From: Chloroflexota bacterium | GTDB lineage: Bacteria; Chloroflexota; Dehalococcoidia; Lucifugimonadales; Lucifugimonadaceae | Reading direction: 5' to 3' | NCBI GenBank assembly: GCA_018650845.1 | Contig: JABIFF010000008.1 | Location: forward strand, 1-64,000 | DNA length: 64,000 nucleotides | In this document: piece after piece, positions 1 through 64,000 of the stretch | Numbering within the stretch: position 1 is the first letter of the stretch | How the letters are laid out: each line of letters begins with the position of its first letter | Program-made: the position numbers and the translations under genes | The notes under the pieces: model-generated | What the model saw: the letters and a program-made list of their open reading frames with translations, nothing else | Told to the model about the DNA's origin: nothing | The model's database searches: none

Positions 1-10
1 AGGCAAGTAA

Positions 11-1237
11 TTGACGACTTCAGAGACCCCGCAAGTTGCTGCAGTAGAAACTGAGCAAGAGGAGACTCTGGCGCCTCTCGACCTGCGTTCGCTTTTTGTC
101 GCTGGTGTGCACTTCGGTCACCCTTCTAAGCGATGGAATCCTAAGATGTCTGAATACATCTTCGGCAAGCGCTCGCGTGCACACATCATCGACCTTTCCA
201 AGACAGTTGTATCTCTGAAAACCGCTAAGGAATTCATCGAGAAGATTGTTGGTCAGGGCGGCGAGTGTTTGATGGTCGGGACTAAGGCCCAGGCTCAGAC
301 TCCCATTAAAGAACAGGCCATACGAGCCGGTTCCATGTACATCAACCAACGTTGGTTGGGTGGCATGATGACGAACTTCCAGACTATCCAACGTCGTATC
401 GAACGACTGGTATTTCTTGAAGATGCTTTCGCCAAGGACACAGTTGTTGCTCAGACCAAGCGTGAGTCACTCATGCTTGCTGCTGAAGTAGTACGACTGA
501 ACAAGTTCTTTGGTGGCATCAAGGAAATGGAAAAGCTGCCACAGGTTCTGTTCATCGTAGATATTGAAAAAGAAAAGATCGCTGTTGCGGAAGCAAAACG
601 ACTCGGTATCCCGATCGTTGCAATTGTTGACACAAACTGCGACCCAACAGAAGTCGACTACGCCATTCCTGGTAACGACGACTCTGTACGTTCTATCACT
701 TTGATCACACAGCACATTGCTGAGTCGATCATGGCTGGTAAAGCTTCGGCTAAGGCTCTTCGTGAAGAACGAATGGCTGCTGAAGCTGAACTCGAAGCAC
801 AGGAAGCAGCTGCTCGAGCAGCTGCTCAGGCTAAGGCTGCTGAACGAGCTGCTAAGGCTGCTGAAGAGAAGAAAGCCGCCGACGCTAAGAAGGCTGCAGA
901 AGCCAAAGCTGCTGAAGCTGCAAAGCCAGCCCCAGAAGCTAAAGCAGAAAAAACTGCTGAAGCAAAGGCCGATGCTAAGGACGCACCTAAGGCAGAAGCG
1001 AAAGCTAAGCCAGCTGCAAAACCTGCAGCTAAGGCCGATGCTAAGCCGGCTGCTAAGGCAGAAGCCAAGCCAGCTGCTAAGGCGGAAGCCAAGACTGAAG
1101 AGAAGCCTGCCGCTAAGGCAAAGGCTGCTCCTAAGAAGGCTGCTGCAAAGCCAGCTGCCAAGGCAAAGCCTGCAGCTAAAAAAGAAGAAGCTCCTAAGGC
1201 AGAAGCTAAAGCTGACGACAAGGCTGACTCTAAGTAG
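11..1237 (+). CDS. rpsB: 30S ribosomal protein S2 with long Ala/Lys/Glu/Pro-rich C-terminal tail
   Basis: Structural protein of the small ribosomal subunit. Residues about 20-240 form a recognisable S2 core: [15 protein letters not shown], the [12 protein letters not shown] stretch, [15 protein letters not shown] and the IVDTNCDP segment near the end of the core. The protein is 408 residues, against roughly 230-260 for typical S2. The surplus (about residues 245-408) is a low-complexity tail of A, K, E and P with repeats such as AEAKPAAKA. The start is TTG; only ten bases of upstream sequence are in the window, so the promoter cannot be judged. It leads the rpsB-tsf-pyrH-frr block. The tail is encoded with no stop or frame break, so I take it as real; its role is unknown. 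Confidence 0.97.
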
Positions 1238-1347
1238 TTAGTTCGGTCAGTTAGCTTCAGTAGACGAATAGAAATAATTTAGGCAGTCGCTGGCGTTCAT
1301 CAGGATTTACTTCTGAGGCGCTGCGGTTGTCGAACGAGGATAAAGAC

Positions 1348-1848
1348 GTGCCAGTATCAGCTGCACAAGTAAAAGAACTCCGCGACAAGACCGGTGCTGG
1401 AATCATGGATTCCAAGCGAGCTCTTGAAGAAGCGGATGGCGACATTGCAAAGGCCGAAGCACTTCTCAATGAGAAGGGCTTGGCTTCAGCCGCTAAGAAG
1501 GCTGGTCGAGAGACTTCAGAAGGTTTAGTTGTTTCTTACATTCACACCGGTGGCCGAGTCGGTTCGCTAGTCGAACTGAATTGCGAGACCGATTTCGTTG
1601 CTCGAACTGAAGAGTTCGAAGCGCTGGGTCGAAACCTTGCGATGCAGGTTGCTGCTATGAGCCCGCTTCACGTTGATCGTGAATCGGTTCCTGAGGGTGA
1701 AGAAGTTGCCGACGAGCAGCTTCTTTCCGAGCAGGAGTACATTCGAGATTCCAGCATGAAGATTGCTGAGCTCGTAAAGGAAACAATCGGCAAGCTCGGT
1801 GAGAACATTCGTATAAGACGATTCTCTCGCTTCGAACTTGGCGGATAA
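1348..1848 (+). CDS. tsf: Translation elongation factor Ts, short form
   Basis: Guanine-nucleotide exchange factor for EF-Tu in the cytoplasm. The N-terminal UBA-like domain is clear (VKELRDKTGAGIMDSKRAL), followed by the EF-Ts signature region (GRVGSLVELNCETDFVARTEEF). The protein is 166 residues, much shorter than the roughly 280-residue E. coli form and close to the short EF-Ts known in Dehalococcoides. I chose GTG at 1348 because GAGGA (1336-1340) sits 7 bases upstream; an in-frame TTG at 1327 would add seven residues but lacks such a site. It follows rpsB by 110 bases and is closed by a strong terminator hairpin. Confidence 0.96.
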   Translation: MPVSAAQVKELRDKTGAGIMDSKRALEEADGDIAKAEALLNEKGLASAAKKAGRETSEGLVVSYIHTGGRVGSLVELNCETDFVARTEEFEALGRNLAMQVAAMSPLHVDRESVPEGEEVADEQLLSEQEYIRDSSMKIAELVKETIGKLGENIRIRRFSRFELGG

Positions 1849-1860
1849 TTGATCAACTGA

Positions 1861-1889
1861 ATGCCCGGCCAATTGGCCGGGCATTTTTG
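1861..1889 (+). terminator. Rho-independent terminator after tsf
   Basis: A perfect 24-base palindrome (1861-1884), with ATGCCCGGCC paired across an AATT centre, runs directly into a T-rich tract. It lies 12 bases after the tsf stop and ahead of pyrH, so it probably ends or attenuates rpsB-tsf transcription. Confidence 0.85.
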
Positions 1890-1925
1890 TAAGTGTGAAA
1901 AAAGTGACGACAGGGAGAGCTACGA

Positions 1926-2654
1926 ATGACTGAACCAGCATATTCTCGTGTGATTCTGAAAATGTCTGGTGAGTCGTTTAAAGGCGATGGTGAATTCGGC
2001 TTAGATGCCGACACTCTGCACTTTGTCTCACAACAGATCAAAGACATTTCCGATATGGGTACCGAAGTCGGTGTAGTAGTTGGCGGTGGTAACTTCTGGC
2101 GAGGTGCTGATTACGAGCAGACCGGTATGGACCGCTCGACAGCCGACTTCGCTGGAATGTTGGCAACGATCATGAACGCTCTTGCACTGCAAGACGCGCT
2201 CGAACGTGTAGGTGTCACAGTTCGCACACAGTCGGCTATTTCTATGCCTTCTGTCGCCGAGCCTTACATCCGTCGTCGAGCAGTGCGTCACCTCGAAAAA
2301 GGGCGTGTAGTGATTTTCGCTGGTGGTACCGGTAACCCGTACATGACGACCGACACCGCAGCGGCACTTAGGGCGCTTGAGATCGGCGCTACGGCGTTGA
2401 TCATGGCCAAGAATGGCATTGACGGCGTATACGATTCAGACCCGATGAAGAACCCCGCTGCGAAGAAGTACGAGAAGCTCACTCACTACGATGCACTGTC
2501 GCAGCGATTGCAGGCTCTCGATAGCACGGCTCTTTCTTTGTGCATGGATAACTCGCTACCAATCGTGGTGTTCGATATATTCAAGGCTGGAAATCTCGCT
2601 TCGATTCTTTCTGGCGAGCATGTTGGCACGCTTATTAGCGACGATTCCAACTAA
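1926..2654 (+). CDS. pyrH: UMP kinase
   Basis: Phosphorylates UMP to UDP with ATP, an early step of pyrimidine nucleotide synthesis. It is 242 residues, normal for bacterial UMP kinase of the amino-acid-kinase fold. Visible landmarks are the N-terminal [10 protein letters not shown], the glycine-rich [42 protein letters not shown], the [22 protein letters not shown] segment and [14 protein letters not shown]. The ATG start follows AGGGAG at 1912-1917 with 8 bases of spacing. The rpsB-tsf-pyrH-frr order is common in bacteria. Confidence 0.97.
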
Positions 2655-2677
2655 TAATTGCCGGTTTGCCGTTGGCT

Positions 2678-2715
2678 AGCGGGTGGAAATCATCCGCTGT
2701 CAGTTGTATTTTTTG
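2678..2715 (+). terminator. Weak possible terminator after pyrH
   Basis: AGCGGGTG (2678-2685) can pair with CATCCGCT (2691-2698) with one G-U pair, and a T-rich run follows at about 2708. The stem is short and the T run is offset, so this may only be a partial terminator or a processing site between pyrH and frr. Confidence 0.3.
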
Positions 2716-2771
2716 TGTGAGCGGATGGAACCCTTTACCCATCTGCAGAGATAGGTCCCGGGGGAACTACG

Positions 2772-3329
2772 ATGCTGGATGAAACTCTCTCCGACGCTAA
2801 ACAGCGTATGGCGGATACCGTTGATGCCCTGAAAAGGGAAATGGCGGGCGTGCGAACAGGGCGTGCTGCGACAGGCCTGGTCGAGAATCTGAAAATCGAC
2901 TACTTCGGTAGTGATATGCCGCTAAATCAGCTCGCTCAAATCAGCGTTGGCGATGCGCGTTTGCTGGTTATTCAGCCGTGGGACAAGAACGCTATCGATC
3001 CGATTGCTAAGGCAATTCAGAATTCCGACCTGAGTATTTCTCCGAACATTGATGGCGCAATCATTCGCCTGAATCTGCCCCCTTTGACGGAAGAACGCCG
3101 TCGAGATCTTGTGAAGTCGCTCAAGTCACGAGGCGAAGAGAGCAAGGTATCGATTCGTAGCACTCGTCGTGATGCGCAGGATATGATCCGCACGATCGAG
3201 AAAGATGGCGACGCCTCTCAGGACGATTGCCAACGCTCGTTGAAGGATTTGCAAAAACTCACCGACGATGCAGTAGCGACTATTGATAGCGAATCTGCGG
3301 CTAAGGCTGAAGAGGTGATGCAGGTTTAA
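2772..3329 (+). CDS. frr: Ribosome recycling factor
   Basis: Splits the post-termination 70S complex together with EF-G. It is 185 residues, the usual length. The N-terminal helix contains MADTVDALKREMAGVRTGRA, followed by the domain II region with PLNQLAQISVGDARLLVIQPWDK, and the C-terminal helix region contains LPPLTEERRRDLVKSLK. The ATG is preceded by a GGGGGA Shine-Dalgarno sequence. It sits between pyrH and uppS, the standard neighbourhood. Confidence 0.97.
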   Translation: MLDETLSDAKQRMADTVDALKREMAGVRTGRAATGLVENLKIDYFGSDMPLNQLAQISVGDARLLVIQPWDKNAIDPIAKAIQNSDLSISPNIDGAIIRLNLPPLTEERRRDLVKSLKSRGEESKVSIRSTRRDAQDMIRTIEKDGDASQDDCQRSLKDLQKLTDDAVATIDSESAAKAEEVMQV

Positions 3330-3383
3330 TCCTGCCCTCAGCATCGTTAGTTGCTAAAACTGACGAACCGAAACGAACTGTAG

Positions 3384-4118
3384 ATGACTGCCAATCCAGA
3401 AGCATCAAAACGTACGGGGGAAGGTTCTCAAGCCGTTCCTAATCACGTCGCGATCATCATGGATGGAAACGGCCGCTGGGCCGATGCGCGGGGAGTGGAT
3501 GTTTCCGAAGGTCATCACGCTGGGTTTGAAAATCTGCAACGGGTAGTTGCTGATTTCGCGAAGCGTGGCGTTCGTTATCTGACCATGTACGCGTTCTCTA
3601 CTGAGAACTGGGATCGTCCGGAACCAGAAGTAACTGGCATTCTCGAACTTGCAATTGCTGTGATCGCCCACGAAGCAGAGCAGTTGCACGAGAACGATGT
3701 TCGGATCAAGCATTTGGGTCGTGTCGATCGACTTTCAGACGAGCTTCGTGATGAACTCGCACAGGCTGTCGATATGACCGCTGACAACACGGGACTCACT
3801 CTTGGCATTGCGTTCGATTACGGTGGTCGTGCCGAAATCGTTGATGCCGTTAAGAACGTGATGGCGGATGGCGTGGCTGCTGAAGACATTAGCGAAGAGA
3901 AATTCTCTAAATATCTCTACACATCGGATATGCCTGAAGTTGATCTGATGATCCGCACTGGTGGCGATTACAGAATCAGCAATTTCCTACTGTGGCAGAC
4001 TGCGTATTCCGAGTTCTATTTTCCGGATGTGCTTTGGCCTGACTTCTATGGCAAACATATTGATGACGCGTTCGAATCGTTCAATGAACGCCAACGTCGA
4101 TTTGGTAAACGGATTTAA
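3384..4118 (+). CDS. uppS: Isoprenyl transferase (undecaprenyl diphosphate synthase family)
   Basis: Cis-prenyltransferase that condenses isopentenyl diphosphate units to make the C55 (or similar) lipid carrier for cell-wall glycan synthesis. It is 244 residues. The catalytic-aspartate motif HVAIIMDGNGRWA has Asp at residue 27. The region MYAFSTENWDRPEPEV and the C-terminal substrate motif MIRTGGDYRISNFLLWQTAY are both present; the last is close to the canonical RTSGE.R.SNFLLWQ..Y with two substitutions (S to G, E to D). cdsA and dxr follow, the widespread uppS-cdsA-dxr-rseP order linking lipid-carrier and isoprenoid precursor synthesis. Chain length cannot be read from the sequence. Confidence 0.95.
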   Translation: MTANPEASKRTGEGSQAVPNHVAIIMDGNGRWADARGVDVSEGHHAGFENLQRVVADFAKRGVRYLTMYAFSTENWDRPEPEVTGILELAIAVIAHEAEQLHENDVRIKHLGRVDRLSDELRDELAQAVDMTADNTGLTLGIAFDYGGRAEIVDAVKNVMADGVAAEDISEEKFSKYLYTSDMPEVDLMIRTGGDYRISNFLLWQTAYSEFYFPDVLWPDFYGKHIDDAFESFNERQRRFGKRI

Positions 4119-4193
4119 CTTGTTTCTAGTTGTTGCGATTGACTCAGCGCATTTCGCCGACTGCCAACCGGAAAGCCCCAACAGGAATTTCAC

Positions 4194-5021
4194 TTGCGTG
4201 TAAGAATAATCAGCGCAATTGTCGGGATTCCAATCGTCCTGCTGGCGATCTGGCTTGAACTGCCGGGTATCGGTGCGCTAGCGATTCTTGCAGGGTTAAT
4301 CGGTGGATTTGAGCTTCATCGCATGATGCGGCCTGGGGCGTCACGCACCGGCAGCGTGAGAATCATCTCGTTGGTTATGGGGCCGGCGTTACTTGCTGGA
4401 ATCGCTACTTGGATGGTTTCTGAGGGGCGATTGAGTGGCGACTATATGCCCATCCTCTTGGCAACGATTTTCGCTCTCGCTGTGCTGGTTCGAGATACCG
4501 CTAGCCTCGGGCGTTCGTCCTCGGGTCGGAATCCCAAAGAATGGGTTTACTGGGTGTTTGCAGCCTACGTTGGACTTGCATTGGCGCATGCTCCCGTACT
4601 GGTGAATTTGGATCAGGGGCGTGAGCTGATATTGCTGGCGATCCTCACTACGTTTGCTGTCGACTCGGTTGCGCTATTTGTGGGCGTATCGATAGGTCGA
4701 CACCGTTTGGCGCCAAAGATCAGTCCTAAGAAATCGTGGGAAGGCGCGGTCGGTGGAGTGGTTGGCGGAGTTATTGCCGCAATTGCCATCGATGCCGCAT
4801 TCGATATCCCGTTTTCCGTTGTCACTGCAGGGATCTTGGGAGCCGTACTCGGCGTAACAGGTGTTGTTGGTGATCTTTACGAGTCGTGGATCAAGCGTCG
4901 TGCTGAAGTAAAAGACAGCGGCACGTTGATACCCGGTCATGGTGGAATTCTGGACCGTTTGGATAGCGTGATACCTAACTTGGCGGTCGTATACTGGGCT
5001 GCAGTATGGAGCCTACTATAA
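4194..5021 (+). CDS. cdsA: Phosphatidate cytidylyltransferase (CDP-diglyceride synthase)
   Basis: Integral membrane enzyme that activates phosphatidic acid with CTP to CDP-diacylglycerol. It is 275 residues with several hydrophobic segments. The family signature is near the C-terminus: [12 protein letters not shown], then [19 protein letters not shown] and ILDRLDSV. The start is TTG, chosen because AGGAA (4182-4186) lies 7 bases upstream. The 3' end overlaps the dxr start by 16 bases, suggesting translational coupling. Confidence 0.95.
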
Positions 5022-6133
5022 AAAAGCTAGTAATTCTGGGGTCGACCGGATCGGTTGGAACCCAGACACTCGACATTGTTCGCGCATTCCCTGACCGATT
5101 CGAAATCATTGGGCTGTGCAACGGTTACAACACGCCGTTGTTCAAGCAACAGATCGATGAATTCAAGCCGAAATATTTCAATACTCTCGGCGATATCGAA
5201 TCTGGTTATGGTGGAGCTAAGTTCGCTCCAGCAGACGAGATAGTCGTTCTCCCTGAAGTCGATCTCGTTGTCGCCGCCACAGTCGGTTGCGCAGGAATGC
5301 CGCCAGCTATTGCTGCACTTCAGGCAGGCAAAGCGCTTGGGCTAGCCAACAAAGAAGTGATCGTCATGGCTGGCGAGAAGCTTATGGAAGCGGCACGCAC
5401 GAGTGGATCAGCAATATTGCCGATCGATAGCGAACCTTCAGCACTGTGGCAGTGTGTTGAGGGCGAAATTAGCGAACCGTCTCGATTGATCATTACTGCT
5501 TCGGGTGGGGCGTTCAGGGACCGTACGTGGGATTCGCTTGGCGATGTCACACCTGAGCAAGCATTGAATCATCCAACCTGGACGATGGGCCCCAAAATCA
5601 CGATCGATGCCGCAACGTTAATGAATAAGGCTTTCGAAGTGATCGAGTCGAGATGGCTGTTCGACATGCCTTTCGACCAGATAGACGTCACGATTCATCG
5701 CCAGAGCATCGTTCACTCGATGGTCGAGTTCTCCGATGGAACGATCAAAGCGCAATTAGGGCCTACGAGCATGCTTCAGCCAATTCAGCATGCGCTATTT
5801 CATCCCGAACGACAGGCGAACGAGAATCTTCCCAAACTAAATGCGGTCACTATGGGCTCGCTTACGTTCGAGGAGATGGACTCAACGCTGTACCCGTGCT
5901 TTGAGTTGGCTTTGGAGTACGGCAAGAAGGGCGGGACTTTTCCGGCTGCACTTGCTGGTGCCGATGAAGCAGCTGTCGAATTGTTCTTAAATCGCAAAAT
6001 TCGGTTCACCGACATACCGGATGTCGTCGCAAAAACACTCGGTGCTCACAAGCCAATAACTGCGCCTTCTATCGCCGATACGATTGAAGCTGCGCAGTGG
6101 GCAACCGAAACCACACTGGCTCGCCACAATTAG
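5006..6133 (+). CDS. dxr: 1-deoxy-D-xylulose 5-phosphate reductoisomerase
   Basis: Converts DXP to MEP with NADPH, the committed step of the MEP isoprenoid pathway. It is 375 residues. The Rossmann motif [15 protein letters not shown] (11-25), [11 protein letters not shown] (114-124), [12 protein letters not shown] (139-150), ASGGAFRD and the [20 protein letters not shown] stretch are present. D141 and E143 match metal ligands. Where most DXRs read SEHSA or SEHNA, this reads SEPSA, so the usual His is Pro at residue 144; the later motif is [10 protein letters not shown] rather than VHPQS. The enzyme is therefore somewhat divergent but complete. ispG lies downstream in the same block, supporting the pathway. 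Confidence 0.93.
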
Positions 6134-6162
6134 TTCATGAATCTGAGCTAGCATTAAGAAAT

Positions 6163-7812
6163 ATGCCAGAAACAGTATTTTTCGGTGTCGTCACATTTCT
6201 ACTTGTGCTCGGCCCCCTCGTAATCCTCCACGAACTAGGTCACCTATACACCGCCCGACGCTTCGGAGTTAAAACTCTCGAATTCGGATTCGGATACCCG
6301 CCACGAGCTGGTGGTATCTGGAGCGGTAAGACGCCGGTCATCATTGACGATGAAACCGGTTACGAAATCGACAAAGAATCGCTTGTCGGTAAGACAGTCA
6401 CGATTCGAACGATGCGAGACGATCAAGGTAAGACCGTCGCTGTGAGCGTTCGCCCCCGAGCCAAAGGCGATGACGCCGAAGCTTCCGAAGGCGGGCAAAT
6501 TGTCACAGGTAAGGTCAAGTCGGTAGACGGAAACCAGATTGTCGTAGCCGACATGCTGTGGTCGTTCAACTGGCTTCCACTCGGCGGATTCGTTCGCATG
6601 GTGGGTGAAGAGAGCAGCAGCGCTGTGAATTCACTAGGAAGCAAGCCACGATGGCAGCGGATTGTTGTGATGGCGGCTGGAGCGTTCGTGAACGCCGTAA
6701 TTCCGTTCATACTGCTTCCGCTCGTGCTCATGATTCCGTCTGAGAAACCCGTTGGTGATGTAACTATTCAGACGGTGTTCCCTGGTTCTCCCGCTGATCT
6801 CGCTGGAATTCAACCCGGTGACAAGATCGTGAAGGTCGATGGCCGCCGAATTGAAAACATTTCGGAACTGCAGCAGGCGGTTACCGTAAAGCTCGGTGCC
6901 GAGAGCACTTGGGAGCTTCAATCGGGTGTGCCGAATATTTTCGCTCGACCTGCTGAGCCGCAGTACCAGTACACAGGCGATGTTGAGAAGGCGACGCTCA
7001 TCCCACGATGGAAGCCGCCTAGTCGTCAGATCGTCGCTGTAGTCGAAGACCCAACCACCGAAATGGCACTTTCTCGCGCACGTGTGTTCGATGTCGCAGT
7101 TGGACTCAACACGATTTTGACTGTTGTAGATGAACCTACTGACACTCTTTACGAGATATCTAACGAAGCCGCAGCAAAACTCGATCCGCCTGCTTCGATG
7201 GGCGACATTCTTCGAGTGGTGGTAACTGCTGAAGAGGCTGGTAAACAGATTTCACTAGCTGACGCTCGATTGCACGACAATGGGCTTGGCATCAAGACGA
7301 CTGTTCAAGAGGGTGCGACCGGAGTTCAGATTTCGACTGAAAACAGCGAGATCGTGAACGAAGGACTTAGTCCGCTTGAGGCGTTCCCGCTTGGTTGGCG
7401 CCATGCGCTCGACACGCTTGTGCTGACTCGAAACGCCCTAACGACTACGATCATCGGTAGTTCGAATCCTCAGTTCGAAGGTCCTTCGACTGTTGGTCCG
7501 ATCGGTATCGGTCAGCTCACTGGTGAGATTGCCGTTGCTGATGCCGGACTCGGTGCGAAGATCATTACTTTCGCAACACTGGCAGCTACTCTGAGCCTTT
7601 CACTGGCAATCTTGAACATTCTCCCAATTCCAGCTTTGGATGGCGGACGAATCTTCTTCGTCTTCGTCGAGATCGTTCGACGTGGCAAGCGGATTTCTCC
7701 TGAACGAGAAGGACTTGTTCACCTCGTTGGGTTTGCGCTGCTTATCGGGCTTATCGCTGTGATTTCAGTGCAGGACGTAACACGTATCATCAAGGGCGAA
7801 TCGTTCTTCTAA
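6163..7812 (+). CDS. M50 family site-2 zinc metalloprotease with PDZ domain (RseP-like)
   Basis: Membrane-embedded protease expected to cut transmembrane substrates. The HELGH zinc motif is in the first membrane helix (H23, E24, H27), the second metal motif ALDGGR is near the C-terminus (D493), and one PDZ domain follows the second membrane region (FPGSPADLAGIQPGDKIVKV). At 549 residues it is longer than typical RseP (about 350-450). There is an insertion at about residues 60-140, before LPLGGFVRM, and another stretch of about 160 residues between the PDZ domain and the C-terminal membrane region. I chose ATG 6163; an in-frame GTG at 6097 would run 37 bases into dxr. Its position after dxr is the classic rseP position. 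Confidence 0.9.
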   Translation: MPETVFFGVVTFLLVLGPLVILHELGHLYTARRFGVKTLEFGFGYPPRAGGIWSGKTPVIIDDETGYEIDKESLVGKTVTIRTMRDDQGKTVAVSVRPRAKGDDAEASEGGQIVTGKVKSVDGNQIVVADMLWSFNWLPLGGFVRMVGEESSSAVNSLGSKPRWQRIVVMAAGAFVNAVIPFILLPLVLMIPSEKPVGDVTIQTVFPGSPADLAGIQPGDKIVKVDGRRIENISELQQAVTVKLGAESTWELQSGVPNIFARPAEPQYQYTGDVEKATLIPRWKPPSRQIVAVVEDPTTEMALSRARVFDVAVGLNTILTVVDEPTDTLYEISNEAAAKLDPPASMGDILRVVVTAEEAGKQISLADARLHDNGLGIKTTVQEGATGVQISTENSEIVNEGLSPLEAFPLGWRHALDTLVLTRNALTTTIIGSSNPQFEGPSTVGPIGIGQLTGEIAVADAGLGAKIITFATLAATLSLSLAILNILPIPALDGGRIFFVFVEIVRRGKRISPEREGLVHLVGFALLIGLIAVISVQDVTRIIKGESFF

Positions 7813-7873
7813 ACGGTTCGTCTTGATGTTCGTAGGGCTTCGTACGCGTTCGCAAATCTAGAGGACGATTGAA

Positions 7874-8137
7874 TTGACCCTGTCACAGGCACGTCGGAAC
7901 CAGCTAATTATCGCTGCGATTTCTTCTGTGTTGTTGGCGACACTTTGGGCGGTTGGCGATCTTCCCCGATCGATGAACTACGCTCTGCCGTTTGTGATCG
8001 CAGCGCTATGGGTTCCAGCTTTTCTGGCTCATAAGCAGCGCGATGGCGGGCTGGTGTGGAACGCTTTCTTTGGCGTGTTGGGCATCGCTGTCATCGGCGT
8101 AATTGTTCGAGCCGTGTGGCTGATCGGCAGAAGCTGA
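7874..8137 (+). CDS. Small membrane protein, three predicted helices
   Basis: An 87-residue protein of unknown function. Hydrophobic stretches lie at about residues 11-29, 36-51 and 63-82, separated by short charged loops (HKQRDGG), so it is probably an inner-membrane protein. The TTG start has GAGGA at 7861-7865 with 8 bases of spacing. It sits between the M50 protease and ispG in the same direction, so it is probably cotranscribed with the MEP-pathway block. I recognise no family motif. Confidence 0.65.
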   Translation: MTLSQARRNQLIIAAISSVLLATLWAVGDLPRSMNYALPFVIAALWVPAFLAHKQRDGGLVWNAFFGVLGIAVIGVIVRAVWLIGRS

Positions 8138-8234
8138 GTTTCACAATTGTGCAGAGAGTGCTGAAATTTCTGTCAGCCGACAGGTAAAATTGTTGGCGTA
8201 TTTCGTTTGAGCACTATTAGTTGGAGCAATTGAA

Positions 8235-9446
8235 CTGGCGGCAAGAGATAACACCCACCCAGTGAGCGTTGGCGGTGTGATGATCGGTGGAGGCAACCAA
8301 GTTGTCGTTCAATCGATGACGGACACCGACACAGCTGATATCGAAGCGACTGTCGCCCAAGTGAAGCTGCTTGCCGATGCCGGTAGCGAGATAGTTCGTA
8401 TCACTGTCAACAATGCCGCAGCCGCGCAGGCGGTGCCTGAAGTTAGCAAGCGACTAGCTGACTTGGGCTGCAACGTTCCATTGGTTGGCGACTTTCATTT
8501 CATCGGACACCGTCTGCTCAAGGACTATCCCGATCTCGCTGCGACTCTCGCAAAGTTCCGCATTAACCCCGGAAACGTTGGGCGCGGCGTTCGGCACGAT
8601 GAGAACTTCACCCAGTTTGTAGAAATTGCCCGAGACCTTGGCACGCCGGTTCGTATTGGTGTGAACGCAGGGAGTCTTGATCCCGACGTTATGGCGGCGA
8701 AGATGGACGAAAACTCTCGTACCGCCTCACCACTGAATTCTGAGCAGGTCGAGAATAAGGCGCTTGTAGAAAGCGCACTTTCGAGCGCCGAAGCAGCACT
8801 TGATATTGGGCTTACACCGAACCAGATAATTATTTCTTGCAAGGTTTCACGGTTGCCTCAAATGGTCGCTGTTTATCGCGAGCTGTCTGAGAAATCTGAC
8901 TTCGCATTGCATTTAGGACTCACTGAAGCTGGAATGGGGCAGAAGGGTGTCGTTACGACTACTGCCGCTTTGAGCACTCTGCTTGAGCAGGGCATTGGCG
9001 ATACGATTCGCGCTTCGCTAACTCCTGAAGTTGGTGGTGACCGGTCGAAGGAAGTTCGCCTTTGTCAGGATATTTTGCAGGCGGTTGGTCTACGACGCTT
9101 TAGGCCATCGGTCACGGCATGCCCGGGCTGTGGTCGAACTACATCGACATTGTTCCGTGAACTAGCTCAGGATATTCAGACTCACATCGACGCCAAACTT
9201 CCTGAATGGAAATCTCGTCACGCTGGTTCCGAATCGCTACAGGTTGCCGTTATGGGCTGCGTGGTGAACGGCCCGGGTGAATCTCGGGCTGCGAACATCG
9301 GTATTTCGCTGCCGGGAGCGGGCGAAGAGCCCCGTGCGCCTGTCTTTGTTGATGGCGAACGTGTGAAATTCTTGTCGGGTCCAAACATTGCTACCGACTT
9401 TATCGACATGGTCGAGAGCTACGTCGAATCGACGTACGGCGGGTAG
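8235..9446 (+). CDS. ispG: 4-hydroxy-3-methylbut-2-enyl diphosphate synthase (GcpE)
   Basis: Iron-sulfur enzyme of the MEP pathway that reduces MEcPP to HMBPP. Landmarks are VVVQSMTDTDTADIEATV, the TIM-barrel part with INPGNVGRG, and the C-terminal cluster motifs CPGCGR and MGCVVNGPGE; counted from the proposed start the ligands are C296, C299, C342 and E349. I place the start at CTG 8235, because GGAG lies 8 bases upstream and the extra residues (LAARDNTHP) look like the usual family N-terminus. The first conventional start, GTG 8262, would remove part of the first strand and has no clear ribosome-binding site. The start remains uncertain; the gene does not. Confidence 0.93.
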   Translation: MAARDNTHPVSVGGVMIGGGNQVVVQSMTDTDTADIEATVAQVKLLADAGSEIVRITVNNAAAAQAVPEVSKRLADLGCNVPLVGDFHFIGHRLLKDYPDLAATLAKFRINPGNVGRGVRHDENFTQFVEIARDLGTPVRIGVNAGSLDPDVMAAKMDENSRTASPLNSEQVENKALVESALSSAEAALDIGLTPNQIIISCKVSRLPQMVAVYRELSEKSDFALHLGLTEAGMGQKGVVTTTAALSTLLEQGIGDTIRASLTPEVGGDRSKEVRLCQDILQAVGLRRFRPSVTACPGCGRTTSTLFRELAQDIQTHIDAKLPEWKSRHAGSESLQVAVMGCVVNGPGESRAANIGISLPGAGEEPRAPVFVDGERVKFLSGPNIATDFIDMVESYVESTYGG

Positions 9447-9469
9447 TTAACGCACCCCGATCACCTCGC

Positions 9470-9506
9470 AACCGAAGATCTCTCCACTCCGCTTTGCTGC
9501 GGTCGG
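9470..9506. repeat. Single arm of interspersed repeat family B
   Basis: This segment contains CTCCACTCCGCTTTGC followed by TGCGGTCGGGA. Close relatives occur at 12555-12594 and 34449-34482, and in diverged form in the element at 24221-24404. Here I see only one arm, in the gap between ispG and the YbjQ-like gene. Confidence 0.6.
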
Positions 9507-9538
9507 GATATCGAATGTGGGTGGTGGCGAGTAAAACG

Positions 9539-9853
9539 CTAGCTCAGCTTTACTGCTGTTCCGTAGGCGAGTATTTCGGAAGCACCGGAAGCGATCATCG
9601 AAGTGGTGTATCGAACACCGACAACGGCATCTGCTCCGATGCTTTCAGCAAACTCTTCCATGCGTCGGGTTGCCATCTCACGAGTCTCGGCCTGAAGCTT
9701 GGCGTACTCGCTGATTTCGCCACCGACAAGATTTCGTAATCCCGCCATGATGTCGCGACCGGCGTGTCGGGCTCGCACGGAGTTGCCGCGAGCTAGACCG
9801 AGAACTTCGGTAATTTCACGACCTGGAATATCTTGAGTAGTCGATACGATCAT
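9539..9853 (-). CDS. YbjQ / UPF0145 family protein
   Basis: A 105-residue protein of the YbjQ family (putative heavy-metal-binding domain), function unknown. Family landmarks are MIVSTTQDIPG at the N-terminus, RARHAGRDIMAGLRNLVGGE in the middle, and GADAVVGVRYTTSMI near the end. I start at ATG 9853, where GAGG lies 6 bases upstream; an in-frame ATG four codons earlier would contain that ribosome-binding site inside the gene. It is convergent with ispG and divergent from the M28 peptidase gene. Confidence 0.85.
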   Translation of the reverse strand: MIVSTTQDIPGREITEVLGLARGNSVRARHAGRDIMAGLRNLVGGEISEYAKLQAETREMATRRMEEFAESIGADAVVGVRYTTSMIASGASEILAYGTAVKLS

Positions 9854-10070
9854 TGTTCGCCTCATTTTTCCACTGCATCAGAACCGGCACTTATTTGTGT
9901 GCTTCGCTATGTATCAGAGGCTATCAAAACAGGACCTTCGAACGAGCTATTTAGCATGGCTAATCGGTAAGGAAATTACACACAATTGAGAGCGAATCGT
10001 GAGTAAGATACGGCTCTGATCTCTTGATAGGTATATTCCGTTTTCAAGACCCGCACCGCGAGCAACCAGA

Positions 10071-11483
10071 TTGGCAAGTATTTTGGAACTGAACTGGCAC
10101 GAAATAGATCGATTCTTGGTGGGCGAAGCATGGTCAGGATCGCTGATCAACAAGCACCTCACCGAACTTGCTGACGTAATCGGACCTCGATGGGGAGGTT
10201 CGCCTGAAGATCTTCGTGCCGCTGAGTACATTCGAAGCGAGATGGAATCTGCCGGACTAGATCGTGCTGAGCTAGAGCCGTTCACTATGGAAACATGGAA
10301 TCATGGCGAAGTTTCGATTTCGCTGCCGGATGACAACGATCGACCCATTGCCGCATTGCCGTTCCTGCGCTGCAAGCCGATCGATGTAACAACTCCGCTT
10401 GTCGACGCCGGTCACGGCTCTCCGCATGAGGTAGCGGCTCTTGGCAACCAAGTGAAAGGAGCCGTGGTACTCGCTACTATCGCCCCTGAGCCATTTACTG
10501 CCCCTGAACCGTTTACAGCACGGATCGTTCGTCTAGCCAAAGCGGGAGCCGCGTGCATCATCGCTATCGAACCGAAGACCGGCGGTCGGATGGAGTACGC
10601 AAACTCCGATGAATGGCTGAACGTGGGGCCACAGAAGACCGCTATAGCCGTCGTGAAGACTAGTTCTGAAGATGGTGCCTATCTGCGTCGGATTGCTGGA
10701 TCATCTCCGATCGTGCGGGTTTACGTCGAAGCAAAATATTTTCAAGCTGAGGCGAATAACACCGTTGCCGAGATCAAAGGCTCAACTCACCCGGAACGAC
10801 ATCTGATCCTCGCTGGTCACCATGACACCGTTTTGAATACACCGGGCGGTAACGACAATACGTCGGGAACTATTGGTGTGATGGAGACGGCTCGGATCAT
10901 GGCTGCCTTGGTGGAGGAGATGGGCGTTCGACCCGGTATGTCGATTCGTTTCGCCACGTGGAGCGCCGAGGAGCAGCACCTGCAGGGTGCGAAGGCGTAT
11001 GTGGCGAAACACTATTCAGAGGGTGCAGCGAACCGAGAAGCTAAGCCGCTGCTGAATATTAACCTTGATGAACTTTCGACGGGGCACATGAAGGGCATCG
11101 TTCTGACCTTCCCGCATTTGCGGAAGTTCATGCAATCGCAGCTCGATACGATGAACGATGGCCTGAAGTGTCACGTTCTTGCGCACATGGATGCCCACTC
11201 AGATCACTTCCCGTTTGTTGAGCAGGCAATCGATGCGTCGATTACTTGGCGATGGCGATTCTGGGGTAGGCATGAAACTGCCAACTTCCATCACGAAGTC
11301 GGTGATGCTGCGAACAAACTGAACGTTCGAGAGTTGAAGGAATACGCAGGGCAGTTATCTCGCTTGTTGCTTCGCCTATCTCACGTGTCGCCTGACGATT
11401 GGCCGACCAATCCTTTGACTATCGACGACGTCAACCTGATGATCGAGCGAGATTCAGGCGAGCATCACCCGGCGTTCCATTAG
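10071..11483 (+). CDS. M28 family metallopeptidase (aminopeptidase-like)
   Basis: Two-zinc exopeptidase fold, probably cleaving N-terminal residues or small peptides. It is 470 residues with no signal peptide visible, so likely cytoplasmic. A PA-like insert spans about residues 105-225. The metal site is intact: HHD (250-252), GGNDNTSG with bridging D262, SAEEQ with E300/E301, NLDE with D333, and AHSDHF with H379. The TTG start lacks a strong ribosome-binding site, so the N-terminus may differ. A 15-base unit encoding PEPFTA is duplicated at residues 139-150. Substrate specificity cannot be inferred. Confidence 0.88.
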   Translation: MASILELNWHEIDRFLVGEAWSGSLINKHLTELADVIGPRWGGSPEDLRAAEYIRSEMESAGLDRAELEPFTMETWNHGEVSISLPDDNDRPIAALPFLRCKPIDVTTPLVDAGHGSPHEVAALGNQVKGAVVLATIAPEPFTAPEPFTARIVRLAKAGAACIIAIEPKTGGRMEYANSDEWLNVGPQKTAIAVVKTSSEDGAYLRRIAGSSPIVRVYVEAKYFQAEANNTVAEIKGSTHPERHLILAGHHDTVLNTPGGNDNTSGTIGVMETARIMAALVEEMGVRPGMSIRFATWSAEEQHLQGAKAYVAKHYSEGAANREAKPLLNINLDELSTGHMKGIVLTFPHLRKFMQSQLDTMNDGLKCHVLAHMDAHSDHFPFVEQAIDASITWRWRFWGRHETANFHHEVGDAANKLNVRELKEYAGQLSRLLLRLSHVSPDDWPTNPLTIDDVNLMIERDSGEHHPAFH

Positions 11484-11499
11484 CTCGTTGGTCGACGGC

Positions 11500-12090
11500 T
11501 TAGTCGAGATGATCGGTATCCCAGTAGCCGGGGAAGTGTGGTGCGCTGGTTTCGGTATCGACTGTGATCATTGCGCCGTATGGCATGGTTTCGCGTCGTT
11601 TGGGATCGAAGGAATCTCTTCCTTCTAGGTGATCGATAATCGTGCCAATTACGCCTTCGTGAAGGAACGCTGCTATTCGGTTGAGTCGTGCAGAAGTGGC
11701 AATGTGGAGCAGCTCTGAAAATCCCGTTATGGCGCGATTGCTGAACTCGGTGATCGTTTCACCGCCCATGCTTTTGAAATCGACGTGGTAGTCGCCGCTT
11801 GAGATTCGCTTCTTTATTACAACGGGCGCATCCCAAATGTTTCCAGTTTTCATCTCGGCAAGGTTTGGAATTTGGCGTACGTTTTGTTTTGTTGCCCGTT
11901 CGAAGTGAGCGGCCGATTGAACGGCTCTTGGCACATCGCTTGTAAAGGATGCGTCGGGATTTAATCCAATCACTTTGTGAGCGGCTAGCGATGCCTGTTG
12001 ATGCCCAAGTTCGGTTAGGCCTGCGTCGGGCAGGTATAGGCCGTCGGAACCAGTCTTGGGCAAGCCGTGTCTCACAAGGTGAATGATCAT
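11500..12090 (-). CDS. Histidine phosphatase family protein
   Basis: Member of the phosphoglycerate mutase-like superfamily. The N-terminal catalytic motif is LVRHGLPKTG with the phospho-accepting His, and a later His occurs in FLHEGVIGTI, where family members carry the second catalytic His. It is 196 residues, a normal single-domain size. It is convergent with the M28 gene, 16 bases apart. The substrate (phosphosugar, nucleotide or other) cannot be assigned. Confidence 0.85.
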   Translation of the reverse strand: MIIHLVRHGLPKTGSDGLYLPDAGLTELGHQQASLAAHKVIGLNPDASFTSDVPRAVQSAAHFERATKQNVRQIPNLAEMKTGNIWDAPVVIKKRISSGDYHVDFKSMGGETITEFSNRAITGFSELLHIATSARLNRIAAFLHEGVIGTIIDHLEGRDSFDPKRRETMPYGAMITVDTETSAPHFPGYWDTDHLD

Positions 12091-12200
12091 TGTCGAAGTT
12101 TACTGACAGTCCTTAAAGAACGCTGTATTCAATGTCATATGGGGTCACTTTGGCAACGGTTACGTTTCGCAGATAAAAAACTTCGACTAGAATCTCGGGC

Positions 12201-12413
12201 ATGAAAGAACGCCACCACCGAACCGATAGCAAGCACCCGAAGACGTGTACGTGCGCAACATGCCAGGCACGTCGTCTTGAGGCTGCTCGTCCAAAGGTGA
12301 AAAAGAAGCGAAAGCCGAAATCGCAACGCGGCAAAGGATCGAAGAAGCAAGTGGCTGATTCGGCGATTAGCGATGTTATGGACATGCTGGGGTTCGGTGA
12401 GAAAGACGAATAG
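12201..12413 (+). CDS. Small Lys/Arg-rich protein with CTCATC zinc-knuckle-like motif
   Basis: A 70-residue unknown protein. The N-terminal third carries HPKTCTCATCQARRLE (C-x-C-x2-C), which could bind a metal. The middle is strongly basic (PKVKKKRKPKSQRGKGSKK), and the C-terminus is acidic and probably helical (ISDVMDMLGFGEKDE). The composition suggests nucleic-acid binding, but I recognise no family. Longer open frames on the opposite strand lack plausible protein character, so I favour this frame. Confidence 0.5.
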   Translation: MKERHHRTDSKHPKTCTCATCQARRLEAARPKVKKKRKPKSQRGKGSKKQVADSAISDVMDMLGFGEKDE

Positions 12414-12447
12414 ACCCTTCGACAGGTTTCAAGGTGATTGAGTCGAA

Positions 12448-12594
12448 GATTTGATTTCCCGAGCGGAGTCATCGGAGTCGAGGGATCTCGATGGGTACGA
12501 CTTTCGAAGTAAAGGTGAATGCTACTAGCCGGGCATGTCGAATCTGAGCGCCAAGGTCCCTCCACTCCGCTTTGCTTCGGTCGGGAAGTCAGAT
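12448..12594. repeat. Inverted-repeat element of family B
   Basis: The left arm (12448-12487) and the right arm (12555-12594) are imperfect inverted copies; the shared consensus is CCCTCNACTCCGCT followed by CGGTCGGGAAGTCAGAT. It has no coding capacity. It fills most of the gap between the small basic protein gene and the oxidoreductase gene. A related pair lies at 24221-24404. Confidence 0.6.
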
Positions 12595-12657
12595 GTTGGC
12601 TCAGAGAGTTGTCACTGAGACCAATGATCATCGAAGAGTTCAGAGAGATTAAACCAA

Positions 12658-13719
12658 ATGACTGAAAAATTTAAGATTGGGCTGATTGGTGCTGGGTGGT
12701 GGGCGACTGCTAATCATTTGCCGGTGTTGGTCGAGCGGGACGATATCGAGCTTGCGAGCGTGTGCAGGCTTGGCGCAGACGAACTTCAGCAGGTCAAAGA
12801 TAAGTTCGGATTTACTCACGCCACCGAGAATTTTGAAGAGCTGCTCGATACTCCTGATCTAAAAGGGGTTGTGGTCGCATCACCGCATACTCTGCACTAC
12901 GAACATGCTTTAGCTGCTCTTAGAAAAGGCCTGCACGTTCTATGTGAAAAACCGCTGACCACGAAAGCTAATGAAGCACGTGAGTTGGTAGAAGAGGCCG
13001 AACGACAGGGCGTGGAACTGATGGTTCCGTATGGCTGGCACTACGGCGAGTTTATTCAGGAGGCGAAACGTCGGATGGACGAAGGTGCTGTCGGCGAGAT
13101 CGAGTTCGTTATGTGCCACATGGCATCCCCTGTTCGTTCGTTGCTAGAAGGCAAGCAGTTTCTTTCAACCGGTGGTGGCGCTGGCGACAACATGTTTGCA
13201 CCGGCTGCCGATACCTGGGCCGACCCTGTGATAGCAGGTGGCGGCTATGCGCTTGCTCAGATGTCGCATTCAGCGGGCTTGGCTTACTGGCTCACAGGGC
13301 TACGAGCCGAAACGGTCTCTGCTTTGACTTCATCTCCGACCAGCAAGGTCGAGCTCTACGATTCTTTCTCCGTTCGGTTCGCTGGTGGGGCGATAGGCTC
13401 ATTTAGCGGAGCCGGTGCGCTACCCGACAACCAGCAGTTCCAGTTGGACGTTCGGATCTTCGGCTCAGAAGGCGTGATGACTATTGATGTAGATCGAGCT
13501 CGTCTCGAAGTGTTGCGTCACGACGGGAATAACTTCGACATGGATTTGGCGCGGGATGCTGGAGAGTATTTTGGCGGCGGGCCTACAGCTAACTTTGCCG
13601 ATATCGTTAGCGGCAAGAGCTCAACGAACTGGGCTCCCGGGTGGGCTGGCATGCGAGCCACTGAAATGATTGACGCTGCATACCGTTCTGTCGAAAGCGG
13701 CCGATCCGCATCCGTGTAA
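12658..13719 (+). CDS. Gfo/Idh/MocA family oxidoreductase
   Basis: NAD(P)-dependent dehydrogenase of the type acting on sugars, inositols or related alcohols. It is 353 residues. The N-terminal Rossmann motif is KIGLIGAGWWATANHLPVL, and the family EKP motif is in LHVLCEKPLTTKANEA. The C-terminal alpha/beta dimer domain includes DVRIFGSEGVMTIDVD. It stands alone, with a repeat element upstream and a non-coding gap downstream. The substrate is unknown. Confidence 0.9.
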   Translation: MTEKFKIGLIGAGWWATANHLPVLVERDDIELASVCRLGADELQQVKDKFGFTHATENFEELLDTPDLKGVVVASPHTLHYEHALAALRKGLHVLCEKPLTTKANEARELVEEAERQGVELMVPYGWHYGEFIQEAKRRMDEGAVGEIEFVMCHMASPVRSLLEGKQFLSTGGGAGDNMFAPAADTWADPVIAGGGYALAQMSHSAGLAYWLTGLRAETVSALTSSPTSKVELYDSFSVRFAGGAIGSFSGAGALPDNQQFQLDVRIFGSEGVMTIDVDRARLEVLRHDGNNFDMDLARDAGEYFGGGPTANFADIVSGKSSTNWAPGWAGMRATEMIDAAYRSVESGRSASV

Positions 13720-13926
13720 GTTGTGATTGCTAGGGAGTGTGTAGAGCCACCCATACGCATTCCGCAATGGACCTGTGGGATCAACGTCTGAGCCGATGAG
13801 CCAGTAGTTTTACCTAGTGAATCCGACTGGTCATAGCCGCGAGGTCGTATCGGGCTGAATACTGAGGTTATGTCGGTGCAACAGCACTGATGTTTTCTCA
13901 GTAGCGGTTCGGATTCGACTAGCCCC

Positions 13927-15702
13927 ATGGCAATAGCCACTTCGACATACCCCTCTGACCAAGCTCAATCTGGTCGGCTGAAAAGCTGGCTGTCAAAGGT
14001 TGCAAGCATTGGATCAGGTCGAGACGGTCAAGCCGAATTACTACTAGAAGCAGGACAGATGCTCGGAGATAACTTCGAGTCACCTAACCATTCAGAACGA
14101 TTCGTAGGGCAGTTGGCGAAGGTAATCGATTTCGACTATCTCAGCCTTGCTCAAGTGGATCACACCGAGTGGACCGTTGATAACTTGCTCCAGTGTGGAG
14201 CTCGAATTAGCGGAATGTCCGATACATGGTCGGTTGGCCTCGACGCTGTGCCCCAGCCTGAGGTGTTTTCGACCAAATTAGCAGCAATGTGCGAGGTTGA
14301 GCAGGTAGCCCATGACGGGAAATCTGTGGCCTGGTGGATGTATAGAGCAGGCCTGCGTTCGATGATCACTGCCCCGATCATTGCCGACGCTACTGTGATT
14401 GGCGTCTTGATGGTGGCAAGTAAATTGCCGAACAGCTATGACGAAGCCAATGTCCGCACCGCACAAATGCTTGCTGATGCAGTTGCTGGTTCGTTCGCGA
14501 ACCTACGTTTGCACAAGCGACTGCGACGTGAACTAATCGAACGCGAAACAGTATCCGCTATCGCCAAGATAATTAGTTCATCGCTGGACATAGAGAGTTC
14601 AATGCCAGATTTTGCGCATGATCTCTTCAAGATTGTTCCAGCAAATGGTGTGTCAATTTCGCTGGCAACAGGAGTCAATGACGACACTGAGGACCGTTGG
14701 TCTTTCGGTGTGACTCTTGTTGCCGGCGACTCACCTCACCAGCGCACGCTTACTTCAGAAATGAAGGTTGGAGGATCGACGGTTGGAACTATTACCGTTG
14801 TTGGTTCTCCACGACAGCGATACGTGCGCCATCATCTATCTTTGCTGAATACCGTTGCATCAAACATCGCCGGAGCCATTGCTGCGGCTGAAATGCATAA
14901 ACGTTCCATGGAGCTTGCCGAGGCCCGGCTAGAAATGGAAAAGACTGAAGCAGAACGCCGAGAACTTGAGCGTGTGGCTGCTGCTAAAACAGATTTCCTA
15001 ACGACCGTATCGCATGAACTGCGAACTCCACTGACAAGCATTCTGGCGTTTGCCGATGTTCTTACCCGCAATAAGCCGGGCAACTTGGTTGCTAAACAAG
15101 AACGACAGCTTGGGATCATTCAACGAAGCGGTCGACGCTTGGCCGTGTTGATCGACGATTTGCTTGACGCTACTCATATCGAACAGAGTAAATTCGAACT
15201 CAAGCCAGTTCGCTTCGATGTGGCAGAAATGCTGACTGATCTGACGGATTCGTTCCGACCGATACTGCGTGAAAAAGATCAGAAATTCGTTCTCAATCTT
15301 TCACAAGCACCTACCGAAATATTCGCCGATCAGATTCGACTTACTCAGGTGGTATCCAATCTTGTAACCAACGCTTCGAAGTATTCTGGTGAAGGCAGTG
15401 AGGTGAAGATCATTGCCACATCAGATAACGACGATATTGTGATTACAGTTGAAGATCAGGGCATCGGAATTGAATCGTTCGATCTTGATCACGTCTTTGG
15501 TGCGTTCTTCCGATCTGACAATGAAGGCACTCGTGCTCAGTCTGGAACAGGCATAGGTCTTTACTTTTGCCGAATGATTGTCGAATACCACAACGGCGAT
15601 ATCGCTGCCGAAAGTGAAAACGGTAAGGGCACTACGGTTACCCTGCGCATGCCGCGGGAATACAGCAGCGAATTACAAGAAGAGACAGCTCTAGCGGCGT
15701 AG
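13927..15702 (+). CDS. Soluble sensor histidine kinase with two GAF-like domains
   Basis: Signal-transducing kinase with no membrane segments. One GAF-like domain spans about residues 55-190 (ending TAPIIADATVIGVLMVASK), a second degenerate one about 205-320. A coiled coil (325-353) leads into HisKA with the phospho-accepting H363 in TVSHELRTPL. The HATPase domain has N box QVVSNLVTNASKYS, G1 VEDQGIGIE and G2 GTGIGLYFC. It lies 107 bases upstream of a PhoB/PhoP-type regulator that is itself followed by a PhoR-type kinase, so the regulator is flanked by two kinases. The signal is unknown; a cytoplasmic small molecule or redox cue is possible. Confidence 0.9.
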   Translation: MAIATSTYPSDQAQSGRLKSWLSKVASIGSGRDGQAELLLEAGQMLGDNFESPNHSERFVGQLAKVIDFDYLSLAQVDHTEWTVDNLLQCGARISGMSDTWSVGLDAVPQPEVFSTKLAAMCEVEQVAHDGKSVAWWMYRAGLRSMITAPIIADATVIGVLMVASKLPNSYDEANVRTAQMLADAVAGSFANLRLHKRLRRELIERETVSAIAKIISSSLDIESSMPDFAHDLFKIVPANGVSISLATGVNDDTEDRWSFGVTLVAGDSPHQRTLTSEMKVGGSTVGTITVVGSPRQRYVRHHLSLLNTVASNIAGAIAAAEMHKRSMELAEARLEMEKTEAERRELERVAAAKTDFLTTVSHELRTPLTSILAFADVLTRNKPGNLVAKQERQLGIIQRSGRRLAVLIDDLLDATHIEQSKFELKPVRFDVAEMLTDLTDSFRPILREKDQKFVLNLSQAPTEIFADQIRLTQVVSNLVTNASKYSGEGSEVKIIATSDNDDIVITVEDQGIGIESFDLDHVFGAFFRSDNEGTRAQSGTGIGLYFCRMIVEYHNGDIAAESENGKGTTVTLRMPREYSSELQEETALAA

Positions 15703-15809
15703 AACTCGCCGGTTGCGTAGTTGTTGTTGATCAGTTCGTGTTGCCAAGTCCGTATACTCGTTGACGAAACGTCCTCTCGCTTTGATTGATCGCTTTGGAG
15801 CGCAATCGT

Positions 15810-16532
15810 TTGGTATCAAATTCGTCATCTGATCGAAAATTCAAGATTCTCGTCGTAGAAGACGATCGAACCCTGCGCGAGGCTCTGCGCTACAACTTGG
15901 TTGCCGACGGCTATGAAGTTCTTGTTGCCGATGATGGCGGCGAGGGACTACTTAGCGCTCGCCAAGACGATCCCGACGTCATTATTCTTGATCTGATGCT
16001 TCCTAGTTTGAGCGGTATCGAAGTCTGCAAAGCGCTCCGGCGCGACGGATCGATTGTTCCCGTAATTATGCTGACCGCCCGCGATGCGGAGATAGATCGC
16101 ATTGGTGGTCTGGAATCTGGTGCCGATGACTATGTCACCAAGCCGTTCAGCATGCGGGAGCTGATCGCGAGAGTCAGCGCTCAGATCAGGCGTATGGATA
16201 TGCTCAAGTCGGTTTCTCAAACTTCGGGAGACCAGATTATTGATCTCGGCGACCTAGTGATCAACCGAGGTTCTAGAGCCGTAACTCTCGAAGGTAAGCA
16301 ATTAGATTTACGACCGCGAGAGTTTGACTTGCTGGCGCATTTGGCGGCGAATCCCGGGCGTGTCTACACCAGAGATCAACTGCTTCAGGATGTTTGGGGA
16401 TTCGAGTATTCTGGCGACACGAGGACGGTGGATGTTCACGTGAGATGGCTTCGGCTAAAGATCGAAAAAGACCCATCGAAACCAACATTGCTCGGAACTG
16501 TACGCGGGGTTGGATATCGCATAAGCGTGTGA
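15810..16532 (+). CDS. OmpR/PhoB-family response regulator, likely phosphate regulator
   Basis: DNA-binding regulator with an N-terminal receiver domain (acidic pair VVEDD at 16-20, phospho-acceptor D61 in VIILDLMLPSLSG, K111 in YVTKPFS) and a C-terminal winged helix (RPREFDLLAHLAANPGRVYT, then VDVHVRWLRLKIE and TVRGVGYRI). I chose TTG 15810, which has GGAG 9 bases upstream; the frame is open to a TTG at 15786. It is followed by a PhoR-like kinase and pstSCA, so it probably controls the phosphate-starvation response. Direct repeats spaced 11 bases apart near pstS and pstC are candidate binding sites. Confidence 0.9.
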   Translation: MVSNSSSDRKFKILVVEDDRTLREALRYNLVADGYEVLVADDGGEGLLSARQDDPDVIILDLMLPSLSGIEVCKALRRDGSIVPVIMLTARDAEIDRIGGLESGADDYVTKPFSMRELIARVSAQIRRMDMLKSVSQTSGDQIIDLGDLVINRGSRAVTLEGKQLDLRPREFDLLAHLAANPGRVYTRDQLLQDVWGFEYSGDTRTVDVHVRWLRLKIEKDPSKPTLLGTVRGVGYRISV

Positions 16533-16603
16533 GCGAGCCGGACTGCTCGATGACGCATGGATAAGGCGTTCGCGTATTAGTGAACGTGAAGAAGGAACTG
16601 TAA

Positions 16604-17947
16604 TTGGGTAACGTTTCCCTACGTTGGCGAATGCTGATCGAAACTGGTGTGCTGGTGGCGATTGTCGCGGCCGGTACGCTTTTGTTCGGGGTTGTCGGAA
16701 CCGTTCTGGCGGGTATTGTCGCCGTTTTTGCAGTGGTCATTCTTTCACTTCGGATCACAAGCCAGTTTTCCGATCTCACTGAAGACGTAGTTCGGATGAC
16801 CTCGATTGAGCGCTCGCACCGGATTGATCCCACTGGGCCGGCTGAATTGGTTCGACTTGCACGTGCGGTGAATCGGCTTGTCGACCGTGTCGATGATTCG
16901 ATTTCTGAAGACAGCGCAGAACGTATTCGGCTTGCTTCAATTCTCGATTCGATGCGCGAGGGCGTTGTTGTTGTTGATGATCAGGGAGTGATCGAATCGG
17001 CAAATCCGGCTTCTATCGAGATGCTTTCATCACTTGGTGATGTGGAGCCGGGCATGCAACTGACATCGCTTACAAATCACCCTGATGTGATCGGCGTTGT
17101 TACACGTTCGATCGAGAGCGAACAGGCGGTTTCTGGGGAGATTGAACTGTTCGACAACCAACGTACATTGATGGCTGTCTCAACTCCATTCCCCCGTCCG
17201 GAGTCAGATGCCGCACGAGCGTTGCTGCTGCTGACAGATCTCACCGATTTAAGGAGACTGGACACTACTCGGCGCGAATTTGTATCGAACGCATCTCACG
17301 AGCTTCGTACACCGCTTGCAGGAATTCGAGCTTCGGCAGAAACGCTACAACGTGGTGCTATCGATGATCCTGAGGGACGTGGTCAGTTCTTGAAGATGAT
17401 TCGAGAAGATGTCGACCGTATGGACAAACTCATCACGGAGATGCTCGAACTTTCTCGTCTTGAATCTGGCGAAGCTTCGTTGGTGTTCGCCGATGTCGAA
17501 CCTGCAAAATTGGTTGATTCCGCTCTGAAACAGTTCTCAGCTATCGCAGTCGAAGCGGAAGTAAAGCTAACTTCACGATTGGCTGCCGACATGCCGATGG
17601 TCTCAGTAGATGCTGAGAAGATTGATCATGTGTTCACTAACTTGATTAGCAACGCTATGAAATGGACACCCGCTGGCGGAACTATCGTTGTGAAAGGCTG
17701 GGTCGATGACGGCACGGTTTGGTTCAGTATTGACGATAGCGGGTTGGGAATCGAACCCGAACACCTGCCTCATATTTTTGAACGATTCTTCAAAACCGAT
17801 CCAGCTCGAACGCAACCGGGTACGGGGCTTGGACTTTCGATAGCTCGGCATATTGTCGATGCACATGGTGGCGTTATTTCTGCCACCAGCACTGTTGGCG
17901 AAGGCAGTGAGTTTGCCTTCACAGTGCTCCCAGCTACAGCTGATTAG
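16604..17947 (+). CDS. phoR: PhoR-like membrane sensor histidine kinase
   Basis: Partner kinase of the upstream regulator. Two membrane helices lie close together at about residues 9-25 and 27-49 with almost no extracytoplasmic loop, as in PhoR. A HAMP-like region (50-105), a PAS domain (106-215, with GVVVVDDQGVIESANPAS) and HisKA (H232 in NASHELRTPLAG) follow. The HATPase has NLISNAMKWTPAGG, FSIDDSGLGIE and GTGLGLSIARHIV. The TTG start is preceded by AAGGA. The lack of a periplasmic sensor domain fits sensing through the Pst/PhoU complex, but PhoU is not encoded nearby. Confidence 0.88.
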   Translation: MGNVSLRWRMLIETGVLVAIVAAGTLLFGVVGTVLAGIVAVFAVVILSLRITSQFSDLTEDVVRMTSIERSHRIDPTGPAELVRLARAVNRLVDRVDDSISEDSAERIRLASILDSMREGVVVVDDQGVIESANPASIEMLSSLGDVEPGMQLTSLTNHPDVIGVVTRSIESEQAVSGEIELFDNQRTLMAVSTPFPRPESDAARALLLLTDLTDLRRLDTTRREFVSNASHELRTPLAGIRASAETLQRGAIDDPEGRGQFLKMIREDVDRMDKLITEMLELSRLESGEASLVFADVEPAKLVDSALKQFSAIAVEAEVKLTSRLAADMPMVSVDAEKIDHVFTNLISNAMKWTPAGGTIVVKGWVDDGTVWFSIDDSGLGIEPEHLPHIFERFFKTDPARTQPGTGLGLSIARHIVDAHGGVISATSTVGEGSEFAFTVLPATAD

Positions 17948-18019
17948 TCGCTGGTTGGCCAGGGTATCTGCCGCGGCAACGCGTACTCACCAGTTATCGG
18001 TATGAATAACCTCGATCTA

Positions 18020-18057
18020 GTTAACGTCGAGTTAATGGAGATCGTTGAGTCTTTAAC
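18020..18057 (+). promoter_or_regulatory. Candidate Pho box upstream of pstS
   Basis: Direct repeats spaced by 11 bases: GTTAAC at 18020 and GTTAAT at 18031, then a weaker TCGTTG at 18042 and TTTAAC at 18052. OmpR/PhoB-family regulators commonly bind direct repeats with 11-base periodicity. The site is 82-119 bases upstream of the pstS start. Confidence 0.45.
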
Positions 18058-18138
18058 CAGCGCTCGATTTAGCAGCTGCTAAGCGCGTTGAATTAATCCC
18101 CAGACTTGTTCCTCGAACTCCTGATCAGAAATATTCAA

Positions 18139-19053
18139 ATGACCATTTGGAACCGCTCAAATAGCCCGCTGTTTACGATTGTTTTACTGTTGGTGCTTGT
18201 TGTCTCGGCTTGTTCCGGCGGTGCTTCGAAGGAAATCACGATTGACGGATCGTCGACTGTTTTTCCGATTGCTGAAGTCGTCGCTGAGGAATTTCGCAAA
18301 GAAAATCCCGGGGTACAAATCCCGATTGGAATTTCAGGGACCGGTGGCGGTTTCAAACGATTTGTGAACGGAGAAACCGATATCTCGGGTGCTTCTCGGG
18401 CTATCAAAGATTCTGAGCGAGAAGAAGCTGCGGAAAACGGGATTGAATTCACCGAATTCTCGATTGCCTTTGACGGTCTTTCGGTTGTCATGCACCCCAC
18501 GAACGAATTCGCGAAATGCCTCACCGTGGATGAGTTGAAGGCGATTTGGGAACCCGGTTCCGAAATAAACAATTGGAATCAGGTTCGAGAAGGCTTTCCT
18601 GACAAGAAGCTAAGGCTTTATGGCCCGGATACCGATTCAGGTACGTTCGACTACTTCACCCACGCTATTAACGGCGAAGAGGATTCGAGTCGATCTGATT
18701 ACACAGCTTCGTCGGACGACAACGTGCTTGTGCAAGGCGTTTCTGGCGATCAGGGCTCGATGGGATATTTCGGTTTCGCGTATTACACGTTCAACAAAGA
18801 TTCATTGAATTTGCTTGCGGTCGACGATGGGTCGGGCTGTATTAGTCCCACTCTTGAGACGATCAACGACGGTACTTATAAGCCGCTGTCACGCCCAATG
18901 TTTATATACGTGAACAACGCTTCGTTCGAGAGCCAAGATATGAGAGATTTCATCACATATTTCTTGAAAAATGCTGGTGAATTATCGGAGCTTGTTGGAT
19001 ATGTCGGCTTGCCTCAGGAAGACTACATTTCTCAGCTAGCACTCATTAAATAA
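18139..19053 (+). CDS. pstS: Phosphate ABC transporter substrate-binding lipoprotein
   Basis: Extracytoplasmic phosphate receptor of the PstSCAB importer. It has a signal peptide with lipobox (LVLVVSAC), so it is membrane-anchored through Cys. Typical PstS landmarks follow: IDGSSTVFPIAEVVAEEF, GTGGGFKRFVNGETDISGASR and GPDTDSGTFDYF, which form phosphate-contacting loops. It is 304 residues. I start at ATG 18139 so that the protein begins directly with the signal peptide; a TTG 33 bases upstream is less likely. It is followed by pstC and pstA and preceded by PhoBR-like genes. Confidence 0.94.
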   Translation: MTIWNRSNSPLFTIVLLLVLVVSACSGGASKEITIDGSSTVFPIAEVVAEEFRKENPGVQIPIGISGTGGGFKRFVNGETDISGASRAIKDSEREEAAENGIEFTEFSIAFDGLSVVMHPTNEFAKCLTVDELKAIWEPGSEINNWNQVREGFPDKKLRLYGPDTDSGTFDYFTHAINGEEDSSRSDYTASSDDNVLVQGVSGDQGSMGYFGFAYYTFNKDSLNLLAVDDGSGCISPTLETINDGTYKPLSRPMFIYVNNASFESQDMRDFITYFLKNAGELSELVGYVGLPQEDYISQLALIK

Positions 19054-19101
19054 TCGTTCTCGTAGAACTGCATCTGAGTCGCTGGAAAATGGCTCGATAT
19101 C

Positions 19102-19120
19102 AATAACCGTGAGTTAACAA
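19102..19120 (+). promoter_or_regulatory. Second candidate Pho box, upstream of pstC
   Basis: AATAACC and GTTAACA place their TAAC cores 11 bases apart (19104 and 19115), the same spacing and core as the site upstream of pstS. It lies in the 163-base gap between pstS and pstC and may give pstCA its own regulated promoter. Confidence 0.35.
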
Positions 19121-19216
19121 TCTCCCCGCAAGCTAGAACCAGTTCCTAATAGGAATTCGTGTCCACTGAACCGTTTTCGCGACCCAGGTCTTCACGTCCC
19201 CACATCGAATTAGATT

Positions 19217-20164
19217 TTGACTAACACTCTCACCGAAGCGAGCACTGAGCAACTAGAACGAGTTGCACGCCGCAGGCGTCGACAGCACAACGAGCAGAAG
19301 CTCGTCACTGTATTGCTTGTCGCTGCCGCTCTGATTTCGATTCTGACTACCGTTGGTGTTGTAGTCCTTCTTGTTTCTCAAAGCATCGGCTTTTTCGAAG
19401 AAGTCTCGATTTGGAACTTTTTGACAGGAACCGAGTGGGCCCCTCATGTTTCTCCCCAGCACTCGGGTGTACTCGAGCTAGTTAGCGGCACGCTGCTAGT
19501 TGCCGCCATTGCGGGAATTGTTTCACTGACTCTTGGTCTCGGTGCTGCGATATTTCTTTCGGAATATGCGCCCGAACGACTACGACGAATCCTGAAGCCA
19601 ATTCTTGAAGTGCTGGCCGGAATCCCAACGGTTGTTTACGGCTACTTCGCCCTGACGTTTGTAACGCCAATATTTCAAAGTATTTTCGGGCCTGATCAGG
19701 TCAGCGTGTTCAACGCACTTTCGGCAGGAATCGTCATGGGGCTGATGATCATGCCGATGGTTTCGACTCTGAGTGAAGACGCTATGGTCGCTGTTCCACG
19801 TTCGTTACGTGATGCTGCTTATGCGCTGGGAGCGACTCGGTTTGAAGTCGCTACCAAAGTCGTAATGCCGGCGGCTCTATCGGGAATTGTTGCATCGTTC
19901 ATCCTTGGTCTCTCACGAGCTATCGGTGAGACGATGATCGTGAAAATCGCAGCAGGTGCGACTCCGAATCTGACACTTAACCCGCTCGAGAGCATTCAGG
20001 CCATGACCGCCTACATTGTTCAGATCAGCGGAGGTGAGGCGGCTCAGGGTTCTATCGAGTACAAGACCATCTTCGCAGTGGGGCTTCTGCTGTTCTTGAT
20101 GACACTCGGCATGAACATCATTGGCCGGTTGGTAATATCTCGATTCAGGCAGAAGTACGAATAG
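19217..20164 (+). CDS. pstC: Phosphate ABC transporter permease PstC
   Basis: Membrane permease subunit of the high-affinity phosphate importer. It is 315 residues with about six hydrophobic helices. The binding-protein-dependent transport signature is in [39 protein letters not shown] is typical of the PstC/PstA family. The TTG start has no clear ribosome-binding site. It is one base from pstA, so the two are co-translated. Confidence 0.93.
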
Positions 20165-20165
20165 C

Positions 20166-21056
20166 ATGAACGATTCATCTTCAACAAAAATGAAGGGCAG
20201 TTCACACTCGATGCGTATTTGGCGCGACCGTGTGTTCGTTGCCGGATTCGTGATGGCAGTGCTTATTGGGGTTGCTGGACTCTTTGCACTGATGTTTGAT
20301 GTGCTGCTGGACGGTTTGCCGTTTCTTGATTTCGATTTCCTGACTAGTTATTCGTCTTGGGAACCTCACAAAGCTGGAATTCTTGGACCACTAGGCGGAA
20401 CGCTGTGGATAGTAGCGCTGACCGCACTGTTCACAATTCCTATCGGTGTCGGTACCGCCATATATCTGGAAGAATTTGCCAGCAAGAGCAGATTGAACCG
20501 GTTGATTGAACTCAATATTGCGAATCTTGCCGGTGTTCCTAGCGTTATTTATGGATTGCTCGGCTTGGCAATGTTCGTGCAGTTCCTGTTTAACGGATCA
20601 CGTAACGTCACAGCCGGTGCGCTGACGATGACACTGCTAGTACTGCCAATTGTGGTGATCGCTTCTCAGGAGGCGATTCGTGCGGTGCCATCGAGCTATC
20701 GTGACGCCGCCTACGCCATGGGTGCGAACAGGTGGCAAGTGGTGAAATCGGTAGTGCTGCCACAGGCTATGCCGGGGATGATGAGCGGGATTATTCTGGC
20801 GTTGTCACGTGCGATCGGTGAATCGGCGCCAATTTTGATCATCTCATCGCTTGTGGTCGTGGCATTCATACCGACCTCTCCAGATTCTGCATTCACAGTG
20901 CTTCCACTTCAGATCTTTACGTGGATTGGTCACCAGAATCCAGACTTCCGAGGTATTGCAGCTGCCGCCATCGTGGTCTTGCTCGTCGTACTGCTTAGCA
21001 TGAACGGCGTGGCGATTTGGATTCGCAGCAAGTATCAGACGCGACCCGACCAATAG
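20166..21056 (+). CDS. pstA: Phosphate ABC transporter permease PstA
   Basis: Second permease subunit. It is 296 residues with six predicted helices. The EAA-type loop reads RDAAYAMGANRWQVVKSVVLP, and the preceding NLAGVPSVIYGLLGLAMFV is a PstA hallmark. The ATG begins one base after the pstC stop. The ATPase gene pstB and the regulator gene phoU normally follow; here the next genes are oxidoreductase-related instead, so the ATPase must be encoded elsewhere if the importer is functional. Confidence 0.93.
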   Translation: MNDSSSTKMKGSSHSMRIWRDRVFVAGFVMAVLIGVAGLFALMFDVLLDGLPFLDFDFLTSYSSWEPHKAGILGPLGGTLWIVALTALFTIPIGVGTAIYLEEFASKSRLNRLIELNIANLAGVPSVIYGLLGLAMFVQFLFNGSRNVTAGALTMTLLVLPIVVIASQEAIRAVPSSYRDAAYAMGANRWQVVKSVVLPQAMPGMMSGIILALSRAIGESAPILIISSLVVVAFIPTSPDSAFTVLPLQIFTWIGHQNPDFRGIAAAAIVVLLVVLLSMNGVAIWIRSKYQTRPDQ

Positions 21057-21095
21057 GGCTGCCAATCAGCACCGGGCGGGCGTTATCATCTCGTC

Positions 21096-21497
21096 ATGCC
21101 TGCTTCATCATCTAAAACTTTTTACTTGGAACGCCTTTCCGGCGCGCTTGTTGGCGCCGTTGAAGATGGGCGCATTGGGTTGCCGCGTTTTGTTCGTTGG
21201 CTGGATCGCGTTCCTGAGTCGATATCGTCAGTCGATTCGATCACAGACGCACTAGAAATTTGTAACCGGGTGTTCGGATCGCAGCCTGTTAGAGAACATA
21301 GATCGGGTGATGGTGTGAAACATCAGACAGTTCATGCTGTTTGGGCGAACGGTTCCAGTGCGTTGATTTCGTTTGGTCCTGCCGGCGCGGGCGTGACTAC
21401 GGAACCTGAAATCATGCTGCTGGGCTCGTCGGGGGCGATGTACTTTGATGGCGCACTTGGTGGATCGCCAACGGTTGATCAGGTGGTCCGATCATGA
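21096..21497 (+). CDS. Unknown protein resembling an oxidoreductase C-terminal domain
   Basis: A 133-residue protein without a Rossmann motif. Its second half (HAVWANGSSALISFG, then IMLLGSSGAMYFDGA) resembles the strand pattern of the Gfo/Idh/MocA C-terminal domain. The stop codon overlaps the ATG of the next gene, a complete Gfo/Idh/MocA oxidoreductase (ATGA overlap), so the two are translationally coupled. It could be a partner subunit or a remnant of a duplicated oxidoreductase. Function unknown. Confidence 0.6.
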   Translation: MPASSSKTFYLERLSGALVGAVEDGRIGLPRFVRWLDRVPESISSVDSITDALEICNRVFGSQPVREHRSGDGVKHQTVHAVWANGSSALISFGPAGAGVTTEPEIMLLGSSGAMYFDGALGGSPTVDQVVRS

Positions 21498-22633
21498 AAT
21501 CTCTTGGCGTACTTTGTATCGGTGGATTGCAGACCCATCAGGAGAACCATGCTGCAGGATTTCACAACGATGAGCGTTCTCATATCGTTGCGGTCGCTGA
21601 CGAAGCGGATGTTGATGAGCGGCGTCGTGATTTGAACGTTCGTCTTGCTGAGCAGTACGGTGTGCCATATATCGAAGGAATCGACGAAGCTTTGGCTTTG
21701 GCTGGAGTCGATATCGTCAGCATGTGTGCCGATGTGGAGTATCGACATCGAGTATCGATAGCTTGTGCAAAAGCAGGCAAGATTCTATTTTTGGATAAAC
21801 CGCTTGCTTCAAAGGCTGGGCTTGCTGAATCGATGGTTGAAGCGATTGCCGAATCGGGCGTTGTTTCGCAGATGTATTCGTTCGTGAACACTCCCTGGGC
21901 GAAGGCTGCTAAACAGTGTGTGGAATCAGGTCGACTCGGGAAATTGCTTTCGGTTCATGCCGATATTTTGTTTGCCAAAGGACCGGGTGGCACGGCGACT
22001 AGTAACGTTTCTCGGGTCGAATCTGCGGAACCTGAAAAATTCACGTTTGTGGAATCGAAGCGAGAGTTCTTCGATCTTGGCGTGTATCCGATTGGGCTTT
22101 GCTTGTGGCTGGCCGATGCCGTGCCGGTAGAAGTATCGGCGGTAACCGGAAATTACTTCTTCGAGCAGCATGAACGAAACGACACCGAAGATTTCGGTGC
22201 GGTATCGATGTCATTCGAGAGCGGTGTGGTTGCAACGGCGACAGGCGGGCGCATGGGTTGGAATAGTCACCCGGCGGGCGGTCCGCACAGGATCACGATA
22301 GTGGGCGAGTTGGGCATGGAGCGATTCGATGCTTGGGAGCCGCGTGTCGAGATCTATTCGACTGCTGAAGCTCCGAAGTTGCCAGAGCCTCATCCGCAGG
22401 ACCCGATGGGGATGTGGCGTTCGACTCAGCAGGCCGCTGGGATTCCTAAGAAGACGACATATGCTCCGCTTGCCGACGAAACTCGATGGTATCCCGACGA
22501 TATTGAAGCATTCCTAGATTGCTTAGAGCAGGGCAGGGAGCCCGTGATGTCGGCGGCAAGGGCGCTGGGACCTTCGAAGGTTATTTCCGCCGCGTATCGT
22601 TCTGCTGCGACAGGGAAGGCCGAGTCGGTTTAG
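21494..22633 (+). CDS. Gfo/Idh/MocA family oxidoreductase
   Basis: Dehydrogenase-like protein of 379 residues. The N-terminal Rossmann region is degenerate at the glycine motif (LGVLCIGGLQTHQENHAAGF), but the central family pattern is present: VDIVSMCADVEYRHRVSIAC and LFLDKPLASKAG, where DKP replaces the usual EKP. The C-terminal domain includes DFGAVSMSFESGVVATATGG and ITIVGELGMERFD. It is coupled by overlap to the preceding small gene. The substrate is unknown. Confidence 0.82.
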   Translation: MKSLGVLCIGGLQTHQENHAAGFHNDERSHIVAVADEADVDERRRDLNVRLAEQYGVPYIEGIDEALALAGVDIVSMCADVEYRHRVSIACAKAGKILFLDKPLASKAGLAESMVEAIAESGVVSQMYSFVNTPWAKAAKQCVESGRLGKLLSVHADILFAKGPGGTATSNVSRVESAEPEKFTFVESKREFFDLGVYPIGLCLWLADAVPVEVSAVTGNYFFEQHERNDTEDFGAVSMSFESGVVATATGGRMGWNSHPAGGPHRITIVGELGMERFDAWEPRVEIYSTAEAPKLPEPHPQDPMGMWRSTQQAAGIPKKTTYAPLADETRWYPDDIEAFLDCLEQGREPVMSAARALGPSKVISAAYRSAATGKAESV

Positions 22634-22664
22634 TTACTCGCCGACTGGCTGTCACTCTCGACGT

Positions 22665-22784
22665 TGTCATGCTGAACTTGATTCAGTATTACTTCCAGCT
22701 GAAAATCAATTTGCTCGTCAGTCACCATCTAAGTCGAGTAATTACTCCCTTGTCACGTGATACTGAATCAAGTTCAGCATGACA
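22665..22784. repeat. Inverted-repeat element of family A, copy 1
   Basis: A 120-base non-coding element with near-perfect terminal inverted repeats of about 25 bases starting TGTCATGCTGAACTTGATTC. Each arm also has its own palindromic core, CTGAACTTGATTCAG. Other copies are at 32934-33036, 34270-34397 and 63710-63840. It looks like a miniature, non-autonomous element. Confidence 0.75.
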
Positions 22785-22813
22785 ATGTTGGTCGTGGGTT
22801 TCCGTTTGATCGA

Positions 22814-22838
22814 TACCCTGAATCAAGTTCAGGGTGAC
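22814..22838 (-). repeat. Solo arm of family A repeat
   Basis: CCCTGAATCAAGTTCAGGG followed by GTGAC, 30 bases after copy 1 and in the orientation of a right arm. It folds into a tight hairpin by itself and could act as a weak terminator between the convergent genes. Confidence 0.6.
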
Positions 22839-22886
22839 GGTTTTGCGAATTGTGAAACATGTTCGAACGGATTACGCCCCGCCGAA

Positions 22887-23390
22887 CTACTCGCCAGCCA
22901 AGCCTTCAACGATTTGTGCGTTGGGTACCGAGTGAAAAATCTCAGGTGAAATTTTGATTTTGATCGACCTGCTGCCACCGCCGAGAATGATGTAGTCGAG
23001 ACTCATCAGACCGTGATCGACGTATATCGGTACTTCGGGCGGTAGTGCGAGTGCCGTTACACCGCCAATCATCATTCCCGTAAGCTCGGCGGTTTCTTCG
23101 GAACGGGCAAACGAAACTTTCCCGGCGTTCATCATCGGCTTCACCACGTGATTTACATCGATGCGGTGCGTGGCTCGGACAACAGAAGCGGTGAAAGTCT
23201 TTGGCTTCTTCTTCGATGCGACGATGATCGTGTTTGCAGAGTTTTCAAGCGGGAAATCGTACTTCTCGCAAAATGCTGCAGTATCGGCGAAATCAGGATC
23301 GATTTCCACAATGTCGTAGGCGATTTTGGTTGTGTCGAGGAAACTGGTGACACTGGCTTCGATGATTTTGTTTGATGCTGAATCGGGCAT
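22887..23390 (-). CDS. YbaK/EbsC-family aminoacyl-tRNA deacylase-like protein
   Basis: Protein of the YbaK/ProRS-editing domain superfamily, which hydrolyses mischarged aminoacyl-tRNAs. It is 167 residues, a free-standing domain. Landmarks are ENSANTIIVASKKKPKTFTASVVRATHRIDV, the FARSEETAELTGMMIGGVTAL stretch with the family GxxxGGVTP-like loop, and IPIYVDHGLMS-like residues near the end. The exact tRNA or amino-acid specificity is unknown. It is convergent with the oxidoreductase gene. Confidence 0.82.
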   Translation of the reverse strand: MPDSASNKIIEASVTSFLDTTKIAYDIVEIDPDFADTAAFCEKYDFPLENSANTIIVASKKKPKTFTASVVRATHRIDVNHVVKPMMNAGKVSFARSEETAELTGMMIGGVTALALPPEVPIYVDHGLMSLDYIILGGGSRSIKIKISPEIFHSVPNAQIVEGLAGE

Positions 23391-23513
23391 GAGAATTTCC
23401 GTATAAGTCGGTTGAATGCAGGGCAGTGTAGCTAATAATTCACACAGACATGGCCAGTTGAAATATCATTGTCGCCATCAGCGGAGACACCGAAGACCGG
23501 GAACGATCTGATT

Positions 23514-24134
23514 ATGGGCAAAACCTACTGGATGCTTGTGACGACCCAGGAGAATCTGGACATCACCCGCGCTCGTGGTTTTTCGATGCAGGGCGTCGAT
23601 ACCAAGAATCGCAAAAAAGCGGTTCGGATGGGACCCGAAGATAGGGTTCTCTATTACATTTCGGACAAAAAAGGGTTTGCAGCTACTGCGACCGTTACTT
23701 CCGATAGCTTTGAAGATGAAGAACGAATCTGGAAGCATCACCGCGAGAAGGAGACATTCCCTCATCGCGTAGAAATCGATGCTGATGTCGTTTTAGACCA
23801 GTCTGACTACATCGATGGCTATCAGGTTGGTCCGACTCTCGAGTACGTGAAGAAGTGGCCGCCACATCTATGGCCACACGCGTTCTTCGGAATGCTGCAC
23901 ATCATTCCGCAACGAGACTTTAATTTTGTTGAGGCTGAGTTGAGACGCGCCGGTGGGATAGCGCCTCCTCCAGTGCCTGTTGAGGATGTGGTTGCTGAAG
24001 AGCCGATGATTGAGATCGTTGCTGTGGCCAATTCGTCCAACGATTTTGAACACGCGGCACCGAGTAGAAAATTCTCGGTTGCAAGCAAGAGCCGCAAGAG
24101 TTCACACCGAAGGCGTTCTCAGAAGCGTAAGTAG
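23514..24134 (+). CDS. EVE domain protein with basic C-terminal tail
   Basis: PUA-like EVE domain proteins bind modified bases in RNA or DNA. Residues 1-140 fit the domain (MGKTYWMLVTTQENLDITR, RVLYYISDKKGFAATATVTS, then PHLWPHAFFGMLHIIPQRDF). The rest (about 145-206) is a linker and a strongly basic tail rich in SRKS and RRRS, probably contacting nucleic acid. I start at ATG 23514, which begins directly with the domain; an in-frame TTG at 23469 would add 15 residues. It stands alone, so the biological role is unclear. Confidence 0.8.
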   Translation: MGKTYWMLVTTQENLDITRARGFSMQGVDTKNRKKAVRMGPEDRVLYYISDKKGFAATATVTSDSFEDEERIWKHHREKETFPHRVEIDADVVLDQSDYIDGYQVGPTLEYVKKWPPHLWPHAFFGMLHIIPQRDFNFVEAELRRAGGIAPPPVPVEDVVAEEPMIEIVAVANSSNDFEHAAPSRKFSVASKSRKSSHRRRSQKRK

Positions 24135-24220
24135 TTTTTCACTACGGGTGCGTGAGTCCCTAATCGCTGTTTTCAGTCATTGCGCACTTGATCCGTTACC
24201 TCAGATATCAGGATGCCCAC

Positions 24221-24404
24221 ATTTGATTTCCCGACGTAGGAGGGATCTGGTGGGGCGTGTCGCGAGGGTTTTCGTGCACTCTTTCGCCGGTGGTTGGCAG
24301 CTTTGATGTCGGCATTTGGGCTAGTTAGGCCACTGCTGTTTGAGCGTGCCATGCAGCGCCCCACCACCCTAGATCCCTCGGCTGCCGCTCGGGAAATGTG
24401 ATTC
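24221..24404. repeat. Inverted-repeat element of family B, second pair
   Basis: The left arm (from ATTTGATTTCCCGA at 24221 to the GGTGGGGCG near 24260) is imperfectly inverted in the right arm (from GCGCCCCACCACC near 24354 to CTCGGGAAATG near 24398). The ends match the element at 12448-12594. It occupies most of the 328-base gap between the EVE gene and the aldo/keto reductase gene; nothing else is evident there. Confidence 0.55.
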
Positions 24405-24462
24405 GTGCTTGAGGCGATTTGTGCGAAATTCGGTTGAGCAGTTGACTGGCGCTAAAAAAAAA

Positions 24463-25536
24463 CTAGTCGCCGGGCTTCATGAAGTTGCGGTCGATTGGCT
24501 GCTTGTTGTGATCTACCCAGCCGGTGCCTGAAACACTCGACTTCTGTGGGTCGGGATCGCCAACGCCAAAGTTATCGGCGTAGAGTGGTGCGAGCTGGTC
24601 GAGTTCCGACTGTGGAATATCGTCGATATCACAAGCTGCTGCGTACTCATCGATCTGCTCAACAGATGTCATCGTAGGCAGGCACGAAGCCATGATCTGT
24701 GGCATCAAAGTGAACTTGATAGCGATCTGCCCAACTGTTGCTGGCTTGCCTTCGAACATATAGTCGATCTGCTTCAGCTTCTGAATCGAATTCTTCAACC
24801 AGTGCATACGACGGTAAGCACGGTGGTCTGAAGGATCGAACGGGCTTTCGTCGAGAATCGTGTCCTTCGTGTACTTGCCATCGAGCATTCCCGAAGCGTG
24901 TGGCACACGTGAGTAGACACCTATTCCCTGTTTCGCAGCTGCTTCCATCATCACGTCGGCGGGGTCTTGCTCGAGGATCGAATAGATCAGCTGGGCTGGG
25001 ACCTTCATGTCGTTGATGGTGTACATGCCCTCTTCGAGCCAGCCGATGTCAGGGCCGACTGCTACACCGTAGTGTCGGATTTTGCCTTCGGCCTTTAGAT
25101 CTTCCAAAGCGGCGATGGTGTCGTCACGCTGAAGAACGTCTAGTCGAGGGTTGTGGTACTGGTAAATATCGATGTAGTCGGTCTGTAGGCGACGGAGGCT
25201 ACCTTCGCAGGCACGCTTGATGAAGTCGGCGTCCCACTGCTGTGGACGTTCTTTGTGACCTTCTCGGGGTGCTTCGATGTCATAACCGAATTTTGTACCT
25301 ATCACTAGGTCTTTTCGCTTGTTGGCTAAAGCTTTCGGAATAATTTCCTCACCGTAGCCCGCACCGTAAGTGTCGGCAGTATCGAAGAACGTGATTCCCT
25401 TATCAGCAGCCTTTTGGAGGAGGTTGATGCCGTCCTCTTCTTTGACCTCGCCCCACCAGTTCATGCTCACACTCCACACGCCGAATCCAATTTCGGAAAC
25501 GGTTAGGTCGGTCGACTGTATCTGGCGGTATTTCAA
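24463..25536 (-). CDS. Aldo/keto reductase
   Basis: NADPH-dependent reductase of the AKR (beta/alpha)8 fold. It is 357 residues. Catalytic tetrad residues are visible: Asp and Tyr in FFDTADTYGAGYGEE, Lys in VIGTKFG, and His in DIYQYHNPRLD. The region is typical of bacterial YdhF/Tas-like enzymes acting on sugars or aldehydes; the natural substrate is unknown. It probably ends a leftward series with the DUF1802 gene (45 bases upstream). Confidence 0.9.
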   Translation of the reverse strand: MKYRQIQSTDLTVSEIGFGVWSVSMNWWGEVKEEDGINLLQKAADKGITFFDTADTYGAGYGEEIIPKALANKRKDLVIGTKFGYDIEAPREGHKERPQQWDADFIKRACEGSLRRLQTDYIDIYQYHNPRLDVLQRDDTIAALEDLKAEGKIRHYGVAVGPDIGWLEEGMYTINDMKVPAQLIYSILEQDPADVMMEAAAKQGIGVYSRVPHASGMLDGKYTKDTILDESPFDPSDHRAYRRMHWLKNSIQKLKQIDYMFEGKPATVGQIAIKFTLMPQIMASCLPTMTSVEQIDEYAAACDIDDIPQSELDQLAPLYADNFGVGDPDPQKSSVSGTGWVDHNKQPIDRNFMKPGD

Positions 25537-25581
25537 CGTGCTTGTCCTGCGAACTTTTGATTGGGTGGTCGAGTGTAGTTG

Positions 25582-26205
25582 CTAAGCGTTTACTGGCTCT
25601 GCAGCTAATGCTTCGTGAATTTTCGATACCTGAGCTTCAAACTCGGAATCGGAGAGCGCGGGAGTGAGATTGGTGAGATCTATCTCGCCGTTGAGATCAA
25701 CCCACGATTTGCAGCCGCCGTATGTTTCATCGACGTTCACTGTTGCTGCTGAGTCGAGTTTGTAGGCTCGAACGATCATCAGTTTGAGTGGGTGTCGTGG
25801 CTTCCAGTTGAATCGCTTTACCGGGAATTCTTCTGACCAGATGTGGAAGGCGTTCAGCGCCTGTACCTGATGTTCTTCGGAAATCTCGATGGTTTCAACT
25901 AAATCGCAGTAGACCGAAAACGAGATTTCTTTGCTGAAATCGGCGTTGGCGGTTTCTTCAAGAAGGTGTTGCTGCTCTTGCTTGAGAAGTAGTTCGCCTT
26001 CATGGAACAGGCCAGGGTAGAGCAGGAACTGTTCGTGCTCGATTTTGAAGTGACGTCCGTCTTCACGGATGCCACCTTTTCGGAGCATGAATATTTGTTC
26101 GCCGCGACCGAGTGCGCCGGTCGTAACCGCCCACTCTTTTAGGCCTATGTTGGATGAATTTGGAAGCATAAAACGTATCTTGGCTGTTTTATTAGCTTGT
26201 GTCAC
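25582..26205 (-). CDS. DUF1802 family protein
   Basis: A 207-residue protein of unknown function. The diagnostic N-terminal pattern LKEWAVTTGALGRGEQIFMLRKGGIRE and the FLLYPGLFHEGE segment match DUF1802, a family of unclear, possibly nuclease-related function. GTG 26205 is the upstream start; ATG 26169 is an alternative that would trim 12 residues. It lies between the aldo/keto reductase and TatD genes on the same strand. Confidence 0.75.
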   Translation of the reverse strand: MTQANKTAKIRFMLPNSSNIGLKEWAVTTGALGRGEQIFMLRKGGIREDGRHFKIEHEQFLLYPGLFHEGELLLKQEQQHLLEETANADFSKEISFSVYCDLVETIEISEEHQVQALNAFHIWSEEFPVKRFNWKPRHPLKLMIVRAYKLDSAATVNVDETYGGCKSWVDLNGEIDLTNLTPALSDSEFEAQVSKIHEALAAEPVNA

Positions 26206-26275
26206 GCAGGAGACATTTACCTGTGCGTAACGACGCGTCGTACTCGAATTTTAGCGTGAAATCACTTAAGTGAGT

Positions 26276-27106
26276 CTACCGATTTGTATTCGATTCGAGT
26301 ACAGAGGTAACCAGAGTTGAACGGGTGCCGAGCATTGTGAAGGTGTTTTGGGTGGTTAGTTCTTCTATTGCGGCCGTCGATACACCGCGTAATGCGGCCA
26401 ACTTTTCGGCGACGATCGGTATGTCGCGAGGTTCCGTCCACTTGGCTCGGTTCTTTTTGAATGTCTGAGGATAAGAGTCGGTTTCGACCAAGATTCGATC
26501 GTCAGGCGTGTTCTTGGCCGATTCTTCGAGGTCTTGGATTCGAGTTAGCGTTTTGGCGAACGAAATGTTGAAGCCGAGATCGAGTAGCTCTTTTGCAAAA
26601 TTCCATCGACCCTGAAAGTAGTGTGCGGTTCCGCCTAGTTCGCCAGCGTTGGTTTCTTTGAGAATAGATAAGGCGGCGTCGCGAGCGGAGTGGGCATCGT
26701 AATCATCCGCTTGTTCTCTGATGTGGAACACGATAGGCAGTGAGTGCTTGCGGGCGATATTTATTTGAGCATGGAATGATTCGGCTTGCCATTCCTTGTT
26801 CGGTGATTTGTCTTGGTGGTCAATACCGATCTCGCTCATCACGACGACTTGCGGAGAGGATGCGAGATTGCTTAGTTGGTCAAGATCATCGCTGGTAAGC
26901 GAACGTTCGAGATCAGTTGGGTGGACGCCAACTCCTGCGAACACGCGAGCATGTTTCTCAGCGAGATCGATCGCTAATTTCGAATCTTCGACAGTAGTTC
27001 CCGCTGTGAAAATAGCACCGACGTTCGCGTCTTCAGCTCGGCCAATGATTTCGGCGAACTCGTCTGTCGGGTGTTGGTGTATGTGGGCGTGAGTGTCGAT
27101 GAACAT
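26276..27106 (-). CDS. TatD family metal-dependent hydrolase
   Basis: TatD-like enzymes are metal-dependent DNases or phosphoesterases of the amidohydrolase fold. It is 276 residues. Metal ligands are visible: HAHIH at the N-terminus (MFIDTHAHIHQHP), Glu in VVVMSEIGIDHQD, His in LPIVFHIREQADDY, His in GTAHYFQG, and Asp in RILVETDSYP. Its gene lies 15 bases from the flavodoxin gene, so the two are probably cotranscribed. Confidence 0.9.
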   Translation of the reverse strand: MFIDTHAHIHQHPTDEFAEIIGRAEDANVGAIFTAGTTVEDSKLAIDLAEKHARVFAGVGVHPTDLERSLTSDDLDQLSNLASSPQVVVMSEIGIDHQDKSPNKEWQAESFHAQINIARKHSLPIVFHIREQADDYDAHSARDAALSILKETNAGELGGTAHYFQGRWNFAKELLDLGFNISFAKTLTRIQDLEESAKNTPDDRILVETDSYPQTFKKNRAKWTEPRDIPIVAEKLAALRGVSTAAIEELTTQNTFTMLGTRSTLVTSVLESNTNR

Positions 27107-27121
27107 TCGAACAATGGTAGT

Positions 27122-27631
27122 TCAGCTATTGAACTTTGAGGCGACTGACTTTGCCCATGCGTGAATAGCTGGCCAATTGCGATGGTCGCCTTGAGGAGTT
27201 GGAGCGAATCGATCGATTATTCGCAGATACCAAGGCAAGTTTGCCCGGTCGAAATAGCCGGTGAATAGGGCATCGGATACCACGTTGAGCTTTGGTGCCA
27301 CCTCTCTGAGCTTGCCAATGAAGGCATCGTGCTCGGCTTGTCCGGCCTGTTCATTGCCAACTGAGAGGGTTCCGATAGAGAACAGTGCAACTGGTTTGCC
27401 ATTAATCCGTTCTGAAGTGATCGCAGCGAACATGCCGGCTGCGCCCATCCATTTGTTGCCGTAAAGCGGCGAACCGATTACGAAAGCATCGTAATCGTCG
27501 GGATTCAGTGCACTAGTTGCCTCAGCTGCTGTTGCATCCATCCCTTCGGAAATCAATTCAGCGGCGATTGCCGATGCGATCTCACGTGTGGATCCGAATC
27601 GTGTGGCAAATGCGACCAGTACTTTTGTCAA
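27122..27631 (-). CDS. Flavodoxin-domain protein (HemG-like)
   Basis: FMN-binding electron-transfer protein. The N-terminal phosphate-binding loop is VAFATRFGSTREIASAIA, and AFVIGSPLYGNKWMG is the next flavin loop. It is 169 residues. Similar short flavodoxins include protoporphyrinogen oxidase HemG and general menaquinone-linked flavodoxins. No heme genes are nearby, so the specific role is open. The start is TTG. Confidence 0.82.
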   Translation of the reverse strand: MTKVLVAFATRFGSTREIASAIAAELISEGMDATAAEATSALNPDDYDAFVIGSPLYGNKWMGAAGMFAAITSERINGKPVALFSIGTLSVGNEQAGQAEHDAFIGKLREVAPKLNVVSDALFTGYFDRANLPWYLRIIDRFAPTPQGDHRNWPAIHAWAKSVASKFNS

Positions 27632-27924
27632 TTACGGCTCCGCTGCGTGGCAATCTTGTGCGATTCAATTCGACATGGCTGTCGAGATAGAAAGTATCGC
27701 GTACACAGCTGGCTGGGTGCTGCCTGAATATCGATAAAGAGACACGGCGATGACGGATTCTCGCTGCTGACATATTTTCCCCTCGTGATCGAAGGCGCTT
27801 CAATTCGTAATTTGGCCGAAATTGCCGCGAAGTACCGGTATGGATCACTTGTGTCAGCGTACGGACGCAAAAGGTTTCGTACGGTTTTTTAACGTGGGCT
27901 TCCCGGTTGTATTTCAAGACGCGA
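27632..27924. other. Non-coding gap upstream of the flavodoxin-TatD pair
   Basis: I see no convincing gene here on either strand; an opposite-strand open frame at 27582-27917 is arginine/serine-rich and looks like a shadow. The stretch near 27866-27893 has two CGTACG copies separated by about 13 bases and followed by a run of T, a weak hairpin-like feature. The promoter for the leftward flavodoxin-TatD genes should lie at the left end. Confidence 0.4.
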
Positions 27925-27971
27925 AAAGAGCGTTCGGTATGGCACTTACGGTGCCGGACTGAACGCTCTTT
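27925..27971 (-). terminator. Terminator hairpin after the DUF4389 gene
   Basis: A long stem pairs AAAGAGCGTTC (from 27925) with GAACGCTCTTT (to 27971), with an inner GGCAC/GTGCC stem. Read leftward it follows the DUF4389 gene by 25 bases and runs into a T tract, as expected for a Rho-independent terminator. Confidence 0.75.
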
Positions 27972-27996
27972 ATGTATTCGCTGGAACCGTCGGTAG

Positions 27997-28569
27997 CTAG
28001 TCGAGCGAGAACGGTGGGTACTTGTCGGTGGTCAGCAGAAATGCGTATGCCTGCACTCGAAGCGACCATCGATTAACGCCAACTATGTAGTTGTGAATTC
28101 CTTGAGGTAGCTTCCCTGTAAACAGAATAATTACCCAGCCAACCATAACTAGAATCGCCGATATCGTTACCAAGAACGCAAGAACGATGTAGTGCGGCAA
28201 AGCCAGAATCCACTTGAACAAGGGCATCCAGCGGTTCAGTTGCCCCGAGTCTGGATATTCCAGAGTTAGATGCGTGGATTGCTCTTCGTCTGTCGATGGA
28301 TAGTTGTCCGTCAACAGCATCCAATATGCGCTAACTCTGGTCGTGAATTTTGTCACTTCCAGATTGAAATCGAACCACCATCGTGGATATTTTTGACGGA
28401 ATAAAACCATCAGAATCACTGGGAACAGTAGCGTCTGTAGCCCGGTCAGGACCAGGACGATAGGTACTAATGTGATGATTCTGAAAAATACGGTTAGCCG
28501 ATTTCTTCCAGAACCTTCGTAGTCGATATTCAGGCTTGCCGGGTAATCGTTTGTTGACGAGCTTGTCAT
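27997..28569 (-). CDS. DUF4389 domain membrane protein
   Basis: A 190-residue predicted membrane protein. Two hydrophobic regions lie at about residues 26-55 (RIITLVPIVLVLTGLQTLL) and 115-150 (LALPHYIVLAFLVTISAIL, then VMVGWVIILFTGKLP). The repeated pattern of FFRIITLVP and LPHYIVL, then RVSAYWMLLTDNYP and RVQAYAFLLTTDKYPPF, is characteristic of DUF4389. Function unknown. It is monocistronic with its own terminator. Confidence 0.85.
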   Translation of the reverse strand: MTSSSTNDYPASLNIDYEGSGRNRLTVFFRIITLVPIVLVLTGLQTLLFPVILMVLFRQKYPRWWFDFNLEVTKFTTRVSAYWMLLTDNYPSTDEEQSTHLTLEYPDSGQLNRWMPLFKWILALPHYIVLAFLVTISAILVMVGWVIILFTGKLPQGIHNYIVGVNRWSLRVQAYAFLLTTDKYPPFSLD

Positions 28570-28705
28570 GTGATTGTGTCCCTCTTCTCAGTCGTAGAAA
28601 TCGAATCTGCGGTTTCGAGAGACTATGACACTTAGTACTGATGCTGCAAGTTGACGAAACGACTACCACTTAGGCTGAGTCGGGTGTAACTTGGCGGGCA
28701 GCCGA

Positions 28706-28727
28706 TTGCGAAACATGAATTTTGCAA
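28706..28727. promoter_or_regulatory. Candidate operator upstream of mannonate dehydratase-like gene 1
   Basis: The inverted repeat TTGCGAAA, six bases, TTTTGCAA (7 of 8 matching) lies 27 bases before the gene start. The half-site ATTGCGAAA recurs exactly in the palindrome upstream of the second mannonate dehydratase-like gene (35201-35209). Confidence 0.4.
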
Positions 28728-28754
28728 CATCTATCGAAAGTGAAAGACGAACAA

Positions 28755-29726
28755 ATGCGCGCTGGACTAGGACAAATTCAACAGGCCTCACCCGAATACT
28801 TGCTGTACGCACAGCAGTATGGAATGAACGATATTGTGTACAACACGCCTCCACTCCCAAGTGAGGGCGGTTCGTGGGCTCTGCACGATCTTGTGAACCT
28901 ACGAAGGCGAACAGAGAGCTACGGCCTGACACTATCCGCTCTTGAAAACGTGCCGACCACTTTCTACGACCACATCATGCTGAACGGTCCGAAGCGTGAC
29001 GAGCAGATCGACAACATGATCACCACTGTGCGCAACATCGCACGAGCTGGTATCCCAATCTTCGGTTACCACTGGATGCCTTCGCACGTTTGGCGAACTC
29101 CTGAAGAGTTGATTCGTGGCGGCGCACGAGCAACTGCTTTCGACTACAAAAAAGCTGGCGAGATGCCACTCACACACGGTCGGGAATACACCGAAGAAGA
29201 GATGTGGGCGAACCTCGAATACTGGATCAAGATCATTACTCCGATTGCCGAAGAAGAAGGCATTCGACTTGGTATTCACCCGTGCGATCCTCCTGTAGAT
29301 AAGCTCGGAGGAATTCCGATGCTGTTCAATTCATACGACAACTACCGTCGCTACTTGGATATCTACCCGTCAGACAACTGTGCAATCGAGTTCTGTCAGG
29401 GAACTGTTTCTGAAATGTTCGATTCAGAGGGAGACGCGCTGTACGAATTCATTGCTGAGATGACCGCTAAGAAGAAGATTCTTTACGTTCACTTCCGCAA
29501 CGTTTCGGCCCCCAATCCTGAAGACTTTCGGGAGGAATTCATCAACACGGGTCACGTGGATATGTACCGAGCGATGAAGGCGTACAACGATAACGGCTAC
29601 GACAGCTTCTTTATCGATGATCACGTTCCACACACGCATCAGGACACGCAGTTCGGTCACCGTGGTCGTGCATTCGCCAACGGCTACATCCAGGCAATGA
29701 TCGAGGCTGTTACCAAGGGTGGCTGA
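28755..29726 (+). CDS. Mannonate dehydratase-like TIM-barrel protein, paralog 1
   Basis: UxuA-family enzyme; the family dehydrates D-mannonate to 2-keto-3-deoxygluconate with a divalent metal. It is 323 residues. Likely metal or catalytic residues are conserved: H175 in GIHPCDPP, C214 in IEFCQGT, H247 in YVHFRNV, and D289/H290 in IDDHVP. The third position of the HPDDPP motif is Cys here and differs in each paralog. I chose ATG 28755; an earlier TTG at 28722 lies inside a likely operator. Two further paralogs lie at 35323 and 36348. The actual sugar acid is uncertain. Confidence 0.85.
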   Translation: MRAGLGQIQQASPEYLLYAQQYGMNDIVYNTPPLPSEGGSWALHDLVNLRRRTESYGLTLSALENVPTTFYDHIMLNGPKRDEQIDNMITTVRNIARAGIPIFGYHWMPSHVWRTPEELIRGGARATAFDYKKAGEMPLTHGREYTEEEMWANLEYWIKIITPIAEEEGIRLGIHPCDPPVDKLGGIPMLFNSYDNYRRYLDIYPSDNCAIEFCQGTVSEMFDSEGDALYEFIAEMTAKKKILYVHFRNVSAPNPEDFREEFINTGHVDMYRAMKAYNDNGYDSFFIDDHVPHTHQDTQFGHRGRAFANGYIQAMIEAVTKGG

Positions 29727-29795
29727 GCCACGTTTTCTCCGGCATGTTTTACCAATACTGAATCGGTGATTACATGCCGGGGTGGGATTTTCTGA

Positions 29796-30674
29796 ATGAG
29801 CAAACTTGAATCGACTGGGCTGGGACGCACTGGCGCGGACGCTATCCGCATCGGATTCGGTGGTGCTCCTGCTGGGTTGACCAACTATCTGGATCCGTTT
29901 TCGCCTGTTGATACGGCGCAGCGCGAGGGCGTTATTGCGGCGATTGGTCGGGCGGTTGAAGTTGGCATTAACTACTTCGATACGGCTGCGGCTTACGGAA
30001 CTGGCGAGAGTGAGAAGATTTTCGGCGAAGGACTCTCGGCAGCTGGCATTTCAAGCCAGCGTGACGATCTCTACATCGCCACCAAAGTAAGTCACAACGA
30101 AGCAAACCCTCGTGAGTCGATAGAAAAATCTCTAAAGAATCTACGACTCGATTCACTCGATCTCGTGCAGGTGCATGGCACCACTTACACACCAGAAGCT
30201 CGTGACCAAACTTTGCGTTCAGGCGGGACTTTGGAAGTGCTTGAACAGGCTCGTGATGAGGGGCTGATTCGACATATTGGATTCACGACTGAAGACCAGA
30301 ACCCGCCGGTCTATGAGTTCATTGCTTCTGGCAGATTCGATGTAATGCAGACCTGCTACAACCTCGTTTTCCAGCACACGTATGAGCCGACCCGCCCGTT
30401 TGGTTCGATCTACGAAGCGGATAAAGCTGGGATGGGTGTTGTGACGATGCGATCGCTAACAGCCAGCGTTTTTCAGCGTTGGATGAGCGCAGTTCGCCCC
30501 GACGATGAGTTCGATTATTCGCCAGCGTTGTTGCAGTTCGTACTTTCGAATAAGCTGGTCGATGTTGCGCTGGTTGGCATGCGCACACCTGAGGAAGTCG
30601 ATAAAAATATTGCCGTGCTAAACGATGTTGCGGGTCGGTTTGACTTAAACGATCTGCACGAGAAGTTTGTTTAG
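29796..30674 (+). CDS. Aldo/keto reductase, sugar dehydrogenase-like
   Basis: AKR-fold oxidoreductase of 292 residues. It carries the Asp/Tyr part of the tetrad in NYFDTAAAYGTGESE, Lys in IATKVSHNE, and His in LVQVHGTT. The fold resembles L-fucose and D-arabinose/galactose dehydrogenases, which oxidise free sugars to lactones. It is 69 bases downstream of a mannonate dehydratase-like gene, which suggests an oxidative sugar-acid route in which this enzyme makes the aldonic acid. Specificity is inference. Confidence 0.82.
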   Translation: MSKLESTGLGRTGADAIRIGFGGAPAGLTNYLDPFSPVDTAQREGVIAAIGRAVEVGINYFDTAAAYGTGESEKIFGEGLSAAGISSQRDDLYIATKVSHNEANPRESIEKSLKNLRLDSLDLVQVHGTTYTPEARDQTLRSGGTLEVLEQARDEGLIRHIGFTTEDQNPPVYEFIASGRFDVMQTCYNLVFQHTYEPTRPFGSIYEADKAGMGVVTMRSLTASVFQRWMSAVRPDDEFDYSPALLQFVLSNKLVDVALVGMRTPEEVDKNIAVLNDVAGRFDLNDLHEKFV

Positions 30675-30720
30675 CTAGTTCGTCAACTTGAAGTTGCTGG
30701 CTATGGCGCAAGATCATCAC

Positions 30721-30857
30721 CTACCTGTCGTCCTTCGAGAGCCTCAGGATGACATCTTCTCGATAGTTGTCTTTGGAAAATAGATTCGGTGTTTCATACG
30801 CTTTTGCATGAGCCTCTACTGTTCAGTGCCATCCTGAGGTGCTCGAAGGAGGTAGAC
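30721..30857. repeat. Inverted-repeat pair of family C, upstream of the GIY-YIG gene
   Basis: The left arm (30721-30755) reads CTACCTGTCGTCCTTCGAG and then CCTCAGGATGACA; the right arm (30827-30857) is the inverse (TGCCATCCTGAGG, CTCGAAGGA, GGTAGAC). It is non-coding. A third arm in the left-arm orientation ends the GIY-YIG gene at 31150-31187. Confidence 0.7.
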
Positions 30858-30874
30858 AGGGCTAGACTTTGGCG

Positions 30875-31189
30875 ATGGAACCAACTGTCTACATCCTCGA
30901 ATGCCGCGATGGTGCATATTACGTCGGGTCGACAACGAACCTAGAACGTCGAATAGCCGAACATCATGCTGGTGTTGGTTCCAATTGGGTGTCGAGCCGT
31001 CGTCCTGTTCAGGTTGTGTACAGTCAGATGTTTCCTTCACTGAGAGAAGCTTTTGAGGCAGAACGGCAGCTGAAAGGTTGGCGACGTGAGAAGAAAGAAG
31101 CTTTGATCAGAGGGGAGTGGGATAATCTGCCCGAGTTGGCAGATACTCGCCTACGTGTCGTCCTTCGAGGGCCTCAGGATGACATTTAG
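30875..31189 (+). CDS. GIY-YIG domain nuclease-like protein (UPF0213 type)
   Basis: A 104-residue single-domain protein. The GIY-YIG core is visible as VYILECRDGAYYVGSTTNLERRIAEHHAG, with the family Tyr, Gly and Arg, and a downstream Glu in EAERQLKGWRREKKEALI. Such small proteins are usually of unknown function, sometimes linked to DNA repair. The gene is bracketed by inverted family C repeats, and its last ten or so codons (RVVLRGPQDD) are translated repeat sequence. I start at ATG 30875; TTG two codons earlier is possible. The AGGAGG-like sequence at 30848-30853 comes from the repeat and is rather far from either start. Confidence 0.85.
   Translation: MEPTVYILECRDGAYYVGSTTNLERRIAEHHAGVGSNWVSSRRPVQVVYSQMFPSLREAFEAERQLKGWRREKKEALIRGEWDNLPELADTRLRVVLRGPQDDI
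31150..31187. repeat. Family C repeat arm overlapping the GIY-YIG 3' end
   Basis: CCTACGTGTCGTCCTTCGAG, then GGCCTCAGGATGACAT, nearly identical to the arm at 30721-30755. Together with the inverted arm at 30827-30857 it brackets the GIY-YIG gene in a cassette of about 360 bases. Confidence 0.75.
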
Positions 31190-31239
31190 CTTTTGGCGAT
31201 TTTTGCCGTTCGTAAAACAGTGTGAACAAGGATGAATTC

Positions 31240-31752
31240 ATGAGTTCTTTCAAAGATTCTGTTAAGTCGGGTATGACCGAGTATCTGGATGAACTTAAGG
31301 AGAAGCTCGACGGTCTTACCGAGGCTGAACTTCGTTGGCAGGCTAGTTTAGATACGAACACGATTGTTTGGCTTGTGTGGCACATGGCGCGGGTTGAAGA
31401 TAACTGGATCAACGGCGTGATTGCTGGCGGCGATACAGTTTGGGATTCCAGTGGATGGGCTGCGAAGACTGGGATTTCAGCCGAAGGCAACGGCTACTCG
31501 AATACGATGGACGAAGTTCGAGCGCTTCCTGAAGTGGCAGTTTCGGACTTGCTTGCGTACTACGATGCAGTGCGTGATGCGGCGTTCAGCGTGATCGATG
31601 ATATGAGCGATGAAGACGTTTCGAACGAACTTGACCGTGGCAACGGGCCGATTACCTGGGGCTGGATTCTTGGTCACGTAATCGTCGAAGAATCTCAGCA
31701 TTTGGGGCAAGTCGCTCTGATTCGTGGAATAATCCGGGGTCTCGACGGTTAA
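31240..31752 (+). CDS. DinB-like four-helix metalloenzyme-fold protein, copy 1
   Basis: Member of the DinB/YfiT superfamily, whose characterised relatives are metal-dependent thiol transferases. It is 170 residues. Likely metal-binding His residues are in VWLVWHMARVEDNW and in LGHVIVEESQHLGQV. I chose ATG 31240 with AAGGA 7 bases upstream; GTG 31222 is less likely. The next gene is a closely related paralog 13 bases away, and a HAD gene follows directly, so the three form one operon. The thiol cofactor and substrate are unknown. Confidence 0.85.
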   Translation: MSSFKDSVKSGMTEYLDELKEKLDGLTEAELRWQASLDTNTIVWLVWHMARVEDNWINGVIAGGDTVWDSSGWAAKTGISAEGNGYSNTMDEVRALPEVAVSDLLAYYDAVRDAAFSVIDDMSDEDVSNELDRGNGPITWGWILGHVIVEESQHLGQVALIRGIIRGLDG

Positions 31753-31765
31753 CGTAAGGAATTTA

Positions 31766-32284
31766 ATGGCTTCATTTAGAGATCCGATCAAAAGCGGGCT
31801 TAACGAGTATTTTGGAAAGCTGAAGGAATCGCTTGAAGGGCTAACTCCTGAAGAGCTGTTATGGCAGCCAGGGCCTGAATCGAATCATATTCTGTGGACT
31901 GTTTGGCACATGGCGCGTGTTTCGGATCGCTGGGCGAATTCGACGGTTTTGGGTAATCAAGAACTTTGGATACGCGATGGCTGGGCGGCTAAATTAGGCA
32001 TGCCTGAAGATCGATATGGTCGGGGCGAGACGCCCGATCAGGTCAAAGATTTTCCTTCAGTCGATATTGCGTTGGTGCTCGAATATTTCGATGTTGCGCA
32101 CGCTTCGCTGTTGGCGATGATCGACGCCCTTGAAAGGTCGGATTTGGACAGAGATGTTTATGCCGAATATCGAGATGAATCATTGAACATCGGCTGGATC
32201 CTCGGTCACATACTTGCCGAGGAATCGCAACATCTGGGCCAGATCGCCTACATCCGAGGCATGCAACGAGGGTTCAACGGATAA
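31766..32284 (+). CDS. DinB-like four-helix metalloenzyme-fold protein, copy 2
   Basis: A 172-residue paralog of the preceding protein. The same motifs appear (LWTVWHMARVSDRW and LGHILAEESQHLGQI), as does the shared N-terminus SFRDPIKSGLNEY / SFKDSVKSGMTEY, indicating tandem duplication. AAGGAA precedes the ATG. The stop is immediately followed by the ATG of the HAD gene. Function is unknown beyond the fold. Confidence 0.86.
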   Translation: MASFRDPIKSGLNEYFGKLKESLEGLTPEELLWQPGPESNHILWTVWHMARVSDRWANSTVLGNQELWIRDGWAAKLGMPEDRYGRGETPDQVKDFPSVDIALVLEYFDVAHASLLAMIDALERSDLDRDVYAEYRDESLNIGWILGHILAEESQHLGQIAYIRGMQRGFNG

Positions 32285-32890
32285 ATGGCGATCAAATGCG
32301 TGTTCTTCGATTTTGATGGAGTGCTTCGGCATTGGGATCCAGGCATCTACGGTATTGAAGAAAAGTTTGGCATTCCGCTAAAGGCTGTGCAGCACGCAAT
32401 GTTTGCTAAGGACAGCGTCGATCCTGCGGTTAAGGGAGAGATCACCGATCAACAGTGGAGACTGAACATCGCTTCGAGACTTGCCGCTCAGTACCCCGAC
32501 CATGATGCCCAAGGTGTTGTGGACCACTGGAGCAGCTTCATCGGCGACCTTGTTCCCGAGGTACTTTCGATAATTAAAGAATGCAAAGCGGTTACGAAAG
32601 TCGCTCTGTTCACCAACGCAACATCTAGGCTCAATCAGGACATGAAAGCGCTGGGGATTGACGAACTTTTCGACTACGTGGTCAATGCTTCAGAAGTTGG
32701 ATCGGCGAAACCTGAACATGAGGTTTATCACTACGCCGTGGAGCTTGCTGGTGTACAGCCGGAAGAGGCGTTCTTCGCCGACGATAAAGAGCACATGATC
32801 GCTACTGCCGTTCAGCTGGGTTGGACAGGTTATGTGTACGGAAATGCTGATGGCTTACGCGCAGCGTTGGTCGAGGCTGGCGTACTGTAG
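32285..32890 (+). CDS. HAD superfamily hydrolase
   Basis: Haloacid dehalogenase-like phosphatase of 201 residues. Motif I is FFDFDGVLRHW with the nucleophilic Asp, motif II is VALFTNATSRL, motif III Lys is in GSAKPEHEVYHYA, and motif IV is EEAFFADDKEHM. A small helical cap lies between motifs I and II. It starts on the base after the stop of the second DinB-like gene, so it is co-translated with it. The substrate is unknown. Confidence 0.9.
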   Translation: MAIKCVFFDFDGVLRHWDPGIYGIEEKFGIPLKAVQHAMFAKDSVDPAVKGEITDQQWRLNIASRLAAQYPDHDAQGVVDHWSSFIGDLVPEVLSIIKECKAVTKVALFTNATSRLNQDMKALGIDELFDYVVNASEVGSAKPEHEVYHYAVELAGVQPEEAFFADDKEHMIATAVQLGWTGYVYGNADGLRAALVEAGVL

Positions 32891-32933
32891 GCTCGGCGAC
32901 CAGATCAAGTCTTGTAGATATCGGGCATCCTAA

Positions 32934-33036
32934 TGTCATTCTGATCTTGAGTCAGAATCGCTGTGTTCGTCGACAATTTGCTGAAAAGTAAATATCACCA
33001 GTTGGTCACTGATTCTGAATCGAGTTCAGAATGACA
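32934..33036. repeat. Inverted-repeat element of family A, copy 2
   Basis: A 103-base element bounded by TGTCATTCTGA and the inverse TCAGAATGACA, with arms related to copy 1. It lies 52 bases upstream of the enolase-superfamily gene at 33089; copy 3 lies just downstream of the same gene. Confidence 0.7.
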
Positions 33037-33088
33037 GTGGGGCCACGGGCCGATGTTGTGCGTAAGAGATAGAGCGTAGGAAAAAAAT

Positions 33089-34249
33089 ATGAAAATTACC
33101 GGATATCGAACTCTTTCTTGGATGTATCACCGGGGCCACCCGAGTGGTGATGCGAACAGCGTTTCTCCCGACGATATTTCAAGAGCCACGTATCTGTTTC
33201 TTGAAACTGATGCTGGTGTGACAGGGATTGCCCCTGCGTCGTCTCCTGACGTTGAGAAACTGTTCCCGATTCTCGAAGGCAAAGACCCTCGTGGAGTGAT
33301 AGGCCTCTGGAAAGAGATGTCGGATGTCGGCTTTAAAGGCGGTGTCGAAGGCTCGATGTACGGTGCCATGTGTGCACTCGATGCGTGCATGTGGGATATC
33401 AAAGCCAAAGATGCTGGCGAGCCACTTTGGCGATTCCTCGGAGCTCACGAGCCACGTGTGAAGGCTTACGCATCGGGTCTCGACATGGGCATGACTGACT
33501 CGGAACTTGAAGCGTTCTACCAGACGTATGCCGACCTTGGCGTAGATGGCGGAAAGCTCAAGATTGGGCTTGATTTCGATTCGGATATGCGTCGAATGGA
33601 GATCATGCGAGACGTGCTGAAGCAGAACGCTAAAGAGCCGCTGTTGATGGTCGACTCAAATGAGTACTGGTCGGCAAAACAGGCGATTCGTTATATCTCT
33701 CGCGTAGAAGAAAAGTACGACCTAACGTGGGCGGAAGAACCGGGACGTCGCTGGGACTATCGTGGGCTTCGCCAGATTTCACGTGGCATAAAAACTGCCG
33801 TGGCAACTGGTGAAAATATTAACGGAGTCGACGAGTTCTATCCGCTTGTTCACAACGAAGCGGTCGATGTGGTGCAGTTCGGAACGTTGGGCGTGACGAG
33901 CTTCCAGCAGATCGCTCATTTAGCCGAGGCGTACGAACTGCCTGTTTCGATTATCGGGCAACCGGGCAGCTGCATGTCGCATGCTGCGGCGGCTGCCAAT
34001 AATCATCTGGCGCAGGAAGTGAAAGATCTCGTTCCGCCAACCGGCGTGACTATCGACAATCGCATCGTAGATGGATTTATCGAGATGGGTGAATCTCCGG
34101 GTTGGGGATTCACTATCGACGAGAAAGCTATCGCCGAGATGCAGGCGAATCCGTTAGTGTCGAAGGGTTCTGGACTCCCGGGTTCACGTCGCAAGGGCGC
34201 TGGTCTCTACATCATCCCCCCAGAACCGGGTGAGACGGGGCTGTATTAG
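33089..34249 (+). CDS. Enolase-superfamily protein with atypical active site
   Basis: Mandelate racemase/muconate lactonizing enzyme-type protein of 386 residues. It has the N-terminal capping domain and the barrel with the KLK motif (156-158), metal ligands D189 (VDSNEY), E216 (WAEEPG) and E242 (ATGEN). The usual barrel-6 Asp (PD..R.GG) is replaced by VVQFGTLGVTSF, and the barrel-7 His region reads VSIIGQPGSCMS. It therefore may not use the Asp-His dyad of mandelate racemase-type dehydratases. The gene is monocistronic, lies between two family A repeats, and is preceded by AGGAAAAAAA. Substrate unknown, probably an acid sugar or related carboxylate. Confidence 0.85.
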   Translation: MKITGYRTLSWMYHRGHPSGDANSVSPDDISRATYLFLETDAGVTGIAPASSPDVEKLFPILEGKDPRGVIGLWKEMSDVGFKGGVEGSMYGAMCALDACMWDIKAKDAGEPLWRFLGAHEPRVKAYASGLDMGMTDSELEAFYQTYADLGVDGGKLKIGLDFDSDMRRMEIMRDVLKQNAKEPLLMVDSNEYWSAKQAIRYISRVEEKYDLTWAEEPGRRWDYRGLRQISRGIKTAVATGENINGVDEFYPLVHNEAVDVVQFGTLGVTSFQQIAHLAEAYELPVSIIGQPGSCMSHAAAAANNHLAQEVKDLVPPTGVTIDNRIVDGFIEMGESPGWGFTIDEKAIAEMQANPLVSKGSGLPGSRRKGAGLYIIPPEPGETGLY

Positions 34250-34269
34250 GACGGGTTTGGCACTCACAT

Positions 34270-34397
34270 TGTCATTCTGAACTAGATTCAGAATCATGGG
34301 CTTTGGCGACATTTTCGATACGCGGATTTAACGTCAGTAAGCTGAAGTCGTTATTCGTTGCTGCTCACACTGATACTGAATCAAGTTCAGCATGACA
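34270..34397. repeat. Inverted-repeat element of family A, copy 3
   Basis: A 128-base element bounded by TGTCATTCTGAACTAGATTC on the left and the inverse ending CAGCATGACA on the right. It lies 20 bases after the stop of the enolase-superfamily gene that copy 2 precedes. Confidence 0.7.
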
Positions 34398-34448
34398 ACA
34401 GCTCAACTTTTGGCTGGTATTCACCCATCGCCCCGCCACCCCTCCGAA

Positions 34449-34482
34449 GCTCCCTCCGCTCCGCTTTGCTGCGGTCGAGAGG
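34449..34482. repeat. Single arm of family B repeat
   Basis: GCTCCCTCCGCTCCGCTTTG followed by CTGCGGTCGAGAGG, closely matching the arms at 9470 and 12555. It lies directly after family A copy 3, so two repeat families are stacked in one gap. Confidence 0.6.
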
Positions 34483-34506
34483 TTGAAATAGTGGCGGTGG
34501 TGATAA

Positions 34507-35067
34507 TTAGCCCTTCACGGCTAGTTCGGGTACCAACTGTTCAAGCAGGGCTGCACACTGCTCCAGTGACGTCGAAGAATCGCGACCCTGACAGATGAGA
34601 ATCATGTTGCCGTAGATGACGTAGTCGCCATATTTAGAAATTCGGCAGTTTGAAGAATCGCCACCTGCGCTACGAGTACAAGCTCGGGCATCTTTGGCGC
34701 CCTCTTCCCACATGGGTTCGCCCGACTTGATTACAGCATCGGGTCCGGTTCGTTCGTCGGCGAATATAACGCCAAATTCAACTGCGTCGGCGTGCGACGG
34801 GTAGAAGCGCGCTTCGTAGTCTTTTCGATCGTAAGGGTCGAGACCCCAGTAGCCCAAGTAAGCGTCGGTCGCGCCGGTCAGCCCCTCAACATCGAACGTC
34901 TTGCCCTTTTTGAAACCGACAGCGGTCAGATCAGTAAGTGAAAAGATCGTTTCGGAAGGCGTGATCTTTGCTATCGCTGCAACTTCGGATTCCGAACTGG
35001 AACCACAAGCTGTTAGAGCAACCAGCATGAACGAGAGAACTATGACTATTGGTAGGCGCAAGCGCAT
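34507..35067 (-). CDS. Predicted lipoprotein of unknown function
   Basis: A 186-residue exported protein. A signal peptide ends in a lipobox (VALTAC, Cys at residue 21), followed by a serine-rich linker and a soluble domain. Three further cysteines (ARACTRS, SSNCRIS, LICQG and LEQCA regions) could form disulfides outside the membrane. The domain alternates short strands (YVIYGNMILICQG) and I recognise no family. It is divergent from the mannonate dehydratase-like pair at 35323, sharing a 255-base promoter region. Confidence 0.8.
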   Translation of the reverse strand: MRLRLPIVIVLSFMLVALTACGSSSESEVAAIAKITPSETIFSLTDLTAVGFKKGKTFDVEGLTGATDAYLGYWGLDPYDRKDYEARFYPSHADAVEFGVIFADERTGPDAVIKSGEPMWEEGAKDARACTRSAGGDSSNCRISKYGDYVIYGNMILICQGRDSSTSLEQCAALLEQLVPELAVKG

Positions 35068-35195
35068 ATTAAATATTTCTTACTGACTAGGCTTCAGGTG
35101 AACCGGAACTTAATTTACCGACTAAAAGCGCATATTGGTTGGGTGATGGGGCTGAATTTCGTCATTGGGGTAGGAGTTTTGAATTCCTGCTGATG

Positions 35196-35209
35196 TTCGC
35201 AATTGCGAA
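35196..35209. promoter_or_regulatory. Palindromic operator candidate upstream of mannonate dehydratase pair
   Basis: TTCGCAATTGCGAA is a perfect 14-base palindrome in the divergent promoter region, 114 bases before the first dehydratase gene. Its right half shares ATTGCGAAA with the site at 28705. This is the usual form of a LacI- or GntR-type repressor site, but no such regulator gene is in the window. Confidence 0.5.
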
Positions 35210-35322
35210 ATTATCACGACAAAATTGCTCGTAGCGCTAAATAGTCGACACCCGTCGTGCTACATTCCATTTCTCTCGACATTTTGCACTCATGTAGGCA
35301 TTAAACGTAAAGGTAATTTCAA

Positions 35323-36348
35323 ATGGAACCGATGGTCGCGCTGCGAGGCACTCCGACTGACGAGGTACTTCAGGTACTGGCGCAGTTCGGGGTCGAAAAT
35401 ATTCTTGTGTACGGCGGCCCCGGAGCAGCTCACACGAAGTATCACGAATACGTGTCACTTCGAATGAAGATCGAATCTTTTGGTATGAAGCTTGCTGCGA
35501 TTGAGGGTGGTTTCTCTCCTCAAATCGAATATCACGATGTGATCTTTGGTGGTCCAAAGCAAGACGAACTCATCGAAGATTTGTTGGTGCAAGTTCGTGA
35601 CATGGGTAACGCCGGTATTCCTATCTACGGCTACAACTGGATGCCCAATAGTTGGGGCAGGGCGCAAGCTTCCATTATCCGTGGTGGTGCTTTGGGCACT
35701 GGCTATGACTACGATTGGGAGAATTCTCGTCGACCTGAGTCGTTCCCTGGCGAAAAAATTACCGAAGACCAGATGTGGGATGCACTCGAATATTGGATCA
35801 AGGCTGTGACCCCGGTTGCTGAAGAGGTCGGTATGCGATGTGGCATTCACCCTGAAGACCCGCCAGTTCCTCAGCGTGGTGGTGTTCCCGGACTGTTCCG
35901 CAGCTTTGATGCATTCAAGCGACTAGTTGAAATCACCGATTCCGACTACAACGCCATCGAGTTCTGTCAGGGTACGTTCAGCGAAATGCCGGGCGAAGAT
36001 ATTTACGAAATGATCGAGTACTTCGGAACTCGAAACAAAATCATGTACGTCCACTTCCGCAACGTAAGCGGTCAGGCTCCTTCGTTCAACGAAGAGTTCA
36101 TCAACACCGGTTATGTCGATATGAAGCGTGCGATGCGTACTTACCGTGACGCCGGATTCACGGGGAACTTCATCGATGACCACTGTCCGTTGCTGGTCGA
36201 TGATGAAGATTTTCCTGGCAACCTCGGTGGCTACCGCTCACGACTATTCGCACAGGGCTACATTGCCGGTGTGATCGAGTCGGTGAAGAAGGAAGTCGAA
36301 TACGGCGGTCCGGTCGATATGAGCAAAGTCGTGAAAGGAGCTAACTAA
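35323..36348 (+). CDS. Mannonate dehydratase-like TIM-barrel protein, paralog 2
   Basis: UxuA-family protein of 341 residues. Conserved residues are H176 in GIHPEDPP, C215 in IEFCQGTFSEM, H244 in YVHFRNV, and D286/H287 in IDDHCP. The third position of the HPDDPP motif is Glu. The start is ATG 35323, with AAGG about 9 bases upstream. Its stop overlaps the ATG of the next paralog (TAATG), so the two are co-translated and might form a hetero-oligomer or act on related sugar acids. Confidence 0.85.
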   Translation: MEPMVALRGTPTDEVLQVLAQFGVENILVYGGPGAAHTKYHEYVSLRMKIESFGMKLAAIEGGFSPQIEYHDVIFGGPKQDELIEDLLVQVRDMGNAGIPIYGYNWMPNSWGRAQASIIRGGALGTGYDYDWENSRRPESFPGEKITEDQMWDALEYWIKAVTPVAEEVGMRCGIHPEDPPVPQRGGVPGLFRSFDAFKRLVEITDSDYNAIEFCQGTFSEMPGEDIYEMIEYFGTRNKIMYVHFRNVSGQAPSFNEEFINTGYVDMKRAMRTYRDAGFTGNFIDDHCPLLVDDEDFPGNLGGYRSRLFAQGYIAGVIESVKKEVEYGGPVDMSKVVKGAN

Positions 36349-37337
36349 TGAGGATCGGAATGGGACTCAATAGCTCCGCAAACAGAGAAGCACTGCGCTT
36401 CATGTCACAACTTGGTGTGCAGGACGTCGTTCTGAACACTCCACCGGTGCCGATTAAAAACGGCAAGTGGGAACTCACTGATCTGATTGGACTGAAGAAC
36501 GGTGTCGAAGACTGGGGCCTAAAGCTCACAGCCATTGAAAACACACAGATCGACATGCGGCACCACATGATCGCTGGCGGTCCGCGGTTCGACGAGCAGC
36601 TCGAAAACATGCTCGAAACTATTAAGGCAATCGGTAACGCTGGCATTCCGATGTACACCATGAGCTGGCGATACCCACGGTTCTACCGCACGGGTCACGT
36701 CGACATTGGCTGGGGTGCGATGGGCACTGCCTACGATGCTGAGGTCGAGAATTGGCCAAAGGTAATCGACTGGGATCTTTCGCTGGATCGAGCGTGGGAA
36801 TGTCTAGAGACTTGGGTGAAGGAAGCTACGCCAGTTGCTGAAAAGTACGGAGTGAAGCTTGGATTGCACCCTGTCGACCCACCAATGCCCGAAGTCGGCG
36901 GCGTTCCTCAGTTGTTGCACAATTTCGAGGGTTACAAGCGACTGATCGACATTGTCGATTCGCCTTACAACTCGATTTTGCTGTGTCAGGGATCGTTCTC
37001 GCAGATGGCGGGTGCTGATCAGGACAACGGCGAGAGCATCTACGACATGATCGAGTATTTTGTGAAACGTGAACGAGTTCTCTACGTTCACTTCCGCAAC
37101 GTTGAAGGCACGGTTCCAAAGTTCCACGAGACGTTCGTGAACACGGGCCACGTCGACATGTACAAGGCGATGCGAATCTACGCTGAGAACGGTTTCGATG
37201 GCTTTTTCATGGACGATCACGTTCCAATGACGAAGGGCGATACCGCTTGGGGCCACCGGGCAAAGGCCTACGCCAACGGCTACATCCAGTCATTGATTGA
37301 GACTGTGACGGATACAAGTTTGTACGGGTTGCACTAG
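36348..37337 (+). CDS. Mannonate dehydratase-like TIM-barrel protein, paralog 3
   Basis: UxuA-family protein of 329 residues. It keeps H174 in GLHPVDPP, C213 in LLCQGSFSQM, H248 in YVHFRNV, and D290/H291 in MDDHVP; the third position of the HPDDPP motif is Val. Its ATG overlaps the stop of paralog 2, and a terminator follows 17 bases after its stop, so the operon probably ends here. The acceptor sugar acid is inference, based only on family. Confidence 0.85.
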   Translation: MRIGMGLNSSANREALRFMSQLGVQDVVLNTPPVPIKNGKWELTDLIGLKNGVEDWGLKLTAIENTQIDMRHHMIAGGPRFDEQLENMLETIKAIGNAGIPMYTMSWRYPRFYRTGHVDIGWGAMGTAYDAEVENWPKVIDWDLSLDRAWECLETWVKEATPVAEKYGVKLGLHPVDPPMPEVGGVPQLLHNFEGYKRLIDIVDSPYNSILLCQGSFSQMAGADQDNGESIYDMIEYFVKRERVLYVHFRNVEGTVPKFHETFVNTGHVDMYKAMRIYAENGFDGFFMDDHVPMTKGDTAWGHRAKAYANGYIQSLIETVTDTSLYGLH

Positions 37338-37354
37338 GTAGGGATTCTCACTTG

Positions 37355-37384
37355 AGCCCTCTCCTTCTTGGAGGGGGCTTTTGG
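37355..37384 (+). terminator. Terminator after the mannonate dehydratase pair
   Basis: AGCCCTCTCC (37355-37364) pairs with GGAGGGGGCT (37370-37379) around a TTCTT loop and is followed by TTTT. It closes the two-gene operon and lies just before the next gene start, so readthrough could still reach the enolase-superfamily gene. Confidence 0.8.
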
Positions 37385-37405
37385 TTGATCCACTGGAAGA
37401 CAAAT

Positions 37406-38548
37406 ATGAAAATTGAGAAGATTGAGACTTGGCTGGTGTCGAAGTGGTTGACCGTTAGGGTTACCTGCGACGACGGTACGTATGGCGTTGGTGAGGGTAA
37501 CTTTTGGAGTTACGCCGATGCGACTGAGGTGATTACTCACCGAATCGAAGAAGACATTAAGGGGTTAGACCCTCGGGATGTCGACCGCATTTGGAACGTC
37601 GCTTACCGCAAATACTCGTTCCGAAGTCCGGCGATTACTGCCGTTTTAAGTGCTATCGATATTGCACTCTGGGACATCAAAGGCAAGCGTCTTGGTGCAC
37701 CGGTCTGGGATCTTCTCGGCGGAAAAGTTCGTGACAAGGTTCGAGCCATTCCGTTGCTTGGATCGTATGGCTACTCGGGTCCGCTTTCATCACCAGAGAG
37801 TTTTGCTCAAGCTGCACGGATGACGAAGGCTGATGGCTACACCGCTCTGAAAATGACGCCGTTCCCAGCGAACTGGGGCGAGCTAGCGCACGGCGATCTC
37901 ATCAAGCAGAACACTGCAATTGTTGAAGCTGTTCGAGAAGAAGTTGGCTGGGATTTCGATATCGGAATCGAAATTCACCGCAACATGTTCCCCGGATCAT
38001 CGGTCGTATTCGCACAGCAGATCGAAAAGTTCCTGCCGTACTTCTATGAAGACCCAATTGCTCCTGATTCTGTGATGTCGATGGGTGGCGTTGGTGACAA
38101 GGTAAACATTCCGCTGGCAGTCGGCGAAAGAAACAACACGCTCTGGGAATTCCGAGAATATTGCACTCTGCCCGGAGTTAGCTTCCTGAAGCCCGACATT
38201 GGTCTGGCAGGCGGATTCACCCACGTGAAGAAGATCGCAGCAGTCGCTGAAAGCTTCCACATCAAGATGGCTCCGCATCACTTCTTGGGGCCTATCGCCA
38301 ACATGGCGAATACCCACATCGCAACGGCAACACCGAACTGGGATGTGAACGAATTTGCTCCTGAAGCGGGAACGTTCAAAGAAGACATCGTGACAAACGT
38401 TTCCAAGGTTGTCGACGGCTACTTCATACCGTCGGAAGAACCGGGACTCGGCATTGATATCAACGTTGAAGAAATGGCAAAGCATCCGTACGAGGCTGGA
38501 ACTGGCGAGAGCTCAAGACAGGCCGACGGTGGATTGGTGCTGGGATAG
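37406..38548 (+). CDS. Enolase-superfamily sugar-acid dehydratase-like protein
   Basis: Mandelate racemase subgroup, closest in motif pattern to galactonate/mannonate dehydratase-type proteins. It is 380 residues. Residues read as metal or catalytic are E189-I190-H191 (GIEIHRN, where DxH is common), E215 (YEDPIAP), E241 (VGERNN), D264 (LKPDIGLAGG) and H291 (APHHFLGP). I chose ATG 37406; an earlier TTG at 37352 sits before the terminator. An SDR follows 5 bases downstream, so both likely act in the same sugar-acid pathway. Exact substrate unknown. Confidence 0.87.
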   Translation: MKIEKIETWLVSKWLTVRVTCDDGTYGVGEGNFWSYADATEVITHRIEEDIKGLDPRDVDRIWNVAYRKYSFRSPAITAVLSAIDIALWDIKGKRLGAPVWDLLGGKVRDKVRAIPLLGSYGYSGPLSSPESFAQAARMTKADGYTALKMTPFPANWGELAHGDLIKQNTAIVEAVREEVGWDFDIGIEIHRNMFPGSSVVFAQQIEKFLPYFYEDPIAPDSVMSMGGVGDKVNIPLAVGERNNTLWEFREYCTLPGVSFLKPDIGLAGGFTHVKKIAAVAESFHIKMAPHHFLGPIANMANTHIATATPNWDVNEFAPEAGTFKEDIVTNVSKVVDGYFIPSEEPGLGIDINVEEMAKHPYEAGTGESSRQADGGLVLG

Positions 38549-38553
38549 GCGAT

Positions 38554-39354
38554 ATGGCAGTAACTGAACCAAGAGCGCGGCTGGCAGGCAAAGTAGCGAT
38601 CATCACCGGTGGTGGTGGTGCGATGGGCGGTGCACAGGCTCGGCAGTTTGCTGCTGAGGGATCGGCAGTGTGTGTCGCCGACAATCGCCTTGAGGCGGCT
38701 GAAGCTGTTGCCCACGAGATCAACAATTCAGGCGGCAAAGCGATAGCTGTCGAGCTCGACGTGCGTGATTCGCTGGCGTGGGCCAACGTGGTTGCTCGAA
38801 CTGAAGAAGAACTCGGAAATGTCAGCCTTCTTTGCAATAACGCCGGAGCCAACTTTCGGGTTGGATTCGAAGAGCAGACCGACGAACAATTCGAACTGAT
38901 CATGGATGTTGGTTTGAATGGAGCGTTCTTCGGCATCAAAGCCGTTGTGCCTTCAATGCGTAAAGCTGGTGTGGGCGTGATTTTGAATATGGGCTCGTTG
39001 GCGTCGATTCGACCCGGCGGTGGAAGTCCTGCATACGCCGCTCAGAAGATGGCGATGGTTGGTCTTACTCGTTCAGCAGCTGCGTCGTTTGCAAAAGACA
39101 ATATTCGCTGTGTAATTATCTCTCCCGGCCACGTTGATACCCCGTTCATTCGAGGCAACAACGAGCACAGCCCTAACAGTTGGGAGACCAGCATCGATAA
39201 TCCCGACAATTTTGAACGTCGACTGAACAACACGCCGCTGGGTCGATTGCAGCAACCGGAAGACATTGCAAATGCGTTCATGTTTGCTGCTACCGATGAC
39301 GCGGCGATGATTACCGGATCAATGATTACGGTCGACGGCGGAGCTGCCCTGTAA
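38554..39354 (+). CDS. Short-chain dehydrogenase/reductase
   Basis: NAD(P)-dependent SDR of 266 residues. The cofactor motif is TGGGGAMGG (18-26), then NNAG (95-98), catalytic S148 in NMGSLAS, and YAAQK with Y161 and K165. The position after an enolase-superfamily gene suggests it oxidises or reduces a sugar acid or the keto product. A separate CocE-type hydrolase gene follows. Confidence 0.9.
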   Translation: MAVTEPRARLAGKVAIITGGGGAMGGAQARQFAAEGSAVCVADNRLEAAEAVAHEINNSGGKAIAVELDVRDSLAWANVVARTEEELGNVSLLCNNAGANFRVGFEEQTDEQFELIMDVGLNGAFFGIKAVVPSMRKAGVGVILNMGSLASIRPGGGSPAYAAQKMAMVGLTRSAAASFAKDNIRCVIISPGHVDTPFIRGNNEHSPNSWETSIDNPDNFERRLNNTPLGRLQQPEDIANAFMFAATDDAAMITGSMITVDGGAAL

Positions 39355-39406
39355 CTACTAATGGACGCACAAAGTGCTGATGGCATGCTTTCCTGAAGGA
39401 TGAAAA

Positions 39407-41146
39407 TTGACGAGTTCAGACGGTTCATACGACGTAATAATCGAGCGGAATTTGGAAGTCCCAATGCGGGACGGAACGATACTTCGCGCCGACGTTTGGC
39501 GACCTGACGCTGAGGGCGAGTTCCCGGTGCTAATCGAACGCACTCCGTACGATAAAACCGGCTCTTCTGAGTCGAATCTTGGAGCGGGCGAATTCTACGG
39601 ATCGCATGGCTACGCAGTGTTGATCCAAGATGTGCGAGGAAGGTTCGCATCTGACGGGGAATTTTATCCGTTTAGAGACGACGGTGACGGCGATAAAAAA
39701 GACGGTTTTGACACTGTTGAATGGGCCGCTGAACAGTCATGGTCGAACGGGAAAATTGGCACCATAGGTGGGTCGTATTCTGGTGCTACACAGTACCGGA
39801 TGCTTGCCACTCAACCTCCTCACCTAACGGCACAATTTTCACGTCAGTCGTCGGCAGATTACTACGATGAGTGGGTCTATCGAAGCGGCGCGTTTGAGCA
39901 TGGTTTCAACGTCATGTGGACGCTGAAGCACACTGCCACAAACGCTCGGAAATTGGCAGCAGCTGGTGCCGAAGATGCCACCGACAAAAGCGTAAATCAG
40001 GCATCAGATAATTACCAAAAATGGCTTGAGTATTCGCCGATTTCTCCGTTGCCGCCGGTCGCCGAATTGCACGACTGGTTTACCGACTGGATGAACCACC
40101 CGAATCACGACGATTTCTGGGAGGAATTCAGCAATGCTCGCTCGCACGATCGAGTCAATGTTCCGGTTCACCATTTTGGAAGTTGGTTCGATTGTTTTCT
40201 AGCTGGAACAATCAGGAATTTTTCAGGGATGAGCTCTAAGGCTGCAACTCCTGAAGCCCGAAACGGGCAACGAATGACGATTGGACCCTGGGTTCATAAT
40301 CCGGGACCTGCCGACATGCGAGAAGCCGGCGACGTTGATTTTGGCGAGCAGGCGAAACTCGGCTGGTTCGAGATGCGTTTGCGTTGGTTCGATCATTGGC
40401 TAAAGAGTGTCGACAACGGGGTCGATTCCGACAAGCCAGTAAAATTGTTTGCGATGGGCATCAACAAGTGGCGCGAGTTCGACGAGTGGCCTCCGGCGGC
40501 TGCCACGAACACGCCTTTTTATCTTTCATCTGGCACATCTGGATCGGCGAAATCATTGAACGATGGAGTGTTATCGGATGAGAAACCGAATTTGTTCGGA
40601 GAAGTCTTCGACGAGTACGACTCCGACCCCGAAAACCCCATCCGTTCGTTCGGAGGTGGGCACCTTGGCGATAACAATGGCCCTCGAGATCAACGTGGCT
40701 GCGAAGACAATATTCTGACTTACACGACGGAAATTCTCGAAAACGATCTAGATGTAACTGGTCCAGTGAAGGCCGTTCTGCATGCTTCAACTTCGGCCAT
40801 GGACACTGATTGGGTCGTCCGAATTACCGATGTCCATCCCGATGGCACATCGATGCTCGTTTGCGACGGAATCTTGAGAGGAAGATTCAAAGATTCGTTC
40901 GAAAAACCAGTAGCGCTTGTTCCGCATATGCCAACTGAATTCGAAGTCGACCTTTGGGCGACCAGTCATGTGTTCCAGAAAGGGCATCGACTGCGTGTCT
41001 CAGTTTCGAGTAGTAGCTTCCCTCGGTGGGATCGAAACTGGCAAACGGGCAAGAACAACGCGCTGGAATCGAGCGGTATTGTCGCTCGTAATCGGATATT
41101 CCGAGATGAAATTCGGCCTTCTCACGTCATCCTGCCGCTGCTCTAG
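39407..41146 (+). CDS. CocE/NonD family hydrolase
   Basis: Serine hydrolase of the alpha/beta-hydrolase S15 type, 579 residues. The N-terminal domain begins VPMRDGTILRADVWRP and has VLIQDVRGRFASDGEF; the nucleophile motif is GGSYSG with S123. The C-terminal jelly-roll domain includes RLRVSVSSSSFPRWDRN, a region of the family. Members cleave acyl peptides, cocaine esters or beta-lactam-like substrates; the natural substrate here is unknown. No signal peptide is seen. The start is TTG with AAGGA at 39396-39400. Confidence 0.88.
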   Translation: MTSSDGSYDVIIERNLEVPMRDGTILRADVWRPDAEGEFPVLIERTPYDKTGSSESNLGAGEFYGSHGYAVLIQDVRGRFASDGEFYPFRDDGDGDKKDGFDTVEWAAEQSWSNGKIGTIGGSYSGATQYRMLATQPPHLTAQFSRQSSADYYDEWVYRSGAFEHGFNVMWTLKHTATNARKLAAAGAEDATDKSVNQASDNYQKWLEYSPISPLPPVAELHDWFTDWMNHPNHDDFWEEFSNARSHDRVNVPVHHFGSWFDCFLAGTIRNFSGMSSKAATPEARNGQRMTIGPWVHNPGPADMREAGDVDFGEQAKLGWFEMRLRWFDHWLKSVDNGVDSDKPVKLFAMGINKWREFDEWPPAAATNTPFYLSSGTSGSAKSLNDGVLSDEKPNLFGEVFDEYDSDPENPIRSFGGGHLGDNNGPRDQRGCEDNILTYTTEILENDLDVTGPVKAVLHASTSAMDTDWVVRITDVHPDGTSMLVCDGILRGRFKDSFEKPVALVPHMPTEFEVDLWATSHVFQKGHRLRVSVSSSSFPRWDRNWQTGKNNALESSGIVARNRIFRDEIRPSHVILPLL

Positions 41147-41301
41147 TAACTCAGGAACGTGTTCTGGGCGGTAAGAACGGTTTGAACTGAAAAGTTCACC
41201 GGTTTGGCAGCGTACGCCTCATGTGTATGTGCGTATGCGCCCACGGGGGCGGTGTTCATGACACACATGTCGATTTCGGCAACTGCGGCTAATCTCAGAT
41301 T

Positions 41302-44040
41302 ATGGGAACAGTCCTGGCAGTCAAAATCGATCGCCACTACATAACCAGACGCTTCAGAATCCTTCTACTCGCATTTGCACTTGCGGTAGTTGGATTTATC
41401 GCGCCTGCTGGTGATGCAAATACGATTTTTGCGTCACAGACTGGAACGCTCAACGCTAACCCGACACACACCGATCTTGCATCGGAAGTTACTGTCACGG
41501 TATTTGACCCTGATCTTAACGTAACGGTTCTTCGTGAGTTCGAAACCACCGATTCGACGGGTAATCTCTACGTTCTCCCAACTGGATCGGCCGGTGATAC
41601 AGCCGTGCTCAAGTTGAGCAACTCTTCAGTGGGTGACTTTAACGCTGACGGGGTAATTACTGAAACGGATGTGCAGCTGAGCACATCCAAAGCAGCTGTT
41701 CAGTGGGTGAACAAAGATTCGGGAACCTTCCAAATAGTTTTGGCCCAAACAGTTTCAGCTACCGAAAATTTCACTGTTACGTACCGCAGCGAGCACAAAG
41801 ATGCGACGACCGTGACTCTGCGCAGTCCGTCGGATCCTGCTGGTTTTACATTGAGCCTGACGGAGACTGCTCCGACCACTCACACTTTCGTGGCTACCTT
41901 CAAGACCGGTGACGCAACGGTAATTACTGGTGCTACCGAATCCACTTCGACAACACGCCCAGTTATTAAGGTAGTCGATGGCGATACGGTCACTCTCGAA
42001 TATGCCGACGCTAGCCCTTCGAAACTAATTAGTGAAGCTGTGGTGGTCGATGCCACCAAGCCTTCGGTTTCTATCACTGCGCCAGTACACAAGAGTTCGT
42101 CCAGCAATACGACCGTTTGGGCAAGGGCAGTGGTTACCGACGCTGCCTCGGGTGTTGATCTCAGCCAGATCAAATTCCATGTTGATGTTGATCGTGATGA
42201 AGTATTTGATGAACCCGGTGAAACTATTTCAGCTTCTGTCGCCGATTCTGTTGCGATCAATCAAGGTTGGAATGCTGCGGTCTTGCTTCCTGCAGTTGGC
42301 ACGAATGGGCTGGTCAACTGGTACGTGACAGCTACGGACAGAGCATCGAACGTTGGTATTTCTGATTCAGAAGCCACGAGTGGCGATCAACTCCATAAAT
42401 ACACCGTCGATACTTCACCGCCTGCGATCGATGAGGTTGTGCTTGGTCAGGTGTTTGATTCGACGGCGAAAAAGACCGTAAGCAACGTTCTTAACAGCAT
42501 CAAGGTGAAATGGTCGGAGCCAATCAAAGAAACTTCGATTGATGCCTCGCGCTTCATCATTAAAGGTCAGTCTGCCAAGACCGCGACGATGGTTACCGAT
42601 GTTACTGAGCTAGTCGATATGACAGAGGTGACCAATTCAGTTTGGCTCACGTTCGAAGATATTCCGACCTCGCCCGAAAAAATTACGATCATGCCGGGTG
42701 CTGTATCTGATCTGACAGATTTTCCTTCGGAATTGAAAGAATTAATTCCGATCGACAAATTAGGACCTAGGCTTACCGTTTCGACCGATACGGCCATTAC
42801 AAACAGCCTTCTGACTATCAACGTTACGACAGTCGAATCACTTACTTCGGATCCGACAGTGACTATCAATGGTGTGACGTTCGGATCGGCTCAGCCGTTG
42901 GACACCAACGTGTGGGCGATTGTTGTTGATGGAACGACGTTTACGGGATCGGCAGCAGGCGATGGAGTGAAGAACGTTGAGGCAGCTGGATTCGATGCAG
43001 CGCTGAACATTGCAAGAGGTGGCGTGGGTGTTGATGCTGTTGGCTATCCGGATGGAGCCGTTCAATTCCATTTGGACACTGTAATCAAACAGCCGGTGGT
43101 TCTTCCGGGTGATCGTGAAATTGCGATTATTCCTAGCCCGTTGATCACCGTTAGCTTTGCCGAGGAAATTGGTGAGTACTCTGGCGACTCGCATGCAGGT
43201 GTGACGATTATTAGCGCAAAACTCGATGGCACCGATGTCACATCTGGCTTCACCGCTGAATCAGCTACGACATGGTCGTATCGCCCTGCGTTCCTGTCGA
43301 ACGACGATCACATTTTTGAAGTTATCGGTCGAGACGATGCAGGGAACACTCATGGCGCGATAGTGCGGTCGTTCAGTGTGAACGCACCTGAACCGACAGC
43401 GACACCCGTTCCAACTGAAACTCCTACTCCGCTGCCTACTGTAGATATCACTCCTGTTGTAGAGGTCGCTCCAACGGAAGTACCAACCGACGCGACAGAA
43501 GTCGCAAGCGCATCTCCTGAGCCTGTTGGTACACCAGACGATTCAACTCCGGTTGAGGCGACGCCAGCACCGGAAGCGGTTGAACCCGAACCGGTTGCAA
43601 CTCCAGTTCCGGAAGCTGTTGAACCAACAGCAGTACCCGAGGATGCAGCTTCTGTCGATGCAGAGCCTGAGGTTGCACCGACTCCAGAAGATTCTGAAGC
43701 TGTAACACCGGAAGACGAAACAGAACCTCCCGCTGACGATGGATCAGAAGAGGGCTCATCTGAAGAAGACGAGGAAGTCACTGAGGAAGACATTGCGGCG
43801 ACAGTAGCTGCGATGCGTGCTGATGACGAAGACAATCCGTTTGCCGAAGACGAAGGTAATGGCGATGGATCGCTAGCGCCTGAACCAGCATTGACCGTGT
43901 TCGGTTGCAACGTGCCAACAGGCGGTGATGAAGCCGTTGGAGCCGTGACTGCTGGTGCCGACTATCTACTGGCGGCAGCTGGACTCTTCGGGCTGATCGT
44001 GGCTCGAGTTCGCCCTAAGCGTCGTAAAAACGAAGACTAG
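41302..44040 (+). CDS. Large exported surface protein with P/T/E-rich linker and C-terminal anchor
   Basis: A 912-residue protein that is likely on the cell surface. A signal peptide or N-terminal anchor occupies residues 15-40. A long beta-rich ectodomain follows, with Ig-like segments (VVDATKPSVSITAPV, then TSPPAIDEVVL) and a dockerin-like calcium loop GDFNADGVITETD at about 111-123. A P/T/E-rich linker runs from about 696 to 815 (TPVPTETPTPLPT), then an acidic stretch (SEEDEEVTEED), one Cys at about 869 (VFGCNVP), a hydrophobic helix at about 885-903 and a basic tail KRRKNED. I do not recognise the ectodomain. The C-terminal layout resembles Gram-negative sorting tags, and the cysteine may be processed; this is inference. 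Confidence 0.8.
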   Translation: MGTVLAVKIDRHYITRRFRILLLAFALAVVGFIAPAGDANTIFASQTGTLNANPTHTDLASEVTVTVFDPDLNVTVLREFETTDSTGNLYVLPTGSAGDTAVLKLSNSSVGDFNADGVITETDVQLSTSKAAVQWVNKDSGTFQIVLAQTVSATENFTVTYRSEHKDATTVTLRSPSDPAGFTLSLTETAPTTHTFVATFKTGDATVITGATESTSTTRPVIKVVDGDTVTLEYADASPSKLISEAVVVDATKPSVSITAPVHKSSSSNTTVWARAVVTDAASGVDLSQIKFHVDVDRDEVFDEPGETISASVADSVAINQGWNAAVLLPAVGTNGLVNWYVTATDRASNVGISDSEATSGDQLHKYTVDTSPPAIDEVVLGQVFDSTAKKTVSNVLNSIKVKWSEPIKETSIDASRFIIKGQSAKTATMVTDVTELVDMTEVTNSVWLTFEDIPTSPEKITIMPGAVSDLTDFPSELKELIPIDKLGPRLTVSTDTAITNSLLTINVTTVESLTSDPTVTINGVTFGSAQPLDTNVWAIVVDGTTFTGSAAGDGVKNVEAAGFDAALNIARGGVGVDAVGYPDGAVQFHLDTVIKQPVVLPGDREIAIIPSPLITVSFAEEIGEYSGDSHAGVTIISAKLDGTDVTSGFTAESATTWSYRPAFLSNDDHIFEVIGRDDAGNTHGAIVRSFSVNAPEPTATPVPTETPTPLPTVDITPVVEVAPTEVPTDATEVASASPEPVGTPDDSTPVEATPAPEAVEPEPVATPVPEAVEPTAVPEDAASVDAEPEVAPTPEDSEAVTPEDETEPPADDGSEEGSSEEDEEVTEEDIAATVAAMRADDEDNPFAEDEGNGDGSLAPEPALTVFGCNVPTGGDEAVGAVTAGADYLLAAAGLFGLIVARVRPKRRKNED

Positions 44041-44057
44041 GTTCAAGGCAATCGTGC

Positions 44058-44666
44058 CTAGATAAACGGCCCGCCGGGTCCCCAGTCATCGTTTCCAGTT
44101 AGTCGTTTCCTAAGAGCACGAAGTTGCAAGGGCATCTTCGCGTTCGATTCCCAGGTTTGATCAACTCCCTCAGCTTGAGGTTCGCCTTTCACGATGATCT
44201 CTATAAGAACAGGGCCGGGACTTCTGAGGATTTCAGGAAGTGCTGAGTCGAGAGATTCGACGTCTTCAAATCTGTGGGTCGACGCGTAGCCACATGCCTC
44301 CGCAGCTTTTGCATATTCGACACCCGCTGTCGGCAACGGCTGACCGCCAGTTACCGAGTAGATACCGTTGTTGAAAACGAAGTGATAGAGGTTTTTAGGA
44401 GCCATGCCAGCAATCGTGGCGAGCGACCCAAAGTTCATGAGTAGTGAACCGTCGGCATCGAGACACAACACTGATCGCTCGGGATCACCAAGTGCCAATC
44501 CAAGTGCGACAGAAGAAGCCTTGGACATGCCGTTTGCGATGCCGATATCGAGATCGGGTTCCTTAGAAATCTGGTTCCAATACTTGGTTTGCGTCATCGT
44601 CGTAACGGCAACGGCTTCACCTCGTGATTCGTTTAGAACTCGGCAGGCGTCAGCGTAGGTAATCAT
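44058..44666 (-). CDS. ThDP-dependent decarboxylase, pyrophosphate-binding subunit (sulfopyruvate decarboxylase beta-like)
   Basis: Subunit carrying the thiamine-diphosphate pyrophosphate-binding domain. The motif DADGSLLMNFG (GDG in most relatives) and the downstream FVFNNG form the ThDP/Mg site. It is 202 residues. It pairs with the next gene, a PYR-domain subunit, whose stop overlaps its start by one base (TAATG). The split form matches ComD/ComE sulfopyruvate decarboxylase or phosphonopyruvate decarboxylase. No further sulfolactate or phosphonate gene is nearby, so the substrate remains open. Confidence 0.85.
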   Translation of the reverse strand: MITYADACRVLNESRGEAVAVTTMTQTKYWNQISKEPDLDIGIANGMSKASSVALGLALGDPERSVLCLDADGSLLMNFGSLATIAGMAPKNLYHFVFNNGIYSVTGGQPLPTAGVEYAKAAEACGYASTHRFEDVESLDSALPEILRSPGPVLIEIIVKGEPQAEGVDQTWESNAKMPLQLRALRKRLTGNDDWGPGGPFI

Positions 44667-45199
44667 TATTCGCCCTCCGATTCCGTTCCTGAAGGTGATT
44701 CTTTGGCGTATTCAGTGCCTATCGCTACGGCAAATGGTTGGTTCGTTTTCGCAGCGCGTTCGAACGCTATTGGCACTCTGTCGAGATCGTCATCTGATTC
44801 GATAACGAAGTAGTCGACTCGCCACATGTGAAGGAACGGTTCGAGATATTTGGCTGCCGTATCGGCGGTGTCGCCCATTCGGTTGTGACCCCGGTAGCCA
44901 ATGAACATCACAAGGGGCAGCCCAATGCCGAGTGCGAGTCCACGTAGCGCATCGCCTGCTTCGTATAGACCTGCATTCTGAATGGAGACGACTGGGTTTT
45001 GCCCGGCAACGAATAAGCCTGCTGCGACTGGAATGGCTTCGCCTTCGCGAGAGACTGGAACCATGGTGATCGATGGTTCGGCCATCAGTGCTTCGTACAT
45101 GTGGGCGGTCTCAGAATCGGGAAGCGTTACGTAGTGCGACACGCCGAGTTCCACGAGTTGTGCGACTACGTTTTTGGGGTGTAATACGCCGTTGATCAA
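44666..45199 (-). CDS. ThDP-dependent decarboxylase, PYR subunit (sulfopyruvate decarboxylase alpha-like)
   Basis: Partner subunit of the preceding protein, 177 residues. It has the PYR domain with the catalytic Glu region (VPVSREGEAIPVAAGLFVAG) and GLYEAGDALRGLALGIG. The two genes make one bipartite enzyme that decarboxylates a 2-oxo acid with a negatively charged group. The gene starts with ATG and is followed without a gap by the beta-like subunit. An MFS carrier gene lies just upstream, possibly importing the substrate. Confidence 0.85.
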   Translation of the reverse strand: MINGVLHPKNVVAQLVELGVSHYVTLPDSETAHMYEALMAEPSITMVPVSREGEAIPVAAGLFVAGQNPVVSIQNAGLYEAGDALRGLALGIGLPLVMFIGYRGHNRMGDTADTAAKYLEPFLHMWRVDYFVIESDDDLDRVPIAFERAAKTNQPFAVAIGTEYAKESPSGTESEGE

Positions 45200-45286
45200 G
45201 CTGGTTACCGTTGCCTTGCGCTGCAGTAGATGTATGCAGGGCGAGAGTAGCTGCCGGGATGAACTTTCGCAATATGTCGAGGCGAT

Positions 45287-46594
45287 TTACTCGACCGGCT
45301 TGTGCTTCTTAGGTCGCCGAGTAAAAGCCAGCAATATGATTGCGATAATTGCGGCGGCAGTGAAGGTTGGGAATGTCGCTTCGTAAGAGCCGGTGTAGTC
45401 GAATATGAGACCTGCACCGATTGCACCTATCGCCTGACCACCACTCACGAACGGTTCGGTCGCTCCTCGAATCGCACCCAACGAGCTTCTGCCGAAGTAG
45501 TGAGCAATGGCAACCGGCGGAACAACAAGCAAACCACCGAGTCCGATTCCGAATAATGCTGCAACTGTGAACGCCATTGCTGGCGAATCGACAAGCAAGA
45601 ACAGCAGGGCCATTCCTCCGAGCCAAGCCGCTGTTGCTGAATAGACGATTTTCACTGGCAGTCGGTCGAGCAAGTTGCCCCAGAGGATGCTGCCGACAGC
45701 GGTTCCTCCAGCCATGACCGTTAGTGCTGAAGCGGCGATCGACGGACTGATGCCGTGATCACGCAGGAACGCAGCTTGGTGAATATTGACGCCGGTGTGA
45801 ATGAAAAATACTAATCCGCCAACTAACGCCAGAGTCCACATTGCTGGTGTACGCATCGCTTCTTTTAGCGTCCACTGCTCCTCTTGTTCCGCGGCTGTTT
45901 TTGTAGCTGAACCGCTGGTTGAATCGTCGGAAGCTTCGTCTCCGTCAGGCGTTAAGCCAACGTCTTCAGGCTTGTTGACGAATACGAGGAGTGTCAAAGG
46001 AAGAGCAATTACCCAAACTGAAATTCCCATCCAGAACCACGCCATGCGCCAATCGCCATTACTGGCATTCATGAACAGTTGAGCGAACAGCGGGAAGAGC
46101 CCCATGCCAAGTGAATGCGATACGCCAAGCATTGATGACGAACGCCCTCGCATGCGGACAAACCACTGGGCTACAGCTGTCGAGCCACCGATTTGCAGAG
46201 GGGCCTGAAACATTAATCGGCCAGCGCCAAACAGCAGATAGAAGCTAATTGGGTTGGTGGTCCAACGAAGCGAGAGTATGACTGCGCCGAGTAAAAATAC
46301 CGACGAAGCCATCAGCACTCTTGCGCCGTATCGCTGGAGAATCCACCCGGCAAGCGGAGAAACGAACATAGATACGACACCAGCAGCGGCGGCGGCACCA
46401 ACGATGAGGGTCCGGCTCCAGCCAAGGTCTTCGCTCATCGGGAACACGAACACTGCAATGGTTAGTGTCGCTGCAGCGTTCCTAACGAACATCGTCGAGC
46501 CGGCTGCGAGCACAACTGCCCAGCCGTAAAAGAACGGAGTGCGACTGGCGAGGGCAGCTCGGGGATCGGAATATGTACGAGGGTTCGGGTTCAA
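45287..46594 (-). CDS. MFS transporter, monocarboxylate/oxalate-formate type
   Basis: Twelve-helix major facilitator of 435 residues. The N-half contains FFYGWAVVLAAGSTMFVRNAA, as in OFA/MCT-like carriers, and the loop between helices 2 and 3 reads GWILQRYGARVLM. A charged cytoplasmic loop separates the halves (about residues 205-250, acidic and Ser/Thr-rich). The neighbouring decarboxylase suggests import of a carboxylate or sulfonate. The TTG start lacks a clear ribosome-binding site. Confidence 0.85.
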   Translation of the reverse strand: MNPNPRTYSDPRAALASRTPFFYGWAVVLAAGSTMFVRNAAATLTIAVFVFPMSEDLGWSRTLIVGAAAAAGVVSMFVSPLAGWILQRYGARVLMASSVFLLGAVILSLRWTTNPISFYLLFGAGRLMFQAPLQIGGSTAVAQWFVRMRGRSSSMLGVSHSLGMGLFPLFAQLFMNASNGDWRMAWFWMGISVWVIALPLTLLVFVNKPEDVGLTPDGDEASDDSTSGSATKTAAEQEEQWTLKEAMRTPAMWTLALVGGLVFFIHTGVNIHQAAFLRDHGISPSIAASALTVMAGGTAVGSILWGNLLDRLPVKIVYSATAAWLGGMALLFLLVDSPAMAFTVAALFGIGLGGLLVVPPVAIAHYFGRSSLGAIRGATEPFVSGGQAIGAIGAGLIFDYTGSYEATFPTFTAAAIIAIILLAFTRRPKKHKPVE

Positions 46595-46800
46595 ATGGTG
46601 CAGAATTCGACTAGGAAATTATCGGAAGCGTGGATGCTAGCAGTCGAGAGAGCCGGAATGTTCATAAGAAATAGCCACTACCGCTGGTAAAGTGGTTATC
46701 CGAAACGTTTGATCGAACCGTCGCTCGCCGTAGGCAAGTGGTAGATTCTGATCTGCGATCTTGATCTTTAGTAATTACCGGTAAGAGCAGCAAGCGAAAT

Positions 46801-49479
46801 ATGTCACCAGAATCAACTTCATTCGATGCAAAGCGATCTTTTGAAACGGCGGACGGAACAGTCAACTACTACGACCTGTCTGTGCTCGAAGACGCCGGGC
46901 TAGTCGATATTGCCAAGACTCCCTATTCGATCAGAGTGCTGCTCGAGAACGCACTTCGAAAAGCCGACGGCGGCCCCGCTACCGACGATCACGTGAAGCT
47001 TGTTGCTTCGTGGCGAGCCAACGCTAAACCTGTCAGCGAATTTCCATACATGCCGGGCAGGGTAGTGCTACAAGACTTCACTGGAGTTCCAGTGGTTGTC
47101 GATATCGCTGCAATGCGAGACGCCGTATCGAACGCCGGTGGCGATTCTTCGATCATCAACCCGATCGTTCGATCCGACATGGTCATCGACCACTCGGTGC
47201 AGGTCGACTACTTCTCGAACGCTGGCGCGCTGGCGATGAACATCGAGCGTGAGTTTGAACGAAATACCGAACGCTACCAATTGCTCAAGTGGGCACAGGG
47301 TGCGTTCGACAACCTCAAAATTATTCCACCGGGAGCCGGGATTGTTCACCAGGTGAACCTCGAATTCCTTGCTGAAGCAATTCTTTCTGAAGAGACTGCC
47401 GATGGTGGTCGAGTCGCATACCCCGACACCTGTGTTGGAACCGATTCGCACACAACGATGGTCAACGGTCTTGGTGTGCTTGGTTGGGGTGTTGGTGGAA
47501 TTGAAGCTGAGGCAGTCATGCTCGGTCAGCCGTACTACATGGTTGTTCCCGAAGTGGTTGGTGTGCGTCTGACTGGTGCACTGCCAGAGGGTGCAACAGC
47601 TACCGACCTCGTACTAGGTATCGTGCAGATGCTTCGTGAAGAGGGTGTTGTTGAGAAGTTCGTAGAGTTCTACGGGCCGGCTCTCGATGGCCTGCCGCTT
47701 GCCGATAGGGCAACGATTGCAAACATGGCGCCTGAATACGGCGCTACTTGTGGATTCTTCCCGATCGACGATCAGACCTTGAAGTACATGCGTGACACTG
47801 GCCGAGATGACTCGACAGTTGAGCTGGCTGAGAAGTACGCCAAGGCGAATTCGTTCTTCTATGATCCTTCTACCGAACCTGAATATTCTGTTTCGCTGAG
47901 CTTTGATCTTTCGAGCACGGTGCCTGCGCTGGCAGGTCCGAAGCGTCCACAGGATCGACTTGCACTATCTGAAGTTGGCGACAATTTCACATCGTCGTTC
48001 GCTGATGCTTCCGACCACAAGCACGAAGTTGAAGTCGATGGCGCAGCGGGTGCTGTTGGTGATGGATCAGTGGTTATCGCTGCTATCACTAGCTGTACGA
48101 ACACATCGAACCCGTCTGTGATGGTCGGCGCCGGATTGTTGGCACGCAACGCTCGTAAGCGTGGCCTGAACCGCAAGCCGTGGGTAAAGACGAGTCTTGC
48201 TCCTGGGTCAACCGTCGTAACTCGATACCTCGAGGCTGCAGGTCTGAACGAAGATCTTGACGCTCTCGGATTCAACACGGTTGGTTACGGTTGCACGACA
48301 TGTATCGGTAACTCCGGACCGCTTCCGCAGGCTGTATCGGACGCCGTAAATGATCATGAACTCACGGCTGCTGCTGTGGTAAGTGGGAACCGAAACTTTG
48401 AAGGTCGAGTTCACCCGCAGGTGAAAGCTAACTATCTCGCATCACCGGTGTTGGTTGTTGCTTACTCGCTGGTCGGTAAAGTCGACACTGATCTTGTTCA
48501 TCAGCCATTGGGTCAAGATGATCAGGGTGAGGATGTTTTCCTGAAGGATATTTGGCCTTCACAGAAAGATATTGCCGACACGATTGCGAGCTCGCTGACA
48601 GCCGACATGTTCAAAGAGCAGTACGGCACAGTATTCGATGGTTCGCCTGAGTGGCAGGAATTGCCAGCTCCAACAGGCATGAACTTCGAATGGGATCGTC
48701 AGTCGACCTACATTCAAGAGCCTCCTTACTTTGAGGACTTTGGTGACGAGCCAACCGTTCGATCAGAAGTGATGGGCGCTCGTGTGCTTGTTGGCTTTGG
48801 TGATTCGGTTACTACCGACCACATTTCGCCAGCGGGAGCAATTCCGCCAAGTGCGCCCGGTGGTCAGTTCTTGGTTGGTAATGATGTTCCTCGTCGAGAG
48901 TTCAACTCTTACGGATCACGCCGCGGTAATCACGATGTGATGGTTCGGGGTACGTTCGGAAATATTCGACTTCGCAATAAGCTGACTCCTGATATGGAAG
49001 GTGATTGGACTATTCACCAGCCAGATGGCGAGCAGATGCGGATTTACGAGGCTTCCGAGAAGTATCAGAGCGAGGGCGTTCCGCTGATCGTTCTTGCTGG
49101 TAAGGAGTACGGAACCGGTAGTTCACGTGACTGGGCTGCCAAAGGGCCGATGCTCTTGGGTGTCCGTGTTGTAATCGCTGAGAGCCTAGAGCGAATTCAC
49201 CGATCTAACTTGATCGGCATGGGTGTGCTTCCTCTTGTTTACACGAATGGCGACACTGCCGAATCGCTGGGCCTTGATGGCACAGAGTCATACGATGTTC
49301 CTGGCATTGGCAACTCGGTCGAGCCGGGATCGACAGTAACTGTTACGGCTACTGCCGAGGACGGTAAGGTCACCAAATTCGAGACGCTGATTCGAATCGA
49401 TACAGCGATTGAGAATGAGTACTACCGCAACGGCGGATTACTGCCATACGTACTTCGCCAAATGATGGCCGAGGCGTAA
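46801..49479 (+). CDS. acnA: Aconitate hydratase (AcnA type)
   Basis: [4Fe-4S] enzyme that interconverts citrate and isocitrate in the TCA cycle. It is 892 residues, standard for AcnA/IRP1-type enzymes. Cluster cysteines are C432 in ITSCTNTSNPSV and C498/C501 in GYGCTTCIGNSGPL. Other landmarks are VGTDSHTTMVNGLGVLGWGVGGIEAE and GKEYGTGSSRDWAAKGP. It is monocistronic, with a strong bidirectional terminator 38 bases after its stop. The upstream 206-base gap has an imperfect ten-base inverted repeat near 46669-46700 that may be regulatory. Confidence 0.97.
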   Translation: MSPESTSFDAKRSFETADGTVNYYDLSVLEDAGLVDIAKTPYSIRVLLENALRKADGGPATDDHVKLVASWRANAKPVSEFPYMPGRVVLQDFTGVPVVVDIAAMRDAVSNAGGDSSIINPIVRSDMVIDHSVQVDYFSNAGALAMNIEREFERNTERYQLLKWAQGAFDNLKIIPPGAGIVHQVNLEFLAEAILSEETADGGRVAYPDTCVGTDSHTTMVNGLGVLGWGVGGIEAEAVMLGQPYYMVVPEVVGVRLTGALPEGATATDLVLGIVQMLREEGVVEKFVEFYGPALDGLPLADRATIANMAPEYGATCGFFPIDDQTLKYMRDTGRDDSTVELAEKYAKANSFFYDPSTEPEYSVSLSFDLSSTVPALAGPKRPQDRLALSEVGDNFTSSFADASDHKHEVEVDGAAGAVGDGSVVIAAITSCTNTSNPSVMVGAGLLARNARKRGLNRKPWVKTSLAPGSTVVTRYLEAAGLNEDLDALGFNTVGYGCTTCIGNSGPLPQAVSDAVNDHELTAAAVVSGNRNFEGRVHPQVKANYLASPVLVVAYSLVGKVDTDLVHQPLGQDDQGEDVFLKDIWPSQKDIADTIASSLTADMFKEQYGTVFDGSPEWQELPAPTGMNFEWDRQSTYIQEPPYFEDFGDEPTVRSEVMGARVLVGFGDSVTTDHISPAGAIPPSAPGGQFLVGNDVPRREFNSYGSRRGNHDVMVRGTFGNIRLRNKLTPDMEGDWTIHQPDGEQMRIYEASEKYQSEGVPLIVLAGKEYGTGSSRDWAAKGPMLLGVRVVIAESLERIHRSNLIGMGVLPLVYTNGDTAESLGLDGTESYDVPGIGNSVEPGSTVTVTATAEDGKVTKFETLIRIDTAIENEYYRNGGLLPYVLRQMMAEA

Positions 49480-49516
49480 GCCCTGCCTGCGTGCGTTCGA
49501 TTGAATATCGAATACG

Positions 49517-49550
49517 AAAACGGGGATGCCAATTGGCATCCCCGTTTTTC
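49517..49550. terminator. Bidirectional terminator between acnA and the TIGR01777 gene
   Basis: A perfect 32-base palindrome (49517-49548) with AAAACGGGGATGCC paired across AATT. It runs into T residues in both directions, so it can terminate both converging genes. Confidence 0.88.
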
Positions 49551-49577
49551 TTTGCGAATTTTTTCGGTTCTGGGCGT

Positions 49578-50513
49578 CTAGGAAGTGTGACCCCAACGAT
49601 CGGATCGACCTGCGATAAGTTCCTGATAGAGGACTTCATCGAGAGTGTTGTAGACCCATTCGAACCCTGCGGCTCGTAGTTTTTCGGGGAATGCTCGCTG
49701 ACTTCCGAGCATTGTTTCTTCACCCATCTCGCCGAAGATCAATTTGATAATTGGTGCTGGAATTTGGAACCAAGCGGGTCGAGATAGCGTGCTCGACATC
49801 AGCTTGGTGAACTCTTCGTTTCGCACGGGAGTTGGGCCTGTGAAGTTAACAGGACCTGAAATGTCTTCTCGACCCAGCACGAACGAAAGTCCGTTGATTA
49901 CATCTGGTAACGAAATCCATGGCCACCACTGTCGACCACTCCCCATCTTGCCTCCGAGTGCTGTTTGGAACGGCACCCGAACTCTCGCCAGAAGACCGCC
50001 TTGTCTAGAGATGATCAAGCCGAAACGGGCATGTACAACACGGATTGCTGCTTCACGAGCCGCATCAGCAGCCGCTTCCCATCTGATCGCTGTGTCGGCT
50101 AGGAATCCTTCACCGGATGGTGATTCTTCGGTTAACGGCTCTTCGCCTCTGTCGCCATAGAAACCTACCGCTGACGCTACGATGAGCACTTTGGGTGGGG
50201 AGGCAAGACCGGCGAGAGCTTGTGAGAGTAGGCGAGTTGATCGCACTCTGCTTTCACGAATGAGCAGTTTGCGTTCAGCGCTCCAACGTCCGCCGGCTAT
50301 CGATACACCACCCAGATGAATCGCTGCGTCGATCGAGCCGAGCATGCGTGAATCGAAAGCTCCGTGCTCAGGATCCCAGCCAAATTCCGCAATCGGCGCG
50401 TCGGGGTTCGGGGTACGCCTTACGAGCTGCACTATTTGATGACCGTCGTACGCAAGGGTTTCGATTAGGCGGCTACCAACCATTCCAGATCCACCCGATA
50501 CGAGAATTCTCAT
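49578..50513 (-). CDS. TIGR01777 family epimerase-like protein
   Basis: NAD(P)-binding extended SDR family protein of 311 residues. The Rossmann motif is MRILVSGGSGMVGSRLIETL, and the TIGR01777 pattern includes GWDPEHGAF, AIHLGGVSIAGGRWSAERK and a C-terminal WVYNTLDEVL. Members such as YfcH/SulA-related proteins have no firmly known reaction. I chose ATG 50513; an upstream GTG or ATG in frame would add 18 residues without family similarity. It is convergent with acnA. Confidence 0.87.
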   Translation of the reverse strand: MRILVSGGSGMVGSRLIETLAYDGHQIVQLVRRTPNPDAPIAEFGWDPEHGAFDSRMLGSIDAAIHLGGVSIAGGRWSAERKLLIRESRVRSTRLLSQALAGLASPPKVLIVASAVGFYGDRGEEPLTEESPSGEGFLADTAIRWEAAADAAREAAIRVVHARFGLIISRQGGLLARVRVPFQTALGGKMGSGRQWWPWISLPDVINGLSFVLGREDISGPVNFTGPTPVRNEEFTKLMSSTLSRPAWFQIPAPIIKLIFGEMGEETMLGSQRAFPEKLRAAGFEWVYNTLDEVLYQELIAGRSDRWGHTS

Positions 50514-50868
50514 TCGTAGCCTATTTTCATGAAATGGATGCTGCCGTTGATCGATCGTTGCGCTCACATTTTAGAGCTTCCCGAGTCGGTATCTCCATTT
50601 CATTCGGCTACACGATAGTGCGATTGTTGATCGTGAATTACCCAATTGCTCAGTAAGGAACAACTGCAAGACACCTCATTGGCGAAAAGCATTTTTAGTT
50701 GATCGGCTGTCGAAGTGCGCTGTTTCTAGTTCAAATTGCGGGTTTGGATACGTTATTTCTGCAATTCACAATTCTCTATTTTCCTAATCGGGTTCGCGGA
50801 AGCCGACGATTCGGGGCTGGCTAACAACCGGCAGAGTTATATGAGTAAGTCGAATCTTTGGAGGGGAA
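50514..50868. other. Non-coding gap between divergent TIGR01777 and receiver-like genes
   Basis: 355 bases with no convincing gene. Short open frames here lack protein-like composition. It must hold both promoters. The right end carries a strong Shine-Dalgarno sequence, GGAGGGG, for the gene at 50869. I see no repeat element of the families found elsewhere. Confidence 0.4.
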
Positions 50869-51522
50869 ATGTCAAAGGTCCTTCGATTCCCGAATGGTGG
50901 AAAAAGACGAGTGGTTCGTCGAGTTGTACGTCGTGCTCCTGCAGCACGAACTGTTGCACCTCGAGCAAGTGTGCGCCGAACACCAACACGTGTTCTGCAG
51001 CAGCCGATCGCCCGTCGACGAACCGAGCGTCCTGAAATCGACGTTCCCGGCAAGATTGCTATCTATGCTGGTTTTGAGTTCGACCATGAAATTCATCAGT
51101 GCCTCGATCCACTCGAAAGCGTGATGATCGCTGGTACGGCAGATAACTCGCAGTCGATGGTCGCTATGACAGCAATGTCGAAAGCCGATCTTGCGATTAT
51201 TGAGCTCGATTGCGGTGGAGAGCTTCAAGGCTTAGCAGTAGCTCGTGCGATTGCTGCCAACTCTCCTGCAACTGGAATCATGATTTACACGCCAGCTCTC
51301 AACCCACGTGCTTTCAAGGCGCTTTGGGTATACGGGTCGCAGAAGTGGTCGATGATCACTCGGGCATCTCTAGCCAATCCTGCGCATGTTCGTGCGACAG
51401 TGAAATCGGCAGTTCGTGGTTTGACCTGGAGCGAACCCGGCGTGCAGCGTCAGTGGTCGGAACTAGGTGATCGACCTCGCAGCATCGAAGATCGACAGAA
51501 GCTGATGCGCACTGCTGCGTAA
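50869..51522 (+). CDS. Stand-alone receiver-like protein with Arg-rich N-terminus
   Basis: A 217-residue protein. Residues about 1-55 are basic and low in complexity (RRVVRRVVRRAPAARTV). The rest resembles a CheY-like receiver fold: KIAIYAGFEFDHE, ADLAIIELDCGGELQG with Asp in the position of the phospho-acceptor, GIMIYTPAL, and a C-terminal helix AHVRATVKSAV. The conserved Lys-Pro is not obvious, so it may be a pseudo-receiver. The basic arm suggests nucleic-acid or membrane binding. There is no kinase gene adjacent. The function is unknown. Confidence 0.65.
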   Translation: MSKVLRFPNGGKRRVVRRVVRRAPAARTVAPRASVRRTPTRVLQQPIARRRTERPEIDVPGKIAIYAGFEFDHEIHQCLDPLESVMIAGTADNSQSMVAMTAMSKADLAIIELDCGGELQGLAVARAIAANSPATGIMIYTPALNPRAFKALWVYGSQKWSMITRASLANPAHVRATVKSAVRGLTWSEPGVQRQWSELGDRPRSIEDRQKLMRTAA

Positions 51523-51537
51523 GTAATTTTGTATATG

Positions 51538-51577
51538 AAAAAGCCCTCGGAATTATGGGAAATCCGAGGGCTTTTTT
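51538..51577. terminator. Bidirectional terminator between receiver-like and RidA-like genes
   Basis: AAAAAGCCCTCGGA (51538-51551) pairs with TCCGAGGGCTTTTT (to 51576) around an 11-base loop, with A and T tracts on both sides. It separates convergent genes. Confidence 0.88.
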
Positions 51578-51599
51578 GTTTTGGATTTAGAGCTAGGCG

Positions 51600-52256
51600 T
51601 TAGCTTCGTGCAGCAGATACCTGTTCGAGCACTTTTGGTGGAAGAGGGAAGATCCATCCACGGTTTTGGATGATTGCCTTTGAAAGCTCAGGCGGAATTG
51701 CAACGATGATTTCAGGCTCGATTGAGAATCGACCTGTGAACCCACCGATAGCACTTCGAGCGTGAACACCGCCGTAGTTTTGGTCTTCGCCATCAACTGC
51801 AGATTCGCCCTTACCGCCACCGAACACCGACTGCCATCGTTCCGAGAATCCATTCATTACGGCAGGTCCGCCGTTGAACGCAACATCGGTCGAAACAACC
51901 ATACCTAGAGCCTTCACGGTGTAGATAACGTCGTTCAAGTCGCCACCTTCACCACCGCAAGTGAGTCCCCAGTGAAGACGCTTGATCATGGAGTTTGCAA
52001 CCCATTCTGCAGCGTCCTGACCTTCTTTGATGCGGTCTGGATCGTCGTACATTTGGCCTGGACCGTAGCCGTGACCGGAGAGGTAAACGAGACCGGATTC
52101 GTGGAACACGATTCCGCAGATTCCAGCGCCTTTGAGGCTAGTCACGTTGTTTTCGAACGATCCTAGATCCATGTTGAGATCGTTGATTCGGTCGTAGACA
52201 TCGAAGTCGCGTTTCAGATGATCAGGGACAATCGAATTGTCGTAGAACGTACCCAT
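51600..52256 (-). CDS. RidA/YjgF-like protein with insertion
   Basis: Rid superfamily proteins hydrolyse reactive enamines or imines, or bind small metabolites. It is 218 residues, longer than standard RidA (about 130). Recognisable parts are GLVYLSGHGYGPGQM, AAEWVANSMIKRLHW and DLNDVIYTVKALGMV; near the end ARSAIGGFTGRFSIEPEIIV resembles the RidA active-site strand (with Arg in ARSAIG). The insertion occupies about residues 130-165. AAGGAAATACTGA precedes the ATG. It shares a strand with the two TIM-barrel genes upstream, 89 bases away. Confidence 0.75.
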   Translation of the reverse strand: MGTFYDNSIVPDHLKRDFDVYDRINDLNMDLGSFENNVTSLKGAGICGIVFHESGLVYLSGHGYGPGQMYDDPDRIKEGQDAAEWVANSMIKRLHWGLTCGGEGGDLNDVIYTVKALGMVVSTDVAFNGGPAVMNGFSERWQSVFGGGKGESAVDGEDQNYGGVHARSAIGGFTGRFSIEPEIIVAIPPELSKAIIQNRGWIFPLPPKVLEQVSAARS

Positions 52257-52345
52257 TCAGTATTTCCTTTGTTTTAACTTGTTGTCACTTAGGACGATTG
52301 GTTTTGCTTCGACGGTTTTGGTCGACGCAAGTTTTGTTTAGCTGA

Positions 52346-53179
52346 CTAACTGTTTTCGAATAACTCAGTTAAATATTTGACTGCTTTCGGTAGCGCGTCC
52401 TTCGAAAGGACGTCGCCGCGAGGTTCGTAGACGATCGATAACGGACTATCGAATTTTGCATTTTTCAGAATGCGAACTATACGTGGATAGTCGAGCCATT
52501 GCTCATCACCCGAGTCGGCAAAATAGAACTTGGTTCGAGCTAACGAAGCACGAGGAGCGCACATCTCGATTGATTCGTAAAGTTGCTCTTCCGCTACCTT
52601 CGCTGGAGCACCATCGCCTGATGACCCCGGTGAGCCTTGGAACTGTCCAGTGTCGACAACGTGCGCCAGTGCAGGACTGTCGACTTCATCGAGCATTTTC
52701 AACACTTGAGCACCGGTCGAGGGCGTCGAACCGTGGTTGTGGTTGTGGAGAAATACCGTGACTCCGGCATCGGCCGCGTAATCGCACACGGTCTGGAATT
52801 TCTCTCGTACTTTCTCGAACGTGAATTCCAGCGTTTGTCCGTTCACAACACCGTTGCCGGGAATGCGAATTGAGCTGATTCCCAAATGCGGCACAGCATC
52901 GATCAATGCTTTCGCTCTTTCAATTTCGCCGGGTATCGAGGACACCGGTTCGTTGAAAGGTACGATCACACCGGCGTAGCCAAACTGCACACCTCGGCTT
53001 CCGACCGAGTGAGCAAGTTCTTGCAGGTATTCAGGTTCGTAGTTCTCCAGCAGGCGATCTTCGATATCGAGACCAGCTATGCCGAGTTCCGCTGCCATAT
53101 CGGCGGCAGCGTGAATGCAATCATCGCCGTTGCCGTATATGTCGTGAAACGATAGTGCCTGAAGGTATATCGGAAGCAT
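52346..53179 (-). CDS. Sugar phosphate isomerase/epimerase-like TIM barrel, copy 1
   Basis: Xylose-isomerase-like (AP endonuclease 2) barrel of 277 residues. Metal-binding candidates are VFLHNHNHGSTP and HVVDTGQFQGSPG, with a C-terminal Glu in SIVYEPRGD. Relatives include hydroxypyruvate isomerase, inosose dehydratase and tagatose epimerase. It is a paralog of the next upstream gene, 18 bases away. Function is uncertain beyond fold. Confidence 0.82.
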   Translation of the reverse strand: MLPIYLQALSFHDIYGNGDDCIHAAADMAAELGIAGLDIEDRLLENYEPEYLQELAHSVGSRGVQFGYAGVIVPFNEPVSSIPGEIERAKALIDAVPHLGISSIRIPGNGVVNGQTLEFTFEKVREKFQTVCDYAADAGVTVFLHNHNHGSTPSTGAQVLKMLDEVDSPALAHVVDTGQFQGSPGSSGDGAPAKVAEEQLYESIEMCAPRASLARTKFYFADSGDEQWLDYPRIVRILKNAKFDSPLSIVYEPRGDVLSKDALPKAVKYLTELFENS

Positions 53180-53197
53180 TGCGTAGAACCCGTTCGA

Positions 53198-54037
53198 CTA
53201 CATTTCGTGCTTGGCGAGCATTGATCGCAGGTATGAGTTTGCGAGAGGAACCGCTGCCGGTTCGTCTAACTCGTCTTGTCCTTCAAACACGATCGACATC
53301 CAGCCGTTGTATCCAACGTTCTTGATGATCGGCATGATTCGTTCGTAGTCGAGCCACGCCTCTTTGCCGCTGGCGATTCGGTAGATCTTGGCTCGAACGT
53401 GCACGGCGCGTGGTGCGGAGGTTTCGATAGAACCGTAGAAGTTCCACTGTGGGTCTTCCTGTCCACGTTCGCCAAACGATGCGCCCGGTGAGCCACGGTA
53501 CTGGCCTGTGTCGAGAATGTGGGTGTAGTAAGGGTTGTCGACATCGTCTAGAAGTCGAATCACCTGATCGCCGGTTGCTGGGATGCAGCCGTGGTTGTGG
53601 TTGTGGAGTCCGACGTACACGCCCTTCGACTGACCGTACTCGGCGACTTCCTTGGTTGATGCGACCAAGCGGGGCCATGCTTCTTCTTCAGTTTCGCCAT
53701 CTGGTATCCATGAACCGAACGCACGGATCATTGGAATGCCCATTTTGGCAGCGACGTCGATCCACTTTTTCATTAGGTCGATCTGCTCACGCAACTCTTC
53801 GCCTGTCTTACCAAAGTTGTTTGAAACCCCGATGTAGCACATGTGGAGCCCACGTTTGAGACAAGCCTGTTTTACTTCTTCGAGGTAGTCGTCATCGGTC
53901 GAAGCGAAATGGGTGAAGTGCAGGTCTACACCGTCCATTTGATACTCGGCGGCCTTATCGATTATGCCGAGAAGGGTGATCTTGCCCGCGTTGAATGTGT
54001 CGCGGTAAGAGAGGGATTGCAGACTGAGCTTGATCAT
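53198..54037 (-). CDS. Sugar phosphate isomerase/epimerase-like TIM barrel, copy 2
   Basis: Xylose-isomerase-like barrel of 279 residues and first gene of a leftward run with copy 1 and the RidA-like gene. It shares HNHNHG (in VGLHNHNHGCIP) and DTGQYRGSPGASFG with copy 1. The C-terminal part has SIVFEGQDE, where copy 1 has YEPRGD. The two may form a heteromeric enzyme or act on related keto sugars. Substrate unknown. Confidence 0.82.
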   Translation of the reverse strand: MIKLSLQSLSYRDTFNAGKITLLGIIDKAAEYQMDGVDLHFTHFASTDDDYLEEVKQACLKRGLHMCYIGVSNNFGKTGEELREQIDLMKKWIDVAAKMGIPMIRAFGSWIPDGETEEEAWPRLVASTKEVAEYGQSKGVYVGLHNHNHGCIPATGDQVIRLLDDVDNPYYTHILDTGQYRGSPGASFGERGQEDPQWNFYGSIETSAPRAVHVRAKIYRIASGKEAWLDYERIMPIIKNVGYNGWMSIVFEGQDELDEPAAVPLANSYLRSMLAKHEM

Positions 54038-54330
54038 TGAGAATTTTCTTTTCGAGGTCGTGGTCTTGCGTTTATGTGAGATTTGCCGACTTCGTTGTCA
54101 CTTTAGGTACATGATCGGCGGCACACCGGGCTGGGAGGGAATGTACCACCAGCCCGGGGTGAATCAAGCCGTTTATGAGAGCTCTTTTATTCTGATGAGC
54201 TCTATTAACCATCCATGCGAGTGGTCTATCTGCTTGAGCAGGGATCGCGTAAGCTTCTCCGATTGACGCTAAACTGCGCACTTCTTCAACTCTGGAATTT
54301 GAAGAATTTGATGAGGCACGGGCTGACGAC
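54038..54330. other. Gap with hairpin and ambiguous short coding signal
   Basis: 293 bases between divergent genes. CCGGGCTGG (54128-54136) pairs with CCAGCCCGG (from 54151) in a strong hairpin. A short open frame on the minus strand up to 54332 resembles a protein if one extra C in the CCCC run near 54155-54158 is ignored; an intact plus-strand frame at 54110-54266 is also possible. I cannot decide between them, so I call no gene here. Confidence 0.35.
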
Positions 54331-55161
54331 ATGAAAAAAATCGATTCACATTTGCACGTTTGGGCGCACGATCCCGATACGTATCCGTACCGGGAAGGGC
54401 AGGCGCCGCCACGTGACCGAGGTGACGCTGAATTCTTGCTTGATCTGATGGACCGAGCAGATGTCGACGGTGCGTTAATCGTTCAGCCGATTGTCCATGG
54501 CTTCGATCATGCTTATGTCGATGACACGATCGCCCAGTGGCCAGATCGATTCGTTGGCATGTGTCTTGTCGATCCTCAAGCTGCAGACCCGGTCGGCATG
54601 CTCGACGAACTGGTTGGGCGTGGATACAGGGGAGTTAGGTTCAATCCTGCGCTTTGGCGTGAGGGTGAACTCATGAACGGCGATGTTGGTCAGGCGCTGT
54701 ACAAGCGCGCTGGCGAGCTGGGAATTCCGGTTGGTTTCTTGGTTAGCCCTAACAACTACGAAGAAATCGAAACGCTAGCGGCTGTGTATCCAGATACGGA
54801 TGCGATTGTCGATCACTTTGGTCACTGTGTTCCTTCTCGGGATGGTGCTGAGGTTCCCGATTTCGAACGGCTGCTGTCTATGTCACGTTACCCAAATATG
54901 AACGTGAAACTATCTGAATTTCCTCGGGCATCGAACGAAGAGTTTCCGTATATCGACCTGTTCGACTGGACGCATCGTTTGATCGATGAGTACTCGGCAG
55001 ATCGACTTATGTGGGGAACCGATTTTCCTTTCATTGTTGAGCAGGCGGGTTACACCAAAGGCTGGGAGATCGCAGATCGAATCGAGCCAGCGATTGGACC
55101 TGGGCTTTCTGATCGAATTCTCGGCGGTACGTGCGAAAGACTGTTTGGTACCTGGGGTTAA
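54331..55161 (+). CDS. Amidohydrolase family protein (PDC lactonase/TIM-like)
   Basis: Metal-dependent hydrolase fold of 276 residues. It begins with the HxH metal motif (KIDSHLHVWA, H7 and H9), followed by RGVRFNPALW, AIVDHFGHC, and the catalytic Asp in LMWGTDFPF. The pattern is that of amidohydrolase 2 proteins such as 2-pyrone-4,6-dicarboxylate lactonase and sugar lactonases. Near sugar-type TIM barrels and sugar-acid genes it may open a lactone, but this is inference. Confidence 0.87.
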   Translation: MKKIDSHLHVWAHDPDTYPYREGQAPPRDRGDAEFLLDLMDRADVDGALIVQPIVHGFDHAYVDDTIAQWPDRFVGMCLVDPQAADPVGMLDELVGRGYRGVRFNPALWREGELMNGDVGQALYKRAGELGIPVGFLVSPNNYEEIETLAAVYPDTDAIVDHFGHCVPSRDGAEVPDFERLLSMSRYPNMNVKLSEFPRASNEEFPYIDLFDWTHRLIDEYSADRLMWGTDFPFIVEQAGYTKGWEIADRIEPAIGPGLSDRILGGTCERLFGTWG

Positions 55162-55287
55162 TCTCAGGTAGCTAGCTGCTGAATTTTGTTCAGCGCCTCT
55201 TCTCTTCAATCTGAAGTATCGATGCCCCCATGTTTCGGCTCGGGGGATTATAGTGTGCACTCCTAAAACCCTCTCAAAGGAATCCCG

Positions 55288-56286
55288 ATGACCTCGTCGC
55301 CAATCCCGTCTTCAGCTCCTGATGCAGTCAAGCGAATGACTGCTGCTGCTAACGATTTTCTGAACTCGCTTGATGATTCACAGAAACAAACTGCATCGTT
55401 CGAATTTGCTGGCGATGAACGCTATAAGTGGGCATACACGCCCATCGAACGAGAGGGCCTACGCCTTCGTGAGATGAACGATGCTCAGCGCAAGGCTGCG
55501 TTCACGATGATGGAGACTGGTTACAGCGCTCGTGGCGCGGCGACAGCGCATCGGATCATGGAACTTGAGACGATCCTTGGTGAGTGGGAAGGGATCAGCA
55601 ACAATATTTCGCAGTGGGAACGAAATACCGATCGTTACTGGTTCAGCGTGTTCGGTACGCCGGGAAGCGTTGATGAGCCGTGGGGATTCCGAGTTGGCGG
55701 TCACCACATCGGCCTAACGGCGAATATCGTTGGTGGCGAGCATGTCGCGATTCTGCCTTTGTTCTTCGGTGCCAACCCGGCGGTTATCCGCCATGGCGAA
55801 CGCGAGGGTGAGCGAACTTTGGTCGAGGAGCAGGACTGGGCACGTTCATTGCTGACTTCGATGGATTCTTCGCAGACTAAGCTGGCCATTGTCGACCCTG
55901 TGGCACCTGCTGATATTTTGACTACGAACGTTCGATCTGCCGATCCTAATATCGCCCCTAAGGGAATTGGGTTTGGTGATTTGGGCGACGACCAACGAGG
56001 TCAGCTTGTGGCGCTTGTGAAGCACTATGTGACTCGGGCTTCGGATGATCTTTCATCGAACTACTGGCGAGAAGTTGAATCGGCTGGATTCGATGATGTG
56101 ACGTTTGCTTGGGCGGGTCCTGCTGGGGTTGGCGAACCGCACTATTACGCTATTCGACATCCTCGATTCTTGATCGAGTACGACAACACGCAGAACGAAG
56201 CGAATCACATTCACTCGGTGCTTCGTGATTATGCTCACGACTTCGGTGAGGATCTGCTATCAGCACACTATCGTGCTTCGCACTAG
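55288..56286 (+). CDS. DUF3500 domain protein
   Basis: A 332-residue protein of unknown function. The family pattern is clear at the C-terminal end: DDVTFAWAGPAGVGEPHYYAIRHP, then LIEYDNTQNEANHIHSVLRDY and DFGEDLLSAHY. A central part includes RYWFSVFGTPG and GFRVGGHHIGLTANIV. The conserved His, Asp and Glu pattern could bind a metal, but no reaction is known. It has no signal peptide. It follows the amidohydrolase gene on the same strand, with a 126-base gap. Confidence 0.85.
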   Translation: MTSSPIPSSAPDAVKRMTAAANDFLNSLDDSQKQTASFEFAGDERYKWAYTPIEREGLRLREMNDAQRKAAFTMMETGYSARGAATAHRIMELETILGEWEGISNNISQWERNTDRYWFSVFGTPGSVDEPWGFRVGGHHIGLTANIVGGEHVAILPLFFGANPAVIRHGEREGERTLVEEQDWARSLLTSMDSSQTKLAIVDPVAPADILTTNVRSADPNIAPKGIGFGDLGDDQRGQLVALVKHYVTRASDDLSSNYWREVESAGFDDVTFAWAGPAGVGEPHYYAIRHPRFLIEYDNTQNEANHIHSVLRDYAHDFGEDLLSAHYRASH

Positions 56287-56321
56287 GTGAGGCTTGGCTT
56301 GATGAGAGGTAAGGATTGAAT

Positions 56322-56894
56322 ATGGCAATCAACTCAACAAATCTTGAGAACGATGAGTTTGGTTATGCGTGCTACACGATAGTCGCCCCTGCGCCCGCTC
56401 GGCTTGAACAGGAACTATTGGATATCGAGCATGCGGCCGGGCAAGAGCGCGCGAAGATTCCAGGGCATGTAACTGTCAAAGGAACTTTCTACGACATTGA
56501 AAGTCTGGATGGATTGATCGCGGTGATTCGCAATGTTGCCGGACGGCACAAATCGCTGGAGCTTGGCACTGCGGGAATGGATGTATGGGAATCGGAGCAT
56601 AGCGTGATTCTCGGCTTCACAGTGAATCCAGAGATCCAGTCCCTTCACGATGACCTGATGGCTGAAGTTGGTCCTCTTGGCAAATCTGCGTACCCCGATG
56701 ACCCGTACAAATCTCACATGAGCATCGTCAATGAAGTGAAGCCTGAGGGTGTCGAAATCGCAAAGGCTCGTATAGGTGCTATCGATTTAGGAGATCATCT
56801 GTCGTTGAGTGCAATCGACTTGATGGGGCGTGATGGAGTCGCTTGGGGCGGAGAATGGAAGCGGCTAGAGCGCTTCGAGCTTGGCGGTAATTAG
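56322..56894 (+). CDS. 2'-5' RNA ligase-like (2H phosphoesterase) protein
   Basis: 2H phosphoesterase superfamily member of 190 residues. The two HxT/S motifs are HVTVKGTF and HMSIVNEV, which are the catalytic pair that hydrolyses or forms 2',5' or cyclic phosphodiesters in RNA or nucleotides. I chose ATG 56322, with AAGGA 6 bases upstream; a TTG at 56316 abuts the ribosome-binding site. It is convergent with the znuA gene, 5 bases apart. Confidence 0.83.
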   Translation: MAINSTNLENDEFGYACYTIVAPAPARLEQELLDIEHAAGQERAKIPGHVTVKGTFYDIESLDGLIAVIRNVAGRHKSLELGTAGMDVWESEHSVILGFTVNPEIQSLHDDLMAEVGPLGKSAYPDDPYKSHMSIVNEVKPEGVEIAKARIGAIDLGDHLSLSAIDLMGRDGVAWGGEWKRLERFELGGN

Positions 56895-56899
56895 TTCGC

Positions 56900-57835
56900 C
56901 TAGCTGGCGCAGTTCATTGCGGTGCCGAGTGCTTCGGCGTTCGACTTCATGATGTCGATATAGGTCACGCCTTCGGACGCTTCGTCCTTAGTCCGCACTT
57001 CTAGCGGGTGAAGAGTTAGCAGTTCGGTTCCGGTTTCCGCAGAGACCGTCGTCGCCAATCGATCGCTAACAATCGGCTCTTGCAAGATGTGCTTGATGCC
57101 GAGTTCGCCAATACGTTCGATTACCTTTGCCAATTGCGAAGGGCCAGATTCGAACTCAGGTGAAAGCCCTGCAAGTCCTATCTGGGCAAAGCCGTATTTC
57201 TCAGCCATATGCCCGAACGCCAAATGCGAAACAACAACGCTATCGAGCTCGCAATTCGAAACACGCTTTGCTATCAGTTCGTCGAGTGCACGAAACTCGA
57301 TTGCTAGTGCGTCAGCATTGCGAGTGTATGTTTGCGATCCCTCTGGATCGACTTCGATGAGTGCCGAAAGAATTCGTTCGGCTTGTTCTGTAGCCTCAAG
57401 TGGATTCAGCCAAACATGAGCATCGAGGACTGAATCGTCGTGTGCCTGACCGCCGTGATCTTCTCCCGCCATTTCCAGATTGATTGTCTGAACTGTAACC
57501 GTGGACGCTCCGTCATCGTTGTTTGACGCCGTCGCAGCATTGAGTGCCCATGATTCGAAAGCAGGGTGGTTGTAGATGAAGAGATCGGAGTTCGAAATGG
57601 CTCGGACGTCTGATGGTGCCGGCTCAAAATCGTGGGCTTCAACGCCGGGTTTTACCAGCTGATTTACAGTCGTCCTGCTGCCACCGATTCGCTCTGTGAT
57701 GAACGTGAGCGGGTAGGTGGTTGTGATGACCGTGACCTTATCGCCTTGCTTCGAATCGAGATCACTCTTGCAAGCTGAAACAACCAATGCTGTGAGCACT
57801 AGAAGTAAGACGATAGATGTAATTCGCGTAGGCAT
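56900..57835 (-). CDS. znuA: Zinc/manganese ABC transporter substrate-binding lipoprotein
   Basis: Cluster 9 metal receptor of 311 residues. It starts with a signal peptide and lipobox (LVVSAC). Metal ligands are the His in AHDFEPAPSD and in SHLAFGHMAEKYG and the C-terminal Asp region (SEGVTYIDIMKS). A His/Asp-rich loop, AGEDHGGQAHDDSVLDAHVWLNP, lies near the first third and is typical for zinc. The znuB and znuC genes are not in the window, so this receptor is an orphan here. A palindromic site 93 bases upstream may be metal-responsive. Confidence 0.9.
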   Translation of the reverse strand: MPTRITSIVLLLVLTALVVSACKSDLDSKQGDKVTVITTTYPLTFITERIGGSRTTVNQLVKPGVEAHDFEPAPSDVRAISNSDLFIYNHPAFESWALNAATASNNDDGASTVTVQTINLEMAGEDHGGQAHDDSVLDAHVWLNPLEATEQAERILSALIEVDPEGSQTYTRNADALAIEFRALDELIAKRVSNCELDSVVVSHLAFGHMAEKYGFAQIGLAGLSPEFESGPSQLAKVIERIGELGIKHILQEPIVSDRLATTVSAETGTELLTLHPLEVRTKDEASEGVTYIDIMKSNAEALGTAMNCAS

Positions 57836-57927
57836 ATTTGTGAGACTCGGTATCAGATGAGAGCAGTTGTTCGACCGCTGGGTAGTTATACGAATACTAG
57901 GAGAACGTCAGTGTAGTCCGTCAATTG

Positions 57928-57942
57928 TGATACTGGGTATCA
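57928..57942. promoter_or_regulatory. Palindrome upstream of znuA, possible metal-regulator site
   Basis: TGATAC, three bases, GTATCA is a perfect 6-3-6 palindrome. A further GTATCA half-site occurs next to the start of znuA at about 57856. It could be a Zur or DtxR-family operator; no regulator gene is seen. Confidence 0.35.
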
Positions 57943-58003
57943 GGACAGGCTGGGTGGTGCGCTAATCCGAAGCTTCGAAACTACTATCAGGATAAGAGGC
58001 TGG

Positions 58004-58351
58004 CTAGATGACTTTCCAGCGAGGAACTGTTCCGCCCTCAGGGCCACGAGACGACTTGTAGATGACTCGTTCGTTGTCGCTCGATGAGTCTGGCAATTGC
58101 TCAACCGAATCGCCACCAGACCAGTGTCCCCATGCAGCACCGCAGTTTGTGCAAGCGTCAGATTCGTACACATGACCCGTGGTGTGACAGTTGGCGCAGA
58201 ACGTCGTGAGTCCAGCGTCGAGTGCTGCTTGGTTGGGGCCAGTGTCGGCTCCGCATGCTGGGCAGTTCGGTGCCGATGAAGGCAGGAACTTAGGCGTAAG
58301 CACTTTGGCGCAAACTTTGCAGGTGAATGTAGGTCGGGCTTCAGATGTCAT
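58004..58351 (-). CDS. Double zinc-ribbon protein of unknown function
   Basis: A 115-residue protein with four CxxC motifs: CKVC, CPAC, CANC and CTNC. They form two zinc ribbons in the first 75 residues. The rest is a polar tail (about 76-115) ending PRWKVI. The ribbons suggest nucleic-acid or protein binding. It is 30 bases from the fhs gene on the same strand, so it is probably cotranscribed with it. No function can be assigned. Confidence 0.65.
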   Translation of the reverse strand: MTSEARPTFTCKVCAKVLTPKFLPSSAPNCPACGADTGPNQAALDAGLTTFCANCHTTGHVYESDACTNCGAAWGHWSGGDSVEQLPDSSSDNERVIYKSSRGPEGGTVPRWKVI

Positions 58352-58381
58352 TCTTTTGCTTTGTCGTCTGTGTATTTCTGG

Positions 58382-60064
58382 CTAAGTGCTCAGGATGCCG
58401 GTAATTTCGCCATCGTCGTTCAGATCAATATCCCATGCATTTGGCTTGGATGGAAGACCTGGCAGAGTGATGATATCGCCTGCGAGCGTCACAATTTGGC
58501 GAGCACCGGCAAGAATACGCAGTTCCCTGATGGGAAGTGTGTGTCCGGATGGCGCACCTTTGAGTTTCGGGTCGGCCGAAATCGAAAGGTGAGTCTTAGC
58601 GATACAAACCGGGAAGTTCCAGCCGTTGGCTGCGAAACGTCGAGCGGTTGTTTTGGTCATTGGACCCCACTTCACGTCGCCAGCGAGGTAGAGAGACTTC
58701 GCCATGTTTTCGACTTTGTCGAAGTAGTCGTCATCGTCTTCGTAGAGGAGTTTGACGTCGGATGGCTGATCAGCAGCTTCGACGACTGCGTTGGCAAGAT
58801 CGATCATGCCGTCGCCACCCTCGGCGAATCCTTTTGCCTCTTCAACACCGATCGCTCCGGCTGCCATTGCAACTTCTTTGACCACGGCGATTTCTTCGGC
58901 AGAGTCAGTAGGGAAGCGGTTGATCGCAACTACTGCTGGCAGACCGTAAAGTCCGACAATCCGTAATGCGTTCTTAAGATTTTCGGCGCCCTTACGAACT
59001 GCGTCAGGATTAGCAGTTGCCATTTCTTTGAGCGGAACACCACCGTGCCATTTGAGTCCACGGATAGTCGCAACAACCACGGCGGCTGATGGCTTTGGCC
59101 CACCTTGGCGAACCTTGATGTCCATAAATTTTTCGAAACCGAGGTCGGCACCAAATCCGGCTTCAGTGATGACGTACTCACCGCAGTTCACAGCAAGCTT
59201 GTCGGCAATGATCGATGAGCAGCCGTGTGCGATATTTCCGAACGGCCCCATGTGAACGATGGTTGGCTGACCTTCGGCGGTTTGTGCCAGATTCGGCTTG
59301 ATGGCGTCTCGCAGGAGAGCCATGATCGAACCGATGCCTTTGATTTCACGAGCAGTAACGGGTGTTGTGCCGTCTTTCTTCCAACCCACAACGATGTCGC
59401 CGATACGTTCTCGTAAGTCGTCATAACCGCTAGTGAGAGCACAGATCGCCATGATTTCAGAGGCAGCGTTGATATCGTATCCGGCTTCTCTAACCGGGCC
59501 GTTTAGCTTGCCACCCGCACCGGTCATGATCGTCCGCATGGCACGATCTTCGGCATCGGTGACTCGTCGCCAAGTTATGCCCGATGCATCGAAATTGTCG
59601 ATGGCGTTTCGGTAAACAGCGTTGTCGACCATCGCTGCTAACAGGTTGTGGGCAGATTCGATTGCGTGGAAATCGCCTGTGAAATGGAGGTTGATATCGA
59701 CAGCCGGTTGGACAGTCGATTTGCCACCGCCGGTACCGCCGCCCTTGTGACCGAATACTGGCCCAAGCGCTGGCTGCCGAATGGTGAGGACAGGTTTCTT
59801 GCCGATTTTGGCGAGACCTTGGGTGAGTCCGACTGCTGTGGTCGATTTACCTTCACCAGCTGGAGTAGGAGTGATCGCTGTAACAACGATCAACTTCGCC
59901 TTTTCGGCGACATCTGGAAATGCGTCGAGAGGGATCTTGGCTTTATCGTGACCGTAGGGTTCGAGAACGGAAGGATCGAGGCCCATATCGGCCGCGAGAT
60001 CAGCAATTGGTCGCATTAGGAATTTTTCTGAACTATCGGAATCTGTTGGTTTTGGCTTGCGCAA
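58382..60064 (-). CDS. fhs: Formate-tetrahydrofolate ligase
   Basis: Makes 10-formyltetrahydrofolate from formate, THF and ATP, feeding one-carbon metabolism and purine synthesis. It is 560 residues, the standard length. The P-loop reads TPAGEGKSTTAVGL (most relatives have GKTTT), followed by the THF-binding region with FTGDFHAIESAHNLL. The start is TTG 60064; the added residues SDSSEKFLMRPI align with the usual family N-terminus, so I prefer this to ATG 60016. It may form a unit with the downstream zinc-ribbon gene. Confidence 0.95.
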   Translation of the reverse strand: MRKPKPTDSDSSEKFLMRPIADLAADMGLDPSVLEPYGHDKAKIPLDAFPDVAEKAKLIVVTAITPTPAGEGKSTTAVGLTQGLAKIGKKPVLTIRQPALGPVFGHKGGGTGGGKSTVQPAVDINLHFTGDFHAIESAHNLLAAMVDNAVYRNAIDNFDASGITWRRVTDAEDRAMRTIMTGAGGKLNGPVREAGYDINAASEIMAICALTSGYDDLRERIGDIVVGWKKDGTTPVTAREIKGIGSIMALLRDAIKPNLAQTAEGQPTIVHMGPFGNIAHGCSSIIADKLAVNCGEYVITEAGFGADLGFEKFMDIKVRQGGPKPSAAVVVATIRGLKWHGGVPLKEMATANPDAVRKGAENLKNALRIVGLYGLPAVVAINRFPTDSAEEIAVVKEVAMAAGAIGVEEAKGFAEGGDGMIDLANAVVEAADQPSDVKLLYEDDDDYFDKVENMAKSLYLAGDVKWGPMTKTTARRFAANGWNFPVCIAKTHLSISADPKLKGAPSGHTLPIRELRILAGARQIVTLAGDIITLPGLPSKPNAWDIDLNDDGEITGILST

Positions 60065-60151
60065 TTTACGCAGCGGGAAAATTCACTCAAACCAGTTAAT
60101 TCTACTAGCCAGTTTCCACTTTGGGATATCTGGCGTGAGAAGCGCGTGAAG

Positions 60152-60577
60152 CTAGTTTGAAGGCAGTGGCCAGTCGGGTGGATCGTTACTTAATAACCAC
60201 TTAGCGCGCTTCGCCCCAGCAATGAACATTACTGCAGCGACTACGGCAACGATGATGCCGCCAATGACCGTCCAAACCAGTACTGCTGAGGCGATTGCTA
60301 CCGCAGCCAGGATGATTTCAATGAGCAGTCGAATTCTGCCGGGAACGGCGACTACGACATGTTTTTTATCGCCCTTGGTCGAAAACACACCCGGAAGAGC
60401 CACAAGGATTGCCAGCGCGGGGATGGTCATTAGCCAAGTGCCTGTTAGGTCGGCCACTGACCACGGACCTGCTACCCACGCCACGATTTCTATGGCGAAT
60501 CTCGATGCTCCTGAGAGCATTGTGTCGAGAGGATTATCGAATTTAGCGGGACGTTCGGTGCCATCTGACTGCTTCAT
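60152..60577 (-). CDS. Small multi-helix membrane protein (YrdB/DUF2568-like)
   Basis: A 141-residue predicted membrane protein with about four helices (SRFAIEIVAWVAGPW, TWLMTIPALAILVALPGV, RLLIEIILAAVAIASAVLV and GIIVAVVAAVMFIAGA). The pattern resembles the YrdB/DUF2568 family. Function unknown. Its start is 68 bases downstream of another small membrane protein on the same strand. Confidence 0.65.
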   Translation of the reverse strand: MKQSDGTERPAKFDNPLDTMLSGASRFAIEIVAWVAGPWSVADLTGTWLMTIPALAILVALPGVFSTKGDKKHVVVAVPGRIRLLIEIILAAVAIASAVLVWTVIGGIIVAVVAAVMFIAGAKRAKWLLSNDPPDWPLPSN

Positions 60578-60645
60578 ACAAATGAAGCTATCAGCCTGAT
60601 GCCTTGTCGTTCAAGAACTTGAGGAGTCTTGAAATACGAACTGCA

Positions 60646-60873
60646 CTAAACGGTCTTGAATTTTCGACCGATAGTCAGAAACACGAATCCGATGCTTCCA
60701 AGTACTGTCACGATGTCCCAGTGGATGACTCGACCGATAGCCAAATTTGCTACGACGGCGACTGTCAGCACGATGGCGATTGCTAGGGCTGCGAACACCA
60801 AAGCTCCCAACCAGCTGCGATCGAGTTCACTGGTAGAAGATCTAGAAGAGGATGTTGAGGTTGTCTTAGCCAG
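60646..60873 (-). CDS. Two-helix membrane protein with apparent CTG start
   Basis: A 75-residue protein in a frame without ATG, GTG or TTG after the upstream stop codon. The first usable start is CTG 60873, with GGAG 8 bases upstream. The product has a Ser/Thr-rich N-terminus (AKTTSTSSSRSSTSELDRSW), then two hydrophobic helices (WLGALVFAALAIAIVLTVAVV and IVTVLGSIGFVFLTIG), and a basic end RKFKTV. The frame has protein-like composition throughout. It is probably coupled to the DUF2568-like gene downstream. Function unknown. Confidence 0.55.
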   Translation of the reverse strand: MAKTTSTSSSRSSTSELDRSWLGALVFAALAIAIVLTVAVVANLAIGRVIHWDIVTVLGSIGFVFLTIGRKFKTV

Positions 60874-60935
60874 TTTAGAAGCTCCGTAACCGTGCGGCTG
60901 ATCTGCTGTTTAGCAAAAGTGAATTAATAGAAGAC

Positions 60936-60978
60936 GCTGCCGAGGGATCGGAGGGACGGCTCGCATTCCCCCGGCAGC
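60936..60978 (-). terminator. Stem-loop after the second MFS gene
   Basis: GCTGCCGAGGG (60936-60946) pairs with CCCCCGGCAGC (60968-60978) with one mismatch around a 21-base loop. Read leftward it follows the MFS gene stop by 50 bases; the T tract downstream is weak, so termination strength is uncertain. Confidence 0.4.
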
Positions 60979-61027
60979 ACCTTGGTGCATTTGATGCGGG
61001 TTGTTCGCGGAAGATGCGAGTAGGGCC

Positions 61028-62320
61028 TTATCGCTTCTGTTTTGTCGGCGGAGTTGGCTTGGTTGCAAACAGAATGGTTACGGCAGCGATTACACAGAAT
61101 GCGGCGAGGGTTTGTAACGAAGTGACGTACGTGCCGGTGTTGTCGTACACACGACCCACTATGACCGGAGCTGCCATCATGCCTAAGCCCATTGGGAACG
61201 CCGACATGCCTAGAATGACGCCAAAGTGCTTTCGACCGAAGTAGTCGCCTCGCATGGCGTGAAGCATCGGAGTTCGAGCGCCAAATCCCACGCCCCAGAG
61301 AAGGGCAAACAACACGGCGGTTTGGTAGTTGCCGGCATGAGCCAAGACTACTAGCGCAGTTCCTTGCAAAAGAATAAGAACTGGCAAGATCGATCGTTTG
61401 TTGATTCGGTCGCCAACGAACCCACCGATCATCTGGAAACTGAACGATGCAAACGCCATGATCGGCAGAATTGTCGCAGCGCTAGTGTCAGAGAGATTTA
61501 CGGCATTTTCATCGGTAAGTGGGAAGTAGATATGCGCCGAAATAGCGCCAACCGATAGATTCGTAAGTGTGTGGCTGATTGAAATCGACCAGAAGGCTCG
61601 TGTTCGCAGCGCCTCTTTGCCAGTGAAGTCGTATTGAGTTAGCGGCTTCGAATCATCGGATTTATCTTTCGTAACCTGAGCCATTAGATCGCCGTATTCA
61701 GGTGCTCTTTTACCTGCGACGTAGGCGATTGGCGGTCCAGCTGCGAGAGTGATCAGGCCTATAACGAATGTTGTTTCTCGCCAGCCGTAAGTGTTTATTC
61801 CCCAAACAATTAGCGGTACGAAAACTCCTCCAAGGCTTGAACCACCGATAACGATCGCCATTGCGGTTGCGCGTTTGTGTGGCATCCATGCGTTGACGGC
61901 CGCCATTGAAGGCACGAATCCACCAATGGAAAATCCCATCGAGAGAGTGAAATACAGTACGTAATACTGAACGGGTCCTTGCAGCTGGGAATACCCGATT
62001 AATCCGAATCCGCCGATAGTGAATCCGACCAGTACCATCTTTCCGGTGCCGAACTTATCGGTTAGCCAACCTTCGAGTGGGCCAAGCAAAGCTCCGCCGA
62101 ATCGACCAAACGACGCTACTCCGGTGACGACTGCCCGCGACCATCCAAATTCGTCTTCAATAGCGCGGAATAATGTGCTCGCTGCCTGAAACGTTGGGCC
62201 CGAACTAACGATCATGTTCATGGCACCAGCAAGTGCGACCCACCAGCCGTAGAACACGCGACTAGCTTTTCCTTTTGGGCCTTTTGAGCCGCTTGGATTT
62301 TGTGAGTCGGTGGTAGTCAT
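61028..62320 (-). CDS. MFS transporter, monocarboxylate/oxalate-formate type
   Basis: Twelve-helix carrier of 430 residues, similar in layout to the MFS protein at 45287-46594. The N-terminus has FYGWWVALAGAMNMIVSSGP, and the loop between helices 2 and 3 reads GWLTDKFGTGKMVLVG. A charged cytoplasmic loop at about 205-235 splits the halves. It is divergent from an enolase-superfamily gene, so it may import the carboxylate used by that enzyme. Confidence 0.86.
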   Translation of the reverse strand: MTTTDSQNPSGSKGPKGKASRVFYGWWVALAGAMNMIVSSGPTFQAASTLFRAIEDEFGWSRAVVTGVASFGRFGGALLGPLEGWLTDKFGTGKMVLVGFTIGGFGLIGYSQLQGPVQYYVLYFTLSMGFSIGGFVPSMAAVNAWMPHKRATAMAIVIGGSSLGGVFVPLIVWGINTYGWRETTFVIGLITLAAGPPIAYVAGKRAPEYGDLMAQVTKDKSDDSKPLTQYDFTGKEALRTRAFWSISISHTLTNLSVGAISAHIYFPLTDENAVNLSDTSAATILPIMAFASFSFQMIGGFVGDRINKRSILPVLILLQGTALVVLAHAGNYQTAVLFALLWGVGFGARTPMLHAMRGDYFGRKHFGVILGMSAFPMGLGMMAAPVIVGRVYDNTGTYVTSLQTLAAFCVIAAVTILFATKPTPPTKQKR

Positions 62321-62423
62321 TTAGGGGATTTGGACGTACTTAGGCGTTAGGTGCGATAGATCGAGACATGAGACTACGACCATTCTGGTCGGCGTGCATC
62401 GGTAAACGGCTTCAGTCATCATG

Positions 62424-62433
62424 CAAATTGCGA
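62424..62433. promoter_or_regulatory. ATTGCGA motif upstream of enolase-superfamily gene 3
   Basis: CAAATTGCGA, with GCAA and TTGC facing each other, lies in the divergent promoter region between the MFS and enolase-superfamily genes. It resembles the palindromes at 28706 and 35196; the match is partial. Confidence 0.25.
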
Positions 62434-62510
62434 TTCCTGATATACCCAATTCGTGGCAACGGGCGTAATCTGTCGGCTCGATCTAGATATGAACCAATGG
62501 CGGGAACTGA

Positions 62511-63623
62511 ATGAAAATCACCGAGATCAAGACCTTCATGCTGCACGATCCTGATGGATACGTGATTCAGGACGCCACGATTCCTACGATTGATCCGAAC
62601 GCTAAAGGCAAGAATCAGCTCTTCGTTCATATCCACACGGACGAGGGAACTATCGGGCTAGGTTATGCACCCGGCCAACGATCGATTCAGGCTGTAATTG
62701 AAGACAATCTGAGCGGCGTGTTGATTGGTCAAGATCCGTTCATGATCGAGAAACTGTGGCAGGACATGTACTGGCGAGTGCGTGGATTTGGTCGCAAGGG
62801 TGTGGCATTTCAGGCGATAGCGGCTATTGATATTGCGCTGTGGGATCTCAAGGGCAAAGTTCTCGATCAGCCGATTTACCGATTGCTGGGTCCGGCTCAC
62901 GATGAAGTTCCGATCTATGGCTCAGGCGGCTGGACGAACTACTCGCAGGATGAACTCGTCGCTGAGCAGGTGGGCTATGTCGAGCGAGGCATTCCGCGAG
63001 TGAAGATGAAAGTCGGTAAGGACTTCGGCAAGTCGGAACGAGAAGACATCGAACGATTGGCTGCGGTTCGAGCGGCTGTTGGTGATGACGTCGAAATTTT
63101 CGTTGATGCCAACAACGGTTACTACGCTAAGCAGGCGATCAAAATGTCGCAGATATTCGAAGATTTCGATGTGGCTTGGTTCGAAGAACCGGTGCTTGCC
63201 GACGATATTCCGGGATTGGCTCAGGTATCACGCAACACGACAATTCCGGTTGCGACTGGTGAGCACGAGTACACGAAGTACGGCTTTAGAGATCTGTTGG
63301 TAGCCGGCGGTGTAGATATCGTTCAACCAGATGTACATCGAGTTACGGGTATAACCGAGTGGATGAAAGTTGCGGCGATGGCTGATGCTTTCAATTTGCC
63401 TGTGGCACCTCACGCTGTTTCATTGGTTCACTTGCACTGTGCGATGGCGACTCCGAATTTGAAGGTTGTTGAAGTGCTGGGGGCTGACGAAAGTAGCCAG
63501 CCGGTGTGGTGGAAAGAAGTTCCTCCGTACAGCGATCACGGAACGTGGAAACCGTTCGAGGATCGTCCGGGATTAGGGTTGGAGATAAATCCCGATTCGT
63601 TGAAGAACAATTTGGTTGGGTAA
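62511..63623 (+). CDS. Enolase-superfamily (mandelate racemase subgroup) protein
   Basis: Sugar-acid dehydratase or racemase-like protein of 370 residues with the complete canonical active site: KMK (165-167), metal ligands D199 (VDANNG), E225 (WFEEPV) and E251 (ATGEHE), barrel-6 D274 (QPDVHRVTG) and barrel-7 H301 (VAPHAVS). The ATG is preceded by GGGAA. The divergent MFS gene may supply the substrate, and an SDR follows downstream after two repeat elements. Exact substrate unknown. Confidence 0.88.
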   Translation: MKITEIKTFMLHDPDGYVIQDATIPTIDPNAKGKNQLFVHIHTDEGTIGLGYAPGQRSIQAVIEDNLSGVLIGQDPFMIEKLWQDMYWRVRGFGRKGVAFQAIAAIDIALWDLKGKVLDQPIYRLLGPAHDEVPIYGSGGWTNYSQDELVAEQVGYVERGIPRVKMKVGKDFGKSEREDIERLAAVRAAVGDDVEIFVDANNGYYAKQAIKMSQIFEDFDVAWFEEPVLADDIPGLAQVSRNTTIPVATGEHEYTKYGFRDLLVAGGVDIVQPDVHRVTGITEWMKVAAMADAFNLPVAPHAVSLVHLHCAMATPNLKVVEVLGADESSQPVWWKEVPPYSDHGTWKPFEDRPGLGLEINPDSLKNNLVG

Positions 63624-63641
63624 TCAGCCTGCTTGAGAATT

Positions 63642-63679
63642 CCCCCTCTCCTAGCGAGAGAGGGTTGGGGTGAGGGAGA
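63642..63679. repeat. CCCTCTC hairpin repeat
   Basis: CCCCCTCTC, a CTAGC loop, then GAGAGAGGG and GGTTGGGGTGAGGG. The hairpin resembles intergenic repeats common in many bacteria and may act as a terminator for the enolase-superfamily gene, though no T tract follows. Confidence 0.5.
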
Positions 63680-63709
63680 TTCGTTCGATAGCGAATAAAT
63701 CAGCGATAT

Positions 63710-64000
<291 letters not shown>

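Follow-up and report, generated by a model that had tools for sequence, protein, structure and literature searches.

Small GIY-YIG nuclease genes paired with inverted palindromic repeats: a probable homing-like cassette in a Chloroflexota genome

A small GIY-YIG nuclease gene in a Chloroflexota bacterium is enclosed by inverted copies of a palindrome dispersed through the genome, and the pairing of such enzymes with such repeats is tight, general and clade-specific. Some genomic sites hold the whole cassette and others lack it; still others carry a solo repeat or a cassette that has lost its interior. The segment is probably a selfish mobile or homing-like cassette; its nuclease would recognise its own palindromes as single-stranded hairpins, and the REPIN-like doublets found elsewhere would be defective derivatives. 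The window analysed here is a stretch of 64,000 nucleotides at the start of contig C4 (JABIFF010000008.1) in a metagenome-type assembly of 2.48 Mb in 24 contigs (GCA_018650845.1).

The nuclease gene occupies 30875-31189 on the plus strand (ATG at 30875, TAG at 31187-31189); a TTG at 30869 is a possible alternative start. It encodes a protein of 106 amino acids with one PF01541 domain (E 7e-17 in a profile search). The residues Y8, Y18, R28, H32 and E65, numbered from the TTG start, are invariant columns in the GIY-YIG alignment (A1). The protein is of the UPF0213 type: its solved relatives 1ZG2 (E 7e-17) and 1YWL (E 4e-13) are both UPF0213 proteins, and an NCBIfam search with it returned no specific family. 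Two intact genes flank it and mark the insertion site, which is empty in congeners: an aldo/keto reductase on the left (29796-30674, plus strand) and a DinB/MST-family protein on the right (31240-31752, plus strand).

The repeat unit is a 29-nt imperfect palindrome with the consensus TGTCGTCCTTCGAGAGCCTCAGGATGACA, drawn from 26 genomic copies; its core is found 26 times with at most 3 mismatches, and a reversed control gives 0. Three units lie at the locus, as the initial annotation had claimed for its family C. An outer R- unit on the left (30726-30754, minus strand, TGTCATCCTGAGGCTCTCGAAGGACGACA on that strand, with unit length set by the 26-copy consensus) is followed 72 nt further on by an imperfect R+ unit upstream of the gene (30827-30858, plus strand); a second R- unit lies downstream (31156-31184, minus strand). 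Both R- units read TGTCATCCTGAGGCnCTCGAAGGACGACA on the minus strand, and R+ is inverted relative to both. The second and third units bracket the gene, and with the first the layout becomes R-/R+/gene/R-. A 45-nt direct duplication (30711-30755 and 31141-31185, plus strand; 40/45 or 89% identical), whose right copy consists of the gene 3' end and R-, brackets the spacer, R+ and the gene, and includes the first and third arms.

Bracketing is the rule for the small GIY-YIG genes of this genome. Its six PF01541 matches are UvrC, which has no bracketing repeats, and five small genes, each of which lies between inverted repeats of the TGTCATNCTGA type, placed in most cases within 25-70 bp of the GIY-YIG domain. 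The brackets fall into the sub-types CTGAG..GTCGAAG, CTGATGAAGATCAG, CTGAATTCATTTTCAG and, for two genes, CTGAACTTGATTCAG. The association had been guessed to be general, and it proves so. In 80 homologous loci gathered by protein similarity alone, 76 of them testable, the two 250-bp flanks were compared, blind to motif, for their strongest inverted repeat, which had to beat every position of the locus; 43 of the 76 pass, where about 1.2 are expected. The bracketed homologues span many phyla, including Alphaproteobacteria, Bacteroidota, Actinobacteria, Spirochaetes and Chloroflexota. The 60 relatives of the window genome have 65 small GIY-YIG loci, of which 41 pass (40 also score at least 12.5), against none of 12 uvrC genes. 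Roughly 40% of homologues lack such brackets; many of these are in Patescibacteria, and in Salinivibrio the gene is fixed.

The final codons of the window gene (..RVVLRGPQDDI) are repeat sequence, as first described: the open reading frame extends into the downstream arm, and the orthologues in congeners G005 and G010 also run in frame into the repeat. This fusion of gene and palindrome had been taken as a meaningful feature and is better regarded as incidental. Of 78 bracketed loci, 51 have the stop codon before the downstream arm, 12 within it and 15 past it; a repeat-encoded 3' end is common and is not a rule. At two Treponema loci (L061, L081) the frame stays open through the downstream repeat into a phosphoglycerate dehydrogenase-like gene, and at L043 and L079 into methyltransferase- and deaminase-like next genes, as if the repeat were an encoded linker. 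Several small GIY-YIG genes in relatives (e.g. G009, G013, G015, G037) are interrupted by in-frame stops, which points to rapid turnover.

Across bacterial phyla, the class of repeat is inherited together with the enzyme clade. A tree was built from 83 bracketed GIY-YIG domains (80 columns); most of its inner forks are weak and its main split is fully supported. The arms were sorted into five classes by core, by eye and by pattern, with the test done afterwards; on the tree these classes require 5 changes for 74 labelled loci, the minimum being 4. When the unlabelled rows are treated as a sixth group, 13 changes are required against a shuffled mean of 32.5, and none of 200 shuffles is as low. 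All labelled UPF0213-type proteins, that of the window included, have CTGAG..GTCGAAG-type arms; all labelled proteins of the other main clade have one of the other classes. Since each enzyme type pairs with its own repeat type, the gene and its repeats have the look of a single selfish unit.

Repeat load follows gene presence. The initial annotation had asked whether the repeats are equally common in genomes that lack the gene; they are not. Across the 19 genomes of the genus, the median density of TGTCATYCTGA sites is 13.8 per Mb with small GIY-YIG genes and 2.7 without. By rank correlation, which ignores phylogeny, density rises with these genes both in the genus (rho 0.65, p 0.003) and in the 60 relatives (rho 0.53, p 1e-5). 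Copies of TGAGCYTGTCGAA have a median of 32 in 24 genomes with bracketed genes and of 2 in 16 genomes with an unbracketed gene, in a comparison that ignores phylogeny and uses a genome set whose selection depended in part on arm type; reversed controls stay close to zero. Two genomes, G008 and G012, keep 36 and 28 sites with no small GIY-YIG gene detected; this could be due to gene loss, incomplete assembly or independence of the repeats.

Three sites in the genus carry footprints of mobility. Each species is represented by one genome, in most cases a draft assembly, and interspecies flanks are too diverged for exact junctions; presence or absence at orthologous sites taken alone fits gain or loss, so empty sites may be losses. 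Empty sites had been proposed as something to seek in close relatives. At the aldo-keto reductase/DinB site, six congeners (G004, G007, G008, G009, G012, G014) have no GIY-YIG gene and a seventh (G013) has a solo family-C repeat. The MFS-transporter/amidohydrolase site behaves alike: G000, G009 and G014 have a cassette there, G004 and G018 have a solo repeat that matches it in class and orientation, and in G006, G007, G008, G012, G013, G015 and G017 the two genes are just 12-67 bp apart. The argG site holds a cassette in G000 and G009; in G013 (L247, 1122-1311) it holds a 189-bp inverted doublet with remnants of the start and end of a GIY-YIG gene. This doublet is an internally deleted cassette, and stands directly between cassettes and REPIN-like doublets as an intermediate form. 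In G010 (L167/L211), a second cassette of the window's clade flanks the DinB pair on its opposite side, so the DinB neighbourhood has been hit more than once.

Related cassettes also occupy unrelated sites, with likeness ending near the arms: L030 is 69-74% alike to L145 and L178 from about -100 (-96) to +73 of the domain and not beyond. Conversely, one neighbourhood (L028, L145, L150, L161, L178) holds cassettes of differing classes. Direct duplications centred on R- bracket spacer, R+ and gene at two sites in three genomes (G000, 40/45 nt identical; G005, 38/39; G014, 50/50) and take in the last gene codons in G000 and G014. The layout suggests that an R- scar was present first and that the cassette integrated there or recombined with it. 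A search for plasmid- or phage-borne copies that would give strain-level filled and empty pairs found none; plasmid matches are at most 53% identical, and those inspected are single resident genes (in Salinivibrio, at the same site in three strains).

Inverted doublets are dispersed as well. Four REPIN-like examples, all of the related TGTCATNCTGAACTTGATTCAG family, lie in the window, at 22661-22788, 32929-33041, 34267-34399 and 63709-63842, and examples of about 130 bp occur in G013. A further dispersed repeat, CTCCGCTTTGCTGCGGTCGGGA, is found at 9475-9521, 12553-12599 and 34447-34493; it resembles the CCCGACCGnAGCGGAGGG arms of class D cassettes in relatives, and no class D cassette was found in the window's own genome. 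A 12-nt repeat array, alanine/lysine-rich, lies at the end of a coding region (880-1250).

The arms fold as hairpins of single-stranded DNA. Four of five arm oligonucleotides give hairpins stabler than shuffles (z -2.4 to -4.4); the family-C minus strand forms a weak hairpin that is not (z -0.9). Stem-preserving double changes recur (CCCTGAATTCATTTTCAGGGTC beside TCCTGAATTCATTTTCAGGATC; CCCTGAA..TTCAGGG). In the mechanism proposed, the nuclease would bind and nick the single-stranded hairpin form of its own repeat, either at forks or in the course of DNA uptake. Repair of the cut with another repeat copy as template would give homing-like copying, by which sites with a repeat in place could gain either the complete cassette or a doublet lacking the gene. 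Recombination between the direct R- arms would remove the cassette and leave a solo repeat; REPIN-like doublets would be non-autonomous or decayed derivatives of cassettes. GIY-YIG enzymes are hydrolytic, and strand rejoining by such nucleases is not known; the enzyme alone therefore cannot transpose DNA, and joining must come from host repair. For this reason the process is called homing-like and the enzyme is not called a transposase. The initial annotation had suggested a self-mobilising unit. Its reading is supported and withstood both of the refutations it had set, equal repeat numbers in genomes lacking the gene and an absence of empty sites; cleavage and self-mobilisation as such are inferred.

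The closest known system is Ssn with the NTS repeats of Neisseria. Ssn proteins are reportedly GIY-YIG nucleases that act on single-stranded DNA and cut it at the NTS repeats (said to be work of the Veyrier group, Nature Communications 2025); the study is said to describe thousands of homologues with their own sites, and Ssn reportedly acts on natural transformation. A gonococcal homologue (L232; 35% identical over 79 amino acids, E 1e-15) is presumably Ssn itself; directly after its stop codon the gonococcal gene has CGTCATTCCCGC..GCGGGAATC, a cassette-like layout. The systems are alike in a single-domain GIY-YIG protein and in GTCATTCC-palindrome repeats in many copies, and the window repeat is likewise multicopy (26 copies) and present around the gene. 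They differ in that the window protein groups with UPF0213-type sequences, whose palindromes are CTGAG..GTCGAAG, and not with the Neisseria-like clade, and in what is seen here: more than one cassette in a genome, empty sites, scars with a solo repeat, and derivatives with deletions. If Ssn is as reported, enzyme/repeat pairing is already known in principle, and the present case contributes the UPF0213-type clade together with its class of repeat, the presence of several cassettes in one genome, and traces of movement. Those traces and the matching of repeat to enzyme across phyla are new here. A literature search on GIY-YIG proteins with palindromic repeats or REPINs returned nothing on point; the Ssn paper lies outside that search.

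RAYTs are tyrosine transposases of the IS200/IS605 type, and REP-like palindromes and doublets are their typical products (PMC2817692, PMC3116915). The initial annotation drew an analogy with REP-associated transposases, which holds for the anatomy: a gene with a palindromic repeat on either side in inverted orientation, an abundance of such repeats in the genome, both single and as doublets, a repeat that follows the enzyme clade, and compensatory stem changes (PMC2817692, PMC3116915). It fails for the enzyme, which is a GIY-YIG nuclease (PF01541) and not a PF01797 tyrosine transposase; the window repeats also lack the GT(A/G)G head and have a conserved outer end, TGTCAT. GIY-YIG homing endonucleases share the catalytic domain and the proposed copying by repair into cut targets (PMC1564403). 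In contrast to these, the window gene has no intron, intein or separate DNA-binding domain (NUMOD etc.), and its target would be a dispersed palindrome that also flanks the gene and not a single allelic site. The text of the 2006 survey of the GIY-YIG superfamily does not mention palindromes (PMC1564403). The UPF0213/YazA/YhbQ proteins (PDB 1ZG2, 1YWL) are the nearest solved sequences to the window protein, but many members are fixed genes without repeats.

Abundant intergenic repeats, which number 100-150 in the richest genomes, could place copies on both sides of many small genes, and the association would then be coincidence or ascertainment. This is hardly credible: at about one site per 20 kb, close two-sided bracketing of five genes out of five is not expected, and the matching of classes would go unexplained. 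Chance proximity was rejected on local sliding controls and uvrC, both negative. The palindromes and doublets are REP-like and typical of RAYT activity (PMC2817692, PMC3116915), so an unrelated transposase, RAYT or other, might spread them with the GIY-YIG gene as a passenger between two copies. This is very improbable, since five different cassettes in one genome and the co-inheritance of clade and class across phyla are left unexplained. A search of 19 congeners, of which one has its genome in a single contig, gave no PF01797 (Y1/RAYT) protein, with control genomes positive; a RAYT as hidden driver was accordingly rejected.

The cassette might instead not move by itself. The nuclease would then be a resident enzyme of genome dynamics or transformation, regulating uptake or recombination at repeats that spread otherwise, and selection or auto-regulation would keep the gene beside them. 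In favour of this, some homologues are fixed in conserved neighbourhoods (Salinivibrio, Sphingomonas), arms near the gene start and stop could act on mRNA, and Ssn is reported to act on natural transformation. Movement as a unit is indicated by presence and absence at three sites, by the occurrence of related cassettes in unrelated places, and by derivatives that are solo repeats or carry deletions, and the resident enzyme is an unlikely explanation that nevertheless deserves some weight. For the selfish cassette in its widest form, we see about even chances that small GIY-YIG nucleases drive the widespread CTGAGC(C/T)TGTCGAAG, GTCATTCTGAA.. and ATTCCCG.. palindromic repeats across phyla, by REPIN-like, RAYT-independent copying that is triggered by a nuclease and requires no transposase.

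Short palindromic repeats of this kind occur in many bacterial genomes without, to our knowledge, a known mover. The pairing of repeat class with GIY-YIG clade names a likely enzyme, predicts which enzyme cuts which repeat and makes the spread of the repeats testable. If the selfish cassette is real, GIY-YIG selfishness would extend from introns to dispersed repeats; in the widest form of this reading, the cassettes would represent a second, RAYT-independent class of REPIN-like mobile DNA.
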